A stretch of DNA of 53,247 nucleotides from Meiothermus rufus DSM 22234 (GTDB lineage Bacteria > Deinococcota > Deinococci > Deinococcales > Thermaceae), in assembly GCF_000423425.1 (NCBI RefSeq), contig NZ_AUHY01000015.1, forward strand, positions 1-53,247, given 5' to 3'. Every line of letters starts with the position of its first letter. The first letter of the stretch is position 1. Position numbers and translations under genes: made by a program. The notes beneath the pieces were generated by a model, which made no database searches, had not been told where the DNA came from, and saw only the letters and a program-made list of their open reading frames with translations. Below are positions 1 through 53,247 of this stretch, piece by piece.

Positions 1-32
1 TAGTCCAGGTCATCGCACTTCGGTGGGTTCAT
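1..32 (-). CDS. IS transposase, N-terminal fragment (left copy)
   Basis: The first ten codons (MNPPKCDDLD) of a transposase run off the left edge. They match the start of the copy at the right edge exactly. The start codon at 30-32 (reverse strand) follows AAAGGGGG at a normal ribosome-binding distance. Confidence 0.75.
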   Translation of the reverse strand, partial: MNPPKCDDLD

Positions 33-122
33 GGGCATCACCCCCTTTGGAGAAGCTTGGCTAAGCACTCTCCTCCTAGCACACAGAAGAATGTCCAGTC
101 AACTGCAACTGCGTAACTCCTA
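1..122 (-). mobile_element. Left-edge IS copy, 5' terminal part
   Basis: These bases are the exact reverse complement of 53029-53150. They contain the IS terminus (reading outward TAGGAGTTACGCAGTTGCAG), an untranslated leader with a Shine-Dalgarno-like AAAGGGGG, and the first codons of the transposase. The IS ends 6 bases beyond the stop codon of the CDGSH gene. The rest of the element lies outside the window, so the target duplication and the other terminal repeat cannot be seen. Confidence 0.85.
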
Positions 123-128
123 ATCAAA

Positions 129-359
129 TCAAGCGCCTTTCGAGGGATTCTCAAAGGCTAGCTCGAGCTCTCCTTCTTCAGCCTGGAAGCCCACCCGTTT
201 GTGGCTCCCATCGCAGAAAGGCTTTTGTGCCGAATGACCACAGCGGCACAGGGCTAGTTTGGCCCGTTCCAACACCCGCTTTTCTCCGTTGAGGGTGAAG
301 GTCGTGCCTTGGGGCAGGTCGAGCACCAAAGAGCCATCCTTACGCCAGCGTAGCTTCAT
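129..359 (-). CDS. CDGSH iron-sulfur domain protein
   Basis: This is a 76-residue protein. It carries the complete CDGSH signature C-x-C-x2-S-x3-P-x-C-D-G-S-H (CRCGHSAQKPFCDGSH, about residues 37-52), which in this family holds a [2Fe-2S] cluster with three Cys and one His ligand. Bacterial members are small soluble electron-transfer or redox-sensing proteins; the partner here is unknown. The chosen ATG gives a compact single-domain protein starting MKLRWRKDGS. It overlaps the end of the upstream hydrolase gene by 20 bases, so the two are probably translationally coupled. The stop codon lies only a few bases from the inserted IS, so the gene itself is intact but its natural downstream context is lost. 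Confidence 0.9.
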   Translation of the reverse strand: MKLRWRKDGSLVLDLPQGTTFTLNGEKRVLERAKLALCRCGHSAQKPFCDGSHKRVGFQAEEGELELAFENPSKGA

Positions 360-1218
360 GAATAGAGCGTACCAGTTTTTCGGGTTGTTCCTGCTGGGGC
401 AGGTGTCCGCAGGCAGGTATGCCGTAGAGCCGGGCACCAGGAATCCACTGGCCGAGCCGCCGGCCCGCCTCGAGGGGAATAAGAGCATCTTTTTCTCCCC
501 ATACCACGGTGGTGGGAGCCTTAATCCGGGCAAGCCGGGTGGGTTGGGGCCATCCTTTTAGCCCTTCCCAAACCAGCCAGCGAAAAGTGGAGAAGAAGGC
601 CCGGCGCTGCTCGTTGCTCCAGACCCGGTCCCAGACCCGCTGGCGCAGGAAGTGGCGTTCCTCTGGGGGGAGGGCCTCGAGGTCGTAGTAGTAAGGGCGC
701 AGGCTTTCATAAGCGGCCTCCCGGGAGCGACGGAAGCTGTTGTAAATACTTTCTCCCAGGCCCGGCAGCAGGAAAGCAAGCTGCACCCGGTTTAGGCGGC
801 TGGGCAGTGGAGGGCCGTTGACCAGCACCAAGCGGGCGACCTTCTCGGGCCGGCGCAGCGCCAGCCGTAGGGCCACCCCAGCCCCCATGGAGTTGCCCAC
901 TACCACAGCCTGGGGTATGTGTAGGTTTTCCAACAGGGCGGCGGCCACATCGGCGAAAAAGTCCAGGGTGTAGGCCCGCCGAGGGTGATCCGAGCGGCCA
1001 AAACCGGGTAGGTCGGGGGCCACCACCCGTCCCAACCCCATCAGCAGAGGGAAGACCCGGCGCCAGGTGTCGGCCTCGTCGCCTAGGCCATGCAGCAGTA
1101 GAAAGGCCGGGCCCTGAGGGCCCGGGCCGGAGTCGTAGAGATGCAGATTGACGCCACCCACATCGAGCCTACCCTGGTAGGGTTTTAGGTTTTGCGGAAT
1201 CTGGAACGAAAGGGTCAT
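340..1218 (-). CDS. Alpha/beta hydrolase
   Basis: This 292-residue protein has the alpha/beta hydrolase fold. It has the oxyanion motif LLHGLGD (about 41-47), the nucleophile elbow GNSMGAG with Ser110, Asp244 in WGEKDALIP and His272 in CGHLPQ, giving a full catalytic triad. There is no signal peptide, so it is probably cytoplasmic. The substrate cannot be told from sequence; relatives include small ester, lactone and C-C bond hydrolases. A TATACT box lies 12 bases before the ATG. The gene probably forms a unit with the overlapping CDGSH gene downstream. Confidence 0.88.
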   Translation of the reverse strand: MTLSFQIPQNLKPYQGRLDVGGVNLHLYDSGPGPQGPAFLLLHGLGDEADTWRRVFPLLMGLGRVVAPDLPGFGRSDHPRRAYTLDFFADVAAALLENLHIPQAVVVGNSMGAGVALRLALRRPEKVARLVLVNGPPLPSRLNRVQLAFLLPGLGESIYNSFRRSREAAYESLRPYYYDLEALPPEERHFLRQRVWDRVWSNEQRRAFFSTFRWLVWEGLKGWPQPTRLARIKAPTTVVWGEKDALIPLEAGRRLGQWIPGARLYGIPACGHLPQQEQPEKLVRSIHEATLA

Positions 1219-1247
1219 AGGCCCAGGCCCAGTATACCCGCGGTTCC

Positions 1248-1898
1248 TTACAGAGCTTCTGCCAGGCGCCGGAAGACCTCGGGTATTGGAGGCGCAGCCC
1301 CGCCATTGGCCCAGCTAAAGCGGAGGTCGATCAGCCCCCCCGGCCCCACCCCCATGCCGTTGGGGAAGAGGGGAGTGTAGTCTGGTGGTTGCGCCACGCT
1401 TTCCCCGCCAAAGACCTCGCGGAAGCGGGTGACCTCGGAAGGGTGACCAAAGTGGAAGGCGTAGGTATGGGCCCCTTCCTGCCACAAGAAGCGGGGTTTG
1501 TAGGGCGGCAGACTTAGTTCTCCTGGGCGTCGCAGGAAGATTGAGGCCCGCCCCGGGCGCAAGCGCAGGGTGACCTCGAGGGCCTCTCCCAAAGCGCCAA
1601 AGCTGCCCATAAAGGGGCGTACCAGGTCGTAGCCCTGCACATTTTTTACCGTAAGCCCCCCCGCTTGCAGGACGTGGCCCTTAGGCGAGCGGAACTTTAG
1701 CCCCAGTACCTCGCTGCCCAAAAAAAAGGTTTGGGCAAAACCGCCCCGCTGGAGCCAGCCATCCAGTCCCCCGGGGAGTTCAACCGGGGGGAAGGGGGGA
1801 AAAAGCCCAGGGGGAAGGGCGTCCCAGACCTCGAGCAGCCGGGTCTGGCCGGTGGCGATGAGGTACTGGTCGGCGAGGGAGACCTGCAGCACACCCAC
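1248..1898 (-). CDS. FAD-binding oxidase subunit, GlcE-like
   Basis: This 216-residue protein resembles the FAD-binding subunit of glycolate oxidase (GlcE). It has a [20 protein letters not shown] segment followed by FGALG, typical of the FAD-binding type 4 (VAO/PCMH) fold, and ends in a GlcE-type LRFSWANGG stretch. It is much shorter than typical GlcE (about 350 residues). No glcD or glcF gene is adjacent, so any partner subunits are elsewhere. The start is a GTG placed 6 bases after a TAGCAT box, which suggests leaderless transcription. A role in oxidising glycolate or another 2-hydroxy acid is inferred from family only. Confidence 0.7.
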
Positions 1899-1904
1899 CC
1901 CCCC

Positions 1905-1910
1905 ATGCTA
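1905..1910 (-). promoter_or_regulatory. -10 box (TAGCAT) for leaderless GlcE-like gene
   Basis: TAGCAT stands 6 bases before the GTG at 1898, leaving no room for a ribosome-binding site. This fits the leaderless pattern of the window. Confidence 0.4.
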
Positions 1911-1922
1911 CCGGCTGGGCTT

Positions 1923-3449
1923 TCAGCGGAACAACCCGCAGCGCTCGGGGTAGGGGTTGGGCATTCGGCCAGGGAGGGTATCAAAGCCCATAGCGTAGCC
2001 GGCTTTCATCTCGGGCCAGTCCGGCAAAAAGGGCTCGCCATTGCGGGCAAAGTGAAGCCACTGGGACTGGAGGGCCTGGGCCAGGGGGCGCGAACGTTCC
2101 AGGGCCTCGGCGCTCAGAAAGAGCAATAGAGCAGGCCAGGTGCGTTCGGTGCCAAAAAGCAGGGGTAGCTCGATGCCGTGGAAGCTGCCCAGCCCCTCTA
2201 GCACTGGCGAGCGCCAGCGCACCAGGTAGGCGTAGGTGGGGGCATGGGCAGCCTGGGCCACCCCCGCGGCCAGGCTGGGGCAGAGCAGGATGCGGTCGGT
2301 CTGGAAATAGGCCCAGGCCTCAGCAGGGCTTGCGTAGCGGGCCTGGTAGTGCTGGGCAGCCTCTTTTCCCCGTCCCGACAGTTTTTCCTCGGCCCGCCGG
2401 GCAAACTCGCCCCAGCTAGCAGGCCCGTTCAGGCGGTCGCCCCAGGCCTCCTGGGCCGTAGCCCCTACGATGAGGGGAATCCCCGCAGCGCGCCCCTCCT
2501 GAAGGGCCTGCAGGGGCACTTTGTCCAGCAGCACGCCGTCTAAGTGGGGTTTCCAGGGCACCTCGGCAAACTCCCCGGCCTCGACCCTCTGCAACAGGGC
2601 CGCGGGGCTACGCTCCTCGGGGGGAACGATGCGCTCCAAAGGAATCCGGCGCAAGCAGGCCAGGTCGTGGGTCTCGCAGCCCATTTGTGCGGCCCACTTT
2701 TGGCCGGCCTGGAAGCCCTGCGCCAGGGTGCGCACATAGGTGCACCCCCCCGATTGGAGGATGGCTTTATGAAACAGGCCCTGGGCCTTGGGGCTAGCCA
2801 GCAGGGTGCAGACCGCCATTCCCCCCGCCGACTGGCCGAAAAGGGTCACGTTGTCGGGGTTGCCGCCGAAGGCCGCAATGTTGCGCCGGACCCAGCGCAA
2901 GGCCTCGAGCATATCCATCAGCCCATAGTTGCCGGTGCTGCCCTGGGCATCCTCGGCCTGCAAGGCCGGCAGGGCCAGCCAGCCCAAGGGCCCCAGCCGG
3001 TAGTTGAAGCCCACCACCACCGCCCCCTGAGCGGCCAGGGCGGTGCCATCGTAGAGGGGCTCGGCCCAACCCCCGCCCGTGAAACTCCCCCCGTGAATCC
3101 AGACCATCACCGGGTAGCCTTCCGGGGGTGGGGGGGCTAAGGGCAGCCAGACCCCCAGGTTCAGGCAGTCTTCGTCCTGCGGGGGCAGGTAGCCCCCCAG
3201 CCGGGTGGTGAAGACCCCCCGCTGGGGGCAGGCCGGGCCGGGCTGGATGGCGCGGAAGACCCCTTCCAGGCGCAAAACCGGCTGCGGGGCCTGCCAGCGC
3301 CCAGCCTTGGCGTAGGGAATCCCCAGGAAGTAGGCCACCTGGGCCTTTTCATTGACCCCGCCTTGCAGGCGGCCCTGGGGGGTCAGCACGAACACCGACT
3401 GACCCCAGGCCACGCCCAGCAGAAAACCTGTAACCATCATCCAGCGCAT
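1923..3449 (-). CDS. Type B carboxylesterase, secreted
   Basis: This 508-residue carboxylesterase/lipase of the type B (esterase family VII) class starts with a short signal peptide, [18 protein letters not shown], so it is likely exported. Family motifs are clear: EDCLNL (about 93-98), the oxyanion hole HGG at 119-121, and the nucleophile elbow FGQSAGG with Ser207; [11 protein letters not shown] near the C terminus holds the catalytic His region. Length is normal for the family (about 500). It hydrolyses carboxylic esters; the natural substrate is not evident. It stands alone between the GlcE-like gene and a small outer membrane protein gene. Confidence 0.9.
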
Positions 3450-3496
3450 GGTTGTATTCTGCTAAATAAGGGAGTCTCAAGGCTGTGTCCGGGGCC

Positions 3497-3518
3497 AGGG
3501 TGCGGGTTCAAGCACCCT
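3497..3518 (-). terminator. Hairpin between outer membrane protein and carboxylesterase genes
   Basis: AGGGTGC and GCACCCT form a 7-bp stem around an 8-base loop, downstream of the gene ending at 3545. No T-run follows, so termination is only a possibility. Confidence 0.35.
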
Positions 3519-3544
3519 CTACAAAAAGACTGGCAAAAGCGACC

Positions 3545-4060
3545 TTACCAGAGGTAGAGCAGGGCAATCTTGATGGGGTAGCGGTCGGAGGTGGCCACCT
3601 CGAGGGCTACCGGGTCGAGGTAGAGCCGCCCGCCCAGGCCATAGGCCAGGCTGAAGCCGCCTTTGAAGCCTAGTCCAAGATAGCCCGAGATGGCCCCACC
3701 GGGAATCTCGAGGCTGGCTACCGGCCCCAGGTGGAAGCCGAAAAGGCTACCTACGGTGTTAAAGCTCAGGTCCAGCCCCAAGCCTGCTGAAAGCGAAAGA
3801 TCGGCTACGCTGAGCGCTGGCAGCAGGTTGGCCTTAAAGAGGGCCCAAACCTCCAGGGCATTGAAGCTGGTAGGCACGATGGCCTCGAGGTCCAACCCCG
3901 TGTCAATCCCTAGCGGGCTAAAGGGCAACCCTAAGCTGCCCTGCGCTACCAGCCCACGCCCGATGCCGAAACCCACCCCTAGGGTGTTTTCGGGATAGGC
4001 CGGGGCCTGGGCAAAGGCCAAACCAAGCACCAGAGTTAGCAGAGCTAAAAGTTGCTTCAT
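3545..4060 (-). CDS. Small outer-membrane beta-barrel-like protein
   Basis: This 171-residue protein has a signal peptide (MKQLLALLTLVLGLAFAQA). It is followed by alternating hydrophobic and polar stretches rich in Gly and Leu, such as LGVGFGIGRG, SLSAGLGLDLSF and YLGLGFKGGFSLAYGLGG. These look like the strands of a small (about 8-strand) outer membrane barrel, and the C terminus is aromatic (LLYLW). No named family is recognised, so function is unknown. The start is supported by GGAGG six bases upstream. It is divergent from isocitrate lyase, with a TATGAT box at 4082-4087 on its own strand as a possible -10. Confidence 0.7.
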   Translation of the reverse strand: MKQLLALLTLVLGLAFAQAPAYPENTLGVGFGIGRGLVAQGSLGLPFSPLGIDTGLDLEAIVPTSFNALEVWALFKANLLPALSVADLSLSAGLGLDLSFNTVGSLFGFHLGPVASLEIPGGAISGYLGLGFKGGFSLAYGLGGRLYLDPVALEVATSDRYPIKIALLYLW

Positions 4061-4126
4061 GGTTCCTCCAAAGCTGGCTTCATCATAACAGATGAGGTAC
4101 GAGAGATGCCGTCGAGGCGCGTAGAT

Positions 4127-4155
4127 TTGTAACGCTCCCAATAAGTGTGTAGATA
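4127..4155 (+). promoter_or_regulatory. Probable aceA promoter
   Basis: TTGTAA (4127-4132) and TAGATA (4150-4155) are separated by 17 bases, a good vegetative sigma-factor layout. The predicted transcript would begin near 4162, giving a leader of about 105 bases before aceA. That leader holds two candidate operators. Confidence 0.5.
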
Positions 4156-4163
4156 ATATGCAA

Positions 4164-4186
4164 GTGTACCCAGAAATAAAGTACAC
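4164..4186 (+). promoter_or_regulatory. Candidate operator 1 in aceA leader (GTGT-N15-ACAC)
   Basis: The arms GTGTAC (4164-4169) and GTACAC (4181-4186) are perfect inverted repeats around 11 bases. The site starts just after the predicted transcription start, where a repressor could block the polymerase. The binding protein is unknown. Confidence 0.45.
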
Positions 4187-4196
4187 ATTTTCGGGG

Positions 4197-4219
4197 GTGT
4201 CGCTTACCTGGATATACAC
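4197..4219 (+). promoter_or_regulatory. Candidate operator 2 in aceA leader (GTGT-N15-ACAC)
   Basis: This repeats the outer arms and exact spacing of the site at 4164-4186 (GTGT, 15 bases, ACAC). The two centres are 33 bases apart, about three helical turns, so two dimers could bind on the same face. Confidence 0.4.
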
Positions 4220-4268
4220 GCAAAGAAGCGCGCCATTTGCCCGCATACTCAAAGAGCAGGAGGAAGAC

Positions 4269-5564
4269 ATGGCCACACTGACCCCTGAGATGAAACTGGA
4301 AGCCGAAAAGCTCCGCCGCGAGTGGGAGACCAACCCGCGCTGGAAGGGCATTAAGCGCGATTACACCGCCGAGGATGTGGTGCGCCTGCGCCCTAGCATT
4401 CTGCCCGAGCAGACTTTGGCCAAGGTGGGGGCCGAGCGGCTGTGGGAGCTGTTGCACACCCGCCCCTATGTCAATACCTTTGGGGCCTACACCGGGGCTC
4501 AGGCGGTGCAGATGGTCAAAGCTGGCCTCGAGGCCATCTACCTCTCCGGTTGGCAGGTGGCTGCCGACGCCAACCTGGCCTGGCAGACCTACCCCGACCA
4601 GTCGCTCTACCCGGCTAACTCGGTGCCCCAGGTGGTGCGGCGCATCAACAATGCCCTGATGCGGGCCGACCAGATTGAGCGGGCGGAGGGCAAGACCGGT
4701 CGCTACTGGTACGCCCCGATTGTGGCCGACGCCGAGGCCGGTTTTGGCGGGCCTTTGAACGCTTTTGAGCTAATGAAGCAGATGATCGAGGCTGGCGCCG
4801 CCGCAGTGCACTGGGAAGATCAGCTCTCTAGCGAGAAAAAGTGCGGGCACCTAGGGGGTAAGGTGCTTATTCCTACCCAGCAGCACATCCGCACTCTCAA
4901 CGCCGCCCGGCTAGCTGCCGACGTGATGGGGGTACCCACCCTAATCATCGCCCGTACCGATGCGGAGGCGGCTACCCTGCTCACCAGCGACATCGACGAG
5001 CGCGACCGGCCCTTCGTTAAAGCGGGTGAGCGCACCCCTGAGGGGTTCTACCGGGTGCGCAATGGCCTCGAGCCCTGCATTGCCCGTGCCCTGGCCTATG
5101 CACCCTACGCCGACCTCTTGTGGATGGAGACCAGCACTCCCGACTTGGAGGTGGCCCGCAAGTTTGCCGAGGCTGTGCATAAGGAGTTCCCCGGTAAGAT
5201 GCTGGCCTACAACTGCTCGCCCAGCTTCAACTGGAAGAAAAACCTCGACGATGAGACCATTGCCAAGTTCCAGCGCGAGCTAGGGGCCATGGGCTACAAG
5301 TTCCAGTTCATTACCCTGGCCGGCTGGCACAACCTCAACTACCGCACCTTCGAGTTGGCCAAAGGCTACAAGGAGCGCGGCATGAGCGCCTTTGTGGAAC
5401 TGCAACAACTGGAATTCGCCGCCGAGAAAGAGGGCTTCACCGCGGTCAAGCACCAGCGCGAGGTGGGCGCGGGCTACTTCGACGAGGTGCTCATGGCCAT
5501 CACCGCGGGCCAGGCTTCCACTGCGGCTCTGGCCGGCTCGACCGAGGAAGCTCAGTTCCATTGA
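4269..5564 (+). CDS. aceA: Isocitrate lyase
   Basis: This 431-residue enzyme cleaves isocitrate to glyoxylate and succinate, the first step of the glyoxylate bypass used for growth on acetate or fatty acids. It carries the family signature KKCGHLGGK (190-198) with catalytic Cys192, preceded by VHWEDQ, and later GWHNLNY and FVELQQ segments typical of bacterial isocitrate lyases. Length is normal. The start MATLTPEM is set by AGGAGGA 5 bases upstream; an upstream in-frame ATG at 4158 lies in the promoter region and is rejected. No malate synthase gene is adjacent. A strong terminator follows directly. Confidence 0.96.
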
Positions 5565-5571
5565 ACCCTGC

Positions 5572-5605
5572 AGAAAAGGCGGCGAGGCTATTCGCCGCCT
5601 TTTCT
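5572..5605 (+). terminator. Rho-independent terminator after aceA
   Basis: AGAAAAGGCGGCGA (5572-5585) pairs perfectly with TCGCCGCCTTTTCT (5592-5605) around a 6-base loop. The A-run and T-run at the two ends make it usable from either strand. Confidence 0.9.
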
Positions 5606-5638
5606 AGCTGCCTCTCGGCTGGGCAGTGAACTTCCCGA

Positions 5639-5661
5639 CCAAAGGGAGCGTCCCCTTTTGG
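5639..5661 (-). terminator. Possible terminator of the lower pilin operon
   Basis: CCAAAGGG pairs with CCCTTTTGG (one bulged base) around a short loop. It lies downstream of the minus-strand pilin genes ending at 5705. No long T-run follows. Confidence 0.35.
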
Positions 5662-5704
5662 GAGAGAGGGTCTGTCCTTATGCGTGGGGCCACCGGGGCT
5701 GGGC

Positions 5705-6517
5705 TCAGTCCCGGCTAATTTCGCCAAGCCGCGCTGGGAGGTTGCGCGGGGCAGCCTGAAAGCTCAGAGGGTTGGCAGGTATGCGCGAGTCGCGCCCGCC
5801 CTGGCGGATTTCGCCTTGAAGGGCGAAGCTTACTCGAGCCGCACTGTACTGGGCTTGCAGGGGGGTGGGTGGGGGGACTGGGCAGGGCTGCCGGATAGCT
5901 AGGCCCGACTCGTCGAAGCCCAGGCACTCCTCCAGGCGTACCACAAACCCGCCCGGCTGCAGATAGTCGGCCAGCAGGTTGCCGCTGGAGCGGCTCAGGG
6001 CGGTGGGGATGGTCTGGGGTAGACCGTTGGGCAGGCGGGGTGTATTGGATTCCAGATACTCCTCGTACACGTACAGCAGCCATTTATCGTTGTTGGCTGG
6101 GTCGGGGCCGGGGTTCTCCGCTCCGCTGGCCCGGCCCACCACCCAGCCGCGGTTTAGGGGGTAGATCATGATGAACTTGACCCGTTGGTCGGCTCCGGGC
6201 GGCTGGAGCAGGGCAATGGCGGGGTCTTGGCCAATGCGCCAGGTATTGGTGTGGGTGTTAGGGTTGCGTACGGTGTACCCCCCGGAGCTGCCGATGGTAA
6301 GGGTCACTCCGGGGGGATACACGAATGCGGCAGTGGCGATATAGTCGCTTACCAGGTTGCCCGCATTGCGCAAATCCTCGGTGAGGAGCTGGTTATTTTG
6401 CACAAAACGCAGGCTCTCGCTGCCGCTCTTCAGGCCGCTGGCAATCAGGGCCAGGATGGCCACCCCGATCAGCGCGGCAATGAGCATTTCGATGAGGGTG
6501 ATACCGATGTTGCGCAT
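5705..6517 (-). CDS. PilW-like minor pilin (lower operon)
   Basis: This 270-residue type IV prepilin-like protein has a short leader ending in Gly (MRNIG), then ITLIE with Glu at mature position 5, and a hydrophobic helix (MLIAALIGVAILALIASGL). The size and the position after a PilV-like gene match PilW/GspJ-type minor pilins, which help initiate pilus assembly or cap the fibre in the inner membrane. It is the last gene of the four-gene operon running 9440 to 5705. A paralog of the same type occurs at 12078-12944. Function beyond minor pilin is inferred. Confidence 0.8.
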   Translation of the reverse strand: MRNIGITLIEMLIAALIGVAILALIASGLKSGSESLRFVQNNQLLTEDLRNAGNLVSDYIATAAFVYPPGVTLTIGSSGGYTVRNPNTHTNTWRIGQDPAIALLQPPGADQRVKFIMIYPLNRGWVVGRASGAENPGPDPANNDKWLLYVYEEYLESNTPRLPNGLPQTIPTALSRSSGNLLADYLQPGGFVVRLEECLGFDESGLAIRQPCPVPPPTPLQAQYSAARVSFALQGEIRQGGRDSRIPANPLSFQAAPRNLPARLGEISRD

Positions 6518-6524
6518 AGGTTCT

Positions 6525-6899
6525 TTACTGTGGCGGCAGGGCGATCTCGGTGGAAAAGCGGAACATGCGCTCTTGTGGGCCGGTAAACTCCAGGGTTGCC
6601 CGCCGCAGGATCACCCGGTTACCAATGCTTTGGATGTCCTCGAGGCGAACGGTGGGGTTGCTAAACCCCCGGGGGGGGTTTAGCTCGGGTAGTGCTCCCG
6701 TGTGGAAGGCCGCCTGGGTAGCCCAGGCAGCCCGCAGGTTGTCGAAATAGCTGCGGGCGTAGGCTTGGGCTTGGGTGTCTATCTGGGCGTTGCGGGTAAG
6801 GGTAAAGCTCGAGCCAAAATAGCTCAGGATCAAGATACTCAGGGACAAAATGGCTAGCGCTACCATCACCTCGACAAAGGAGAACCCCTTAGGGCGCAC
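6525..6899 (-). CDS. PilV-like minor pilin (lower operon)
   Basis: This 124-residue prepilin has the leader MRPKG, mature start FSFVE with Glu5 and a hydrophobic helix (VMVALAILSLSILILSYFG). Short length and order place it with PilV/GspI-type minor pilins. It overlaps the end of the preceding GspH-like gene by 11 bases and is 7 bases from the PilW-like gene, consistent with one transcript and coupled translation. Its soluble domain is too divergent to say more. Confidence 0.8.
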   Translation of the reverse strand: MRPKGFSFVEVMVALAILSLSILILSYFGSSFTLTRNAQIDTQAQAYARSYFDNLRAAWATQAAFHTGALPELNPPRGFSNPTVRLEDIQSIGNRVILRRATLEFTGPQERMFRFSTEIALPPQ

Positions 6900-7341
6900 G
6901 TACCACCACCTTTCCCGTACTACCCACGATGTGCACGTTGAGTTCCCGGTTGCCGGGGCCCCGCAGGGTATAGGTACGGTTAGGAGCGTTCACTACCCCA
7001 TAGGGAGCGGTAAAGGTCACGGTTCCCCCACTGGGCACGCGCTGGAAAACCACCCCTGCGGGCAGCGACTTAGGGGACAAGGAGGCTAGTTCACTGCTGT
7101 GGCCCACCCGGTAGGTGCTTTCCCCCTCGTTGGCCTGAAAGGTGAAGTTGACCGACTGTCGACGGGCCTGCTGGCGGATGTTGAGTAAGTCCGCGTAAAC
7201 CTGGGTGGCTGCCTCGCGGATAATCAGGTTTTGTTGGTAGGTGCGCAGCGAGACGAAGCCCACCCCTAGCAGGATGCCCAATACCACCAGCGCGATTAAA
7301 AATTCCACCAGGCTCAAGCCGCGTTTGACCAAGGCTTTCAT
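6889..7341 (-). CDS. GspH/FimT-like pseudopilin (lower operon)
   Basis: This 150-residue prepilin has the leader MKALVKRG, then LSLVE with Glu5 and a hydrophobic helix (FLIALVVLGILLGVGFVSL), followed by REAATQVYADLLNIRQQARRQ. That conserved post-helix pattern is typical of the GspH/FimT family. It overlaps the large PilX-like gene by 4 bases (ATGA type). It corresponds to the PilA1-like protein of the upper operon at 13429-13908. Confidence 0.83.
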   Translation of the reverse strand: MKALVKRGLSLVEFLIALVVLGILLGVGFVSLRTYQQNLIIREAATQVYADLLNIRQQARRQSVNFTFQANEGESTYRVGHSSELASLSPKSLPAGVVFQRVPSGGTVTFTAPYGVVNAPNRTYTLRGPGNRELNVHIVGSTGKVVVRAP

Positions 7342-9440
7342 TGACCCACCACTTCCCAGACGCCGCGGTTAAGCTGGGCCTGCTGCCCACCGGGGAGGCG
7401 GGGCCGCAGACGGGCATCGTGGTAGATGTCCAGCTTGACCGGAGCCAGCACCCCGGTATCAGCAGCTACCAGGGCCCCGCGCAAATCCCAACGGCCCTCC
7501 AGGTTGTAGCCGCGCCCGTTTTGAATCACGCTGAAGATGGCGTTGGCCGAGTACAAAAGCCCGTCGGTGCGGAAGGCTCCAGCGGGACGGGTGCGAGCAC
7601 TGGCGTTCCAAAGGCGTTTGAGCGTGGCGTTGTCGAAGACGCTCGAGGTCAGGGCGTAGCGCGGCATGGTTTGGAGGAAGGCCACCTGGGCTTCGGTAAG
7701 CGCTACACTGCCCAGGGAGGTTTCGCCGTTGCAGGTGTGCACTCGGGCCCCTGCGGTAAGGGTTTGGTAGGTGTTGTAGTTGGCGGGGTCGTGGTTGCAG
7801 CCCTCGGCAAAGTAGACTTGATCCTCGCCGTAAGTGTAAAAGCGGGGACGGTAGCTACTGTCGCGCAGCCAGCGCTGTAGCTCGCTGCGGTTGAAGTTGG
7901 TGACCTCGGTGAGGGCCAGGTTGGGCCGGTACAGGGGGCTCTCCTGCCAATCCACTCTGGCCCCGCTACCGCAGCCCGGCTGCTGGGGGTTTTCGCGGCA
8001 GAGGCTCAGGGGAAGTTGCAGGCGGTTTGCTTCCAGCAGGTTGAGGTTTTCTGCTTGGAAAGTGTCGATGCTAAGGAAGTCGCCCATCAGCATGTTGCCT
8101 CCCGCGATCAGATTGAGCTGGGGCAGGCGGCTGGGATCGCGGTAGTCGCAGGGCTGGAGGCTATTGTCCTGGCCGCAGTCGTAGACCAAATCGCCCAGGA
8201 TGTACACGTTGCCCCGGGCCAGGATGGTGCCGTTGCCGCGCGCACGCCCCCGAATGACCACATCGCCGTTGATGAAGACCGTGCCGGAGAGGGTGATGGG
8301 GGTGGTGCTGCCGTCGATGATGACGTGGCTGGGGTTGAGGCCTAGGGTCCGGGAGTCCAGGGTCTGCACCCCGCCGCTGGGCCAGTCGGGGCGGGTGGGG
8401 TTGACCAGGATGGCCGCCCTAAGGTTACCCGCGCGGTAGCTTGCATTGCCGTTTTCCAGGCTCGAGCGCACCTCCGCCAGCCACTCTTCGTCGTCGATGA
8501 GGCGGTTGCCGTTGGCGTCGGGAATGGGTAAGGGGAAGTGGTCGGGCAGTTCGCCGTCGGGGAAACGGTTGCCAAAGGCGGCCAGGTCGTTGCGGGTGGG
8601 GTAGTTGTAGTAGAGGTTCTGTGGGGTGGCGCAGTGGCTGGGGGTGGCGCAGTCGGCGGGGGTGGGCCTTTGCCGCGTGGTAGAGCGAATGCGGGTCTGG
8701 CCGGGTTCCAGGGTGGTGAAGTACTGGCTCGAGGGCTCGAGGCGGCCACTGTACTGCTGGCGGACGGTACCCCGGGTGAGCAAGGCCCCGTGCACGGTAC
8801 CCGCCTCTTGGTTGTCTCGCATGACCAGGCTTTCCAGCACCCCTACCTTCACCCGGCGCCACCAGGTGCTGGGGTCGTTGGGGTTGGGTTCGCCCCGCAG
8901 CGCATCCAGACTGCGTACCTCGAGGTGGCAGAAGATGCAGTCGGCCTTGTTGGTTAGGAAGGGGAAATCGAAGGGAAAAGGAGCCTGGGCGACTTGGAAT
9001 ATCTGACGTAGCCGGCGGGTGGTGCCGTCGGGTAGGGTGCCGGTGGAGATCACCGTGAGCTGAACAATAGGTTCGCCCGAAGGGCTAGAGGTATCGTTGC
9101 GCGAGACCTGCACCACGAAGCGGCTACCATCGCTTAGTGCCTGGGGTGAGCCGAACAGGTTTGGCAAAGTGGCGCGGTTAGGTAGCCCTATGCGATCCAG
9201 GGCCTGCTGGTAGGCTACCACGCTAGGGGAGCTGGCCTCGGCTAAAACTTGGTGCCATAACCGGGCTACCGCCCGCTCGAGGCCAGCCTCGGCGGCGAAT
9301 TGGGCCTGCGAGGTGCGCAGGGCGTCTTGGGCGTTGCGCCGGTTGGAAAGGGAGGTCAGCATCGAGACGCTGACCAGGATAATCACGATAAACAGGAATA
9401 CCAGGGTTGAAACTAAGGTAACCCCCTTACGGCTTCGCAT
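7338..9440 (-). CDS. PilX/ComZ-like large pilus protein with CXXCH motif
   Basis: This 700-residue protein has a prepilin-like N terminus (MRSRKG, then VTLVSTLVFLFIVIILVS) lacking Glu5, followed by RTSQAQFAAEAGLERAVARL, a PilX N-terminal pattern. Residues 168-172 are CIFCH, a CXXCH c-type heme-binding motif, in a segment (FPFLTNKADC) that aligns with ALFTNR of the ComZ-like protein at 10183. Later parts are Gly/Asn-rich beta repeats (INGDVVIRGRARGNGTILAR) of a solenoid type. It is likely an exported tip or minor pilus component. The start at 9440 is supported by GGGGGG just upstream; an earlier in-frame ATG at 9482 lacks this. It is the first gene of the lower pilin operon. Confidence 0.75.
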   Translation of the reverse strand: MRSRKGVTLVSTLVFLFIVIILVSVSMLTSLSNRRNAQDALRTSQAQFAAEAGLERAVARLWHQVLAEASSPSVVAYQQALDRIGLPNRATLPNLFGSPQALSDGSRFVVQVSRNDTSSPSGEPIVQLTVISTGTLPDGTTRRLRQIFQVAQAPFPFDFPFLTNKADCIFCHLEVRSLDALRGEPNPNDPSTWWRRVKVGVLESLVMRDNQEAGTVHGALLTRGTVRQQYSGRLEPSSQYFTTLEPGQTRIRSTTRQRPTPADCATPSHCATPQNLYYNYPTRNDLAAFGNRFPDGELPDHFPLPIPDANGNRLIDDEEWLAEVRSSLENGNASYRAGNLRAAILVNPTRPDWPSGGVQTLDSRTLGLNPSHVIIDGSTTPITLSGTVFINGDVVIRGRARGNGTILARGNVYILGDLVYDCGQDNSLQPCDYRDPSRLPQLNLIAGGNMLMGDFLSIDTFQAENLNLLEANRLQLPLSLCRENPQQPGCGSGARVDWQESPLYRPNLALTEVTNFNRSELQRWLRDSSYRPRFYTYGEDQVYFAEGCNHDPANYNTYQTLTAGARVHTCNGETSLGSVALTEAQVAFLQTMPRYALTSSVFDNATLKRLWNASARTRPAGAFRTDGLLYSANAIFSVIQNGRGYNLEGRWDLRGALVAADTGVLAPVKLDIYHDARLRPRLPGGQQAQLNRGVWEVVGQ

Positions 9441-9495
9441 CGAATCCCCCCGTTGCAGTAAACCTTTGGTAATGGTCTGCAATTACCTAGATTGT

Positions 9496-9517
9496 AACAC
9501 CCCCTATTTAGGGGGTA
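9496..9517 (-). promoter_or_regulatory. C5/G5 inverted repeat upstream of lower pilin operon
   Basis: AACACCCCCT, five bases, then GGGGGTA. A near-identical element lies at 13943-13962, upstream of the other pilin operon. It could be the terminator of the response regulator gene ending at 9537, or a shared regulatory site. Confidence 0.45.
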
Positions 9518-9536
9518 CAGGGGGTCCAGGCTGGGT

Positions 9537-10118
9537 TTAGCGCAATAGACCCAAGCTGCGGGCCCGCTCGAGGGCCTCCACCCGGTTGCGCACCCCAAGC
9601 TTTTCATACAGCCGCACTAGGTGGTCTTTGACGGTTTCGGGCGATAGACCCAGGTTGCGGGCGATCTCTTTGCTGGAAAGCCCCTGGGCCATCTGCTGGA
9701 GCACCTCCTGCTCGCGCATTGTGAGGCGGGGCAGCTCTGGGGCCCGCAGGCGGGGTTCCAAACCCTGGCTGAGGCGCCGCAGGCGTTCGGCCAGGGCCTC
9801 GGGAGGCAGTTCCTTCGACCAGTAGGCGTCGGCTCCGGCGTAGGCGGCTTGCTGGATCAAGACCGGCTCGTTGAAGGTGGTCAGCAGGACGACAAGCCCC
9901 AAGTAGCGTTTTTCCCGCAGCAGGCGGGCGGCGGTAATCCCATCCATCTGCGGCATGCGCACGTCCAGCACCACCGCATCTGGCAAGTGCGCTAGGCACA
10001 GGCTTAGGGCTTCCTGGCCGTCGTTGGCCTCGCCCACCACAACAAAGCCCTCGCGCTCGAGGGCTAAGCGCAGCCCCATGCGGAACAGGGGGTGGTCGTC
10101 GGCGATGATTAGGCGCAT
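9537..10118 (-). CDS. NarL/FixJ-family response regulator
   Basis: This 193-residue protein has a receiver domain (about 1-120) with acidic pocket residues in IIADDHP, phosphoacceptor Asp52 in VVLDVRMP and KELPPEAL with the conserved Lys region. A LuxR-type helix-turn-helix follows (about 131-185: LTMREQEVLQQMAQGLSSKE). It is a DNA-binding regulator activated by phosphorylation. It lies between two minor pilin operons on the same strand, and a histidine kinase gene lies upstream of the first, so a role in pilus control is a reasonable inference. The ATG is 7 bases after TAGCCT, suggesting a leaderless transcript of its own. Confidence 0.92.
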   Translation of the reverse strand: MRLIIADDHPLFRMGLRLALEREGFVVVGEANDGQEALSLCLAHLPDAVVLDVRMPQMDGITAARLLREKRYLGLVVLLTTFNEPVLIQQAAYAGADAYWSKELPPEALAERLRRLSQGLEPRLRAPELPRLTMREQEVLQQMAQGLSSKEIARNLGLSPETVKDHLVRLYEKLGVRNRVEALERARSLGLLR

Positions 10119-10125
10119 TTCCTAC

Positions 10126-10131
10126 AGGCTA
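10126..10131 (-). promoter_or_regulatory. -10 box (TAGCCT) for response regulator gene
   Basis: TAGCCT is 7 bases before the ATG at 10118. A perfect 26-bp palindrome overlaps the region where the -35 element would sit. Confidence 0.5.
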
Positions 10132-10144
10132 ACACCAAAGCCTA

Positions 10145-10170
10145 CCCTACAAGCCCTAGGGCTTGTAGGG
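10145..10170 (-). terminator. Perfect 26-bp palindrome between ComZ-like and regulator genes
   Basis: CCCTACAAGCCCT is followed directly by its exact complement. It can act as a terminator hairpin for the pilin operon ending at 10183, but no T-run follows. It also covers the expected -35 region of the regulator gene and could be an operator. Confidence 0.5.
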
Positions 10171-10182
10171 TTCTGGGGCAGT

Positions 10183-12090
10183 TTAGTAGACCTGCTCGCG
10201 CTGGCCAAAGCTGAGAGGGGTGGCCACGCTCACCTGCACCACGCCAGTGGTGGGGAAGAACGGCGGGGCCCGGTCTTGCATACGGGGGTCGTAGGTAAAC
10301 TGGCGGGCGTAACCAGCCGTCATCTGTCCGGTCGAGCTGTTGAACTGACCAAAAGCGCCGTAGTAGTACTGGATGATGCCTCCTTGCAAGCGGATGGAGC
10401 CGCGGGGAGAGATGGTGCTATAGTTCTGCACCGTTACCTCACCCCTCGAGGTCATCAACACCCCATGTACCGTCAGGTCTTGCAAAGAGGTGTTGGTACC
10501 GTTGCCCAGCAGGATGTCGCCATCCTGGCTGTAGACCCCCAGGATGTTGTCGGCGGAGAGGTTGTTGCAGGTGGGCCGGGTCACGGTGCTGCCGCTGCGG
10601 GCAAGGGTTCCCGTGCAGGCCGGGCTTTGGTACTTAAGGTCGCCCTGAATTTGGATGTTGCGTCCACTCCCCGCATTGGCCACGGTGATCTGGGCAAAGC
10701 TGGCCAGGGCCGGGGGAGCGGTGTTGGGGTTGTTGCTATCCGAGCGGGCCGGGCCGGTGAGGTTGCTGATGCTACCTTCGGCGAAGATCACCCCGTTGAA
10801 GCTGGGGCGCTCCACCATCCAGGTGCTACCCTGCTGCCGGTACAGCACCCCATCGGGGCCGTAGCGGTAGAGAAAGCGGTCGCTCCCGCTGCAGGCCGCC
10901 GTGCGGCAGACCTCGATGTACTGGTAGCTCGAGGTCGCAGGGGTGCAGACCCCAGAGCTGTTGCAGGTGGGACGGTTCCCGCTGGCGTCAGCAGCGTAAA
11001 GGGTCAGCCGCACCACGTTGAAGTTGAGGTAGAGCCCACCCACTATGGCTGCACCGCGCTGGTTCTGGGCGTTTTCTGGCATGGGGATAAAGGCTTCCTG
11101 CCAGTTGACCTTGGGGTTTCCATCGAAAACTGGAGCATGGGTGATGCCCCCGCTGGTCCAGGAAGGGGCATTGGGGTTGGCCATCTGGGAGGGAGAAAGG
11201 AAGGTGGTGCTGTTACCCGAGCCAAAGTGCGCTCCGGGGCTGATTTCCCCGCTGCAGCTACTGGCCCCTGCGTTGCTGCAGCCGGCGCTGGTTACGTAGC
11301 CGCCAAACCAGGGGTTGAAGGAGAAGCGAAAGCGTTCGTTGGTGTGCACCGGCCCATCGAACAGGGTGCTGGCAGTGAACCAGACCCCGGTATTGGAGCG
11401 GGTGCGGTGCCGATTGGTAAACAGGGCATAGCGGGCAAAGCTACCGTTGGTCAGGAGAAAGCGGTACTCGCCCTGCACCAGCACGTTGCGCTGGTAGGGG
11501 GTGCCAGGCGAGGCGGTGACCACCATCACGTATGGCAGGGCGTAGCCCTGCACCTGGCGGGTGAGGGGGGTGGCGGGGTTGTTGTCGTTGTCCACCACAT
11601 AGCCCGAAGGAAGCTGGGCGGCACTGGGGAAAGGCTGGCCACAGGCTGGGCTGGTGGTGAAGTGGATGCGTACCTGCACGGTAGCGCCAGAGCCATCTGG
11701 GGCAAAATTTTGGCTGCAGATCATGCTGTTGACACTGGTCTGCAGGTTGGCGGCCAGAGTGGCCAAGCGGCTCGCCACGGTGGCTGCGTTGGGCAGGGTA
11801 CCGTTGCCGCCGTAATACCATATGTCGCTGGTATTAATGCCGCCCATGCTGGGGTTGGCCGAGCGCACGATGGCTTCCAGGCTGGCCCGCACGTCGTTTG
11901 AGAGCAAGGCCGAGGCAGCCACCGCCCCACCGCGGGCCAGGTTGATGGCCTGGGCCATGGCGCTGTTGTCCCGGCTGGTGCGCAGGTCGTTCATGGTGCG
12001 GGTAAAGATGAGGCCGCTGACTACGCTTAGCAGCAAAATGACGGTTAGGGCCACCACGATGGCGATGCCCTGGGGCTTCATGGATTGCAT
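10183..12090 (-). CDS. ComZ-like DUF4900 pilus-associated protein
   Basis: This 635-residue protein has a prepilin-like N terminus (MQSMKPQG, then IAIVVALTVILLLSVVSG) without Glu5. The segment FARYALFTNRHRT, then WFTASTLFDGPVHTNERFRF, is characteristic of DUF4900 proteins of Thermus and Deinococcus. The order pilA1-, pilA2-, pilA3-like and then this gene equals that of Thermus thermophilus, where ComZ is a DNA-uptake factor at the pilus tip. It has several Cys residues in the soluble domain but no CXXCH. The start has GGTGG 7 bases upstream and overlaps the previous gene by 13 bases. A role in transformation is inferred from synteny. Confidence 0.75.
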   Translation of the reverse strand: MQSMKPQGIAIVVALTVILLLSVVSGLIFTRTMNDLRTSRDNSAMAQAINLARGGAVAASALLSNDVRASLEAIVRSANPSMGGINTSDIWYYGGNGTLPNAATVASRLATLAANLQTSVNSMICSQNFAPDGSGATVQVRIHFTTSPACGQPFPSAAQLPSGYVVDNDNNPATPLTRQVQGYALPYVMVVTASPGTPYQRNVLVQGEYRFLLTNGSFARYALFTNRHRTRSNTGVWFTASTLFDGPVHTNERFRFSFNPWFGGYVTSAGCSNAGASSCSGEISPGAHFGSGNSTTFLSPSQMANPNAPSWTSGGITHAPVFDGNPKVNWQEAFIPMPENAQNQRGAAIVGGLYLNFNVVRLTLYAADASGNRPTCNSSGVCTPATSSYQYIEVCRTAACSGSDRFLYRYGPDGVLYRQQGSTWMVERPSFNGVIFAEGSISNLTGPARSDSNNPNTAPPALASFAQITVANAGSGRNIQIQGDLKYQSPACTGTLARSGSTVTRPTCNNLSADNILGVYSQDGDILLGNGTNTSLQDLTVHGVLMTSRGEVTVQNYSTISPRGSIRLQGGIIQYYYGAFGQFNSSTGQMTAGYARQFTYDPRMQDRAPPFFPTTGVVQVSVATPLSFGQREQVY

Positions 12091-12944
12091 AGGTTCACCA
12101 CCTTTGCTTGGTAGTAGAGGGTGTTAATCATGTCTACCTGGCCGGTATAGGTGCGCTCCACGTTGCGCCCCTGCAGGGGAACCTGGGTGCCCAGGGTAAA
12201 CTGCACCCGCCGCAGGGAAAACTCTGCTCCCCCACTGGTGAAGTAGGGCTGTACCCGCCCGCCGACCAGATAGCCCGTGGGGTTGCGCTCCTCGCTGATG
12301 GCGCTGCTGGTGCGCCGCTGGTAGACATAATCGATGCGAAAGTTGCTTATATCGAAGGCTACATCGGTAGGGGCGGTATCGCCCTGCACCCGGTAGATTA
12401 GCTTTCGGTTGGCCGCATCGTAACTGTAGCCCATCAGGTTGACCACCGCGGCCAGGGTTTCGGAGGTGGCGCTGACGGGCAGGTTGTTACAGGTGGTGGT
12501 GAGGCCAAACAGGTTGAGGCCGCTGGGTACAGGCAGGCTGCTGGTGCGGGTGATGACCGCGTTGCCGTTGCCATCCACCACCACCAGCCGGCTGCCTACG
12601 GGAACCTCGGTAGCGAGGGTGGCAGAGTTGCTTACCAGGGTAAGGGCGCTCCCCGCTACGGCACTCACCGAGTACCCAGCGCCACCGGCCACCTGGGCAA
12701 AGGAGATGCTGGTGGGGCTGGTGTCAAAGGGCGTGTGGGTCACGATGGCAAAAGCTGCGGTGCGCAAGTCCTGGCTCAGCACCTCCAGCACCCGCCGGGC
12801 TTTGTTTTGGGCCGCACTGATGGCCTCGTTGGACTGGTTGAGCTGGAGACCCTGGATGCTGGTGTTAAAGGCAAAGGCCATCACAATGACCAGCACCGCC
12901 AGGGCCAGCAGAAGCTCGAGGATGGTCAAACCTTGAGAACGCAC
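12078..12944 (-). CDS. PilW-like minor pilin, PilA3-type (upper operon)
   Basis: This 288-residue prepilin starts at a GTG preceded by AGGGGAGG (leader VRSQG), then LTILE with Glu5 and a hydrophobic helix (LLLALAVLVIVMAFAFN). Size and the QDLRTAAF segment fit the PilW group; position matches pilA3 of Thermus thermophilus. A longer in-frame reading back to 13028 would run into the preceding gene and lacks a leader peptide. It is the third gene of the upper pilin operon. Confidence 0.8.
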   Translation of the reverse strand: MRSQGLTILELLLALAVLVIVMAFAFNTSIQGLQLNQSNEAISAAQNKARRVLEVLSQDLRTAAFAIVTHTPFDTSPTSISFAQVAGGAGYSVSAVAGSALTLVSNSATLATEVPVGSRLVVVDGNGNAVITRTSSLPVPSGLNLFGLTTTCNNLPVSATSETLAAVVNLMGYSYDAANRKLIYRVQGDTAPTDVAFDISNFRIDYVYQRRTSSAISEERNPTGYLVGGRVQPYFTSGGAEFSLRRVQFTLGTQVPLQGRNVERTYTGQVDMINTLYYQAKVVNLCNP

Positions 12945-12955
12945 AGAAACCTCCC

Positions 12956-13432
12956 CTAGTTGATGTTGGTCACGATTTCGCTGCCGGCTGCGGCGGGTGA
13001 GGGGCCAATGATGCTCTGGCGCACGCACTGCTCGCCTTCGGGGCTTTGCCAGCAGACCTCGATGCGGTACTGGTGAATCTGCCAGCCGCTACCTGCCCAG
13101 GAGGGGGTACCCTGGTTGGCGATGCGGGCGCGGTAAAGGTTGATGTTGCCGAACTGCTGTTCGGCAGTGAGGCTGGCAAAGCCAGTGCTGGGGTTGCTGA
13201 GCTGGCCATAGCCCCACTCGAGGCTGCCGCCCACCGCGGGCAGGGCCCGGTCGTCGGCCTCGAGGATTTGCCGGCCCAAGAATATGCCAAGCTGGTTGGC
13301 CTGAGCCCGACCTCCCACCACGCTGGTCTGGCGCATGTTGCCCACCAGCAGGGTGGTAAACAACCCCAGTACGATGGCCAGGGCCCCTGCTGCCACAATC
13401 ACCTCGATAAAGGTCAGACCCCGGTTTCTCAT
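12956..13432 (-). CDS. PilV-like minor pilin, PilA2-type (upper operon)
   Basis: This 158-residue prepilin has the leader MRNRG, mature LTFIE with Glu5 and a hydrophobic helix (VIVAAGALAIVLGLFTTLLV). Order and length match the PilV/PilA2 position. Two Cys residues near the C terminus (EVCWQSPEGEQC) could form a disulfide in the exported domain. It overlaps the preceding gene by 4 bases. Confidence 0.8.
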   Translation of the reverse strand: MRNRGLTFIEVIVAAGALAIVLGLFTTLLVGNMRQTSVVGGRAQANQLGIFLGRQILEADDRALPAVGGSLEWGYGQLSNPSTGFASLTAEQQFGNINLYRARIANQGTPSWAGSGWQIHQYRIEVCWQSPEGEQCVRQSIIGPSPAAAGSEIVTNIN

Positions 13433-13908
13433 TGCCGGCGCACCTCCCCGATGAGGGTAGCTGTAAGGGTGTGGGTTCGCCCGTTGGCCGAGATGGTGAA
13501 CTGGCGGTTGGCTGGGAAGCTACTGGAGAAGTTGACCTTGCCCGGCGAGGTGAAGGTGGCCAGGGTTCCTTCGCTCAGGCTACAGGTGACCCCGCTGGGC
13601 AGGGTTACGCTGCGCAGTACGCTGCCATCGACCTGGGACTCTACCCGCAGGGTGTTTCCGCTGCGCACTAGCAGGAAGTTGGTGCCGCCCCGGCTGGCCG
13701 CTGCGGTGGCCCCCTGCCAGAAGAGCTGGCGAATCTGATCCACGGCAGCCGCAGCCTGCTGGCGCTGGCCCAGGGTGCGGAACTGGGCGATGCCGATCCC
13801 GGCTGCTACCCCCAGAATGGCCATCACAATCAGGAGCTCGAGCAGGGTGAACCCCAGGGGCCGCCCCGTTGATGGATGGGTTTTCTTTAACTCTAGCCCT
13901 TCAGACAT
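13429..13908 (-). CDS. GspH/FimT-like pseudopilin, PilA1-type (upper operon)
   Basis: This 159-residue prepilin has an unusually long leader (MSEGLELKKTHPSTGRPLG) before FTLLE, with Glu5 and the helix LLIVMAILGVAAGIGIAQF. It is the first gene of the upper minor pilin operon. The start is uncertain: the ATG at 13908 follows AGGCGG closely, and an in-frame GTG at 13947 exists. The FTLLELLIV pattern and the size fit GspH/FimT or PilA1-type proteins. Confidence 0.78.
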   Translation of the reverse strand: MSEGLELKKTHPSTGRPLGFTLLELLIVMAILGVAAGIGIAQFRTLGQRQQAAAAVDQIRQLFWQGATAAASRGGTNFLLVRSGNTLRVESQVDGSVLRSVTLPSGVTCSLSEGTLATFTSPGKVNFSSSFPANRQFTISANGRTHTLTATLIGEVRRQ

Positions 13909-13942
13909 ACCGCCTTTAGTTTGGGGAAAGCAGGCTGAGTCG

Positions 13943-13962
13943 AACACCCCCTGTTGGGGGTT
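13943..13962 (-). promoter_or_regulatory. C5/G5 inverted repeat upstream of upper pilin operon
   Basis: AACACCCCCT, three bases, then GGGGGTT. It shares its first ten bases with the element at 9496-9517 and lies at the matching place ahead of a pilin operon. Confidence 0.45.
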
Positions 13963-14061
13963 AGGGCGTTACATAGATATGGTTACTTGCATTATGCCAA
14001 GAGGATGTTTGCGCGTGTGGGGGCGGGTTTGGTGGTTATTGATATGTCTGGCTGGGGTGGG

Positions 14062-15057
14062 TCAAATCTCACACAGCCACAGCCTGAGCCGGGTGCCCTG
14101 CCCCGAGGAGGCCAGGTTTTCCAGCCGTCCTCCGTGTACCTCGGCCACCCGGCGGGCCACGTACAGCCCCAGCCCGGCGCTGCCGGCCCGCACCCCCCGC
14201 AGGCGTTGGCTGCGGAAGGGCTGGGAGAGGGTTTCCAGGCTATCGGGCAGGCCGGGGCCATCGTCCTCGACCTCGAGCCAGCCCTCTCCCGCCCGCAGCA
14301 CCACCCGGCTTCGGGCATGGCGCAGGGCATTTTCCACCAGGTTGGCCACGGCCCGCTCGAGCAAAAGCCGCTCGGCCCGGGCTTGCCCGGCCCCTTCAAT
14401 CTCCAGCCAGAGGCCGCGCTTTTGCGCCTGCTGGGCGTAGCGCAGGCGAAAATCCTCCAGAACGGAGCGCAGGTTGAGGTTTTCCGGCTGGATGCGCTGG
14501 GCCTCGAGGTGGCTGGCGGTGAGCAGGTTTTCCACCAGCTGATAGCTCCGGTTCAGTTCTTCCTGCAGGGTACGCAACATCTCCTTGCGCTTTTCCGGCC
14601 CGATTTTGTCGGCTTCCTCCAGGTATTCCAGCGCCCGCAGGCTGGCCAGCAGGGGGGTTTTGAGGTCGTGGGTCAGGGCGGCGTAAGTGGCCTCGCGGGC
14701 CTCGAGCAGCGCGCGCAGGTGATCCAGCACCTCCTCGAAGCCCTCGCGTAGCTGGGCGATCTCGGCGGGGGGACGCTGTTTGGGGGTAGGGAGGGATAGC
14801 TCGGCCAGGGTGCGGTTGGCTCCGCGTAGGTAATACAGGCTGCGGGTGAGCTCGTCCACCGGCTGGAGCAGGGTGTGGGCTAGCCCATAGCCCACTCCGG
14901 CAGCCACCAGGGCCAGCACCCCCACCCAGGCCAGCAGGAAAAGCGAGGTTTGGGGGGGGCGCTCTGGGTTGGCCATCCAGAAGGTCAGCACGATGACCAG
15001 GTTGGGCACAAAGGCCAGCAGGCCGATGACCCAGGCCAGTTGGTGCTTGAGCGGCAT
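14062..15057 (-). CDS. HisKA-type sensor histidine kinase
   Basis: This 331-residue membrane kinase has two N-terminal membrane helices (about 8-28 and 38-60) with a very short loop between them, a HAMP-like linker, a HisKA domain with His130 in ALTHDLKTPL, and an HATPase domain with N box NLVENALRHA, G1 DDGPGLP and G2 GSAGLGLYVARR. The tiny periplasmic loop argues for sensing within the membrane or by a partner. It lies upstream of the pilin operon on the same strand. The nearest response regulator (9537-10118) is NarL type, which is not the usual partner of HisKA kinases. ATG 6 bases after TAAACT suggests leaderless expression. Confidence 0.92.
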   Translation of the reverse strand: MPLKHQLAWVIGLLAFVPNLVIVLTFWMANPERPPQTSLFLLAWVGVLALVAAGVGYGLAHTLLQPVDELTRSLYYLRGANRTLAELSLPTPKQRPPAEIAQLREGFEEVLDHLRALLEAREATYAALTHDLKTPLLASLRALEYLEEADKIGPEKRKEMLRTLQEELNRSYQLVENLLTASHLEAQRIQPENLNLRSVLEDFRLRYAQQAQKRGLWLEIEGAGQARAERLLLERAVANLVENALRHARSRVVLRAGEGWLEVEDDGPGLPDSLETLSQPFRSQRLRGVRAGSAGLGLYVARRVAEVHGGRLENLASSGQGTRLRLWLCEI

Positions 15058-15063
15058 GGCCTT

Positions 15064-15069
15064 AGTTTA
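15064..15069 (-). promoter_or_regulatory. -10 box (TAAACT) for histidine kinase gene
   Basis: TAAACT is 6 bases before the ATG at 15057, with no ribosome-binding site between. Confidence 0.5.
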
Positions 15070-15137
15070 CGCTTTGCCCCAGCCTGCCAAGACCGTCCTT
15101 GAGCCAGAGGCCCTCTCTGTGTAGCCTGGGGGGTGGT

Positions 15138-15998
15138 ATGCAGTCCGACACCACCGCGCGTCTCCTCATTACCTGCCCCGACCGCCCCGGCATCGTGGCG
15201 GCGGTCTCGAACTTCCTCTTCAACCACGGGGCTAACATCACCGCTTTGGACCAACACTCCACCGATCCCGAGGGGGGGCTTTTCTTCATGCGCCTGGAAT
15301 TCCAAACCCCCCATCTCGATGTTTCGCGGGAGATTTTGGAAAAAGCTTTTGCCGAGCGGGTAGCCGCCCGGTTTGAGATGGACTGGTGCATCGCCTATGC
15401 CGCTGATGTGAAAAAGGTGGCCATCCTGGTCTCCAAATACGACCACGCCTTGCTCGAGCTTCTGTGGAGGCACGCCAACCGTGAACTGCCCTGCCAGATC
15501 ACCCAGGTCATCTCCAACCACGAAACCCTCAGGCCCGAGGTGGAGCGCTTCGGCATCCCCTATCACCATGTACCGGTGGATAAGGATCGCAAAGAGGAGG
15601 CCGAGGCCCGGATGCTCGAGCTGCTATCGGGCAGCGACCTGGTGGTCTTGGCCCGCTACATGCAGATTCTCAGCCCCCATTTCGTGGCCCAGTACCCCAA
15701 CCGCATCATCAACATCCACCATTCCTTCCTGCCTGCCTTTGTGGGGGCCAATCCCTACAAGCAGGCCTATATCCGTGGGGTCAAAATCATCGGGGCCACC
15801 GCCCATTACGTGACCGAGGAACTCGACCAAGGGCCCATCATCGAGCAGGATGTGGCCCGCGTTTCCCACCGCCACGACGTAGCCGACCTGGTGCGCTTGG
15901 GCCGCGACCTCGAGCGCACCGTGCTGGCCCGGGCGGTGGCCTGGCACTTGGAAGACCGCATCATCGTCTATGGCAACAAAACCGTGGTCTTTTCCTGA
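15138..15998 (+). CDS. purU: Formyltetrahydrofolate deformylase
   Basis: This 286-residue enzyme hydrolyses 10-formyltetrahydrofolate to formate and tetrahydrofolate, balancing the one-carbon pool and feeding formate to purine synthesis. An N-terminal ACT domain ([19 protein letters not shown]) is followed by a formyltransferase domain with [10 protein letters not shown], which carries the catalytic Asn and His, and [17 protein letters not shown]. Length is normal. The ATG follows GGGGGG; a TAGCCT box 10 bases upstream may be its promoter. It is divergent from the histidine kinase gene. Confidence 0.95.
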
Positions 15999-16012
15999 GT
16001 CTCATAAACCGG

Positions 16013-16045
16013 CTTCACGTCGTCTTCACCGTGGCTTGCTACCTT
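16013..16045 (+). promoter_or_regulatory. Direct repeats and -10 box ahead of htrA-like gene
   Basis: CTTCAC at 16013 and again at 16024 (11-base period) stand about ten bases upstream of TACCTT (16040-16045). This is the spacing of OmpR/PhoB-type activator boxes that replace a -35 element. The activator is not identified. Confidence 0.4.
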
Positions 16046-16065
16046 GGAAGAAGGAGGTTTTTGAG

Positions 16066-17307
16066 ATGTCTATGAGAAGCGCCTCGATTGTTTTGGGCCT
16101 CCTGCTGGTCGTGGGGGGTGGGGTGGCCTGGTTTAACCTAAGCAAAAGCCAGGCGCCCCTCGAGCCGACCCCCGCTGCTCAGGCGCAGGCCCAGTCCTTC
16201 GATCCCAACCGGGCCCTTTTGGAAAACGAGCGCAACACCATCGAGGTGGTTCAGCGTACCGGGGATGGCGTGGTCTTCGTGGCGGTGCGCAGTGCCCCAG
16301 CCAGCCGCGACCTGGGGTTTTTTGCCCCCTTCTTCCAGCCTCAGCCCCAGGAGGGCACCGGCTCGGGGTTCGTGATAGACCAAGAGGGGCATATCCTCAC
16401 CAACTACCACGTGATTGAGGGGGCCGACCAGATCACCGTGCGTTTCCACAACGATCCCAAAAGCTATCCCGCCCGGGTGGTGGGCCGGGCCGAGCCGCTG
16501 GATATGGCCCTGATTCGGGTACAGGCCCCGCGCGAGAAGCTCAAGCCCATGCGCCTAGCCGACTCCGACCAGGTGCGTGTAGGGCAGAAGGCCATCGCCA
16601 TGGGCAACCCCTTTGGTCTGGAGTTTACCGTTACGGAGGGCATTGTCTCGGCCATCCGGCGCAACCCCAACGACGGCAGTGCCAGCGGCAAGGGGGCCTT
16701 CGTGCCCACCGTTATCCAGACCGATGCCGCCATTAACCCCGGCAACTCGGGGGGGCCTTTGCTGAACTCGCGCGGGGAGGTCATTGGCATCAACACCTTC
16801 ATCTACAGCACCACTGGAGTTTTCGGGGGCCAGGCCCAGTCGGCGGGCATCGGTTTTGCCATTCCCATCAACCTGGCCAAGCAGTACCTGGCCGACCTCA
16901 AGGCCGGCAAGGACATCACCGCCGAAGAGATCATCCGCTCGAGGCCCCGCCTGGGGATCACCCTTTCCCTCCTGCCCATGAACCAGTACCCCGAGAATAT
17001 CCGCCGGCAGAACCGCCTGCCTGAGACCGGTCTCATGATTCAGCAAGTAGAGCGCGGCGGTCCGGCGGAGCGGGCCGGGCTGCGCTCCGCGACGCGCAGC
17101 GTGCAGCTTCAGCTGCGCAGCGGCCAGGTGATTGAGCTAGGGGTGAACGGGGATGTGCTGCTCGAGGCGGATGGCAACCCCATCACCAACATCAACGACC
17201 TGCGGGCGGTGTTGCTCTCTAAGAAGCCGGGCGAGGCGGTCGTCCTCAAGGTCTGGCGCGACGGTCAGACCCGCGAGGTGCGGGTGGTGCCCCAGATTAT
17301 CCGCTGA
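16066..17307 (+). CDS. HtrA/DegP-like serine protease
   Basis: This 413-residue trypsin-like protease has an N-terminal hydrophobic anchor or signal (about 7-23), so it acts in the periplasm or at the membrane. The catalytic triad is His115 (LTNYHVIEG), Asp146 (EPLDMALIRV) and Ser228 (NPGNSGGPLLN). A single PDZ domain follows (about 310-413, with PAERAGLR and EADGNPITN). It belongs to the HtrA group that degrades misfolded envelope proteins under heat or envelope stress. The start has GGAGG at good spacing. A tandem CTTCAC repeat upstream suggests stress control by an OmpR-type regulator. Confidence 0.93.
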   Translation: MSMRSASIVLGLLLVVGGGVAWFNLSKSQAPLEPTPAAQAQAQSFDPNRALLENERNTIEVVQRTGDGVVFVAVRSAPASRDLGFFAPFFQPQPQEGTGSGFVIDQEGHILTNYHVIEGADQITVRFHNDPKSYPARVVGRAEPLDMALIRVQAPREKLKPMRLADSDQVRVGQKAIAMGNPFGLEFTVTEGIVSAIRRNPNDGSASGKGAFVPTVIQTDAAINPGNSGGPLLNSRGEVIGINTFIYSTTGVFGGQAQSAGIGFAIPINLAKQYLADLKAGKDITAEEIIRSRPRLGITLSLLPMNQYPENIRRQNRLPETGLMIQQVERGGPAERAGLRSATRSVQLQLRSGQVIELGVNGDVLLEADGNPITNINDLRAVLLSKKPGEAVVLKVWRDGQTREVRVVPQIIR

Positions 17308-17330
17308 TTTTGCCAGAGTGGGGGGCTCCG

Positions 17331-20048
17331 TTGGTACGCCGCTTTGTCGCCCTTTGGTGGGCGCTGCTGACCACGGTAGGGCTGGCCCAGTTCGACCCCA
17401 CTCAGGCCTGGTTCACCCTGCGCACCGAGCACTTTGACATCCACTACCCCCAAGGCCTCGAGGCGCCCGCGCGAGAGGCAGCCTGGCACGCTGAGCGGGC
17501 TTACCGCCTGCTGGCCGCCGACTTCGAGCCTCCCCCCGGACGCTTGCAGCTGGTGCTGGCCGACGTGGGCGACGTAGTCAACGGCTTTGCCGACCCGGTC
17601 AACCTGGTGGCGGGCATCTACACGGCCCAGTTTCGCCTGGCCGATTTCTTCAACCCCCGGTTGGACTCCTGGTGGGAGGCGGTGGTCTTTCACGAGGTGG
17701 CCCACCTCTTCGACCTAACCCAGACCCAGGGGCCCCTCAAGGAGCGCACCCGCATCTTCGGCCAGCTTCCCGCCCAAAGCGCCATCAAGCCCTTCCCCTT
17801 TGTGGAAGGCGCGGTGGTGTATTTGAAGTACAAAAAGCTGGGCGAGTCGCGCCTCAACGAGGCCATTACCCGGATGTTCCTGCGCCAGATGGCCCTTTTG
17901 GGGGCATTCCCCAGTTTGGACGAGATTCGCCAGGCCTATGGCCGCACTCGCTGGCCCTACCTGGGCTTTCTGGTCTACAACTATAGCGCCTGGCTGGTGC
18001 GCTACCTCGAGGAGCGCTTCGGCCCCGAGGCCTACACCCGCTTCAGCCGGGTCAACGCGGGCATGCTGGCCCTGAAGGATTTCAACCAACCTTTCCTAAA
18101 AGCCTTTGGGGTCTCCCTCGACCAGCTCTACGCCGATTTTGTGCGCTGGTTGCCGGAGCAGTTTGCTGAGGAGATCGCCCGCATCCGTGCCCAAGGGCTA
18201 ACCCCAGCCGTCCGTCTTAGCCAGCTAGGGTTTTTCAGTCAAAGCCCCACCGATTCGCCGAGTGGCCTGGTGTATGCCCATACTTCTCCTTGGCGCAGCG
18301 GCCTGCGCCTGGTGCAGGAGGGGCAGGACCGTGAGCTGTGGAGTGGTGCGGCTCAGTACCCAGAGTGGTCGCCCGATGGGCGCTATCTCTTGTTTGTGGC
18401 CCGCAGCGCCCAGGGGCCCTACCGGGTGGAGAGCGATCTCTACCAGTACGACTGCTTAGAGGGCCGCGTGCGGCGGCTTACCCAGGGCCAGCGGGTCTAC
18501 TACGCCCGCTACGCTCCCGATGGTCACAGCATCTTCCTGGCCCGCAACACGGCGGACGGTTCCACCGAGTTGGCCCGCTACTTCCCCGCGCTAAAGCAGG
18601 TGCAACCCCTGCGGCGCTTTCCCCAACAGGACGGGGTGATTCACTCCTTGGCGGTGGCTCCCGACGGCCAGAGCCTGGTGCTAGCCCTGCTGCGGCGGGG
18701 GGGCTTCCAGGACTTGTATCTGTACACCCTGGCCAGCGGGGCCCTTATCCCCCTGACCCAGGATAAGAACGTGGAGCGCGACCCGGTCTATAGCCCGGAT
18801 GGGCGGTATGTGCTCTACAGCGCCGATGTGAACCAGGTCTACAACCTCTACGCCTACCGCCTGGAGGACGGGGCGGTCTTCCAGGTGACCAACCTGCTGA
18901 CCGGGGCTTTTGAGCCCACGTTCGCCCACGACGGGCAGCACCTGATCTTCACCGGTTACGACGAAAGCGGCTACAACCTCTACCAAATGGCCTACCGGCC
19001 GGAAGCCTGGAAACGGGTGGTTTTGGCCCACGAGCCGCGGCCCTCCCCCCAGCCGGTGGCGGAAGGGCCACCGCCCGAGCCCTACGACCCCTGGCCCTAC
19101 CTGGTACCCCGCTACTGGCTCCCCGTAGCCGGGGTGGGGGGCTTTGGTCTGAGCCCTCTTTTGGGGGTTTCTCTGTCCGCCGCCGACCCGGTGGGCCTGC
19201 ATGGCTATGCCCTCGAGGCCGGTTTCGGTGGCGGGGGGGAGCTGTACTACAATCTGGCCTACCGCTATACCGGCCTGGGCTTCCCCCTCACCCTACAGCT
19301 TGCTGGTCTGGGACGCCACAATCTTCAGGGCTTGTCGGCCTCCTTCTGGCTACCCCAGGGCAGTCTGGGCCTGGGGTACCTGCGTTCGGACAGGCTCGAG
19401 CCGGCCCTCGACCCGGAGCGAAATACCGTCACCCACAGCTTTTCCTTGGGCCTACAGGGGGCCAGTACCAGCGCTAGCGACTTGTTTCGCCTGCGCAACA
19501 GCCTGCGTGTGGTGGGCACGGCCTTTGTGCGGGAAGGCCACCCAGACTGGCAGTACAGCTTGCAGGCGGCTTTAGGCTTCCAGTTCAGGCTGCCCCTAGA
19601 GGAGGCTCACCTGGTTGGGCTACGCCTTGGGGGAGGTTGGACCACCTCACCTTTGGCCCTGGATGCCTTTGACCTGGGAAGGGGCCTGTTGGGGCTGGGG
19701 AGTGCCCCAGTGCTGGCCGTGCGGGGCTACGGGCCAGGCCAGCTCCGGGGGGCCCAGGCCCTGGCCGGTGCGCTGGAATACCGCCTGCCCCCCTGGCGCC
19801 TCGAGCGGGGCTGGGGCAACTGGCCCCTTTTCTTCGAAGACCTAAGCCTTACCCTATTCGCCAATGCCGGGGTGGCCGGTTCGCCTTTGGACTGGAACCA
19901 GATTCGCTTTTCCATAGGGGCTGAGTTGCGGCTGGGCCTGACGCTGTTTTATCTGGCCCCCGGCTACAGCCTGGTGTTGGGCGGGGCCCAAGGGCTGAGC
20001 GAGCCTGCACCGCGGTTTTACCTTAGTCTGGTTATACCGGGTTTGTAA
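17331..20048 (+). CDS. Secreted metalloprotease/beta-propeller/outer-membrane barrel protein
   Basis: This large protein (about 905 residues) has a signal peptide (MVRRFVALWWALLTTVGLAQ when the TTG is read as Met). Residues 121-125 are HEVAH, a zinc metalloprotease motif, with FVEGAV near 158 offering the third ligand, as in MA-clan peptidases. Then come about five PD40/TolB-like propeller blades (PEWSPDGRYLLF, ARYAPDGHSIFL, LAVAPDGQSLVL, PVYSPDGRYVLY, PTFAHDGQHLIF). The last third has strand-rich, Omp85-like barrel sequence ending FYLSLVIPGL. It may process or fold exported proteins at the outer membrane; this is inference. TTG 17331 has GGGGGG upstream; an alternative TTG at 17310 is in frame. 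Confidence 0.75.
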   Translation: MVRRFVALWWALLTTVGLAQFDPTQAWFTLRTEHFDIHYPQGLEAPAREAAWHAERAYRLLAADFEPPPGRLQLVLADVGDVVNGFADPVNLVAGIYTAQFRLADFFNPRLDSWWEAVVFHEVAHLFDLTQTQGPLKERTRIFGQLPAQSAIKPFPFVEGAVVYLKYKKLGESRLNEAITRMFLRQMALLGAFPSLDEIRQAYGRTRWPYLGFLVYNYSAWLVRYLEERFGPEAYTRFSRVNAGMLALKDFNQPFLKAFGVSLDQLYADFVRWLPEQFAEEIARIRAQGLTPAVRLSQLGFFSQSPTDSPSGLVYAHTSPWRSGLRLVQEGQDRELWSGAAQYPEWSPDGRYLLFVARSAQGPYRVESDLYQYDCLEGRVRRLTQGQRVYYARYAPDGHSIFLARNTADGSTELARYFPALKQVQPLRRFPQQDGVIHSLAVAPDGQSLVLALLRRGGFQDLYLYTLASGALIPLTQDKNVERDPVYSPDGRYVLYSADVNQVYNLYAYRLEDGAVFQVTNLLTGAFEPTFAHDGQHLIFTGYDESGYNLYQMAYRPEAWKRVVLAHEPRPSPQPVAEGPPPEPYDPWPYLVPRYWLPVAGVGGFGLSPLLGVSLSAADPVGLHGYALEAGFGGGGELYYNLAYRYTGLGFPLTLQLAGLGRHNLQGLSASFWLPQGSLGLGYLRSDRLEPALDPERNTVTHSFSLGLQGASTSASDLFRLRNSLRVVGTAFVREGHPDWQYSLQAALGFQFRLPLEEAHLVGLRLGGGWTTSPLALDAFDLGRGLLGLGSAPVLAVRGYGPGQLRGAQALAGALEYRLPPWRLERGWGNWPLFFEDLSLTLFANAGVAGSPLDWNQIRFSIGAELRLGLTLFYLAPGYSLVLGGAQGLSEPAPRFYLSLVIPGL

Positions 20049-20118
20049 GCGGAAAATCTGCTTTGTTCTGAAACTTTCCTGATACAAAGACGGGATGCTG
20101 AGCCGGACTGGAGGTCTG

Positions 20119-21048
20119 ATGGCAACCCGTCGTACCCCTATCTCCCGTGTACCGTCCCACCTAAAGAGAGGCTTTCTCACTAGAGGGGAAGCCCTCGAGG
20201 CCCTCTGGCTGGTGGCCCCGGGGGTGGGCTTGCTGTTGATGTTCATGGTCTGGCCCACCCTGAATGCGTTCTGTCTGTCTTTTCACCGAGAGGACCTGCT
20301 GGGCAGGGAGCAGGTCTGGGTGGGTCTGGCCAACTATGCTGAGCTGCTGCGCGATTCGGCTTTCTGGCGCTCGGTGGGGGCCACCTTTGCCTTTGCCACT
20401 ATTGTGGCCCCACTGCAGCTTTTGCTGGGCTTGCTGGCTGCTTTGATGGTGGCTCGCCCCTTTCCTGGAGTAGGACTGTTCCGCACCCTCTTCTTTCTAA
20501 CGACCGCAGTGCCCACAGCGGTGGCTGCAATTGCCTGGGGATGGTTTTTGCACCCGGTGGGTGGAAGCCTGAACCGCTGGCTTGAGGCTTTGGGTCTCCC
20601 CGCCCAACCTTGGTTGACCAGCCCTGAACTGGCGCTGCCCACCTTGGCTGTGGTGACGGCCTGGGCTGGGGTGGGGTTCACCGCCATCCTGCTCACAGCG
20701 GGACTGCAACAGATTCCCGAAGACCTCTACGAGGCTGCCCGGATCGATGGGGCCAACGCCTGGACGCAGTTTTGGCGCATTACCCTACCGCTTTTATCGC
20801 CCACCTTGTTCTTGGTGGGCCTCCTTACCCTGCTCTCGAGCCTTACCGCCTTTGGCCAGATTCACCTGCTAACCCGGGGAGGTCCTATGGAAAGCACCAC
20901 CGTCTGGGTTTATCGCCTTTACCAGGATGCGTTCTTCAATTTCCGCTTCACCTATGCTGCGGCCCAGGCGGTGGTTTTATTCCTGGTGCTGTTGCTGTTG
21001 GCGGCTTTGCAGTTCCGCCTCCTAGGTGGGAAGGTGCACTATGCCTAG
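20119..21048 (+). CDS. ABC transporter permease, UgpA/MalF-like
   Basis: This 309-residue inner-membrane permease has about six membrane helices and the EAA loop EAARIDGANAWTQFWRITLPLL that contacts the ATPase. It is of the carbohydrate uptake (CUT1) class, like UgpA. It is first in a three-gene operon with a UgpE-like permease and a binding protein. GGAGG lies just upstream of the ATG. No ATPase gene is present in the operon. Confidence 0.9.
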   Translation: MATRRTPISRVPSHLKRGFLTRGEALEALWLVAPGVGLLLMFMVWPTLNAFCLSFHREDLLGREQVWVGLANYAELLRDSAFWRSVGATFAFATIVAPLQLLLGLLAALMVARPFPGVGLFRTLFFLTTAVPTAVAAIAWGWFLHPVGGSLNRWLEALGLPAQPWLTSPELALPTLAVVTAWAGVGFTAILLTAGLQQIPEDLYEAARIDGANAWTQFWRITLPLLSPTLFLVGLLTLLSSLTAFGQIHLLTRGGPMESTTVWVYRLYQDAFFNFRFTYAAAQAVVLFLVLLLLAALQFRLLGGKVHYA

Positions 21049-21865
21049 TCTACCGCGTTGGTTGGCCCGTCCGCTTTTCTACCTGGCTTTGGGGGTATAC
21101 GCCTGGCTTCTGATCCTGCCCCTGTTGAGCCTGCTTTCAGCCAGTTTCCGCAGCGAGGCTGACCTATACACTCCCGGTCTGTGGCCGCCACAGCCGACCC
21201 TCGAGGCCTACCGGGAGGCTGTGCAAAAACACCCGGTGGGCCGCTATCTTTTGAACAGCCTGCTGGTCTCGCTGAGCATCACCCTAGGGGTGCTGTTCAC
21301 CTCGGCCACCCTGGGCTACGCCCTAGCCCGTATCCGCTTCGCAGGGCAGAAGCTGTTGTTTGGCTTTGTGGTAGCTGTTTTGTTGATCCCCGACGAGGTG
21401 ACCTTTCTACCCCGCTACCTCCTGGTGCAGCAGCTGGGTTGGATCAATAGCTACGCTGCGCTAATCGTGCCTTTTCTGGCCTCGCCCCTGGGCATCTTCC
21501 TGCTGCGCCAGTTTCTCAAAAGCCTACCCCAGGACCTCTTTGACGCAGCCCGGATAGACGGGGCTGGCCACCTGCGCACCCTCTGGCATGTGGCCTTGCC
21601 CCTGGCTGCTCCGGCTCTAGGAGCCTTGGGAGCGCTTTCTTTCTTGGGGGCCTGGAACATGTACCTCTGGCCCTTGGTAGTGGTCAACCAGAACCAGATG
21701 AAGACGGCCCAGGTGGCCATCGCTCAGGTGCAAAGCGTAGAGGTCTCGAGCTGGAACGTGGTAGCGGCAGTGGCCATCCTAGTGCTGCTGCCTACTTTGC
21801 TGGCCTTTTTGCTCGCCCAGCGAACCTTCATCCGGGGGATCGCTCTAGGCGGGCTTAAGGGATAA
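21041..21865 (+). CDS. ABC transporter permease, UgpE/MalG-like
   Basis: This 274-residue permease has six predicted membrane helices and the EAA motif FDAARIDGAGHLRTLWHVALP near the C-terminal half. It is the second CUT1 permease subunit and pairs with the UgpA-like protein. The ATG overlaps the upstream stop by 8 bases (ATGCCTAG), indicating coupled translation. The longer reading from 21026 lacks support. Confidence 0.9.
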   Translation: MPSLPRWLARPLFYLALGVYAWLLILPLLSLLSASFRSEADLYTPGLWPPQPTLEAYREAVQKHPVGRYLLNSLLVSLSITLGVLFTSATLGYALARIRFAGQKLLFGFVVAVLLIPDEVTFLPRYLLVQQLGWINSYAALIVPFLASPLGIFLLRQFLKSLPQDLFDAARIDGAGHLRTLWHVALPLAAPALGALGALSFLGAWNMYLWPLVVVNQNQMKTAQVAIAQVQSVEVSSWNVVAAVAILVLLPTLLAFLLAQRTFIRGIALGGLKG

Positions 21866-21877
21866 GGGAGGAAGAGC

Positions 21878-23188
21878 ATGAAGAAGCACGGGTTTGGTCT
21901 GCTGGTAGGCGTAGTGTTGGGCAGCCTAGGTCTAGCCCAGCAACGGGTGACCATCGACTTCTGGCACTCCATGGGTGGGGTGCTGGGCGAGGCCACCGAG
22001 GCTTTGGTCAAGGACTTCAACGCGGCACAGAACCGGATTACGGTTCGCAGCCAGTTTGTGGGTTCCTACGACGAGGGCCTAAACAAGCTGCAAGCGGCCT
22101 TGCGCGCAGGGGGGCAGGGCCGGCCCCACGTTATCCAGGTCTACGATATCGGGGCCCGTTTTATGGCCGACTCGGGTGCTGTGATACCGCTGGAGGATCT
22201 AGCCCGGGCCAACAACTTTGACCTCTCGCAGTTCGTGCCCCAGCCCCGTAACTACTACACGGTGGATGGCAAGCTTTACGGGTTGGCCTTCAACAGCTCC
22301 AATCCCATCCTTTACTTCAATGCCCGGGCCTTGGAGGAAGCAGGCATTCCCTACCGCAATACCTGGAGCCTGGCCGACCTCGAGACCGCTGCGCGCAGGC
22401 TGACCGTCAAGGACGCCTCGGGTAAGACCCTGCGCTACGGCCTCTCCATTCCTATTGATAGCTGGTTCGTGGAGCAGTTCTCCTATAACTCGGGCCAGTT
22501 CTTTTGCAACAACGAGAACGGTCGCAAGGCTCGAGCCACCGAGGTAACCTTCAACAACCCCGCAGCCGTGGCCTTCCTCGATACCTGGGCCCGGTTGGTA
22601 CGGGAAGGGGTGGCGGCCAACACCGGGCGCAACTGGGCCGACAGCCAGAGCCTTTTCGCCCAGGGACAGGCCGCCATTGCCATCTACTCCACGGCCTCGC
22701 TGACCGGGGTGTTGCGTCAGGTGGGCAATCGCTTCCAGGTGCGCACAGCTTTTTACCCCTACCTGCAGGAGCGCAACGGCACTGCTATCGGAGGGGCTGC
22801 GGTTTATCTGATCCGAGGCTTCCCGGAAGCCGAAACCCAGGCAGCTTGGGAGTTTATCCGCTTTTTGCTGCGTCCGGAAATTCAGGCTAAATGGATCATT
22901 GGCACTGGCTACTTCCCGGTGGTGAGGGGGGTGACCGAGCTGCCCAGTGTGCGGCAGGCCTATGTGCGCCAGCCCAACTACACCACCGCGGTGCGGCAGT
23001 TGGAAACCTCCAAGGTCAACAACGCTTCGGCGGGTTGCTTGATGGGCGGGTTTACCGAGATTCGCCAGATTGTCCAGTCGGCCATTGAAGAGGCCCTGAG
23101 GGGCAAACCAGCCCAGCAGGCCCTTAGCGAGGCTAAAGGGCGAGCGGATGCGGTGCTAGCCCGCTACAATGCCAGCGTGCGGCAGTAG
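21878..23188 (+). CDS. Extracellular solute-binding protein, UgpB-like
   Basis: This 436-residue substrate-binding protein has a signal peptide (MKKHGFGLLVGVVLGSLGLAQ). The mature start VTIDFWHSMGG, then VPLED-like VIPLEDL, YYTVDGKLYGLAFNSSNPILY and NNASAGCLMGGFTEIR, resemble glycerol-3-phosphate or sugar binding proteins of cluster B. It delivers substrate to the two permeases encoded just upstream. The exact ligand cannot be told. The gene has a GGAGG-type site and is followed by a strong terminator. Confidence 0.88.
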   Translation: MKKHGFGLLVGVVLGSLGLAQQRVTIDFWHSMGGVLGEATEALVKDFNAAQNRITVRSQFVGSYDEGLNKLQAALRAGGQGRPHVIQVYDIGARFMADSGAVIPLEDLARANNFDLSQFVPQPRNYYTVDGKLYGLAFNSSNPILYFNARALEEAGIPYRNTWSLADLETAARRLTVKDASGKTLRYGLSIPIDSWFVEQFSYNSGQFFCNNENGRKARATEVTFNNPAAVAFLDTWARLVREGVAANTGRNWADSQSLFAQGQAAIAIYSTASLTGVLRQVGNRFQVRTAFYPYLQERNGTAIGGAAVYLIRGFPEAETQAAWEFIRFLLRPEIQAKWIIGTGYFPVVRGVTELPSVRQAYVRQPNYTTAVRQLETSKVNNASAGCLMGGFTEIRQIVQSAIEEALRGKPAQQALSEAKGRADAVLARYNASVRQ

Positions 23189-23195
23189 TTCTTAG

Positions 23196-23232
23196 AAACC
23201 CAGCGCAAGCGCGCCTGCTGCGCTGGGGTTTT
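23196..23232 (+). terminator. Bidirectional terminator after the Ugp-like operon
   Basis: AAACCCAGCGCA (23196-23207) pairs with TGCGCTGGGGTTTT (23219-23232), ending in a T-run. It also serves the convergent C39/TPR gene ending at 23235. Confidence 0.85.
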
Positions 23233-23234
23233 GC

Positions 23235-24287
23235 TTACCTCGAGCCCTGCAAGCCTTGCAACGCCAAAGCGGCCTCGCGGTAGCTGGGCCGGTAACGCAG
23301 TGCACTTTGAAGATCGGCCAGGGCTTCCCTTTGCTGGCCCAAGGCTTGGCGGGCTAAGCCGCGCCAGTAGTAGCTCTCCTCGTGGTCGCCAGCCCGGCGC
23401 AGCACATCGTTGGCCAGGGCCACCATCTCTGGGTAGCGCCCAGTCTTGAAGTAAGCCTCGTAGGGGCCGAACTGGTACCACAGCATCCGCCAGGGCCAGG
23501 GGCTGGCCACATCAGCCGGTCGGCGCGGGTCGAGGTGGAGGTCTGGTGGGAGCTGGCGTGAGCGGTCGTAGGCCCTGGCCGCTTCCTGGGCCAGGCCCAG
23601 CCGGAGGTAGGCGCTGCCCAGGTTGAACCAGGCGAAGGCGTTGCCCGGGGTGCTCTGGCTTTCGTGACGGGCCACCTCGAGGGCCAACGACCACGCTGTG
23701 GCCTCGAGGCTGCGGCGGCCCAACAAGGCACTTAGGGCTGCCTCACGGCTTTTGGGATAGACCACCAGATAGGTGCGGTTAAACACCTGCCAAAGCCGGT
23801 CTAGCTCGCCATAGCGCAAGGTCACCTTGGGGCCGAGGTAGCTATCGAAGGCGTTGAAGTGGCCCTGACGCTCGTCGTAGCCCACCAGCAGGCGGTAGTG
23901 GCCCATCCCACCGTGGTCGGGGGTAATGAACCAGGTCTCGACCACCACCGGGAAACCCCCGGCCAGCAGACGCTTGAGCAGACCCAGGTCACCGGCCACA
24001 CCCAGGTGCACCCCAAACCCTTGCTGGCGGGCATAGGCGGCCAGTTCCTCGGGGCTCACGTTTTTGTCGTTTTTGTTAGGCTTGAGTACCGGGGCAATCT
24101 GGTACTGGGTGGCCGGGCTACCCCAGAAGCTCAGGGCCATGCCTAAGGTGGCCGGGCCACAGTTGTTAAAGCGCTGGTACTCGTGGCGAGCCCCGCTCAG
24201 GAAAATGCTGGCAGGCTGGGCCCAAGCGGGCAAAAGAAGGAAGAAGAAAGTCCAGCCGAGGGCTTTTTTACCTGAAGTTGTCCGCAT
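23235..24287 (-). CDS. Secreted C39-like cysteine peptidase with TPR domain
   Basis: This 350-residue protein has a signal peptide (KKALGWTFFFLLLPAWAQ) and a papain-like C39-type domain: Cys43 in NNCGPATLGMA, His130 in GGMGHYRLLVGYD and Asp148 in FNAFDSYLG. The second half is helical with TPR repeats (AWFNLGSAYLRLGLAQEAARAYDRS and later YYWRGLARQALGQQREAL). In the C39-like group some members are peptidases and others process or bind peptides. It is followed on the same strand by no related transporter gene, so this is not a standard bacteriocin exporter. A housekeeping role outside the membrane is likely but unknown. Confidence 0.8.
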   Translation of the reverse strand: MRTTSGKKALGWTFFFLLLPAWAQPASIFLSGARHEYQRFNNCGPATLGMALSFWGSPATQYQIAPVLKPNKNDKNVSPEELAAYARQQGFGVHLGVAGDLGLLKRLLAGGFPVVVETWFITPDHGGMGHYRLLVGYDERQGHFNAFDSYLGPKVTLRYGELDRLWQVFNRTYLVVYPKSREAALSALLGRRSLEATAWSLALEVARHESQSTPGNAFAWFNLGSAYLRLGLAQEAARAYDRSRQLPPDLHLDPRRPADVASPWPWRMLWYQFGPYEAYFKTGRYPEMVALANDVLRRAGDHEESYYWRGLARQALGQQREALADLQSALRYRPSYREAALALQGLQGSR

Positions 24288-24306
24288 TGTTCCAGTATGG
24301 CCTATC

Positions 24307-25410
24307 CTAGCGCTGGGCCATGCGGTAGACCGTGCCCCGGTGGTCGATTACATACAGCTCGCCAGCCGCGTCCTCCCCGAAAGAGCTGATGTTCAGCTCG
24401 GTGCGCAAAACCTCCCGGCTTTGCCAGCGTCCACCCTGCAGGGTAGCCACCCAGATGCGCCCGCTCACGTAGTCGCCGTAGAAGTACGCCCCACGAAAGG
24501 CCGGCATGGCGTTTCCGCGGTAGCGATACCCCCCGGTAATGGAGCGGCCTTGGTCGTGGGTATAGGTGAGCACCGGCATCACCAGCCCCTCGCGGTTGCA
24601 GTTTTGCGGGGGGTTGTAGCAACGGTCTCCCTCCATGATGCGCCAGCCGTAGTTCTCGCCCCCCTTGCTGCTGGCGGGTTGGAAGTGTACCTCCTCTACA
24701 GCGTTTTGCCCCACGTCGGCAATCCACATGTCCCCGGTTTCCCGGTCGAAGCTAAAGCGCCAAGGGTTGCGCCAGCCATACGACCAGATTTCGCTGCGGC
24801 GTCCGGCCAGGACAGGGTTGTCGGCGGGAATGGCATAGGCCCGTCCCCCCTCGCTGCGGTTTACGTCTATGCGTAGAATCTTGCCCAGCAGGGTATCGAG
24901 CCGCTGTCCGGCGTTAAGGGGGTCACCTGCGGCCCCACCATCCCCCATGCCGATGTAGAGCATGCCATCAGGGCCAAAGGCAATCATGCCGCCGTTGTGG
25001 TTAGCATAGGGCTGTTCGATGGTGAGCAGAATTTGGGCCGAGGCGATGTCGGCGCGATTTCCGTTAGCCCGGTAACTGGCGATCACAGTGTGGCCCTGGC
25101 GGTTGGTGTAGTTGACGAAGAATAGCTGGTTTTGGCGAAAGCCGGGGTGAAAGGCTAGGCCCAACAGGCCGCGTTCGCCGCAACAGGAAACCAGATTTGT
25201 CACATCGAGAAAGGGCTCGGCTAGAAGGCGCCCGTTTTGCAGGATGCGGATGGTGCCGCCTTGTTCCACTATGAAGAGCCGACCGGTATCGTCGGGGGCG
25301 TAGGTGAGGAACAAAGGGCGGCTCAGGTTGTTGGCTACGGGAATCAGCTGGATGCTCTGGGCAGAGGCTAGGCCCAACCATACCAGGGCAGAACCGAGAA
25401 GGATTCGCAT
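24307..25410 (-). CDS. PQQ-dependent sugar dehydrogenase, copy 1
   Basis: This 367-residue secreted beta-propeller (signal MRILLGSALVWLGLASAQ) of the soluble aldose/glucose-sorbosone dehydrogenase family has GLLGLAFHPGF, then YANHNGGMIAFGPDG with the conserved His that serves as base in this family, IGMGDGG, LRIDVN, SYGWRNPWRFSFD and ENYGWRIMEG. It would oxidise aldoses in the periplasm with PQQ as cofactor. It is one of three tandem paralogs. The ATG is 6 bases after TAGACT, so leaderless translation is likely. Confidence 0.88.
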   Translation of the reverse strand: MRILLGSALVWLGLASAQSIQLIPVANNLSRPLFLTYAPDDTGRLFIVEQGGTIRILQNGRLLAEPFLDVTNLVSCCGERGLLGLAFHPGFRQNQLFFVNYTNRQGHTVIASYRANGNRADIASAQILLTIEQPYANHNGGMIAFGPDGMLYIGMGDGGAAGDPLNAGQRLDTLLGKILRIDVNRSEGGRAYAIPADNPVLAGRRSEIWSYGWRNPWRFSFDRETGDMWIADVGQNAVEEVHFQPASSKGGENYGWRIMEGDRCYNPPQNCNREGLVMPVLTYTHDQGRSITGGYRYRGNAMPAFRGAYFYGDYVSGRIWVATLQGGRWQSREVLRTELNISSFGEDAAGELYVIDHRGTVYRMAQR

Positions 25411-25416
25411 GCGCCT

Positions 25417-25422
25417 AGTCTA
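25417..25422 (-). promoter_or_regulatory. -10 box (TAGACT) for sugar dehydrogenase copy 1
   Basis: TAGACT stands 6 bases before the ATG at 25410. Confidence 0.5.
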
Positions 25423-25454
25423 GCCAGGCTGAGTCTGAGACCGATGGGTCTGGG

Positions 25455-26633
25455 CTACAGGCTGGCAGGACGCAAGCGCAGGATTTGCCCCTGGTCGGTG
25501 GAAAGGTAGATAAAACCGTCTGGGCCTATGGCTAGATCGCGTAAGCGGCCATACTGGCCATCGATTAGAATTTCTTCGCCAAGAATACGGGTATTTTGCA
25601 GTTCTAGCCTATAAAGCCGCCCGGTTTTTAGGGTGACGAAGAACAGGCTCCCCTGCCACTGGGGAAAGGCCTGTCCGGTGTAAAAGGCTAGATTGCTGGG
25701 GGCAACGGTAGGTTCATCGCCCCCGGCGTACTCCCGTAGGGCAGGCTGATAGCTTTGGCGTAGGTCTTCACCGGTGCAGTTGAAGGTCATGTTGTCGGCG
25801 GCAACCTCGAGCACCGTGCCCCAGGGCTGGGTTCCGCTGCAGCGGGGCCAGCCGTAGTTTTTGCCTCGGTAGATGATGTTGAGCTCATCCCGGGTGTTGG
25901 GGCCGTGCTCGGTCGACCACAAGAGACCGGTGCCGGGCTGGAAGGCCAGCCCCTGGGGGTTGCGGTGCCCCAGGCTCCAGATAGCCCTAGCTGCTCCGGT
26001 GGTCTGTTGGTAAAAGGGGTTGTCGGGAGGAATGCTGCCATCAGGGTTGATACGAAAGATTTTTCCTGCCAGTAGTTTCAGGCTCTGGGCCTTGGCGGCA
26101 AAGCCGAACTCGCCGGGCACGTTGGAGGGAGCATCGCCGGCATCGCCCATCGAGACATAGAGCTTGCCATCGGGGCCCCACACCACCCGGCAGCCGTTGT
26201 GGTTCCACCAGCCCAGCATGTCGTCGAGCAGAATTTTCTCGTCGGTCAGGCGGTTTCCCGATAAAGTGAAGCTCGAGAGCCGGTTACGGCGGTTGTTTTC
26301 CCTCTGGATGCCCTCTTTCCAGTAGGAGTAGCAGATGTATAGCCTGCCGTTCCGGGCAAAACCAGGGTCGAGCTCGAGGCCCATGACCCCGGCTTCGCCT
26401 TCGTTGCGCACGGGGGCTTGGCTTTGGTAGAAGGTGATCTGGCTACTGCGCAAGTTCAGCGCGCCTATGGTTACAACAGGGTTGTTCCGCTGGGTGAAAA
26501 ACAGGCGCCCATCGGGGGCAAACCGTAGGCTTCAGGGTACCCCCAGGTTGCGGGCTACCTCTTCGACCCGGAAAGTAGGTTGGGGCTGTGCCCAGGCAAA
26601 ACCGAACAAAAATAGCAAACCCAGCAGACGCAC
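25455..26633 (-). pseudogene. PQQ-dependent sugar dehydrogenase, copy 2, with in-frame stop
   Basis: Read from GTG 26633, the frame gives a signal peptide (VRLLGLLFLFGFAWAQ) and the usual propeller start VEEVARNLGVP. It then meets TGA (26532-26534) and goes on in the same frame as SLRFAPDGRLFFTQR and the full remaining family sequence to 25455 (392 codons in total). Relatives have Trp at the stop position (VPWSL), so a single TGG to TGA change explains it. The domain keeps WWNHNGCRVVWGPDG with the conserved His, MGDAGD, LGHRNPQG and KNYGWPRCSG. It is either a recently broken gene or a sequencing error. The open part from an internal TTG (26453) would lack the signal peptide. Confidence 0.8.
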
Positions 26634-26716
26634 GGCCCTAGCATAAATGGGCAGATATGAGGAAAGTGGGTACAGGACAGTATATGTTTTGTACAACGTG
26701 TGAGTCACGGACTCGG

Positions 26717-27913
26717 CTAGGGCTGGTCTTCCAGGCGCCAGACCTGGCCCCCAAACAGACTTATTACGTATAGCTCCCCCTGCTCGTCCTCCCCAAAAGA
26801 GGCCAAGCCGTTGCCTGCCGAAGAAACCTCGGTTTTGTGGGTCCAGGCACCGTTGATCAGGCGCAGGCTCCAGAGGTGGCCGGAGCCAAAGTCGGTGAAG
26901 AAGTAGCGGCCCTGCATGCGGGGAAAGCGCGAGCCCCGGTAAACGTAGCCCCCTGTAACCGAGATGCCATCGCTTCGGCCATAGGAATGTACGGGTGGGG
27001 TTAGGCTAGGGTGGTTGCATCCCGGGGCAACTTGGTTAGCATAACAGTGGGTGCCCTCCATAATCTTCCAGCCGTAGTTGAGGCCTTTGCCTCCCTGGGG
27101 GGCTCGGTTGATTTCCTCCTGGGTACGCTCTCCTACGTCGGCAATCCACAGGTCGCCGGTGTGCCGGTCGAAGCTAGCTCGCCAGGGGTTGCGCAGGCCA
27201 TAGGCCCAGATTTCCGACACCCGACCGCCCAGGCTTGGGTTATCGGCGGGAATGCGGTAGTTTCGACCCTGTTCGCTGCTGTTTACATCAATCCGCAGCA
27301 CCTTGCCCAGGAAGTGGCGGTTCCCGCTCTGGGCCTCGAGGCGCTGGGCGTAGTTCTGGGGGTCGCCTCCCGAGCCGCCATCCCCCAGGGGAATGTAGAG
27401 CATTCTATCGGGGCCAAAGCCCAGCCAGCCGGCGTTGTGGTTGTCGTAGGGTTGGTCGATGGTGAGCACCACCTGTTCGGAGTTCGGGTCGGCTAGCTTG
27501 GTGCTGCGGTTGGCAGAGTAGCGAGCAATTACAGTATCGCCCTCGCTGTTGGTGTAGTTCACATAGAAGTAACCGTTGTTGCGGTAGCTGGGGTGGAAGG
27601 CCAGGCCCAGCAAACCCTGTTCGCCTCCCTTGGAGGTCTTGCTGCTGATATCGAGGAAGGCCTGTGGGCGCAGCGTGCCCCCCTCAATCAGCCGGATGCG
27701 CCCGGCTTTCTCTACCACGTATAAGTCGCCGCTGCCATCCCCGGCGTGGGTTAGGTAGAGCGGCTGGGTCAGACCGGAGGAGACCACGGAAACCAGGCGC
27801 ACCTGTGGCTCACCCCGGGGAGGGGGGGTGTTCTCCTGGCAGCCTACTAGGCCCAAGCAAAGACCGGCAACCATGTAGTAGAGGATCGGGGCAGGTCTGG
27901 CTTTTGGGCTCAC
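26717..27913 (-). CDS. PQQ-dependent sugar dehydrogenase, copy 3 (lipoprotein)
   Basis: This 398-residue protein of the same family as the two genes downstream carries a lipoprotein signal with lipobox LGLVGC (Cys at about 25), so it is probably anchored in a membrane. It has GLLGLAFHPSY, YDNHNAGWLGFGPD with the conserved His, IPLGDGG, LRIDVN, AYGLRNPWRASFD and LNYGWKIMEG. It is closest in pattern to copy 1. The GTG start is 6 bases after TAGCTT, a leaderless arrangement; GGGGG overlaps the same space, so a ribosome site is not excluded. Confidence 0.87.
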   Translation of the reverse strand: MSPKARPAPILYYMVAGLCLGLVGCQENTPPPRGEPQVRLVSVVSSGLTQPLYLTHAGDGSGDLYVVEKAGRIRLIEGGTLRPQAFLDISSKTSKGGEQGLLGLAFHPSYRNNGYFYVNYTNSEGDTVIARYSANRSTKLADPNSEQVVLTIDQPYDNHNAGWLGFGPDRMLYIPLGDGGSGGDPQNYAQRLEAQSGNRHFLGKVLRIDVNSSEQGRNYRIPADNPSLGGRVSEIWAYGLRNPWRASFDRHTGDLWIADVGERTQEEINRAPQGGKGLNYGWKIMEGTHCYANQVAPGCNHPSLTPPVHSYGRSDGISVTGGYVYRGSRFPRMQGRYFFTDFGSGHLWSLRLINGAWTHKTEVSSAGNGLASFGEDEQGELYVISLFGGQVWRLEDQP

Positions 27914-27919
27914 CCCCCA

Positions 27920-27925
27920 AAGCTA
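27920..27925 (-). promoter_or_regulatory. -10 box (TAGCTT) for sugar dehydrogenase copy 3
   Basis: TAGCTT stands 6 bases before the GTG at 27913. Confidence 0.4.
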
Positions 27926-27987
27926 CGCAGTTTGCCTGAGTGTGGGCTAAGAGCAGATTCTTGCTTTCTTAATATGTTGAGAAAAGC

Positions 27988-29418
27988 CTAGGGTAGAACT
28001 TTCAACCCCATCTGGGGTGGTTCGGTGGGATACAGGTTGCGTGTGGCCACCACGGCGATGCGCACACCGCCGCGCTTTCCGGTGAGCTGGGTAGTCAGGT
28101 TGACGAATTCTTCCAGAGCAATGCCCCCTTGGGCCAGTTTTTCCGGTACCCAGCCGGCCTCGGCTAGCCGGTTCTCGGCCAGCTGGCGCAGGATATTGAA
28201 CTTGCGCTGTAGCTCACTGGCCCTGGCAGGAAGTACCAGGATGGTGCTGGCCAGCACATCGCCCTCGGCAAAAGCCTGTACGCGAGGCCAGTACTCGATG
28301 GCCACCCGGATTCGTCCCTCGGCGCTGACCCCCTGGACCCGGGCCAGGAGTACGCCAGGTTTAGGGGTATTCAGGTTGGGGCTTTCCACTATCTCAGGGC
28401 GCAGGCCGATCAGGCGTACGCGGTTTTCTGCTCGTCGGGTAACCTCGCTCAAAGCCATCTGTTCGTTGCCGGGGAACACGGGTTCTTCCGCCAGTAGGTT
28501 GGTGGTCAGGCTTTTGTCTAGGCTAGCGGCCATCAGCCGGTTGTGCTCGCGCAATTGTTGCAGCTCGCGCAGGGCCTGGTTCAACTTGGCCAGCAGGTCG
28601 CTGTTTTCTCGCTGAAGGGCTTCGAGCTGGCGGTTTGAACCCTCGCTAGGTGGGGCCTGGCTCACCCCGCGGCCCAGCACTGCCACATCCCCCTCGAGGA
28701 TGCGCTTCTCGGCCTCGAGCTGGCGCAATTGCTCTTCCAGTTTCCGGGTACGGGCCTGCAGGCTGTTCAGCCGGTTTTGTGCCTCGCGGCGGGCGGCCTC
28801 GAGCCGCTTGAGCTGCAGTTCGGCCCCACGAGCCTGGGTCAGAAGCTGTTCCTTTTCCTTTTGCAGGGTTTCTTTTTCGCGCAAAAGGCTTTGGCGAACC
28901 TGTTTGAGCTGTTCTAGGGCCTGGCGCTGGGCGCTGCTGGCGGCCTGGAGTTTTTGCACCTCCTGGTGCAAGCGCTCCCGTTCGAGCAGGGCCTCCTCGA
29001 GTTCCTGCCGGGTTTGCAGCTGGAGTTCGGCGTACTGGGCGAGTTGGCGGGCCAGGATGGTGTTGTTTTTCTCGAACTCGTCGCGCTCGGTTTTGAGCTG
29101 CTCGTTTTGGGCGAAGATGCTGGCCGCCCGGCTTTCTAGTCGGTGGATTTCGCTGCGCAGCCGGTCGCGTTCCTGGCGTACCGCCTCGGCTTGCAGGATA
29201 GTTTCGCGGGCATCCCGCACCAATAGGAAAAAGCTCCCAAAGGCCCCCAGAGCAATCAGTACGCCGGTGCCCACCGCCACCAGGGTAGCGGTGGCCCGGG
29301 GGCGCAGGCCCAAAAAGCGCCAGTGGCGTTTGCCCACCCGTTTGGCCACCTGGTCGCCCACGTAGGCCACCAGGCCCGCTACCAGCACCATAAGGGTGAG
29401 AATGGCCCAGAAGGTCAT
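27988..29418 (-). CDS. DUF3084 coiled-coil membrane protein
   Basis: This 476-residue protein has two N-terminal membrane helices (about 5-20 and 45-67), a long Glu/Arg/Gln-rich coiled coil (about 75-330) and a globular C-terminal domain (EPVFPGNEQMALSEV onward). This layout is DUF3084, found in cyanobacteria and Thermales; its function is unknown. It is encoded 34 bases after lptB on the same strand, so it may serve the cell envelope. A TACCTT box lies 9 bases before its ATG. Confidence 0.85.
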   Translation of the reverse strand: MTFWAILTLMVLVAGLVAYVGDQVAKRVGKRHWRFLGLRPRATATLVAVGTGVLIALGAFGSFFLLVRDARETILQAEAVRQERDRLRSEIHRLESRAASIFAQNEQLKTERDEFEKNNTILARQLAQYAELQLQTRQELEEALLERERLHQEVQKLQAASSAQRQALEQLKQVRQSLLREKETLQKEKEQLLTQARGAELQLKRLEAARREAQNRLNSLQARTRKLEEQLRQLEAEKRILEGDVAVLGRGVSQAPPSEGSNRQLEALQRENSDLLAKLNQALRELQQLREHNRLMAASLDKSLTTNLLAEEPVFPGNEQMALSEVTRRAENRVRLIGLRPEIVESPNLNTPKPGVLLARVQGVSAEGRIRVAIEYWPRVQAFAEGDVLASTILVLPARASELQRKFNILRQLAENRLAEAGWVPEKLAQGGIALEEFVNLTTQLTGKRGGVRIAVVATRNLYPTEPPQMGLKVLP

Positions 29419-29452
29419 GGGTGTGAAAAGGTAGCTCCCCTAAGGGACTGAG

Positions 29453-30223
29453 TCAAAGCTCGTATTCATCGCCCAGATAGTGCGTGCGTACTCCGGAGTC
29501 GCGGGCAAATTCCTTCGGTGAGCCTTGAAAAGCCATCTGGCCGTCGTACATCAGGTAGATGCGATCGGCGATGGCCAGCGTCTCGCGCACCGAGTGGTCG
29601 GTGATGAAGATGCCCACCCCACGCCTTTCCCGTAGCTCGGAGATAAGCTTCTGGATATCCCGCACGTTTTTGGGGTCTACCCCAGTGAAGGGCTCGTCCA
29701 GCAGAATGAAATCGGGGTTGGTGCACAGCGCCCGGGCGATCTCCAGCCGCCGCCGCTCACCGCCCGAAAGGGTATAGGCGTACTTGTCCCGCAGGTGACG
29801 GATGCCTAGCTCCTCCAGCAAGCTATGGGCCCGCTCGAGGCGCTCGGTTTTGGAAAGCGGTTGGAACTCCAGCACGGCCAATAGGTTTTCCAAGGCGGTC
29901 ATACGGCGGAAGGCCGAGGGTTCCTGGGGCAGATAGCCCAAGCCCTGCCGGGCCCGCTTGTACATGGGCAGCCGGGTAATGTCCTGACCGCCTAAGGTAA
30001 TACGCCCCGCGTTGGGCTCGATAAAGCCCACCAGCATGTAGAAAGTGGTGGTTTTACCTGCCCCGTTGGGGCCGAAGAGGGCTACAATTTCACCGCGGGA
30101 GAGTTCCAGGTTCACCCCCCGCACCACCTCCCGCCGCCCGTAGCGCTTGACCAGGCCGGAGGCCTCGAGGCGGGTGTTGGCGCGGACGGATAAAGCCGGG
30201 GATTGCTGCACGGCTGCTTCCAT
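29453..30223 (-). CDS. lptB: LPS export ABC transporter ATPase
   Basis: This 256-residue ABC ATPase has Walker [10 protein letters not shown] (51-59), Q-loop [12 protein letters not shown], signature [15 protein letters not shown] and Walker [14 protein letters not shown] with the LptB-typical FTGVDP, then H-loop [10 protein letters not shown]. LptB drives the LptBFGC pump that pulls lipopolysaccharide-like lipid from the inner membrane; in Thermales the cargo may differ. ATG 30223 is 8 bases after TACCCT, a leaderless layout; an in-frame ATG at 30241 is an alternative. It probably leads a unit with the DUF3084 gene. Confidence 0.92.
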
Positions 30224-30231
30224 TGCTCTAT

Positions 30232-30237
30232 AGGGTA
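30232..30237 (-). promoter_or_regulatory. -10 box (TACCCT) for lptB
   Basis: TACCCT is 8 bases before the ATG at 30223. The sequence CCTATAGAGC in between also occurs before trpS. Confidence 0.4.
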
Positions 30238-30295
30238 TCATTCCCCGCTAAGCTAGCTGTGAGAGGCTAGGCTTTCCCCCTGGCGCTTTGGGCCT

Positions 30296-30301
30296 TAAGC
30301 T
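30296..30301 (+). promoter_or_regulatory. -10 box (TAAGCT) for gltX
   Basis: TAAGCT is 7 bases before the GTG at 30309, with no ribosome-binding site. Confidence 0.5.
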
Positions 30302-30308
30302 ATCGCTT

Positions 30309-31739
30309 GTGGTTGTGACCCGTATTGCCCCTAGTCCTACCGGCGACCCTCATGTGGGTACGGCTTATCAGGCCTTGTTCAACTATGTCTTCGCCAAACA
30401 GCAGGGCGGCAAGTTTATCGTCCGCTTGGAGGACACCGACCGCTCCCGCTACAACCCCACCTCCGAGCGGCGCATCCTGGAGATGCTGGACTGGCTGGGT
30501 TTGGTGCCCGACGAGTCCCCGGCCAAGGGCGGCCCCAACGGACCCTATGTGCAGTCCCAGCGCCTGCCCATCTACCACCGCTACGTGCAGATACTTTTGG
30601 AAAAAGGGGCGGCCTACCGGGCCTTCGATACCCCCGAGGAGCTGGCTGCGGCCCGGGAGGAGGCCCGGCGGGCGGGCCGTCTCGAGCAGGGCTACAACCG
30701 GCGCTACCGCGACTATCCTGTGGAGGAAGCCGAGCGGCGGGCTGCGGCAGGGGAGCCCCATGTGGTGCGGCTCAAGGTGCCTTTAGAGGGCAAGACCATT
30801 GTGCACGACCTGCTGCGCGGGCCAGTGGAGTTTGACAACGCCATGCTGGACGACAAGGTCATCCTCAAAGCCGACGGCTACCCCACCTACCACCTGGCGG
30901 CCATGGTGGACGACCACCTGATGGGGGTGACCCACGTCATCCGGGCCGAGGAGTGGCTCACCAGCACGCCTTTTCACATTCTGATCCTGCGGGCTTTCGG
31001 CTGGGAGGAGCCGGTCTGGTGCCACACCCCCCTGTTGCGCAATCCCGATAAGTCCAAGCTTTCCAAGCGCAAAATGGATACCAGCGTGGAAAGTTATCGA
31101 GCCCAGGGGATTCTGCCCGAGGCCCTGCTTAACTACCTGGGCACCATGGCCTGGAGCATGCCCGACGGACGGGAAATTTTCAGTCTCCAGGAGATGATCG
31201 AACACTTTAGCCTCGAGCGCATCAGCCTGGGAGGGCCGGTCTTCGACCTGAACAAGCTCAAATGGATGAACGGCAAGTACATCCGCGAGGTACTGAGCCT
31301 GGACGACCTGACCGAGCGGGTCAAGCCTTTCCTAAAGCGCCGTGGTCTGGCCTGGCCCTCCGAGGTGTACCTGAAACAAGTGGTGGAGGCCATGCGGCCC
31401 CGCTTCGATACCCTGGAAGAGTTTGTGGATAAGGCCCTGTACTTTTTCACTGAGGCCTACCCCTTGCAGGCTAAGGCCCAGGCCAAGCTGGAGGAAGGGC
31501 GGCCTTTGCTGCCTGCGTTGCAGGCTTTGCTGGCCAGCCTACCCGACCTCCTCCCCGAGACCACCGAGCCGGCTTTGCGGGGTTTTGCTGAGGCTAAAGG
31601 CCTTAAGCCAGCGGCGGTGATGCAGCCCCTGCGGGCAGCCCTCACCGGGAGCCTGGAGACCCCCGGTATGTTCGACCTACTGATGATTTTGGACAAGGAG
31701 CGGGTGCTGGCCCGGTTAGCCCGCTATACCTCCCAGTAG
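30309..31739 (+). CDS. gltX: Glutamyl-tRNA synthetase
   Basis: This 476-residue class I aminoacyl-tRNA synthetase charges tRNA-Glu. The start MVVTRIAPSPTGDPHVGTAY matches that of Thermus GluRS and contains the HIGH-type motif (HVGTA); the KMSKS-type motif is KLSKRKMD. The segment GGPVFDLNKLKWMNGKYIRE is typical. GTG 30309 is chosen because it gives the family N terminus and lies 7 bases after TAAGCT. The gene converges with mqnA, their ends overlapping by 16 bases. Confidence 0.96.
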   Translation: MVVTRIAPSPTGDPHVGTAYQALFNYVFAKQQGGKFIVRLEDTDRSRYNPTSERRILEMLDWLGLVPDESPAKGGPNGPYVQSQRLPIYHRYVQILLEKGAAYRAFDTPEELAAAREEARRAGRLEQGYNRRYRDYPVEEAERRAAAGEPHVVRLKVPLEGKTIVHDLLRGPVEFDNAMLDDKVILKADGYPTYHLAAMVDDHLMGVTHVIRAEEWLTSTPFHILILRAFGWEEPVWCHTPLLRNPDKSKLSKRKMDTSVESYRAQGILPEALLNYLGTMAWSMPDGREIFSLQEMIEHFSLERISLGGPVFDLNKLKWMNGKYIREVLSLDDLTERVKPFLKRRGLAWPSEVYLKQVVEAMRPRFDTLEEFVDKALYFFTEAYPLQAKAQAKLEEGRPLLPALQALLASLPDLLPETTEPALRGFAEAKGLKPAAVMQPLRAALTGSLETPGMFDLLMILDKERVLARLARYTSQ

Positions 31740-32536
31740 TCGTCGGGGTAGGGGAGGCCTACCGCCTGGGCGAAGGCTTCCAGGCCCAGCCGGTCGGGGG
31801 CTTCCAGGTGGTAGCGGAAATTCCACAGGTAGTGCTGCATCAGGCGCTCGGGCACCTGTAAGCGCTGGGCCTCGGTGCCGGCTACGGCGGCCAGGTTGCC
31901 TAGGCCCAGCGAGCGGGCCGCCCGTAGTCGTCGCACCACCTCCGGGGGTGGAGGGCTGTTCTTGCGGGTGGCCCAGACCGCAAACACAAAGGGCAGCCGG
32001 GTCTGCTCGAACCACTTCATGGAGAGATCGGTGATGCGGATGCCCTCGGCCTGGGTGGGCACCTGGTGCACCGACTCGGGGATGATGGACAGGAGGCTGA
32101 AATAGGTCTGGATGGCCCGGTCGCCAATCAGGAGAACCGCATCGTAGCGGTCCAAAAGCTCGAGGCCGCCCTGCTCGGGGGTGCAGGTTGCCGGGATGCC
32201 GTCCTTTTGCAAAAGCCACTCTAAAAGCCGCACCGAGGTGGCACTCTCGGTGGTTAGGGCAATGCGCCGCAGGTCGGGCCAGGGCTTGCGGTGGAACAGG
32301 TTGACCGAGTACACCGGCCCCAGGTCGGCCACGCTAAAATCAGGCAAAGGCCGCAACTTGTCCGCATGCTGTAGGTAGAAATAGGAGGAGACCAGACTCA
32401 GGTCAACCGTGCCCTCCAGCAGCCAGCGGTTGAGTTCGGTGGGCACACCGTAGCGAAAAGCCAGGCCATCGCCCTCTTCCAGGAAGTGGTACAAAGGAGC
32501 GGTGTTGGCGTAGCGGGGAACACCCAGGATGTACAT
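31724..32536 (-). CDS. mqnA: Chorismate dehydratase (menaquinone, futalosine route)
   Basis: This 270-residue MqnA protein has a periplasmic-binding-protein-like fold. It converts chorismate to 3-[(1-carboxyvinyl)oxy]benzoate, the first committed step of the futalosine menaquinone pathway. The N terminus LGVPRYANTAPLYHFL and the DLSLVSSYFYLQH, VNLFHRKPW and LLIGDRAIQ segments are family features. It begins 4 bases after mqnE ends, so the two are co-transcribed and together make aminofutalosine. Confidence 0.93.
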   Translation of the reverse strand: MYILGVPRYANTAPLYHFLEEGDGLAFRYGVPTELNRWLLEGTVDLSLVSSYFYLQHADKLRPLPDFSVADLGPVYSVNLFHRKPWPDLRRIALTTESATSVRLLEWLLQKDGIPATCTPEQGGLELLDRYDAVLLIGDRAIQTYFSLLSIIPESVHQVPTQAEGIRITDLSMKWFEQTRLPFVFAVWATRKNSPPPPEVVRRLRAARSLGLGNLAAVAGTEAQRLQVPERLMQHYLWNFRYHLEAPDRLGLEAFAQAVGLPYPDDYWEV

Positions 32537-32540
32537 ACCC

Positions 32541-33689
32541 TTAGGCCCGGGCTCCTACAGGGACGGCCGGATAGACCCGAAGCTCGTTGTACAAGGCGTC
32601 CCGTTCCACCGGTACCCGACCGGCAGCCTGGATGAGCTGTACCAGCCTCTGGCGGGAGAGGCCCAACGGGCTGGTGGCCCCGGCGGCGTGGGCAATGTGC
32701 TCCTCAATGAGGGTGCCGTCGATGTCCGAGACCCCCCAGTCCAGCGAGACCTGTACCAGGTCGGAGGAGATCATCACCCAGTAGCCTTTGATGTGGTCGA
32801 AATTGTCCAGGTAGAGCCTGGCCACGGCCAGGTTGCGCAGGTCGTCCAGGCCGGTGGTAAACTCGGTCTTCCCCAGGTTGAAGGCCAGGGCGTTGGCGTC
32901 GGGCTGGAAGGCCAGCGGGATGAAGCTGTAAAAGCCGCCGGTTTCGTCCTGCAGGCGGCGTAGCCGGTCCATGTGGTCGAGCCGCTCCTCCAGGGTTTCG
33001 ATGTGGCCGTAGAGCATGGTGGCGTTGGTGCGTAGGCCCAGGGAGTGGGCCTCGCGGTGGATTTGCAGCCATTTCTCGGCCTTAACCTTGTTCTTGGCGA
33101 TTTGCTTGCGCACCCGCTCGGCGAAGATTTCCGCTCCCCCGCCGGGCAGGGCCTTGAGCCCGGCCTCCTTAAGCTCGCGCAGCACCTCCAGGGTGGGCTT
33201 CTTGCTGATTTTGGAGAGGTGCTCGATCTCGGCGGCGGTGAAGGCCTTGACCTGCAGGCCGGGGAAGGTCTCGTTCAGGGTGCGCACCAGCTCAGGGTAG
33301 TAGCTCCAGGGGCGGGTGGGGTGGTGGCCTGAACTCATGTGCAGCTCGGTCAGGCCAGGCTCCCACTTCTCCCGTACCTTAGCCACCACCTCCTCCACGC
33401 TATAGTCCCAGGCCCGTGCCTCGCCTTTTTTGGCGGCAAAAGCGCAGAAGGTGCAGCCCACGTAGCAGATGTTGGTGAACTCGAGGCGCAAGGAGTGCAC
33501 GAAGTAGGTCTTGTGGCCGTGTTTGCGCTCGCGCACTCGGTTGGCCAGCCACATCAGGGTGGGGTAGTCGGGGGTCTGGTAAAGAACCATGCCCTCCTCG
33601 AAGCTTAGGCGCCGGCCCGCTTCTACCTTTTCGAGGATGGGCCAGAGCCGTTCGTCGCGCACAGTGGGGGTGTACCCAGCGGCATTCAT
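32541..33689 (-). CDS. mqnE: Aminofutalosine synthase
   Basis: This 382-residue radical SAM enzyme has the CX3CX2C cluster motif CYVGCTFC (Cys75, 79, 82), followed by LHMSSGHHP, GGGAEIF and TMLYGHIE, which fit MqnE rather than MqnC. It joins the MqnA product with adenosine from SAM to make aminofutalosine. The next gene is mqnA; mqnB, mqnC and mqnD are not in this window. ATG 33689 lies 7 bases after TAGGAT (leaderless); the longer in-frame start at 33737 is rejected. Confidence 0.93.
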   Translation of the reverse strand: MNAAGYTPTVRDERLWPILEKVEAGRRLSFEEGMVLYQTPDYPTLMWLANRVRERKHGHKTYFVHSLRLEFTNICYVGCTFCAFAAKKGEARAWDYSVEEVVAKVREKWEPGLTELHMSSGHHPTRPWSYYPELVRTLNETFPGLQVKAFTAAEIEHLSKISKKPTLEVLRELKEAGLKALPGGGAEIFAERVRKQIAKNKVKAEKWLQIHREAHSLGLRTNATMLYGHIETLEERLDHMDRLRRLQDETGGFYSFIPLAFQPDANALAFNLGKTEFTTGLDDLRNLAVARLYLDNFDHIKGYWVMISSDLVQVSLDWGVSDIDGTLIEEHIAHAAGATSPLGLSRQRLVQLIQAAGRVPVERDALYNELRVYPAVPVGARA

Positions 33690-33696
33690 CGAGATA

Positions 33697-33702
33697 ATCC
33701 TA
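33697..33702 (-). promoter_or_regulatory. -10 box (TAGGAT) for mqnE-mqnA
   Basis: TAGGAT is 7 bases before the ATG at 33689. Confidence 0.55.
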
Positions 33703-33750
33703 ACACTGCCTGGCCGCCAAACCAGGGGCTTAGTCAACGATTACACCGGG

Positions 33751-34764
33751 CTAGGGCCCTTGGGTGGATGGGCGCACCACCAAAGTGGGTTCGAAGCGGC
33801 GGGCCCGGGGAGGCCCCTTGAAACCGCGAATTCGGCTCATCAAGAGCCGAGCCGCCTCGGCCCCCATCTCTTCAATGGGCTGGGCCAGGGTGGAAAGACC
33901 CTTTTCTGCCGTCCAGGGGTGGCCGTCGAAGCCTAGTACCCGGACCTCCCGGCCGACCTCGAGGCCCTGGCGTTCAGCCTCCTCCAGCACCCCCAAAGCC
34001 AGCAGATCGGCCCCGGCGAAGATGTTGTAAGGGGGTTTGGCCAGGCGCATGAAGTACTGCAGGGCCAGGCGCCCGCCCTCGAGGGAGAAGCGCGAGAGGA
34101 AGACGTGCTTGCCCGGAAAGGCCCGGCGGGCCTTCCTGAGGCCCTCGCGGAAGCCCTCGATGCGCTCTTGGCCCACGGTGTTTTTCAGAACCTCGTCTAG
34201 CTCTTCCCTGAGCTGAATGGCAAACAGGCTCCCAGGAAACTGGGCCAGGTGCTCGGCGGCCAGCCGCCCTCCCAGGCGGTTGTCCATGTAGGCCGAGTCG
34301 TAGCGGGGGCTGTAGGCATCCACCAGGACCACCGGACGTTCGGTAGGGAAGCGCTGGTCGGGCAACAGGCTGGCTAGGCCCTGGGAGGAGACCAGGATGC
34401 CGTCGGTTTGGTAGGCCAGCGAGCGGCTTTCCAGATAGCGTTGTAGCCGGATGGGGGAGAGGATGGGGAAAAGGGCCAGCTCGTAACGCTCCTCGGTCAG
34501 TACCGCTTCGATGCCCTCGAGCAGCCGGTTGTAAAACTCGGTGGAGACTACCGGCAGCACCAGCGAGACGGTGTAGCTCCGTCCCCCAGCGACCCGGCGG
34601 GCGTGGGGGTTGGGGCTGTAGCCAAGGCGAGCCATAGCCGCCAGCACCCGCTCGCGGGTTTCAGGCCGAACCGAGGGGTGGTTGTTGAGAACCCGGCTCA
34701 CGGTGCCGATACCCACCTGGGCTAGGTGGGCGACTTCGTGGATGGTGGGTTTACGTTTGGCCAC
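33751..34764 (-). CDS. LacI-family transcriptional regulator
   Basis: This 337-residue repressor has an N-terminal LacI helix-turn-helix and hinge (TIHEVAHLAQVGIGTVSRVL, VRPETRERVLAAMARLGY and NPHARRVAGG). A periplasmic-binding-protein-like effector domain follows (VSLVLPVVSTEFYNRLLEGI, then VLGFDGHPWTAEKGLSTLAQP). It probably senses a sugar. The start is GTG. A LacI-type operator lies just upstream, so it likely represses itself. The regulated transport or sugar genes are not adjacent; mqnE is downstream and plsY-like is divergent. Confidence 0.9.
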   Translation of the reverse strand: MAKRKPTIHEVAHLAQVGIGTVSRVLNNHPSVRPETRERVLAAMARLGYSPNPHARRVAGGRSYTVSLVLPVVSTEFYNRLLEGIEAVLTEERYELALFPILSPIRLQRYLESRSLAYQTDGILVSSQGLASLLPDQRFPTERPVVLVDAYSPRYDSAYMDNRLGGRLAAEHLAQFPGSLFAIQLREELDEVLKNTVGQERIEGFREGLRKARRAFPGKHVFLSRFSLEGGRLALQYFMRLAKPPYNIFAGADLLALGVLEEAERQGLEVGREVRVLGFDGHPWTAEKGLSTLAQPIEEMGAEAARLLMSRIRGFKGPPRARRFEPTLVVRPSTQGP

Positions 34765-34766
34765 TT

Positions 34767-34780
34767 TGGAAGCGCTTTCG
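34767..34780 (-). promoter_or_regulatory. LacI-type operator (TGGAAGCGCTTTCG)
   Basis: GAAGCGCTTTC centred on AAGCGCTT is a near-perfect palindrome of the LacI-family type. It lies 2 bases upstream of the GTG of the LacI-family gene and downstream of a possible TAAAAT -10 box at 34796-34801. This fits self-repression by blocking transcription. Confidence 0.6.
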
Positions 34781-34854
34781 TCAAAAATTTGGCTGATTTT
34801 ACCACAACCCGAAACCCCTACCTAGCGCAAACCCGATTACGATATTAACCCGAG

Positions 34855-35418
34855 ATGGAAGGGTTGTGGGTGGTGGGGGCTTACCTGGTGGGCTCGCTCA
34901 GCTTTGGCCAGGTGGCCGGTCGGCTCAGGGGGATAAACCTAGCCGAACGGGATACCCCTGGGGCCAGTGGCACCTTTCGCCAGCTGGGGGCGGCCTGGGG
35001 GGTGGGGGTAGGGTTGGCCGATGGGCTTAAGGGGGTTTTGGTGGCCTACCTGAGCCAGTGGGCCCCTCCCCAGGCTATGCCTTGGATGGCGGTGGCCCTG
35101 GTGGCCGGGCACAACTGGCCCCTCTTTTTTGCGTTCCGTGGTGGAGGGGGGATTGCCCCGACCCTGGGGTTTTTTGGGTTTCTCTACCCGGCCATCGTGG
35201 GGGTAGGCCTGGGCCTGGGCCTGGGGGTGGCGGGCCTGTACTGGCAGCTCTACTGGAAGACCCACCGGACAAGCTGGTATCCCATCCCGGTAGGGGCGGT
35301 GGTGGGTTATGTGTACGCGCTTTTGGCCTTCTGGCCTACAGGGCTGGGGTTCTGGGCTTTTCTGGGGGTCAGCGGGGTGGTGGCCTTGCGGGGGCTGGGC
35401 CTGGCTCGAGGCCGTTAG
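34855..35418 (+). CDS. PlsY-like membrane protein (divergent acyl-phosphate G3P acyltransferase family)
   Basis: This 187-residue protein has about five membrane helices. The PlsY pattern is recognisable: YLVGSLSFGQVAG at the N terminus, then GLADGLKGVLVAYL and AGHNWPLFFAFRGGGGIAP. Canonical PlsY transfers acyl groups from acyl-phosphate to glycerol-3-phosphate to start phospholipid synthesis. Here several normally invariant residues differ: the SGNxGATN motif reads DTPGASGTF and GGKG reads GGGG. It may have altered substrate or activity. A possible TATTAA -10 lies 6 bases before the ATG. It is divergent from the LacI gene. Confidence 0.65.
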   Translation: MEGLWVVGAYLVGSLSFGQVAGRLRGINLAERDTPGASGTFRQLGAAWGVGVGLADGLKGVLVAYLSQWAPPQAMPWMAVALVAGHNWPLFFAFRGGGGIAPTLGFFGFLYPAIVGVGLGLGLGVAGLYWQLYWKTHRTSWYPIPVGAVVGYVYALLAFWPTGLGFWAFLGVSGVVALRGLGLARGR

Positions 35419-35422
35419 CTGC

Positions 35423-35428
35423 TAAACT
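35423..35428 (+). promoter_or_regulatory. -10 box (TAAACT) for ABC-F gene
   Basis: TAAACT is 7 bases before the GTG at 35436, inside the 17-base gap after the PlsY-like gene. Confidence 0.5.
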
Positions 35429-35435
35429 GGCCTTT

Positions 35436-37316
35436 GTGCGGATTGTTCTGGCGGAAAACCTCGAGTATGCCCAAAGCGGCCAGGAGCTTTTGCGGGCGGT
35501 TGACCTGGAGCTCCGCCACGGTGACCGGCTGGCTTTAGTAGGGGACAACGGTTCGGGCAAGACCACCCTGTTGCGCTTGCTGGTGGGCGAGCTCGAGCCC
35601 ACCCGTGGGCGGATACTACGGGCCGAAGGGGTGCATCTGGAGCTGTTGCCCCAGGACCCGCAGTACGGCCCTGAAGAGACGGTAGCCCTAGTGTTGCAAC
35701 GGGGGCAGGCCCGCTTCCGCCAGATGGAGGCTGAGCTGGCCCGCCTGGAGAGGGGCCTAGACGACCCCCAGGTTTATCTTCGCTGGGAGGCGCTCTACCA
35801 ACGCTTCGAGGCGGTGGGGGGGTACCGGCAGCGGGCCCGCTACCAGGCCGTGCTCAAGGGGTTGGGCTTTGTCCATCGGGAGGAGGAAAAGGCCCAGGCC
35901 CTCTCTGGGGGCGAGGCCCGCCGGCTGGCCCTGGGGGCCTTGCTGCTTTCGGGGGCGGATGCGCTTCTGCTGGATGAACCGACCAACCACCTCGACTTGG
36001 AGAGGGTGGACTGGTTGGTCAGTTTCTTGCAGTCTTTTGGCGGGGCTATGGTTACGGTCTCGCACGACCGGCGCTTTCTCGACCAGGTGACCCAGCGCGT
36101 GGCCTGGTTGCGCGAGGGACGGCTTAGCTTCTACCAGGGCAACTACACGGCTTTTCGCCGCGAGCAGGCCACCCAAGAAGCCCAAGAAGCGCAGCAGTAT
36201 GCCCGCTGGCTCAAAGAGAAACAGCGGCTCGAGGGGGTTTTAGCGCAGGCCCGCCGTTGGGCCCACAGTAGCGCCAAGCATGCCCGGCGGATGCATAGCC
36301 TAGAGGCCCGCCTGGAGCAGTTTGTGCAGAAAGCGGTTCCCCCTCCCGAGGCCGAAGCCCCGGGAGTGCGCATCCAATTTCCCCTCGAGCACCCCCCCAG
36401 TGCGGAGCGGGTATTGGAGGGATGGGCCCTGCAAAAAAGCCTGGCTGGGCGGCTGCTTTTCGACATCCCCCACCTGCTGGTGCGCAAGGGCGAGCGTATT
36501 GCCCTGATCGGCCCCAACGGAGCGGGCAAGACCACCCTGCTACGGGTGTTGCTGGGCCTCTTGCCTTCCGACCACCCCGCAGGGCGGGTGCGAACCGGGC
36601 CAGGGGTGCGCCTCGGCTACTATGACCAGAAGCTCTCTGGCTTCGATCCGGAGCTGAGCCTCTACGAGACGCTGTACCGGATGCTAGGGGAAAAGGCCCA
36701 CGCGGCCTTAGCGGCCTGGAGGTTTCCCTACCCGGCGCAGTTTAAGCGGGTGAAGCATCTTTCGGGCGGGGAGCGGGCCCGGCTGGCGTTGCTCTCGCTT
36801 TCGCTAGAGCAGGCCAGCCTGCTGGTGCTGGACGAGCCCACCAACCACCTCGACCTAAAGACCGTGGAGACCCTTGAAGAGGCCCTTTGGGACTATCCTG
36901 GCACCTTGCTTTTGGTCTCGCATGATCGCTACTTCCTTGACCGGCTGGCCCGGCGCACCTGGCACCTGTTCGATGGGCAGTTTGCCGATTACCCAGGCCC
37001 GCCGGGCGAGTACCTGGAGCGCCAGCAGGCTCAGATGGTTACCCGCAAGGTTGAGACCGAACCCCCGCCCGAAGCCCAGAGCAGAACCCGCAGGGTGAAG
37101 GGCCGCTGGCACCTAGAGCGCGAGCAGGAACGCCTCGAGGCCCAGATTGCTGACCTCGAGGCCCAGCTACAAGCCCTGCAGGCCCGCACTGCCCAGCCTA
37201 ACCTGCACCACAGCGAGTATACCCAGATTGCCCAGGAGCAGACCCACCTAGAGGCCCAGCTCAACCAGGCCCTGGAGCGCTGGGCTGCACTGGCGGAGCA
37301 GCTAGAACCCCGGTAA
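35436..37316 (+). CDS. ABC-F family ATPase (Uup/EttA-like)
   Basis: This 626-residue protein has two ABC domains and no membrane part: Walker A GDNGSGKTT (36-44) and GPNGAGKTT (about 359), signatures LSGGEARRL and LSGGERARL, and Walker B LLLDEPTNHLDL and LVLDEPTNHLDL. A linker between them is rich in Arg and Gln (about 230-290), and a C-terminal coiled coil (EREQERLEAQIADLEAQLQAL) resembles Uup. ABC-F proteins act on the ribosome in translation control or rescue. The GTG start lies 7 bases after TAAACT (leaderless); a longer in-frame extension runs back into the PlsY-like gene and is rejected. Confidence 0.92.
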   Translation: MRIVLAENLEYAQSGQELLRAVDLELRHGDRLALVGDNGSGKTTLLRLLVGELEPTRGRILRAEGVHLELLPQDPQYGPEETVALVLQRGQARFRQMEAELARLERGLDDPQVYLRWEALYQRFEAVGGYRQRARYQAVLKGLGFVHREEEKAQALSGGEARRLALGALLLSGADALLLDEPTNHLDLERVDWLVSFLQSFGGAMVTVSHDRRFLDQVTQRVAWLREGRLSFYQGNYTAFRREQATQEAQEAQQYARWLKEKQRLEGVLAQARRWAHSSAKHARRMHSLEARLEQFVQKAVPPPEAEAPGVRIQFPLEHPPSAERVLEGWALQKSLAGRLLFDIPHLLVRKGERIALIGPNGAGKTTLLRVLLGLLPSDHPAGRVRTGPGVRLGYYDQKLSGFDPELSLYETLYRMLGEKAHAALAAWRFPYPAQFKRVKHLSGGERARLALLSLSLEQASLLVLDEPTNHLDLKTVETLEEALWDYPGTLLLVSHDRYFLDRLARRTWHLFDGQFADYPGPPGEYLERQQAQMVTRKVETEPPPEAQSRTRRVKGRWHLEREQERLEAQIADLEAQLQALQARTAQPNLHHSEYTQIAQEQTHLEAQLNQALERWAALAEQLEPR

Positions 37317-37317
37317 A

Positions 37318-37331
37318 CCGCCCTCAGGCGG
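37318..37331 (+). terminator. Short hairpin between ABC-F and hydrolase genes
   Basis: CCGCC and GGCGG pair around a 4-base loop, followed shortly by TTTT. It lies at the convergent ends of the two genes and overlaps the last codons of the hydrolase. Confidence 0.45.
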
Positions 37332-38016
37332 GCATGTTTTCCTTTATCCAAAGGGCGATATCCTCGGCGATAGCCTGGGCCAGGGGGTCGAGTAGCATGT
37401 CGTGCTGGCTGGGGTAGCGGCGGTACTCCTTGTGCGGGCTGCCGATGAGGGCGAAGTAGCGCCGTACCGCCGCTTCGGGTACGGTGTCGTCGCGGGTGGC
37501 CTCGAGCACCAACGCCGGAGCCCGAACCTGGGGGAGAAGCTCGGGCAAGCGCCGCTGGAGCGCGATGAGCTGGGCTAAAGCCCGGGTGGGGAAGTTGGGG
37601 TAGTTGGGGCTTTGTGCCCGCCTGCGGGCCTCTTCGGCGGGGTCGGTGCTGAAGGCCCAAGGTTTGAGGTAGTGTAGCCAGGGGCTTAGATAGGCCAGGC
37701 GGTTTTTGAGCCCCAGGGCTGGGGCTAGGGCCACTAGGACTGCGGTGGGGTGTTCGGCCGCCAGCCAAGCGGCCAGCAGCCCCCCCATGGAAAGCCCTAC
37801 CACCGCCCTGGGTTCCGGCAGGGCGAGGTAGGCCTCGCGGGCAGTCTGGAGCCAGTCCTGCCAACGCACGGACCACAGGTCTTCAGGGCGGGTGCCGTGG
37901 CCGGGTAGAGCGGGCTGGGCTAGGGTAAACCCGGCTTGGCGCAGGGTCTCGGGTAGCGGCCCCATGGTGAGAATGGGGTGGGAGGTAAAACCGTGCAAAA
38001 CCAAAACGCTCGGCAT
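37324..38016 (-). CDS. Alpha/beta hydrolase (carboxylesterase/monoglyceride lipase-like)
   Basis: This 230-residue hydrolase has LVLHGFTSHP (oxyanion region), PGHGTRPEDL, nucleophile elbow GLSMGGL (Ser at about 75), Asp in ATRDDTVP and His in SQHDMLLD, a complete triad. The pattern resembles thermophilic Est30-type carboxylesterases that act on short-chain esters. It is cytoplasmic. A TAAGCT box lies 11 bases before the ATG. It is convergent with the ABC-F gene. Confidence 0.88.
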   Translation of the reverse strand: MPSVLVLHGFTSHPILTMGPLPETLRQAGFTLAQPALPGHGTRPEDLWSVRWQDWLQTAREAYLALPEPRAVVGLSMGGLLAAWLAAEHPTAVLVALAPALGLKNRLAYLSPWLHYLKPWAFSTDPAEEARRRAQSPNYPNFPTRALAQLIALQRRLPELLPQVRAPALVLEATRDDTVPEAAVRRYFALIGSPHKEYRRYPSQHDMLLDPLAQAIAEDIALWIKENMPA

Positions 38017-38139
38017 GGCCGCTTCCCAGCTTAGCGCATCGGGTCGAACGGGGAGGCACCATGGGCGGTTAGAATGGCTTAGCTGTGCTTGATTATTCGG
38101 TTTATGGCTCAGATAGTTAGCACTGCCGGAGGCTAGAAC

Positions 38140-38925
38140 GTGCTGAGTGGAAACCTGGCCGAGTTTCCCCTTTTGCAGCTGTTGGAAACCCTAATGGGGG
38201 CTGCTAGGGAAGGGGCTTTGTTTATCCAGCACCCCCAGTTTTCGGGCTGCCTATACCTGCAGGGAGGGTATCCGGTACATGCAGAAGCGGGGCCTTTGCG
38301 GGGCCTCGAGGCCCTCGAGCTGCTGACGGGTCTACGCTCCGGGCCCTTTCGCTACGAAGCAGGTGTTCAAGCCCAGGAACAAAGCATCGAGCCTAGGCTG
38401 GAAACCCAGCGCTTGATTCTCCACCAGTTCGAGGCCTGGCGGGAGATAGAGTTGCCGGAAAACTGGGGCCTTGTCCTCCAGACCCAGCCGGCCTCGAGCC
38501 AGACCCAGCTCAGCCCACTGGAACTGCGGGTGCTGGCCCTGGCTGAGGGCAAGAGCCTAGCCCAGGCTTTGATGAATCAGCAGTTCACCCCCCTCCAGAC
38601 CGCTCAGGTGCTCGACAAGCTCCTGCGCTTAGGGCTTTTAGAGGCGCGAAAAAGTTGGGAAATCCAGTCCGAGACGCTGGTGGTACTCTCTTTGTACGGG
38701 GGAGGGCAGGGGGTGGCGGTAATCGATGAGGGGCTATTTGTTCACTGGCAGCGTCTTTTGGGTGGGCCATTTTGGGTACGGCTGCGCAGCAAAACCCAGG
38801 AGGCGGCCCTGCGCCCCGAGCCGCGCATTCAGATGCAGGGTCGCCTGGGGCTATTCGAGCGCGATATGCGCCGGTTGCGCCTGAGCCGGGGGATGAGGGT
38901 TGAAGCTTGGCCGGAGCTGATATAG
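38140..38925 (+). CDS. DUF4388 domain protein
   Basis: This 261-residue protein starts at GTG with GGAGG 7 bases upstream. The N-terminal region (LSGNLAEFPLLQLLETLMGAARE, then ALFIQHPQFSGCLYLQGGYP and GLEALELLTGLRSGPFRYE) is the DUF4388 (PATAN-like) domain found with regulatory and gliding or motility proteins. A winged-helix-like middle (LSPLELRVLALAEGKSLAQAL) and a C-terminal part of unknown fold follow. It may be a signalling adaptor. It precedes the AgcS gene by 13 bases on the same strand. Confidence 0.75.
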   Translation: MLSGNLAEFPLLQLLETLMGAAREGALFIQHPQFSGCLYLQGGYPVHAEAGPLRGLEALELLTGLRSGPFRYEAGVQAQEQSIEPRLETQRLILHQFEAWREIELPENWGLVLQTQPASSQTQLSPLELRVLALAEGKSLAQALMNQQFTPLQTAQVLDKLLRLGLLEARKSWEIQSETLVVLSLYGGGQGVAVIDEGLFVHWQRLLGGPFWVRLRSKTQEAALRPEPRIQMQGRLGLFERDMRRLRLSRGMRVEAWPELI

Positions 38926-38938
38926 GGGGAGAGCCTTT

Positions 38939-40315
38939 ATGGACATCCTTGAAATTAACGAGCTGCTCAACCGGGCGGTCTACGGCGAATGGATGATGCT
39001 GGTTTTTATCCTGGTGGGCCTTTACCTTTCCTTGCGCACGGGGTTTGCCCAGTTCGGCCGGATGGGCGTGGCTTTGCGCGAGACCGTGGGGGCTATTCGG
39101 GAGCGCTTCCTTAGCTTTGGCGGCCAAATTAGCCCCTTTCAAGCTGCCATGGTAGCCCTTTCCGCCACCATCGGTACTGGCCACATCATCGGCATGGTGG
39201 GGGCGGTGGTGGTGGGCGGGCCAGGGGCGGTGGTGTGGATGTGGGTGGCTTATCTGGTGGGTATGGCCACCAAGTTTGCCGAGGCAGTGCTGGCCGTACA
39301 TTTTCGTCGCCAGTACACCGATGGCTCGGTACTGGGCGGGCCGATGGTCTATATCCGCTATGGTTTAGGGCGGCGGATGGCCTGGCTGGCGGGCCTTTTT
39401 GCCTTTTTTACCGCTGTAGCGGCCTTTGGCATTGGCAACCTCTCGCAAGCAGGGGCGGTGGGGGCGGCCTTGGCCCAGGAGTTCGATGTACCGCCAGCCA
39501 TTACCGGTCTGTTGCTGGCCTTGTTGGTAGGCTTTTTGCTGGGTGGGGGTATTCGCCGCATTGCCCGCTTTGCCCAGGTGGTGGTGCCCATCAAGCTGGG
39601 CTTGTTTTTGTTGGCGGTGCTGCCGCTATTGCTCCTTCACATCGGCCAGCTCCCTGGCGCGCTGGCCTTGGTCTTCTCCTCCGCCTTTAGCTTTCAGGCG
39701 GCCACTGGAGGGGTGGCGGGGGCAGCCTTATCGCTGGGGCTGGCCGAGATTCTCAAGGCTGGGGTGGGGCGGGGTATCTTTGCCAACGAGGCCGGTTTAG
39801 GTTCAGCGGCCATCGCCCATGCCCAGGCCCAGGTGGACCACCCCGTGCGGCAGGGGTTTTGGGGCCTGACCGAGATGCTGGTGAGCCTGTTGGTGACCAG
39901 CCTGATGGCCCTGAGCTTCATTGCCAGTGGCCTGTGGCAGCGTTTTTTAGGTGGCGACCGGGTGGAAGCTGCTCGTTTGCTGTTTGCGGAGCATCCCCTG
40001 GGAGTGGCCATGCTGGGGGTGCTCCTGGCGGTTTTCGCCCTGGGCACCATGGTCTCCTGGGGCTTTTACGGTGAGGAGGGGGCGGCCTATCTATTTGGCG
40101 ACGGGATTCGCTGGCCTTACCGCCTGACCTTTGTGGCCTTTGCCTTTGTGGGGCCTTTAGGGGGGTTGGCAGCCCTCACCAGCGTAGCCGACACCCTAAA
40201 CGGCATGATGGCTATTCCCAACCTAATTGCCTTGCTGGCATTGGGAGGGGTGGTGGGCCGGCTGGTAGGGGAGTTTTTCCGTGGGCTGCCCTGGCAGCCT
40301 CCCGAGGAGGATTGA
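38939..40315 (+). CDS. Sodium:alanine symporter family protein
   Basis: This 458-residue protein has about eleven membrane helices of the AgcS family: SALSATIGTGHI-type ALSATIGTGHIIGMVGAVVV, GGPGAVVWMWV, DGSVLGGPMVYIRYGLG and GIFANEAGLGSAAIAHA are family signatures. These carriers import alanine or glycine with sodium. GGGGAGAG lies before the ATG. It is likely co-transcribed with the DUF4388 gene, though a functional link is not obvious. Confidence 0.92.
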   Translation: MDILEINELLNRAVYGEWMMLVFILVGLYLSLRTGFAQFGRMGVALRETVGAIRERFLSFGGQISPFQAAMVALSATIGTGHIIGMVGAVVVGGPGAVVWMWVAYLVGMATKFAEAVLAVHFRRQYTDGSVLGGPMVYIRYGLGRRMAWLAGLFAFFTAVAAFGIGNLSQAGAVGAALAQEFDVPPAITGLLLALLVGFLLGGGIRRIARFAQVVVPIKLGLFLLAVLPLLLLHIGQLPGALALVFSSAFSFQAATGGVAGAALSLGLAEILKAGVGRGIFANEAGLGSAAIAHAQAQVDHPVRQGFWGLTEMLVSLLVTSLMALSFIASGLWQRFLGGDRVEAARLLFAEHPLGVAMLGVLLAVFALGTMVSWGFYGEEGAAYLFGDGIRWPYRLTFVAFAFVGPLGGLAALTSVADTLNGMMAIPNLIALLALGGVVGRLVGEFFRGLPWQPPEED

Positions 40316-40329
40316 ACAGGGCCTTCAGC

Positions 40330-40353
40330 GCAGCCCTGGCTGCATTTCTTTTC
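40330..40353 (+). terminator. Weak terminator after symporter gene
   Basis: GCAGC and GCTGC pair around CCTG, followed by ATTTCTTTTC. The stem is short, so confidence is low. Confidence 0.4.
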
Positions 40354-40365
40354 TCCCTTTACTGC

Positions 40366-40371
40366 TAGACT
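40366..40371 (+). promoter_or_regulatory. -10 box (TAGACT) for ubiX
   Basis: TAGACT is 6 bases before the ATG at 40378. Confidence 0.5.
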
Positions 40372-40377
40372 CAATCC

Positions 40378-40968
40378 ATGAGTTTGCCTAAGCGTCTGGT
40401 GGTGGGGCTTTCGGGGGCTTCGGGGATGCCCTATGCTCTGGATCTCTTGAAAACCTTGCGGCGGATTCCCGGCCTCGAGACCCACCTGGTCATGACCCAA
40501 GGGGCCAAGCGGGTGCTTTTGGAAGAGGTGGGTACCCGCCCGGAGGCGGTGGAGGCCCTGGCCGATGTGGTGCACCGCAGCAGCGACCTGGGAGCCGCAG
40601 TGGCCTCGGGTAGTTTTCGTACCCTAGGGATGGTGGTGGTGCCCTGTAGTGCGACCACCCTAGCTAAGGTGGCCTATGGCCTAGCCGACAACCTACTGAC
40701 CCGCGCAGCCTACGTTACCCTCAAGGAGCGCCGTCCCCTGGTGCTGGTGCCGCGCGAGACCCCTTTGCCCTTACCCAGCCTCGAGGCCATGGTCAAGGCG
40801 GCTCAGGCTGGGGCAGTGATTCTGCCGGCGGCCCCGGGGTTCTACCACCGGCCCGCCCAGATCGACGACCTGCTGGCCTTCATCACCCAGCGCATTCTGG
40901 ATTTGTTTGACCTGGACTATCCCCGGGCCCCCCGCTGGAAGGAGGCTGTGGAGCTCGAGCTCGACTAA
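40378..40968 (+). CDS. ubiX: UbiX family flavin prenyltransferase
   Basis: This 196-residue flavoprotein prenylates FMN to give the prenyl-FMN cofactor of UbiD-type decarboxylases. Motifs: VVGLSGASGMPYALDLL at the N terminus, VVVPCSATTLAKVAYGLADN, LLTRAA and the dimethylallyl-phosphate region LKERRPLVLVPRETPL. In a futalosine-pathway organism it may serve the late UbiD-like menaquinone decarboxylase; this is inference. Its stop overlaps that of the convergent uppP gene. Confidence 0.93.
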   Translation: MSLPKRLVVGLSGASGMPYALDLLKTLRRIPGLETHLVMTQGAKRVLLEEVGTRPEAVEALADVVHRSSDLGAAVASGSFRTLGMVVVPCSATTLAKVAYGLADNLLTRAAYVTLKERRPLVLVPRETPLPLPSLEAMVKAAQAGAVILPAAPGFYHRPAQIDDLLAFITQRILDLFDLDYPRAPRWKEAVELELD

Positions 40969-41738
40969 AGGAAGAAGACTGCGTACACCAGTCCGATGAA
41001 GATGCGGTAAATGGCGAAGGGCATGAAGCTATTGCGACTGACAAAGCCCAAGAGCCAGCGCACGGTGAGTAAAGCCACCACAAAGGCGGTGAGGAAACCC
41101 ACCCCCAGAAGGCCCCAGCTATCGGCGCGGAACTCTTCTAAATTGCGCAAAAGCGAGAAGCCTGTGGCCGAAAGCATGGTGGGCACGGCCAGGATAAAGG
41201 AAAACTCGGCGGCCGCCTTGCGCGACAGCCCCAGGGCCATGCCCCCCACGATAGTGGCCCCGCTGCGCGAGACCCCTGGCACCATGGCCAGCGCTTGGAA
41301 GAAGCCGATCCATACCGCTTGTAGTAGGGGTATCTGGTTGACGTCGTCGTAACGCTTGTGCCCTTCTAACCAGCGGTCGACGAACAAAAGCAAGAGGCCC
41401 ACGCCCACCAGGTTCACCACCACGATCAGGTCATTGCCCAGGAATATGTTCTCGATGACGTCAGCCAGCAGAAAGCCCAGGATTCCGGTAGGGATGAAGG
41501 CTACGAGGATGCGTTTCCACACCTCCGCATCGCGCAAGAAGCGCTTGAAATACAGCGCCAGCACGGCCAGGATGGCCCCGAGCTGAATGACCACCACAAA
41601 GCTCTTGATGAAGGGGTCGTTTTCGATATCCAGGCCCATCAGGTGGGCGGCTAGGGTCAGGTGCCCGGTAGAGGAGACCGGCAAAAACTCCGTCAGACCT
41701 TCCAGCACCCCTAGCAGCAGAGCTTCCCAAAACGTCAT
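40965..41738 (-). CDS. uppP: Undecaprenyl-diphosphate phosphatase
   Basis: This 257-residue membrane protein of the BacA/UppP family recycles the undecaprenyl carrier lipid used for peptidoglycan. Both signature segments are present: EGLTEFLPVSSTGHL near the N terminus and PGVSRSGATIVGGMALGL in the middle. About eight membrane helices are visible. The ATG is 7 bases after TATCCT (leaderless). Its promoter lies back to back with that of ispD, whose pathway supplies the isoprenoid units for undecaprenol. Confidence 0.94.
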   Translation of the reverse strand: MTFWEALLLGVLEGLTEFLPVSSTGHLTLAAHLMGLDIENDPFIKSFVVVIQLGAILAVLALYFKRFLRDAEVWKRILVAFIPTGILGFLLADVIENIFLGNDLIVVVNLVGVGLLLLFVDRWLEGHKRYDDVNQIPLLQAVWIGFFQALAMVPGVSRSGATIVGGMALGLSRKAAAEFSFILAVPTMLSATGFSLLRNLEEFRADSWGLLGVGFLTAFVVALLTVRWLLGFVSRNSFMPFAIYRIFIGLVYAVFFL

Positions 41739-41745
41739 GCCCCAG

Positions 41746-41751
41746 AGGATA
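41746..41751 (-). promoter_or_regulatory. -10 box (TATCCT) for uppP
   Basis: TATCCT is 7 bases before the uppP ATG at 41738. Only 11 bases separate it from the ispD box on the other strand. Confidence 0.55.
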
Positions 41752-41762
41752 CCACGATACGG

Positions 41763-41768
41763 TAGGAT
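41763..41768 (+). promoter_or_regulatory. -10 box (TAGGAT) for ispD-ispE
   Basis: TAGGAT is 7 bases before the GTG at 41776. It overlaps the competing ATG at 41767, which supports the GTG as the real start. Confidence 0.55.
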
Positions 41769-41775
41769 GCCTGGC

Positions 41776-42414
41776 GTGAGGGTATCGGTGTTGTTGCCGG
41801 CAGCGGGTGCGGGTCTGCGCCTGGGGCGTGGCCCCAAAGCCCTGGTCGAGGTGGGGGGAAAGACCCTTTTGCAGTGGGCTTTACAGGGCTTTTCTTGGGC
41901 TGAGGAGGTGGTGGTCGCCCTACCGCCAGGCCTGGGCCTCGTCCTGCCTGGGGTGCGGGTGGTGGAAGGAGGGGCTACCCGGCAGCAAAGTGTGTATAAC
42001 CTATTGCAAGCGGCCTGTGGAGAGGTGGTGCTGGTGCACGATGTGGCCCGGCCCTTTGTGGTGCGCCCGGCGGTGGAGCGCCTGTTGGCCGAGGTGGTCC
42101 GCTGGGGAGCGGCTACCTTGGCCTTGCCGGTGCCCGACACCTTGGTGCAGGCGCAGCAGGGCCAGTACGGAGCGGTGATTCCCCGGGAGGCGCACCGGCT
42201 CGTGCAGACCCCCCAGGGCTTCCGTCGCGAGCTGTTGTGGGAAGCCCACCAGAAAGCCCGCCAGGCCGGTCTGGACTACACCGACGATGCCCAGATGGTA
42301 CGGGCCCTGGGGTACCCGGTGGCCTTGGTAGAGGGTGACCGACGGATGTTCAAGATCACCTACCCCGAGGACCTCGAGCTGGCCGAAGGACTGGCCCGTC
42401 TATGGAATGCCTAG
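41776..42414 (+). CDS. ispD: 2-C-methyl-D-erythritol 4-phosphate cytidylyltransferase
   Basis: This 212-residue enzyme of the MEP isoprenoid pathway activates methylerythritol phosphate with CTP. It has the nucleotide-binding start SVLLPAAGAGLRLGRGPKAL, VVEGGATRQQSVYNLL, LVHDVARPFV and TPQGFRRELL followed by YTDDAQMV. GTG 41776 gives a start right before the first strand and fits the leaderless promoter; ATG 41767 lies within the promoter box. It overlaps ispE by 13 bases. Confidence 0.95.
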   Translation: MRVSVLLPAAGAGLRLGRGPKALVEVGGKTLLQWALQGFSWAEEVVVALPPGLGLVLPGVRVVEGGATRQQSVYNLLQAACGEVVLVHDVARPFVVRPAVERLLAEVVRWGAATLALPVPDTLVQAQQGQYGAVIPREAHRLVQTPQGFRRELLWEAHQKARQAGLDYTDDAQMVRALGYPVALVEGDRRMFKITYPEDLELAEGLARLWNA

Positions 42415-43229
42415 CCCCTGCCAAGGTTAACCTGGGTCTTTCGGTTCTGGGTAGAAGGGCCGACGGCTACCACGAGTTGCATACCCTTTTTGCCGCCTTG
42501 TCGGTGGGGGATCGCTTGTGGGTTGAGGCGGCCCCCCAGGGGGTGGCCCTAAAGGTGCGCGGTGCTGCGTTGAGCGCGGGCCCCGACAACCTGGTTTACC
42601 GGGCGGCTGTGGCCTACCTCGAGGCGGCGGGCTGGCCGGGCGGGGTGCAGGTGGTGTTGGAAAAGCGCTTGCCCTTAGCGGCTGGCCTGGGAGGAGGCTC
42701 TTCCGATGCGGCGGCGGCCTTGCGGGCCTTGGCCCAGCTCTACCCCACCCCCCTGGATCTAAAAGCCCTCGCCCTGGGGCTAGGGGCGGATGTCCCCTTT
42801 TTCCTGGGGCCCCCGCTGGCCGAAGGGCGGGGGGTGGGGGAACGGCTTAGGCCCCTGGGGCCGATGGAGGCTCACCTGGTGCTCCTCAACCCCGGTATTC
42901 CCGTGGCGGCAGCCGAGGCCTACCGGCAGTTGCGCCGGGAGGAGTGGGGGGGCGAGCTGGACATAGCGGCCATTTTGCAAGCGGTGCAGGCCGGGGAAGA
43001 GCCTCCCTACTGGAACAGCCTGGAAAAGCCGGTATTTCGCCTCGAGCCCTCCTTAGAGGAGCTGAAAGAAAGGCTGCGCCAGGCTGGGCTGCGAGGGGTT
43101 TTACTCTCGGGCTCTGGCTCGAGCTTCTTCGGCTTGGCCTCAGACCCCGACCAGGCCAGCTACCTTGCTCGGAAATTGCAAAAGGCCTACCCCACTTGCT
43201 GGGTTGTTCCAGCCCGGACCGTGAGCTGA
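42402..43229 (+). CDS. ispE: 4-diphosphocytidyl-2-C-methyl-D-erythritol kinase
   Basis: This 275-residue GHMP-family kinase phosphorylates the IspD product. It shows APAKVNLGLSVLGRRADGYHEL, the ATP-binding PLAAGLGGGSSDAAAAL and the C-terminal LLSGSGSSFFGL. It follows ispD in the pathway and in the operon, with overlapping ends suggesting coupled translation. The TPP riboswitch of the next unit lies directly downstream. Confidence 0.95.
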   Translation: MECLAPAKVNLGLSVLGRRADGYHELHTLFAALSVGDRLWVEAAPQGVALKVRGAALSAGPDNLVYRAAVAYLEAAGWPGGVQVVLEKRLPLAAGLGGGSSDAAAALRALAQLYPTPLDLKALALGLGADVPFFLGPPLAEGRGVGERLRPLGPMEAHLVLLNPGIPVAAAEAYRQLRREEWGGELDIAAILQAVQAGEEPPYWNSLEKPVFRLEPSLEELKERLRQAGLRGVLLSGSGSSFFGLASDPDQASYLARKLQKAYPTCWVVPARTVS

Positions 43230-43232
43230 GGC

Positions 43233-43262
43233 TTGGTGCCAGGGGGCTTCCCGCGGTATGAT
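43233..43262 (+). promoter_or_regulatory. Probable promoter of thi operon
   Basis: TTGGTG (43233-43238) and TATGAT (43257-43262) are 18 bases apart. Transcription would begin near 43269, at the first base of the riboswitch. Confidence 0.5.
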
Positions 43263-43270
43263 GCCTTAGT

Positions 43271-43350
43271 CACCGGGGGTGCTTGCATCGTGTGCAGGCT
43301 GAGAGATACCCTTGGAACCTGATTCGGTTAGCACCGACGTAGGAAGTGTG
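43271..43350 (+). ncRNA. TPP riboswitch (THI element)
   Basis: The conserved THI-box strings occur in order: GGGGGTGC, CTGAGAGATACCCTT (43299-43313), GGAACCTGATTCGGTTAG (43314-43331) and CGACGTAGGAAGTG. This aptamer binds thiamine diphosphate and turns the downstream genes off when the vitamin is plentiful. It precedes thiB by about 60 bases. Confidence 0.95.
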
Positions 43351-43379
43351 ACACGGGCCTTGGCCCACCGCTCAGGTTG

Positions 43380-43407
43380 CCCCTCCCGGTGACAGGAGGG
43401 GATTTTT
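43380..43407 (+). promoter_or_regulatory. Expression platform of TPP riboswitch
   Basis: CCCCTCC (43380-43386) pairs with GGAGGGG (43395-43401), which is also the ribosome-binding site of thiB. ATTTTT follows. The hairpin can hide the ribosome site and might also end transcription. Confidence 0.65.
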
Positions 43408-44460
43408 ATGTGGAAAAAGCTTTGGATACTCCTGCTGGCCCTTGGCCTGCAGCTTGCCCTAGCCCAGACCACCCTGACTGTCCTGACCCACAATAGCTGG
43501 AGCCTAGACAAGAACCTGATTGCCCAGTTCGAGCAAGCCTCGGGCATCCGCCTGCGCTTTTTGAAAGGTGGGGATGCTGGAGAAATGCTCAATAAAGCCA
43601 TTCTAAGCCGGGGTGCCCCCATTGCCGATGTCATCTACGGCTTCGACAACACCCTGCTCTCGCGGGCCTTGCAGGCCGATATCCTGTGGCCCTATCGCTC
43701 GCCTGAGCTGGTCAACGTGCGCCCAGAACTGCGCCTTGACCAGACCTACCGGGCCACCCCGGTAGACTTCGGCTACGTGGCCCTCAACTATGACCGGGCC
43801 TTCTTCCAAGGCAAGCCTCTGCCCCAGCGCTTTACCGAGCTGGCCTCGCCAGAATTCGCCCGGCTTTTGGTGGTGCAGAACCCGGCCACCAGCTCGCCGG
43901 GGCTGGCCTTCCTGCTGGCTACGGTGGCGACTTTGGGTGAGGAAGGCTACCTCTCTTTCTGGGAAGAGCTACGTAAAAACGGCGTGCGGGTGGTCAGCGG
44001 TTGGAGCGAGGCCTACTACACCCACTTCACCCGCGCGGGGGGCGACCGACCTTTGGTGGTCTCCTACAGCACCAGTCCCGCTGCTGAACTGTACTACAGC
44101 GAGGCTAAGCCCAAGCCCAGCGAGCCGCCCACGGCCAACCTTTTCCTCCCAGGCAGCGCCTTTTTCCAGGTGGAGTACGTGGGCATCCTAAGGGGTACCC
44201 GCAACCTGTCGGCAGCCCAGCGTTTTGTGGACTGGCTGCTCTCCAAACCGGTGCAGGAGAACATTCCCACCCAGATGTGGGTCTACCCGGCCCGGCGTGA
44301 CGCGGCCTTGCCCGAGGTCTTCCGTTTCGCCGAAGTGCCTCCACAAGCAGCCCGCCTAACCCCTCAGCAGATTGCACAACACCGCGACCGCTGGATTCGC
44401 GAGTGGACCCAGGTGGTGCTGCAGGGGCAAAGCGCCGAGGCGGTGCGCTCGAGGCGCTGA
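43408..44460 (+). CDS. thiB: Thiamine ABC transporter substrate-binding protein
   Basis: This 350-residue periplasmic binding protein has a signal peptide (WKKLWILLLALGLQLALAQ). The mature start LTVLTHNSWSLDKNLIAQFE and the segments ADVIYGFDNTLLSRAL, VDFGYVALNYD and VSYSTSPAAELYY are ThiB features. It captures thiamine or its phosphates for import. It is under a TPP riboswitch and followed by thiP. Confidence 0.93.
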   Translation: MWKKLWILLLALGLQLALAQTTLTVLTHNSWSLDKNLIAQFEQASGIRLRFLKGGDAGEMLNKAILSRGAPIADVIYGFDNTLLSRALQADILWPYRSPELVNVRPELRLDQTYRATPVDFGYVALNYDRAFFQGKPLPQRFTELASPEFARLLVVQNPATSSPGLAFLLATVATLGEEGYLSFWEELRKNGVRVVSGWSEAYYTHFTRAGGDRPLVVSYSTSPAAELYYSEAKPKPSEPPTANLFLPGSAFFQVEYVGILRGTRNLSAAQRFVDWLLSKPVQENIPTQMWVYPARRDAALPEVFRFAEVPPQAARLTPQQIAQHRDRWIREWTQVVLQGQSAEAVRSRR

Positions 44461-44507
44461 GGGCAGCTCTGGGCCATCGGGCAGGCTAGTGTGCCCTCGG
44501 GGAAGAT

Positions 44508-46094
44508 GTGGACTTACCAAGGGCAGTGCCGGGGCCCCCACCCTGGCAGCGCTGGGGTGGGGTGGTATTAGTGCGCTTTCCAGGGATAGCGGCCCTGCCG
44601 GTGCTGGTCTTTCTGGTGCTGGCTTTGATCTACCCATTGACCTGTATTCTGGCCCTCGGTCTGCGCGAAGGCCTCTGGGCGGCCCTGGCTGACCCCTACT
44701 ACCTGGCCCGCCTGGGATGGAGCCTGGTGTATGGGCTGGGCTCCTCCCTGCTGTGCAGTATCCTGGCTTTGCCGCTGGCCTATGCCTTCCGTTATCGCTT
44801 TCCTGGGCGGGATTTTCTCCTAGCTTTCTCTACCGTGCCCTTTGTGCTCCCTACGTTAGTGGTGGCCATGGGCTTCCTCGGCCTGGTGGGGCCCAGGGGG
44901 AGCCTGGGCCTCAACCTGTACGGCACCCCCTGGATTCTGTTCTGGGCCAGTCTTCTGTACAACCTGGGGTTGGTGTTGCGTCCTCTAGTGGTGCTGCTTC
45001 CGGCCCTGCAAACCCCGCTGGTAGCGGCCCGCACCCTAGGGGCCTCGCCCCTACGGGCCTATTTGCGGGTGGGGGTGCCGCTTTTGGGGCCAGCGGTTTT
45101 GTCGGGTGGGAGTCTGGTTTTTTTGTACAGCTTTACCAGCTTTGGCGTGCCGCTGCTCTTGGGGGGGCCGGCCTGGGCCACCCTCGAGGTCGCCACCTAT
45201 GAGGCCCTGGCCCAGCGGCTGGCCTTTCCCGAGGCCACCGCTTTAGTGCTGATGCAACTTGGGGTTACCCTTTTGGTGCTGACGGGCTATTTGCGCTTGC
45301 AGGCCCACCTGGCCTTGGGCATGGGCGGCTACGGGACACCCCTGCCCCTGGCCCCCAAGGCGGCTTGGGGGCTGGCGCTGGGGGTCTGGCTTTTGTTTGC
45401 GCTTATCTATAGCCCGCTATGGAACCTGTTGTTGCGGGCTTTTGAGCGGCCTGTGGCCTGGGTTAGCGTGTGGCAAAGCCCAGGCTTTACCCCCGGGAGT
45501 CTGGCCTTGCTCAACACCCTAGCCTTTGCCGGGCTGGCGTTGCTTTGGGTGGTGCCCTTGGGGACGCTTTACGCCTACGCGGTCTGGCGGGGGCCGCCCT
45601 GGCTGGATGGGTTGGGGCTTTTGCCTATCCTGGTTTCGCCGGTAGCCATTGGCCTGGGTTACCTGCTGGCCTATCCCGGCCTACGGGGCTCCTTGGTCAT
45701 TTTGGTGGCGGCCTATGCTTTGCTTAGCTATCCCTTGCTGGTGCGGGTTCTGCTACCGGCCTTGCGGGCTTTGCCCTCTGGGGTCATCGAGGCGGCCCGA
45801 CTCCTAGGGGCCAGCCCCTGGCGGCGCTGGTGGCGGGTGGAGTGGCCCCTGGTACGCCCCGCGGCGCAGACGGGGGTGGCCCTGGCCCTGGCGGCCATTT
45901 TAGGGGAGTTCGGGGCCACCCTCATTCTGCAACGCCCAGAGTGGGCTACCCTTTCCCTGGCCATCTACGAGCGGCTGGGCCGGCCTGGGGCACTGCCCTT
46001 TTACGAGGCAGTGGTGCTGGCGGTGGTGCTGATGGGGTTGTGTGGGGTTTTGTTGTGGGGGTTGGAACGGCTAGGGCAAAACCGCAGGCCTTGA
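44508..46094 (+). CDS. thiP: Thiamine ABC transporter permease
   Basis: This 528-residue inner-membrane permease has two homologous halves of six helices each, with EAA-type loops AARTLGASPLRAYLRVGVPLL and EAARLLGASPWRRWWRVEWPL. Length and duplication match ThiP. It partners ThiB. No thiQ ATPase gene follows; the next gene is scpA on the opposite strand. The GTG start has GGGGA upstream; a later in-frame GTG at 44571 is less likely. Confidence 0.9.
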   Translation: MDLPRAVPGPPPWQRWGGVVLVRFPGIAALPVLVFLVLALIYPLTCILALGLREGLWAALADPYYLARLGWSLVYGLGSSLLCSILALPLAYAFRYRFPGRDFLLAFSTVPFVLPTLVVAMGFLGLVGPRGSLGLNLYGTPWILFWASLLYNLGLVLRPLVVLLPALQTPLVAARTLGASPLRAYLRVGVPLLGPAVLSGGSLVFLYSFTSFGVPLLLGGPAWATLEVATYEALAQRLAFPEATALVLMQLGVTLLVLTGYLRLQAHLALGMGGYGTPLPLAPKAAWGLALGVWLLFALIYSPLWNLLLRAFERPVAWVSVWQSPGFTPGSLALLNTLAFAGLALLWVVPLGTLYAYAVWRGPPWLDGLGLLPILVSPVAIGLGYLLAYPGLRGSLVILVAAYALLSYPLLVRVLLPALRALPSGVIEAARLLGASPWRRWWRVEWPLVRPAAQTGVALALAAILGEFGATLILQRPEWATLSLAIYERLGRPGALPFYEAVVLAVVLMGLCGVLLWGLERLGQNRRP

Positions 46095-46097
46095 GGG

Positions 46098-46802
46098 TCA
46101 GTCTGCCGCGCCTTTAGCCCGGGCGGCTTCCTTTGGGTGCTCGAGCAGCTCGACCTCGAGCGGCCCGAAGTTCTGAGCCTGGACTAGCTCGACCTGGCCT
46201 TGCTTTTTGGCCTCGAGCAAGGCGATAAAGGCCACAGTCTGCTCGGCCCAGGTTTTGAAGGGTAGGTGGCTAAAGAGGCTTCGCCTAAGCCCCCGCAAGA
46301 AGCGGCAGATGCGCGTCCAGGCCTCGGGCAGGCCAAAGGTTTCTGGGGCTAGATGTAGCTCGGCCTGGCGGGAAAAGCGCTCGGCGGCCCGCACCAGCAC
46401 CTGCACAGGCAAAGGGCGCAGGCGCCTATCCTTGGGCAGGGGAGAGGGGGGTACAGGCACCACCCGGGCGCGTTCGCGTGAGCGCTGCTCGAGAAAGGCA
46501 ATGGCCTCCTCCAGGGCCACCAGGGTTTTTAGGAAGGGGGGGGCTTCAAAGCTCTCCTCCTCCGTTTCGGCCAAGAGGGGTGGGGGCTTTGGGGCAAAAG
46601 CCCGTAGCTTATGGAGCACCAGTTCGGCCAGGATGGGCAGTAGTTCGCTGCGCTGGGCCAGTCCCAGGGCCTGCACCTGGGCTAAGGCTTGTTCGCACAG
46701 CAACGCTATGGGCAGCTCCTGTGCGGCCATTCTGCCCTTGCGCACCTGCTCGAGCAGGGCGCTGGGTGTTCCGCTAAACGGCCCGAAGGTAAGGGTGATC
46801 AT
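46098..46802 (-). CDS. scpA: Segregation and condensation protein A
   Basis: This 234-residue kleisin of the SMC complex compacts and segregates the chromosome. The N-terminal FGPFSGTPSALLEQVRKGRM, the middle LLPILAELVLHKLRAF and the C-terminal winged-helix FIALLEAKKQGQVELVQAQ, followed by FGPLEV, match ScpA. Its ATG overlaps the trpS stop by 4 bases, so the two are co-translated. scpB is not in the window. Confidence 0.85.
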   Translation of the reverse strand: MITLTFGPFSGTPSALLEQVRKGRMAAQELPIALLCEQALAQVQALGLAQRSELLPILAELVLHKLRAFAPKPPPLLAETEEESFEAPPFLKTLVALEEAIAFLEQRSRERARVVPVPPSPLPKDRRLRPLPVQVLVRAAERFSRQAELHLAPETFGLPEAWTRICRFLRGLRRSLFSHLPFKTWAEQTVAFIALLEAKKQGQVELVQAQNFGPLEVELLEHPKEAARAKGAAD

Positions 46803-47833
46803 CGCAGGGCCGCGCGCAAATCCAGCGGGGTCTGCTGCCGCTTTGGCCTGAGCAGGCCGAACTTCTCTCGTACCTCCTCCATGGTGGCCTGGGCGATGCG
46901 CCGCGCTTTAGTGGCGCCATCCTCGAGGGCGTCCAGCACCTGCTCCGGTTTGGCCTTGAGTTCCGCGGCCCGCTCGCGGATGGGCCGCAGGGTTTTCATC
47001 ATCTCCTGCATCAGGATTTGCTTGACCACCAGCGTCCCAATACCCCGGCGGCGGTACTCCTCCTGCAGCACCTGAACCAACTCGGGTGGGGCGAAGTACT
47101 GCAAAAACTTGAACACCACGCTGCGCTCGGGGTCTCCAGGGTCGGAGAGGCGGATGCGGGCGGGGTCGTCGGGCATGGTGCGAATCTTGGCCCAGATGCT
47201 CTCTTCGTCTTCCAAAAGGCCAATGGTATTGCCTACGCTTTTGGACATCTTGGCCTTGCCGTCGATGCCAGGTACCCGGGGGGCGTGGGGGTTTAGGTAG
47301 ACTTGCGGCTCAGGGAAGGTTTCGCCGTAGGTCTGGTTCCAGCGGCGGGCTATTTCCCGGGTGAGCTCGAGGTGCTGGGTCTGATCCTCACCGACCGGCA
47401 CGGTATCGGCCTTGTAGAGCAGGATGTCGGCGGCCATGAGCACCGGGTACATTAGCAGGCCTGCCGGTACTGAGACCAGCTTGGCGGCCTTGTCCTTGAA
47501 CTGGGTCATGCGGGTCAGATCGCCATAAGGGGTCTGGGTAGCGAAAATCCAAGCTAGTTCGGTGTGCTCGGCCACGTGCGACTGCACGAACAGGATGACC
47601 TTGTTGGGGTCTAGTCCGGCAGCGATGTTGACCAGTGCGGCCTCGAAGGTGCGCTGGGCTAGGAGGTCTTTGTCGTAGGCCGCCGGGTTGGTGGGGGCGT
47701 GGTAGTCCACAATGCAAAAAATGGCGTTCTGCCCTAGCTGCTCCCCCAGGGCAATGTAGTTGACCATAGCCCCCAGGTAGTTGCCGATGTGCAGCTCGCC
47801 GGTGGGCTGAAAACCAGAAAAAACCCGCTTCAT
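46799..47833 (-). CDS. trpS: Tryptophanyl-tRNA synthetase
   Basis: This 344-residue class I synthetase has the HIGH-type motif GELHIGNYLGA, CIVDYHAPTNP, DQTQHLELTREIA and KAKMSKSVGN (KMSKS). It charges tRNA-Trp. The ATG is 7 bases after TATCCT, a leaderless layout. It heads a two-gene unit with scpA. Confidence 0.96.
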   Translation of the reverse strand: MKRVFSGFQPTGELHIGNYLGAMVNYIALGEQLGQNAIFCIVDYHAPTNPAAYDKDLLAQRTFEAALVNIAAGLDPNKVILFVQSHVAEHTELAWIFATQTPYGDLTRMTQFKDKAAKLVSVPAGLLMYPVLMAADILLYKADTVPVGEDQTQHLELTREIARRWNQTYGETFPEPQVYLNPHAPRVPGIDGKAKMSKSVGNTIGLLEDEESIWAKIRTMPDDPARIRLSDPGDPERSVVFKFLQYFAPPELVQVLQEEYRRRGIGTLVVKQILMQEMMKTLRPIRERAAELKAKPEQVLDALEDGATKARRIAQATMEEVREKFGLLRPKRQQTPLDLRAALR

Positions 47834-47840
47834 GCTCTAT

Positions 47841-47846
47841 AGGATA
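47841..47846 (-). promoter_or_regulatory. -10 box (TATCCT) for trpS-scpA
   Basis: TATCCT is 7 bases before the ATG at 47833. Confidence 0.55.
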
Positions 47847-48068
47847 ACATTCTCTCGCCTTCGCACGTTCCCGGCCAGCTTCCCCTAAGGGGTAAGGCCT
47901 TCTGCGTCATATACGGCACACTGAATCGAGTTGCATCCAAGCCAGGACGCACATCTGCTCTTGGGGGCACCCTTTCTGCTTCGCAAGTCTTGCTGGGCTC
48001 TTTTTTCAGGAACCTGAGTCTATGCACCGCTGGGTTATCATGCGAGTAAGAGAGGGGGCTGTTGCGCT

Positions 48069-49604
48069 GTGAATTTGAAGGATTTGGAAACCTGGCTTTG
48101 GGATGCGGCCTGTGCCATCCGCGGGCCGGTGGATGCTGCGAAGTTCAAGGACTACATCCTGCCTCTCATTTTTCTCAAACGCCTCTCGGACGTGTTCGAG
48201 GATGAAGTCGAGCGTCTCAAAGCCGACCTAGGCCACCGTGCCTTGCAGCTGGTGGAGCAGGATCACAAACTGGTGCGTTTTTACATCCCCCCACAAGCCC
48301 GCTGGGAAGCCATCCGCACCCACACCGCAGCCGGCCTAGGCCAATATCTGACCGATGCGGTGCGCAGCGTGGCGAGGGAAAACCCAGAGCTCGAGGGCGT
48401 CATCGACATGGTGGATTTTAACGCCACTGCTGCTGGACAACGCATCGTACCTGATGAGTATCTGGCCCGCCTGATCGAGGTGCTCTCCCGGCATCGCCTT
48501 GGGCTGGAGGATGTAGAGCCCGATGTTTTGGGCCGGGCATATGAATACCTGCTGCGCAAATTCGCCGAAGATAGCGGCCAAAGCGCCGGGGAGTTCTACA
48601 CCCCGCGCGAGGTCGCCATCCTGATGGCGCGTCTCATGGAACCGCAGCCCGGCATGACCATTTATGATCCCTGTTGCGGCTCCGGCGGCCTGCTGATCAA
48701 ATGCCATCTGCGCCTTTTGGAGGTGCACGGGGTGAATGAAAACGGCCACCAGCGCCTGCCGTCCGAACTTGCCCCTTTGCGCCTATACGGCCAGGAAATC
48801 AACCCCGCCACCTTCGCCATGGCCCGCATGAATGCGGTCATCCACGACTTGGAGGCGGATATTCGCATCGGCGATGCCATGCGCCAGCCGGCCTTCAAAA
48901 ACGCCGCCGGTCAGCTACAGACCTTCGATGCTGTGGTAGCCAACCCCATGTGGAATCAAAGTTTTCCCACCGACCTGTATGAAAACGACCCCTACCAGCG
49001 CTTTGGCCTTGGGATTCCGCCGACTTCCAGCGCCGACTGGGGCTGGCTCCAGCACATGCTGGCCTCGTTGAACGACACCGGCCGCATGGCCGTGGTGCTG
49101 GATACCGGCGCCGTAAGTCGGGGCAGTGGCAACCAGGGTTCCAACCGCGAGCGGGACATTCGCAAGGCCTTCGTGGAACGCGACCTGATCGAGGCAGTGA
49201 TCCTGTTGCCAGAGAATCTTTTCTACAACACCACCGCCCCGGGCGTTATCATCGTCATCAATCGCAAAAAGCGTCATCCCGGCAAGATCCTGCTCATCAA
49301 CGCGGGCAAACTCTTCGCCAAGGGCCGGCCCAAGAACTACCTGACCGATGACGACATCGCCGCCATCGCCGACGTGTACCATGCCTGGCGAGCGGAGGAA
49401 GGGTTTTCCGCCCTGATCACCAAAGGGGAAGCGGCCCGCAACGACTATAACCTTTCCCCCAGCCGCTACGTGAGCACCAATGGGCAGGAAGAAACCCTGC
49501 CGCTGGAGGAAGCCATGGTGCTCTTGCGCGAAGCGGAAGAGGAGCGGGCTAAGGCCGACTATGCACTACGCGAGGTATTGGCTAGATTGGGATTAGACCT
49601 ATGA
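48069..49604 (+). CDS. hsdM: Type I restriction-modification methyltransferase subunit
   Basis: This 511-residue N6-adenine methyltransferase has an HsdM N-terminal helical domain (about 1-130), SAM-binding motif DPCCGSGG (200-207) after GEFYTPREV, and catalytic motif NPMW (292-295) in place of the usual NPPF/Y. It methylates the host DNA when bound to HsdS. The GTG start has AGAGAGGGGG upstream. It heads a five-gene operon with overlapping ends. CTCGAG sites, frequent elsewhere in the window, are almost absent here, hinting at acquired DNA. Confidence 0.93.
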   Translation: MNLKDLETWLWDAACAIRGPVDAAKFKDYILPLIFLKRLSDVFEDEVERLKADLGHRALQLVEQDHKLVRFYIPPQARWEAIRTHTAAGLGQYLTDAVRSVARENPELEGVIDMVDFNATAAGQRIVPDEYLARLIEVLSRHRLGLEDVEPDVLGRAYEYLLRKFAEDSGQSAGEFYTPREVAILMARLMEPQPGMTIYDPCCGSGGLLIKCHLRLLEVHGVNENGHQRLPSELAPLRLYGQEINPATFAMARMNAVIHDLEADIRIGDAMRQPAFKNAAGQLQTFDAVVANPMWNQSFPTDLYENDPYQRFGLGIPPTSSADWGWLQHMLASLNDTGRMAVVLDTGAVSRGSGNQGSNRERDIRKAFVERDLIEAVILLPENLFYNTTAPGVIIVINRKKRHPGKILLINAGKLFAKGRPKNYLTDDDIAAIADVYHAWRAEEGFSALITKGEAARNDYNLSPSRYVSTNGQEETLPLEEAMVLLREAEEERAKADYALREVLARLGLDL

Positions 49605-50341
49605 GCACGCCCAACGACTTGCCCCCCGGCGTCAAGATGACCGAAATCGGCCCCCTGCCCGAGGAGTGGCAGGTGGTGCGGTTGGGGGAGGTGGTGCATT
49701 TTGGGCGTCGTGCCCAGATAGAAAAAGCAGCTCAGCCATCCATAATCCCCTTTGTACCAATGTCTCTGATTCCGGAGGACTCGCTCTATATCACAAAATG
49801 GGAGTTGCGAGAGCCACAAGAAATACGGAGTGGAATACCTGTTTACGAAGGAGACCTATTACTAGCAAAGATTACACCATCCCTGGAAAACGGTAAACAG
49901 GGAATTATCATCAATCTTCCTAATGGATGGGGATTTGCCACGACGGAGGTCATACCATTGAGAACATTAGAAGGGTTGATACCAGAGTTTTTGGCTCTTT
50001 ATCTCAAACTGCCAGCCATCAGAAAACAACTTGCCGATAAAATGGAAGGCACCACGGGCCGCCAAAGACTTCCAAAATTCGTTGTTGAAACTCTCCCCAT
50101 CCCCCTCCCTCCCCTCCCCGAGCAGCAGAAAATCGCCCGCATCCTGGCGGCGGTGGACGCCAAAATCGCCGCCGAGGAGGGGCGCAGGAAGGCGCTGCAA
50201 GAACTGTTTCGGTCGCTGCTACATCATCTGATGACGGCCATGGTTCGCTTGCCAGCGGAACTTGTGGCGAAATTTGAAAAACAAGGGAGAAGTTTGCGTG
50301 ACGAAAGACGAAATCCTGGAAAGGTTACGGCAGCATCGTGA
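49601..50341 (+). CDS. hsdS: Type I restriction-modification specificity subunit, half-size
   Basis: This 246-residue S subunit has a single target recognition domain (about 20-165) and one conserved helical region (PLPPLPEQQKIARILAAVDAKI, then LQELFRSLLHHLMT). Usual HsdS has two of each and about 400 residues. Half-size forms can work as dimers and would read a symmetric target. The recognition part (about 49720-50090) is visibly richer in A/T than its surroundings, as often seen for exchanged recognition domains. The ATG overlaps hsdM by 4 bases, and the tail overlaps mntA by 44. Confidence 0.88.
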   Translation: MSTPNDLPPGVKMTEIGPLPEEWQVVRLGEVVHFGRRAQIEKAAQPSIIPFVPMSLIPEDSLYITKWELREPQEIRSGIPVYEGDLLLAKITPSLENGKQGIIINLPNGWGFATTEVIPLRTLEGLIPEFLALYLKLPAIRKQLADKMEGTTGRQRLPKFVVETLPIPLPPLPEQQKIARILAAVDAKIAAEEGRRKALQELFRSLLHHLMTAMVRLPAELVAKFEKQGRSLRDERRNPGKVTAAS

Positions 50342-50591
50342 GGAATTGACTGCCCGCTTTGGCGTGAAGTCCCTGGCGATCTTTGGTTCGGTTGCCCGTG
50401 GTGAGGCTCGAGCCGACAGCGATGTGGATATTCTCGTAGAGTTTTGCGGTCCAGCCACCTTTGACGGCTACATGGACCTCAAGTTTTTTCTGGAGGATAC
50501 GCTGCGATGCAAGGTCGATCTGGTAACGCCCAAAGCGCTCAAGCCACGCCTCAAACCTTACGTGGAACGTGAGGCCATCTATGTCGCGTAA
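50298..50591 (+). CDS. mntA: MntA-type nucleotidyltransferase antitoxin
   Basis: This 97-residue minimal nucleotidyltransferase has the GSX10DXD motif (GSVARGEARADSDVD) exactly. MntA antitoxins transfer AMP groups to HepT toxins and so neutralise them. The GTG start follows GGGAGAAG. It overlaps hsdS by 44 bases and hepT by 11, placing the pair within the restriction operon. Confidence 0.9.
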   Translation: MTKDEILERLRQHREELTARFGVKSLAIFGSVARGEARADSDVDILVEFCGPATFDGYMDLKFFLEDTLRCKVDLVTPKALKPRLKPYVEREAIYVA

Positions 50592-50926
50592 CGTGCGGTT
50601 GTATCTCGAAGACATTCGGGAGAGTTGTGCCAGGATTCGCCGCTACACTGCCGGCTTTGACTTTGAACGCTTTGTAGCAGACGAGAAAACGGTGGACGCG
50701 GTGGTGCGCAATCTCATCGTCATCGGCGAGGCCGTGAAAAACCTTCCCCTGGACTTCAGGCAGCGGCATCCCGCGATTGAATGGCGGAAAATTGCAGGGT
50801 TGCGGGACATTGTGGTTCACGAATATTTTGGGATTGATGAAGATGTGCTGTGGGATGTGATACAAACCAGGATACCAAAGTTAGAGAAGGCCATAGATGC
50901 CATCCTTGCCGTTGAGTTTGGAGAAG

Positions 50927-50934
<8 letters not shown>
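50581..50934 (+). CDS. hepT: HepT-like ribonuclease toxin (DUF86)
   Basis: This 117-residue helical HEPN-type protein has the RX4HXY motif RDIVVHEY, the RNase active site and the Tyr that MntA modifies, plus VDAVVRNLIVIGEAVKNLP typical of HepT. It forms a toxin-antitoxin pair with the gene just upstream. Its stop overlaps the hsdR start by 8 bases (ATGAGTAG). Confidence 0.9.
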
Positions 50935-53113
<2,179 letters not shown>

Positions 53114-53118
53114 TGCCC

Positions 53119-53247
53119 ATGAACCCACCGAAGTGCGATGACCTGGACTACATCCACTTTCTCATCGCCGCTCAGCGGGTCTTCACCTGTACCGAGGCCG
53201 CTCGCTGTAGTCCAAAGGAGAAGAGCCCTCCCGCCCATGATGCCTTT
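53119..53247 (+). CDS. IS transposase, N-terminal fragment (right copy)
   Basis: 43 codons run off the right edge (MNPPKCDDLDYIHFLIAAQR, then VFTCTEAARCSP and PPAHDAF). This start is of the DDE transposase type seen in IS4- or IS701-like elements; the exact family is uncertain without the catalytic domain. The ATG follows AAAGGGGG by about 8 bases; ATG 53113 is too close to that site. Confidence 0.8.
   Translation, partial: MNPPKCDDLDYIHFLIAAQRVFTCTEAARCSPKEKSPPAHDAF

Follow-up and report, generated by a model that had tools for sequence, protein, structure and literature searches.

A putative tip pilin of Meiothermus rufus with a conserved CxxCH motif and a predicted heme c site

The window analysed here is the whole stretch of 53,247 nucleotides from Meiothermus rufus DSM 22234 (contig NZ_AUHY01000015.1), in which a gene for a large pilin-like protein, P0001, starts with the ATG at position 9440 of the minus strand (Table 1). 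This gene is the first of a four-gene minor-pilin cassette in which the K-like gene is followed by H-, I- and J-like genes, and a Deinococcus plasmid has the K-H-I-J gene order likewise. Going upstream from the cassette, a response regulator comes first, then a further set of four pilin genes in which P0002 is the K-like member, and then a histidine kinase. A PilY1 search gave no match, and its controls were without a match too.

Positions 5705-15057 of the window can be read as a modular locus that comprises a kinase, an exchangeable four-gene minor-pilin cassette, a response regulator and a constant cassette of the P0001 type (family A). The CxxCH family A cassette is constant beside the regulator in other genomes of the Meiothermus type, where the kinase-regulator slot holds a cassette of the DUF4900 type (L090, L092), of a second CxxCH family, family B (L077), or of a third type (L091). 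This arrangement suggests that sets of pilus tip proteins are swapped under one two-component system.

Table 1. Features of the P0001 locus, in coordinates of the window.
Feature	Position	Strand	Basis
Minor pilin, GspJ/PilW-like	5705..6517	-	prepilin-type N-terminus; no Pfam match
Minor pilin, GspI/PilV-like	6525..6899	-	N_methyl
Minor pilin, GspH/FimT-like, cassette gene 2	6889..7341	-	N_methyl
P0001 (family A), CxxCH pilin of PilX/GspK/ComZ type, predicted tip pilin, 700 aa	7338..9440	-	PilX_N, fold match to ComZ
Beta-solenoid insert, ice-binding-protein-like, about residues 155-677	7410..8978	-	FfIBP Z 13.1 over 192 residues
EF-hand-like calcium loop DANGNRLIDDEE, residues 308-319	8484..8519	-	conserved in families A and B
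Cys264 and Cys270, likely disulfide; in 24/24 homologs, including the CxxCH-less L025	8631..8651	-	homolog alignment
CIFCH (residues 168-172) where the solenoid joins the pilin; predicted site of heme c attachment	8925..8939	-	sequence, conservation, model
Prepilin helix (residues 4-68) and pilin-like head (to about 154)	8979..9440	-	sequence, model, structure alignment
LuxR-type response regulator immediately upstream of the P0001 cassette	9537..10118	-	Response_reg, GerE
P0002, ComZ-like paralog (DUF4900) without CxxCH, gene 4 of the upstream minor-pilin cassette	10183..12090	-	PF16241

The CIFCH motif is encoded by the codons TGC ATC TTC TGC CAC (8939..8925, minus strand), and the translated open reading frame agrees exactly with the coordinates and residue numbers given for it in a preliminary description of this DNA. 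Each P0001 protein has a single CxxCH. With 10 cysteines and 9 histidines in the protein, letter-shuffled versions of P0001 contained a CxxCH in just 0.2% of trials. The preliminary description also held that the ComZ-like paralog lacks the motif, which inspection of the P0002 sequence bore out, and that the motif aligns with ALFTNR of that paralog (residues 222-227); hhalign chooses the same register, although at a probability of 0.3% and an E of 0.18 the choice is not statistically supported. The AF2 model of P0002 had a pLDDT of 36.

P0001 has a prepilin cleavage site after G6, and the residue at +5 is Ser, not Glu. Its match to PilX_N (E 1.8e-4, 21.8 bits) lies under the Pfam cut-off of 25.5, and the other Pfam match is a weak MinC_C-like (beta-helix) stretch. 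PF16241 (DUF4900), which matches P0002 with an E of 1.3e-27, has no match in P0001, and neither Pfam nor NCBIfam annotates the P0001 family specifically. An AF2 model built from 14 sequences, without cofactor (pLDDT 83, pTM 0.76), combines a long helix at the N-terminus with a small pilin-like sheet and a large beta-solenoid; CIFCH is placed in the first linker into the solenoid, in a stretch modelled as a strand (161-167), a turn (169-171) and a strand (173-177).

Neither a sequence search of P0001 against solved structures nor Foldseek with the model at E <= 0.001 returned a relative. The top VIA-align match of the model was ComZ (6qvi), with Z 15.5 over 342 residues and an rmsd of 11.0 over both domains, followed by ice-binding beta-solenoids over residues 155-677 (Z 12-13, rmsd 3.1-3.3); the pilin head matched the minor pilin 7o5y and PilA2 of Thermus thermophilus (6qvf). 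Because of the ComZ fold match and the four-gene minor-pilin cassette, the earlier label of a PilX/ComZ-like pilus protein stands, and P0001 is predicted to be a tip pilin of the ComZ/GspK type.

Searching the order's 111 genomes with P0001 turned up 24 loci with long matches (L002-L025). The motif is present in 23 of the 24, and its surroundings always resemble F-A-L-L-T-N-x-A-x-C-x-[F/L]-C-H. The preliminary description had named a lack of conservation in orthologs as a refutation of the heme reading, and this refutation did not occur. The sole exception, L025 (G073:C43), reads G-V-F-S-N at this place; it has lost both cysteines and the histidine together and has retained Cys264, Cys270, Cys422 and Cys431. 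L025 is thereby a natural control for the role of the cofactor, as a family A pilin without the three residues. A profile of the CxxCH domain found 41 places in 33 genomes, 40 of them with CxxCH, a count that is biased because the profile was made from CxxCH sequences, the 23 of 24 being less so.

The extra profile places revealed family B, a second, paralogous family of CxxCH pilins with the motif AMLSETTNC[M/I]YCHLxVxGDVGSL. Its loci, among them L077:12981-15221, L083, L084, L085 and L086, share an invariant C[MI][YF]CHLxVxGDVGSL and belong to no Pfam family. hhalign shows families A and B to be homologous (99.9%, E 1.3e-31), yet their identity is just 17-26%, and C168, C171 and H172 are found in all 25 sequences of a joint alignment (13 from A, 12 from B). 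Conservation in both families indicates that the motif is under strong, joint constraint, and because nearly all relatives found have kept CxxCH, the cofactor site is probably real. The EF-hand-like loop is shared as well: D308 and D316 occur in 23/25 sequences of the joint alignment, E319 is nearly invariant in A2, and the corresponding stretch of family B reads DxDGDGIPD (e.g. L077, L083). The two residues inside CxxCH are hydrophobic or aromatic (IF, VF, MY, IY, LF, VL, VM, MF), and a homolog on a Deinococcus megaplasmid has CVMCH at the equivalent position. A scan of genome contigs with the family A pattern gave matches in Deinococcota only, a plasmid search returned one record, from Deinococcus, and a scan of viral sequences with family B gave no matches.

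The genome has a System I cytochrome c maturation (Ccm) apparatus, with CcmE and CcmF both on contig C10. Every genome with the motif has Ccm too, but because nearly the whole phylum has Ccm (CcmE in 108/111 genomes), this co-occurrence does not discriminate; the genomes without CcmE (G002, G086, G098) have no CxxCH pilin, and three genomes are too few to count. As a side observation, the Ccm region at L122:1377-2363 (contig C10) encodes a TPR protein of the CcmH/CycH type that carries a fused cytochrome c domain (CAACH) at its C-terminus.

TGY-N6-TGY-CAY sites number 124 in the genome compared with 69 in a reversed control. We called open reading frames around the first 100 of the 124 listed sites and ran Pfam on those whose products are likely to be exported. 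These 100 sites yielded 18 exported or cytochrome-type CxxCH proteins besides P0001, of which 16 match heme families above the Pfam cut-off (Cytochrom_C/CBB3, SoxA-TsdA, cytochrome c7, P460, Haem_bd and CCP_MauG). One of the remaining two, a urate-oxidase-type membrane protein, matches a heme family under the cut-off, and for the other, a YncE-like propeller, no heme family matched. Among the CxxCH proteins without an export signal that were scanned, no cytochrome match was found except in L133, a cytochrome that is included in the 18. With 16 of 18 matching, an exported CxxCH in M. rufus normally means heme c. Separately, the YncE-like beta-propeller, which is exported and has an internal CFTCH (L130:1184-2281, contig C16), is another possible unrecognised heme protein.

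Because of the Ccm system and this census, we favour heme c over zinc or a disulfide at the motif, both of which are less likely. Our preferred reading, judged somewhat probable, is that P0001 is a GspK/ComZ-type tip pilin with one predicted c-type heme, attached by Ccm at the junction of head and solenoid. The bacterial synthase CcsBA (System II) needs little beyond CxxCH in a short peptide (PMC8112865); M. rufus has System I. On the other side, no cytochrome domain matched in Pfam at E up to 5, either in P0001 or in the family B and other members. Nor does the joint alignment hold a His, Met or Cys conserved across families A and B, besides the CxxCH histidine, that could be the sixth iron ligand; the nearest candidate, His217, is present in 18/24 homologs. 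Heme c proteins with a 5-coordinate or water-ligated iron exist. Because some of them lack a protein-derived sixth ligand (PMC12889525), its absence weakens the heme case and is not fatal to it. Heme on an unexpected fold is credible because sCache_heme and TfcP are precedents. The heme attachment proposed earlier thus keeps the backing of conservation, Ccm and the census, and is weakened by the missing cytochrome domain and sixth ligand.

Among the alternatives, CxxC in the linker could be a disulfide, either structural or redox-active, with the histidine kept for packing and no cofactor. Disulfides appear normal in P0001 because it has four further apparent cysteine pairs (264/270 and 422/431 are kept in 24/24 homologs), and the modelled turn would set both motif cysteines one helical turn apart. 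We nevertheless regard this as unlikely: His172 and the cysteines are equally invariant in families A and B and are lost together in L025, and the other exported CxxCH motifs at the 100 sites of the census are nearly always heme sites. It is more unlikely still that CxxCH provides three ligands of a structural site for zinc or another metal, with an acidic residue or water as the fourth. A conserved D/N/E before the first cysteine and an Asp a few residues past the histidine could supply a ligand, and several non-exported CxxCH proteins of the genome, one of which weakly matches a zinc ribbon, belong to kinds known for metal binding. However, it is unusual for extracytoplasmic proteins in an oxidising setting, with disulfides, to bind zinc through cysteine, a fourth ligand invariant across families A and B was not found in the joint alignment, and the XX pair has the hydrophobic or aromatic character noted above. 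The preliminary description's proposal that a heme pilin links the pilus to electron transfer, with the tip as an end point, finds no support and is very improbable: heme c is redox-active and the tip is exposed to the outside, but there is one motif per subunit and no conserved sixth ligand, no multiheme cytochrome was found in the cassette or the adjacent genes read, and TfcP, the only heme protein linked to a pilus tip that we found, does not serve electron transport (PMC8833165). One heme per filament conducts poorly; a role in structure or sensing is likelier.

If P0001 is a heme pilin, the prepilin would be inserted in the inner membrane, and its exported domain would receive heme from Ccm before or during folding. 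The heme would be bonded to Cys168 and Cys171, with His172 as the proximal ligand, and would be located at the hinge of pilin head and beta-solenoid. The finished K-type subunit would then join its H-, I- and J-like cassette partners, with which it may form the complex for the priming and the tip of a type IV pilus, and end at the pilus tip. Heme, the nearby EF-hand-like calcium loop and the disulfides would most likely lock the junction or the tip domain in an assembly-competent state. An open or weakly held sixth site may let the heme sense redox state or a small ligand, and the calcium loop is a possible partner of the heme in a structural or sensing role. The data establish where the motif lies, that it is conserved, how the cassette is made up and that Ccm is present, with the fold established by prediction; from them we infer heme attachment, a tip location and a stabilising or sensing role for P0001. 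Tentatively, and with slightly less than even confidence, we propose further that the tip subunit carries covalent heme c, that priming depends on cytochrome c maturation, and that the tip responds to redox, O2 or NO outside the cell.

A literature search for pilin with CxxCH or heme returned no heme-bearing pilin and no earlier report of P0001. If heme is bound, P0001 would be a heme protein integral to the pilus tip complex, a combination that this search did not return, and pilus assembly in Deinococcota would be tied to the Ccm system. Should the site turn out to hold zinc or to form a disulfide, the invariance of CxxCH at the hinge of pilin and solenoid would still identify it as functional.

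Compared with known systems, P0001 shares with the PilX/GspK minor pilins a prepilin helix without Glu5 and a large K-type subunit encoded with H, I and J types, and differs from them in its much larger size, its solenoid and CxxCH, and its PilX_N score below the cut-off. In ComZ of T. thermophilus, a solenoid is inserted before the last strand of a pilin fold, and the tip has been argued to be the only place where the protein fits (PMC6561018). ComZ resembles P0001 in its pilin-like head, large inserted beta-solenoid and minor-pilin neighbours; P0001 has CxxCH and the EF-hand-like loop in addition, and its cassette is a distinct one that adjoins a response regulator. No sequence similarity to ComZ in the PDB is detectable, and DNA binding is a feature of ComZ for which P0001 gives no evidence. 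TfcP of Myxococcus xanthus, a heme chaperone of PilY1, is a heme c protein outside the pilus that is needed by a minor-pilin/PilY1 tip complex (PMC8833165). It likewise ties heme c (CxxCH) and calcium to such a complex, but it is a soluble periplasmic cytochrome c, whereas P0001 has a prepilin N-terminus in place of the signal peptide I, and no cytochrome c domain, the two features of the TfcP type. In sCache_heme (DUF3365/Tll0287), an exported non-cytochrome fold whose CxxCH is 99% conserved, heme c has been proved (PMC12889525). Its Cache fold and sensor function set it apart from a pilin with a beta-solenoid, and the likeness to P0001 lies in a nearly invariant CxxCH within a short helical turn and in a sixth ligand that is not always present.
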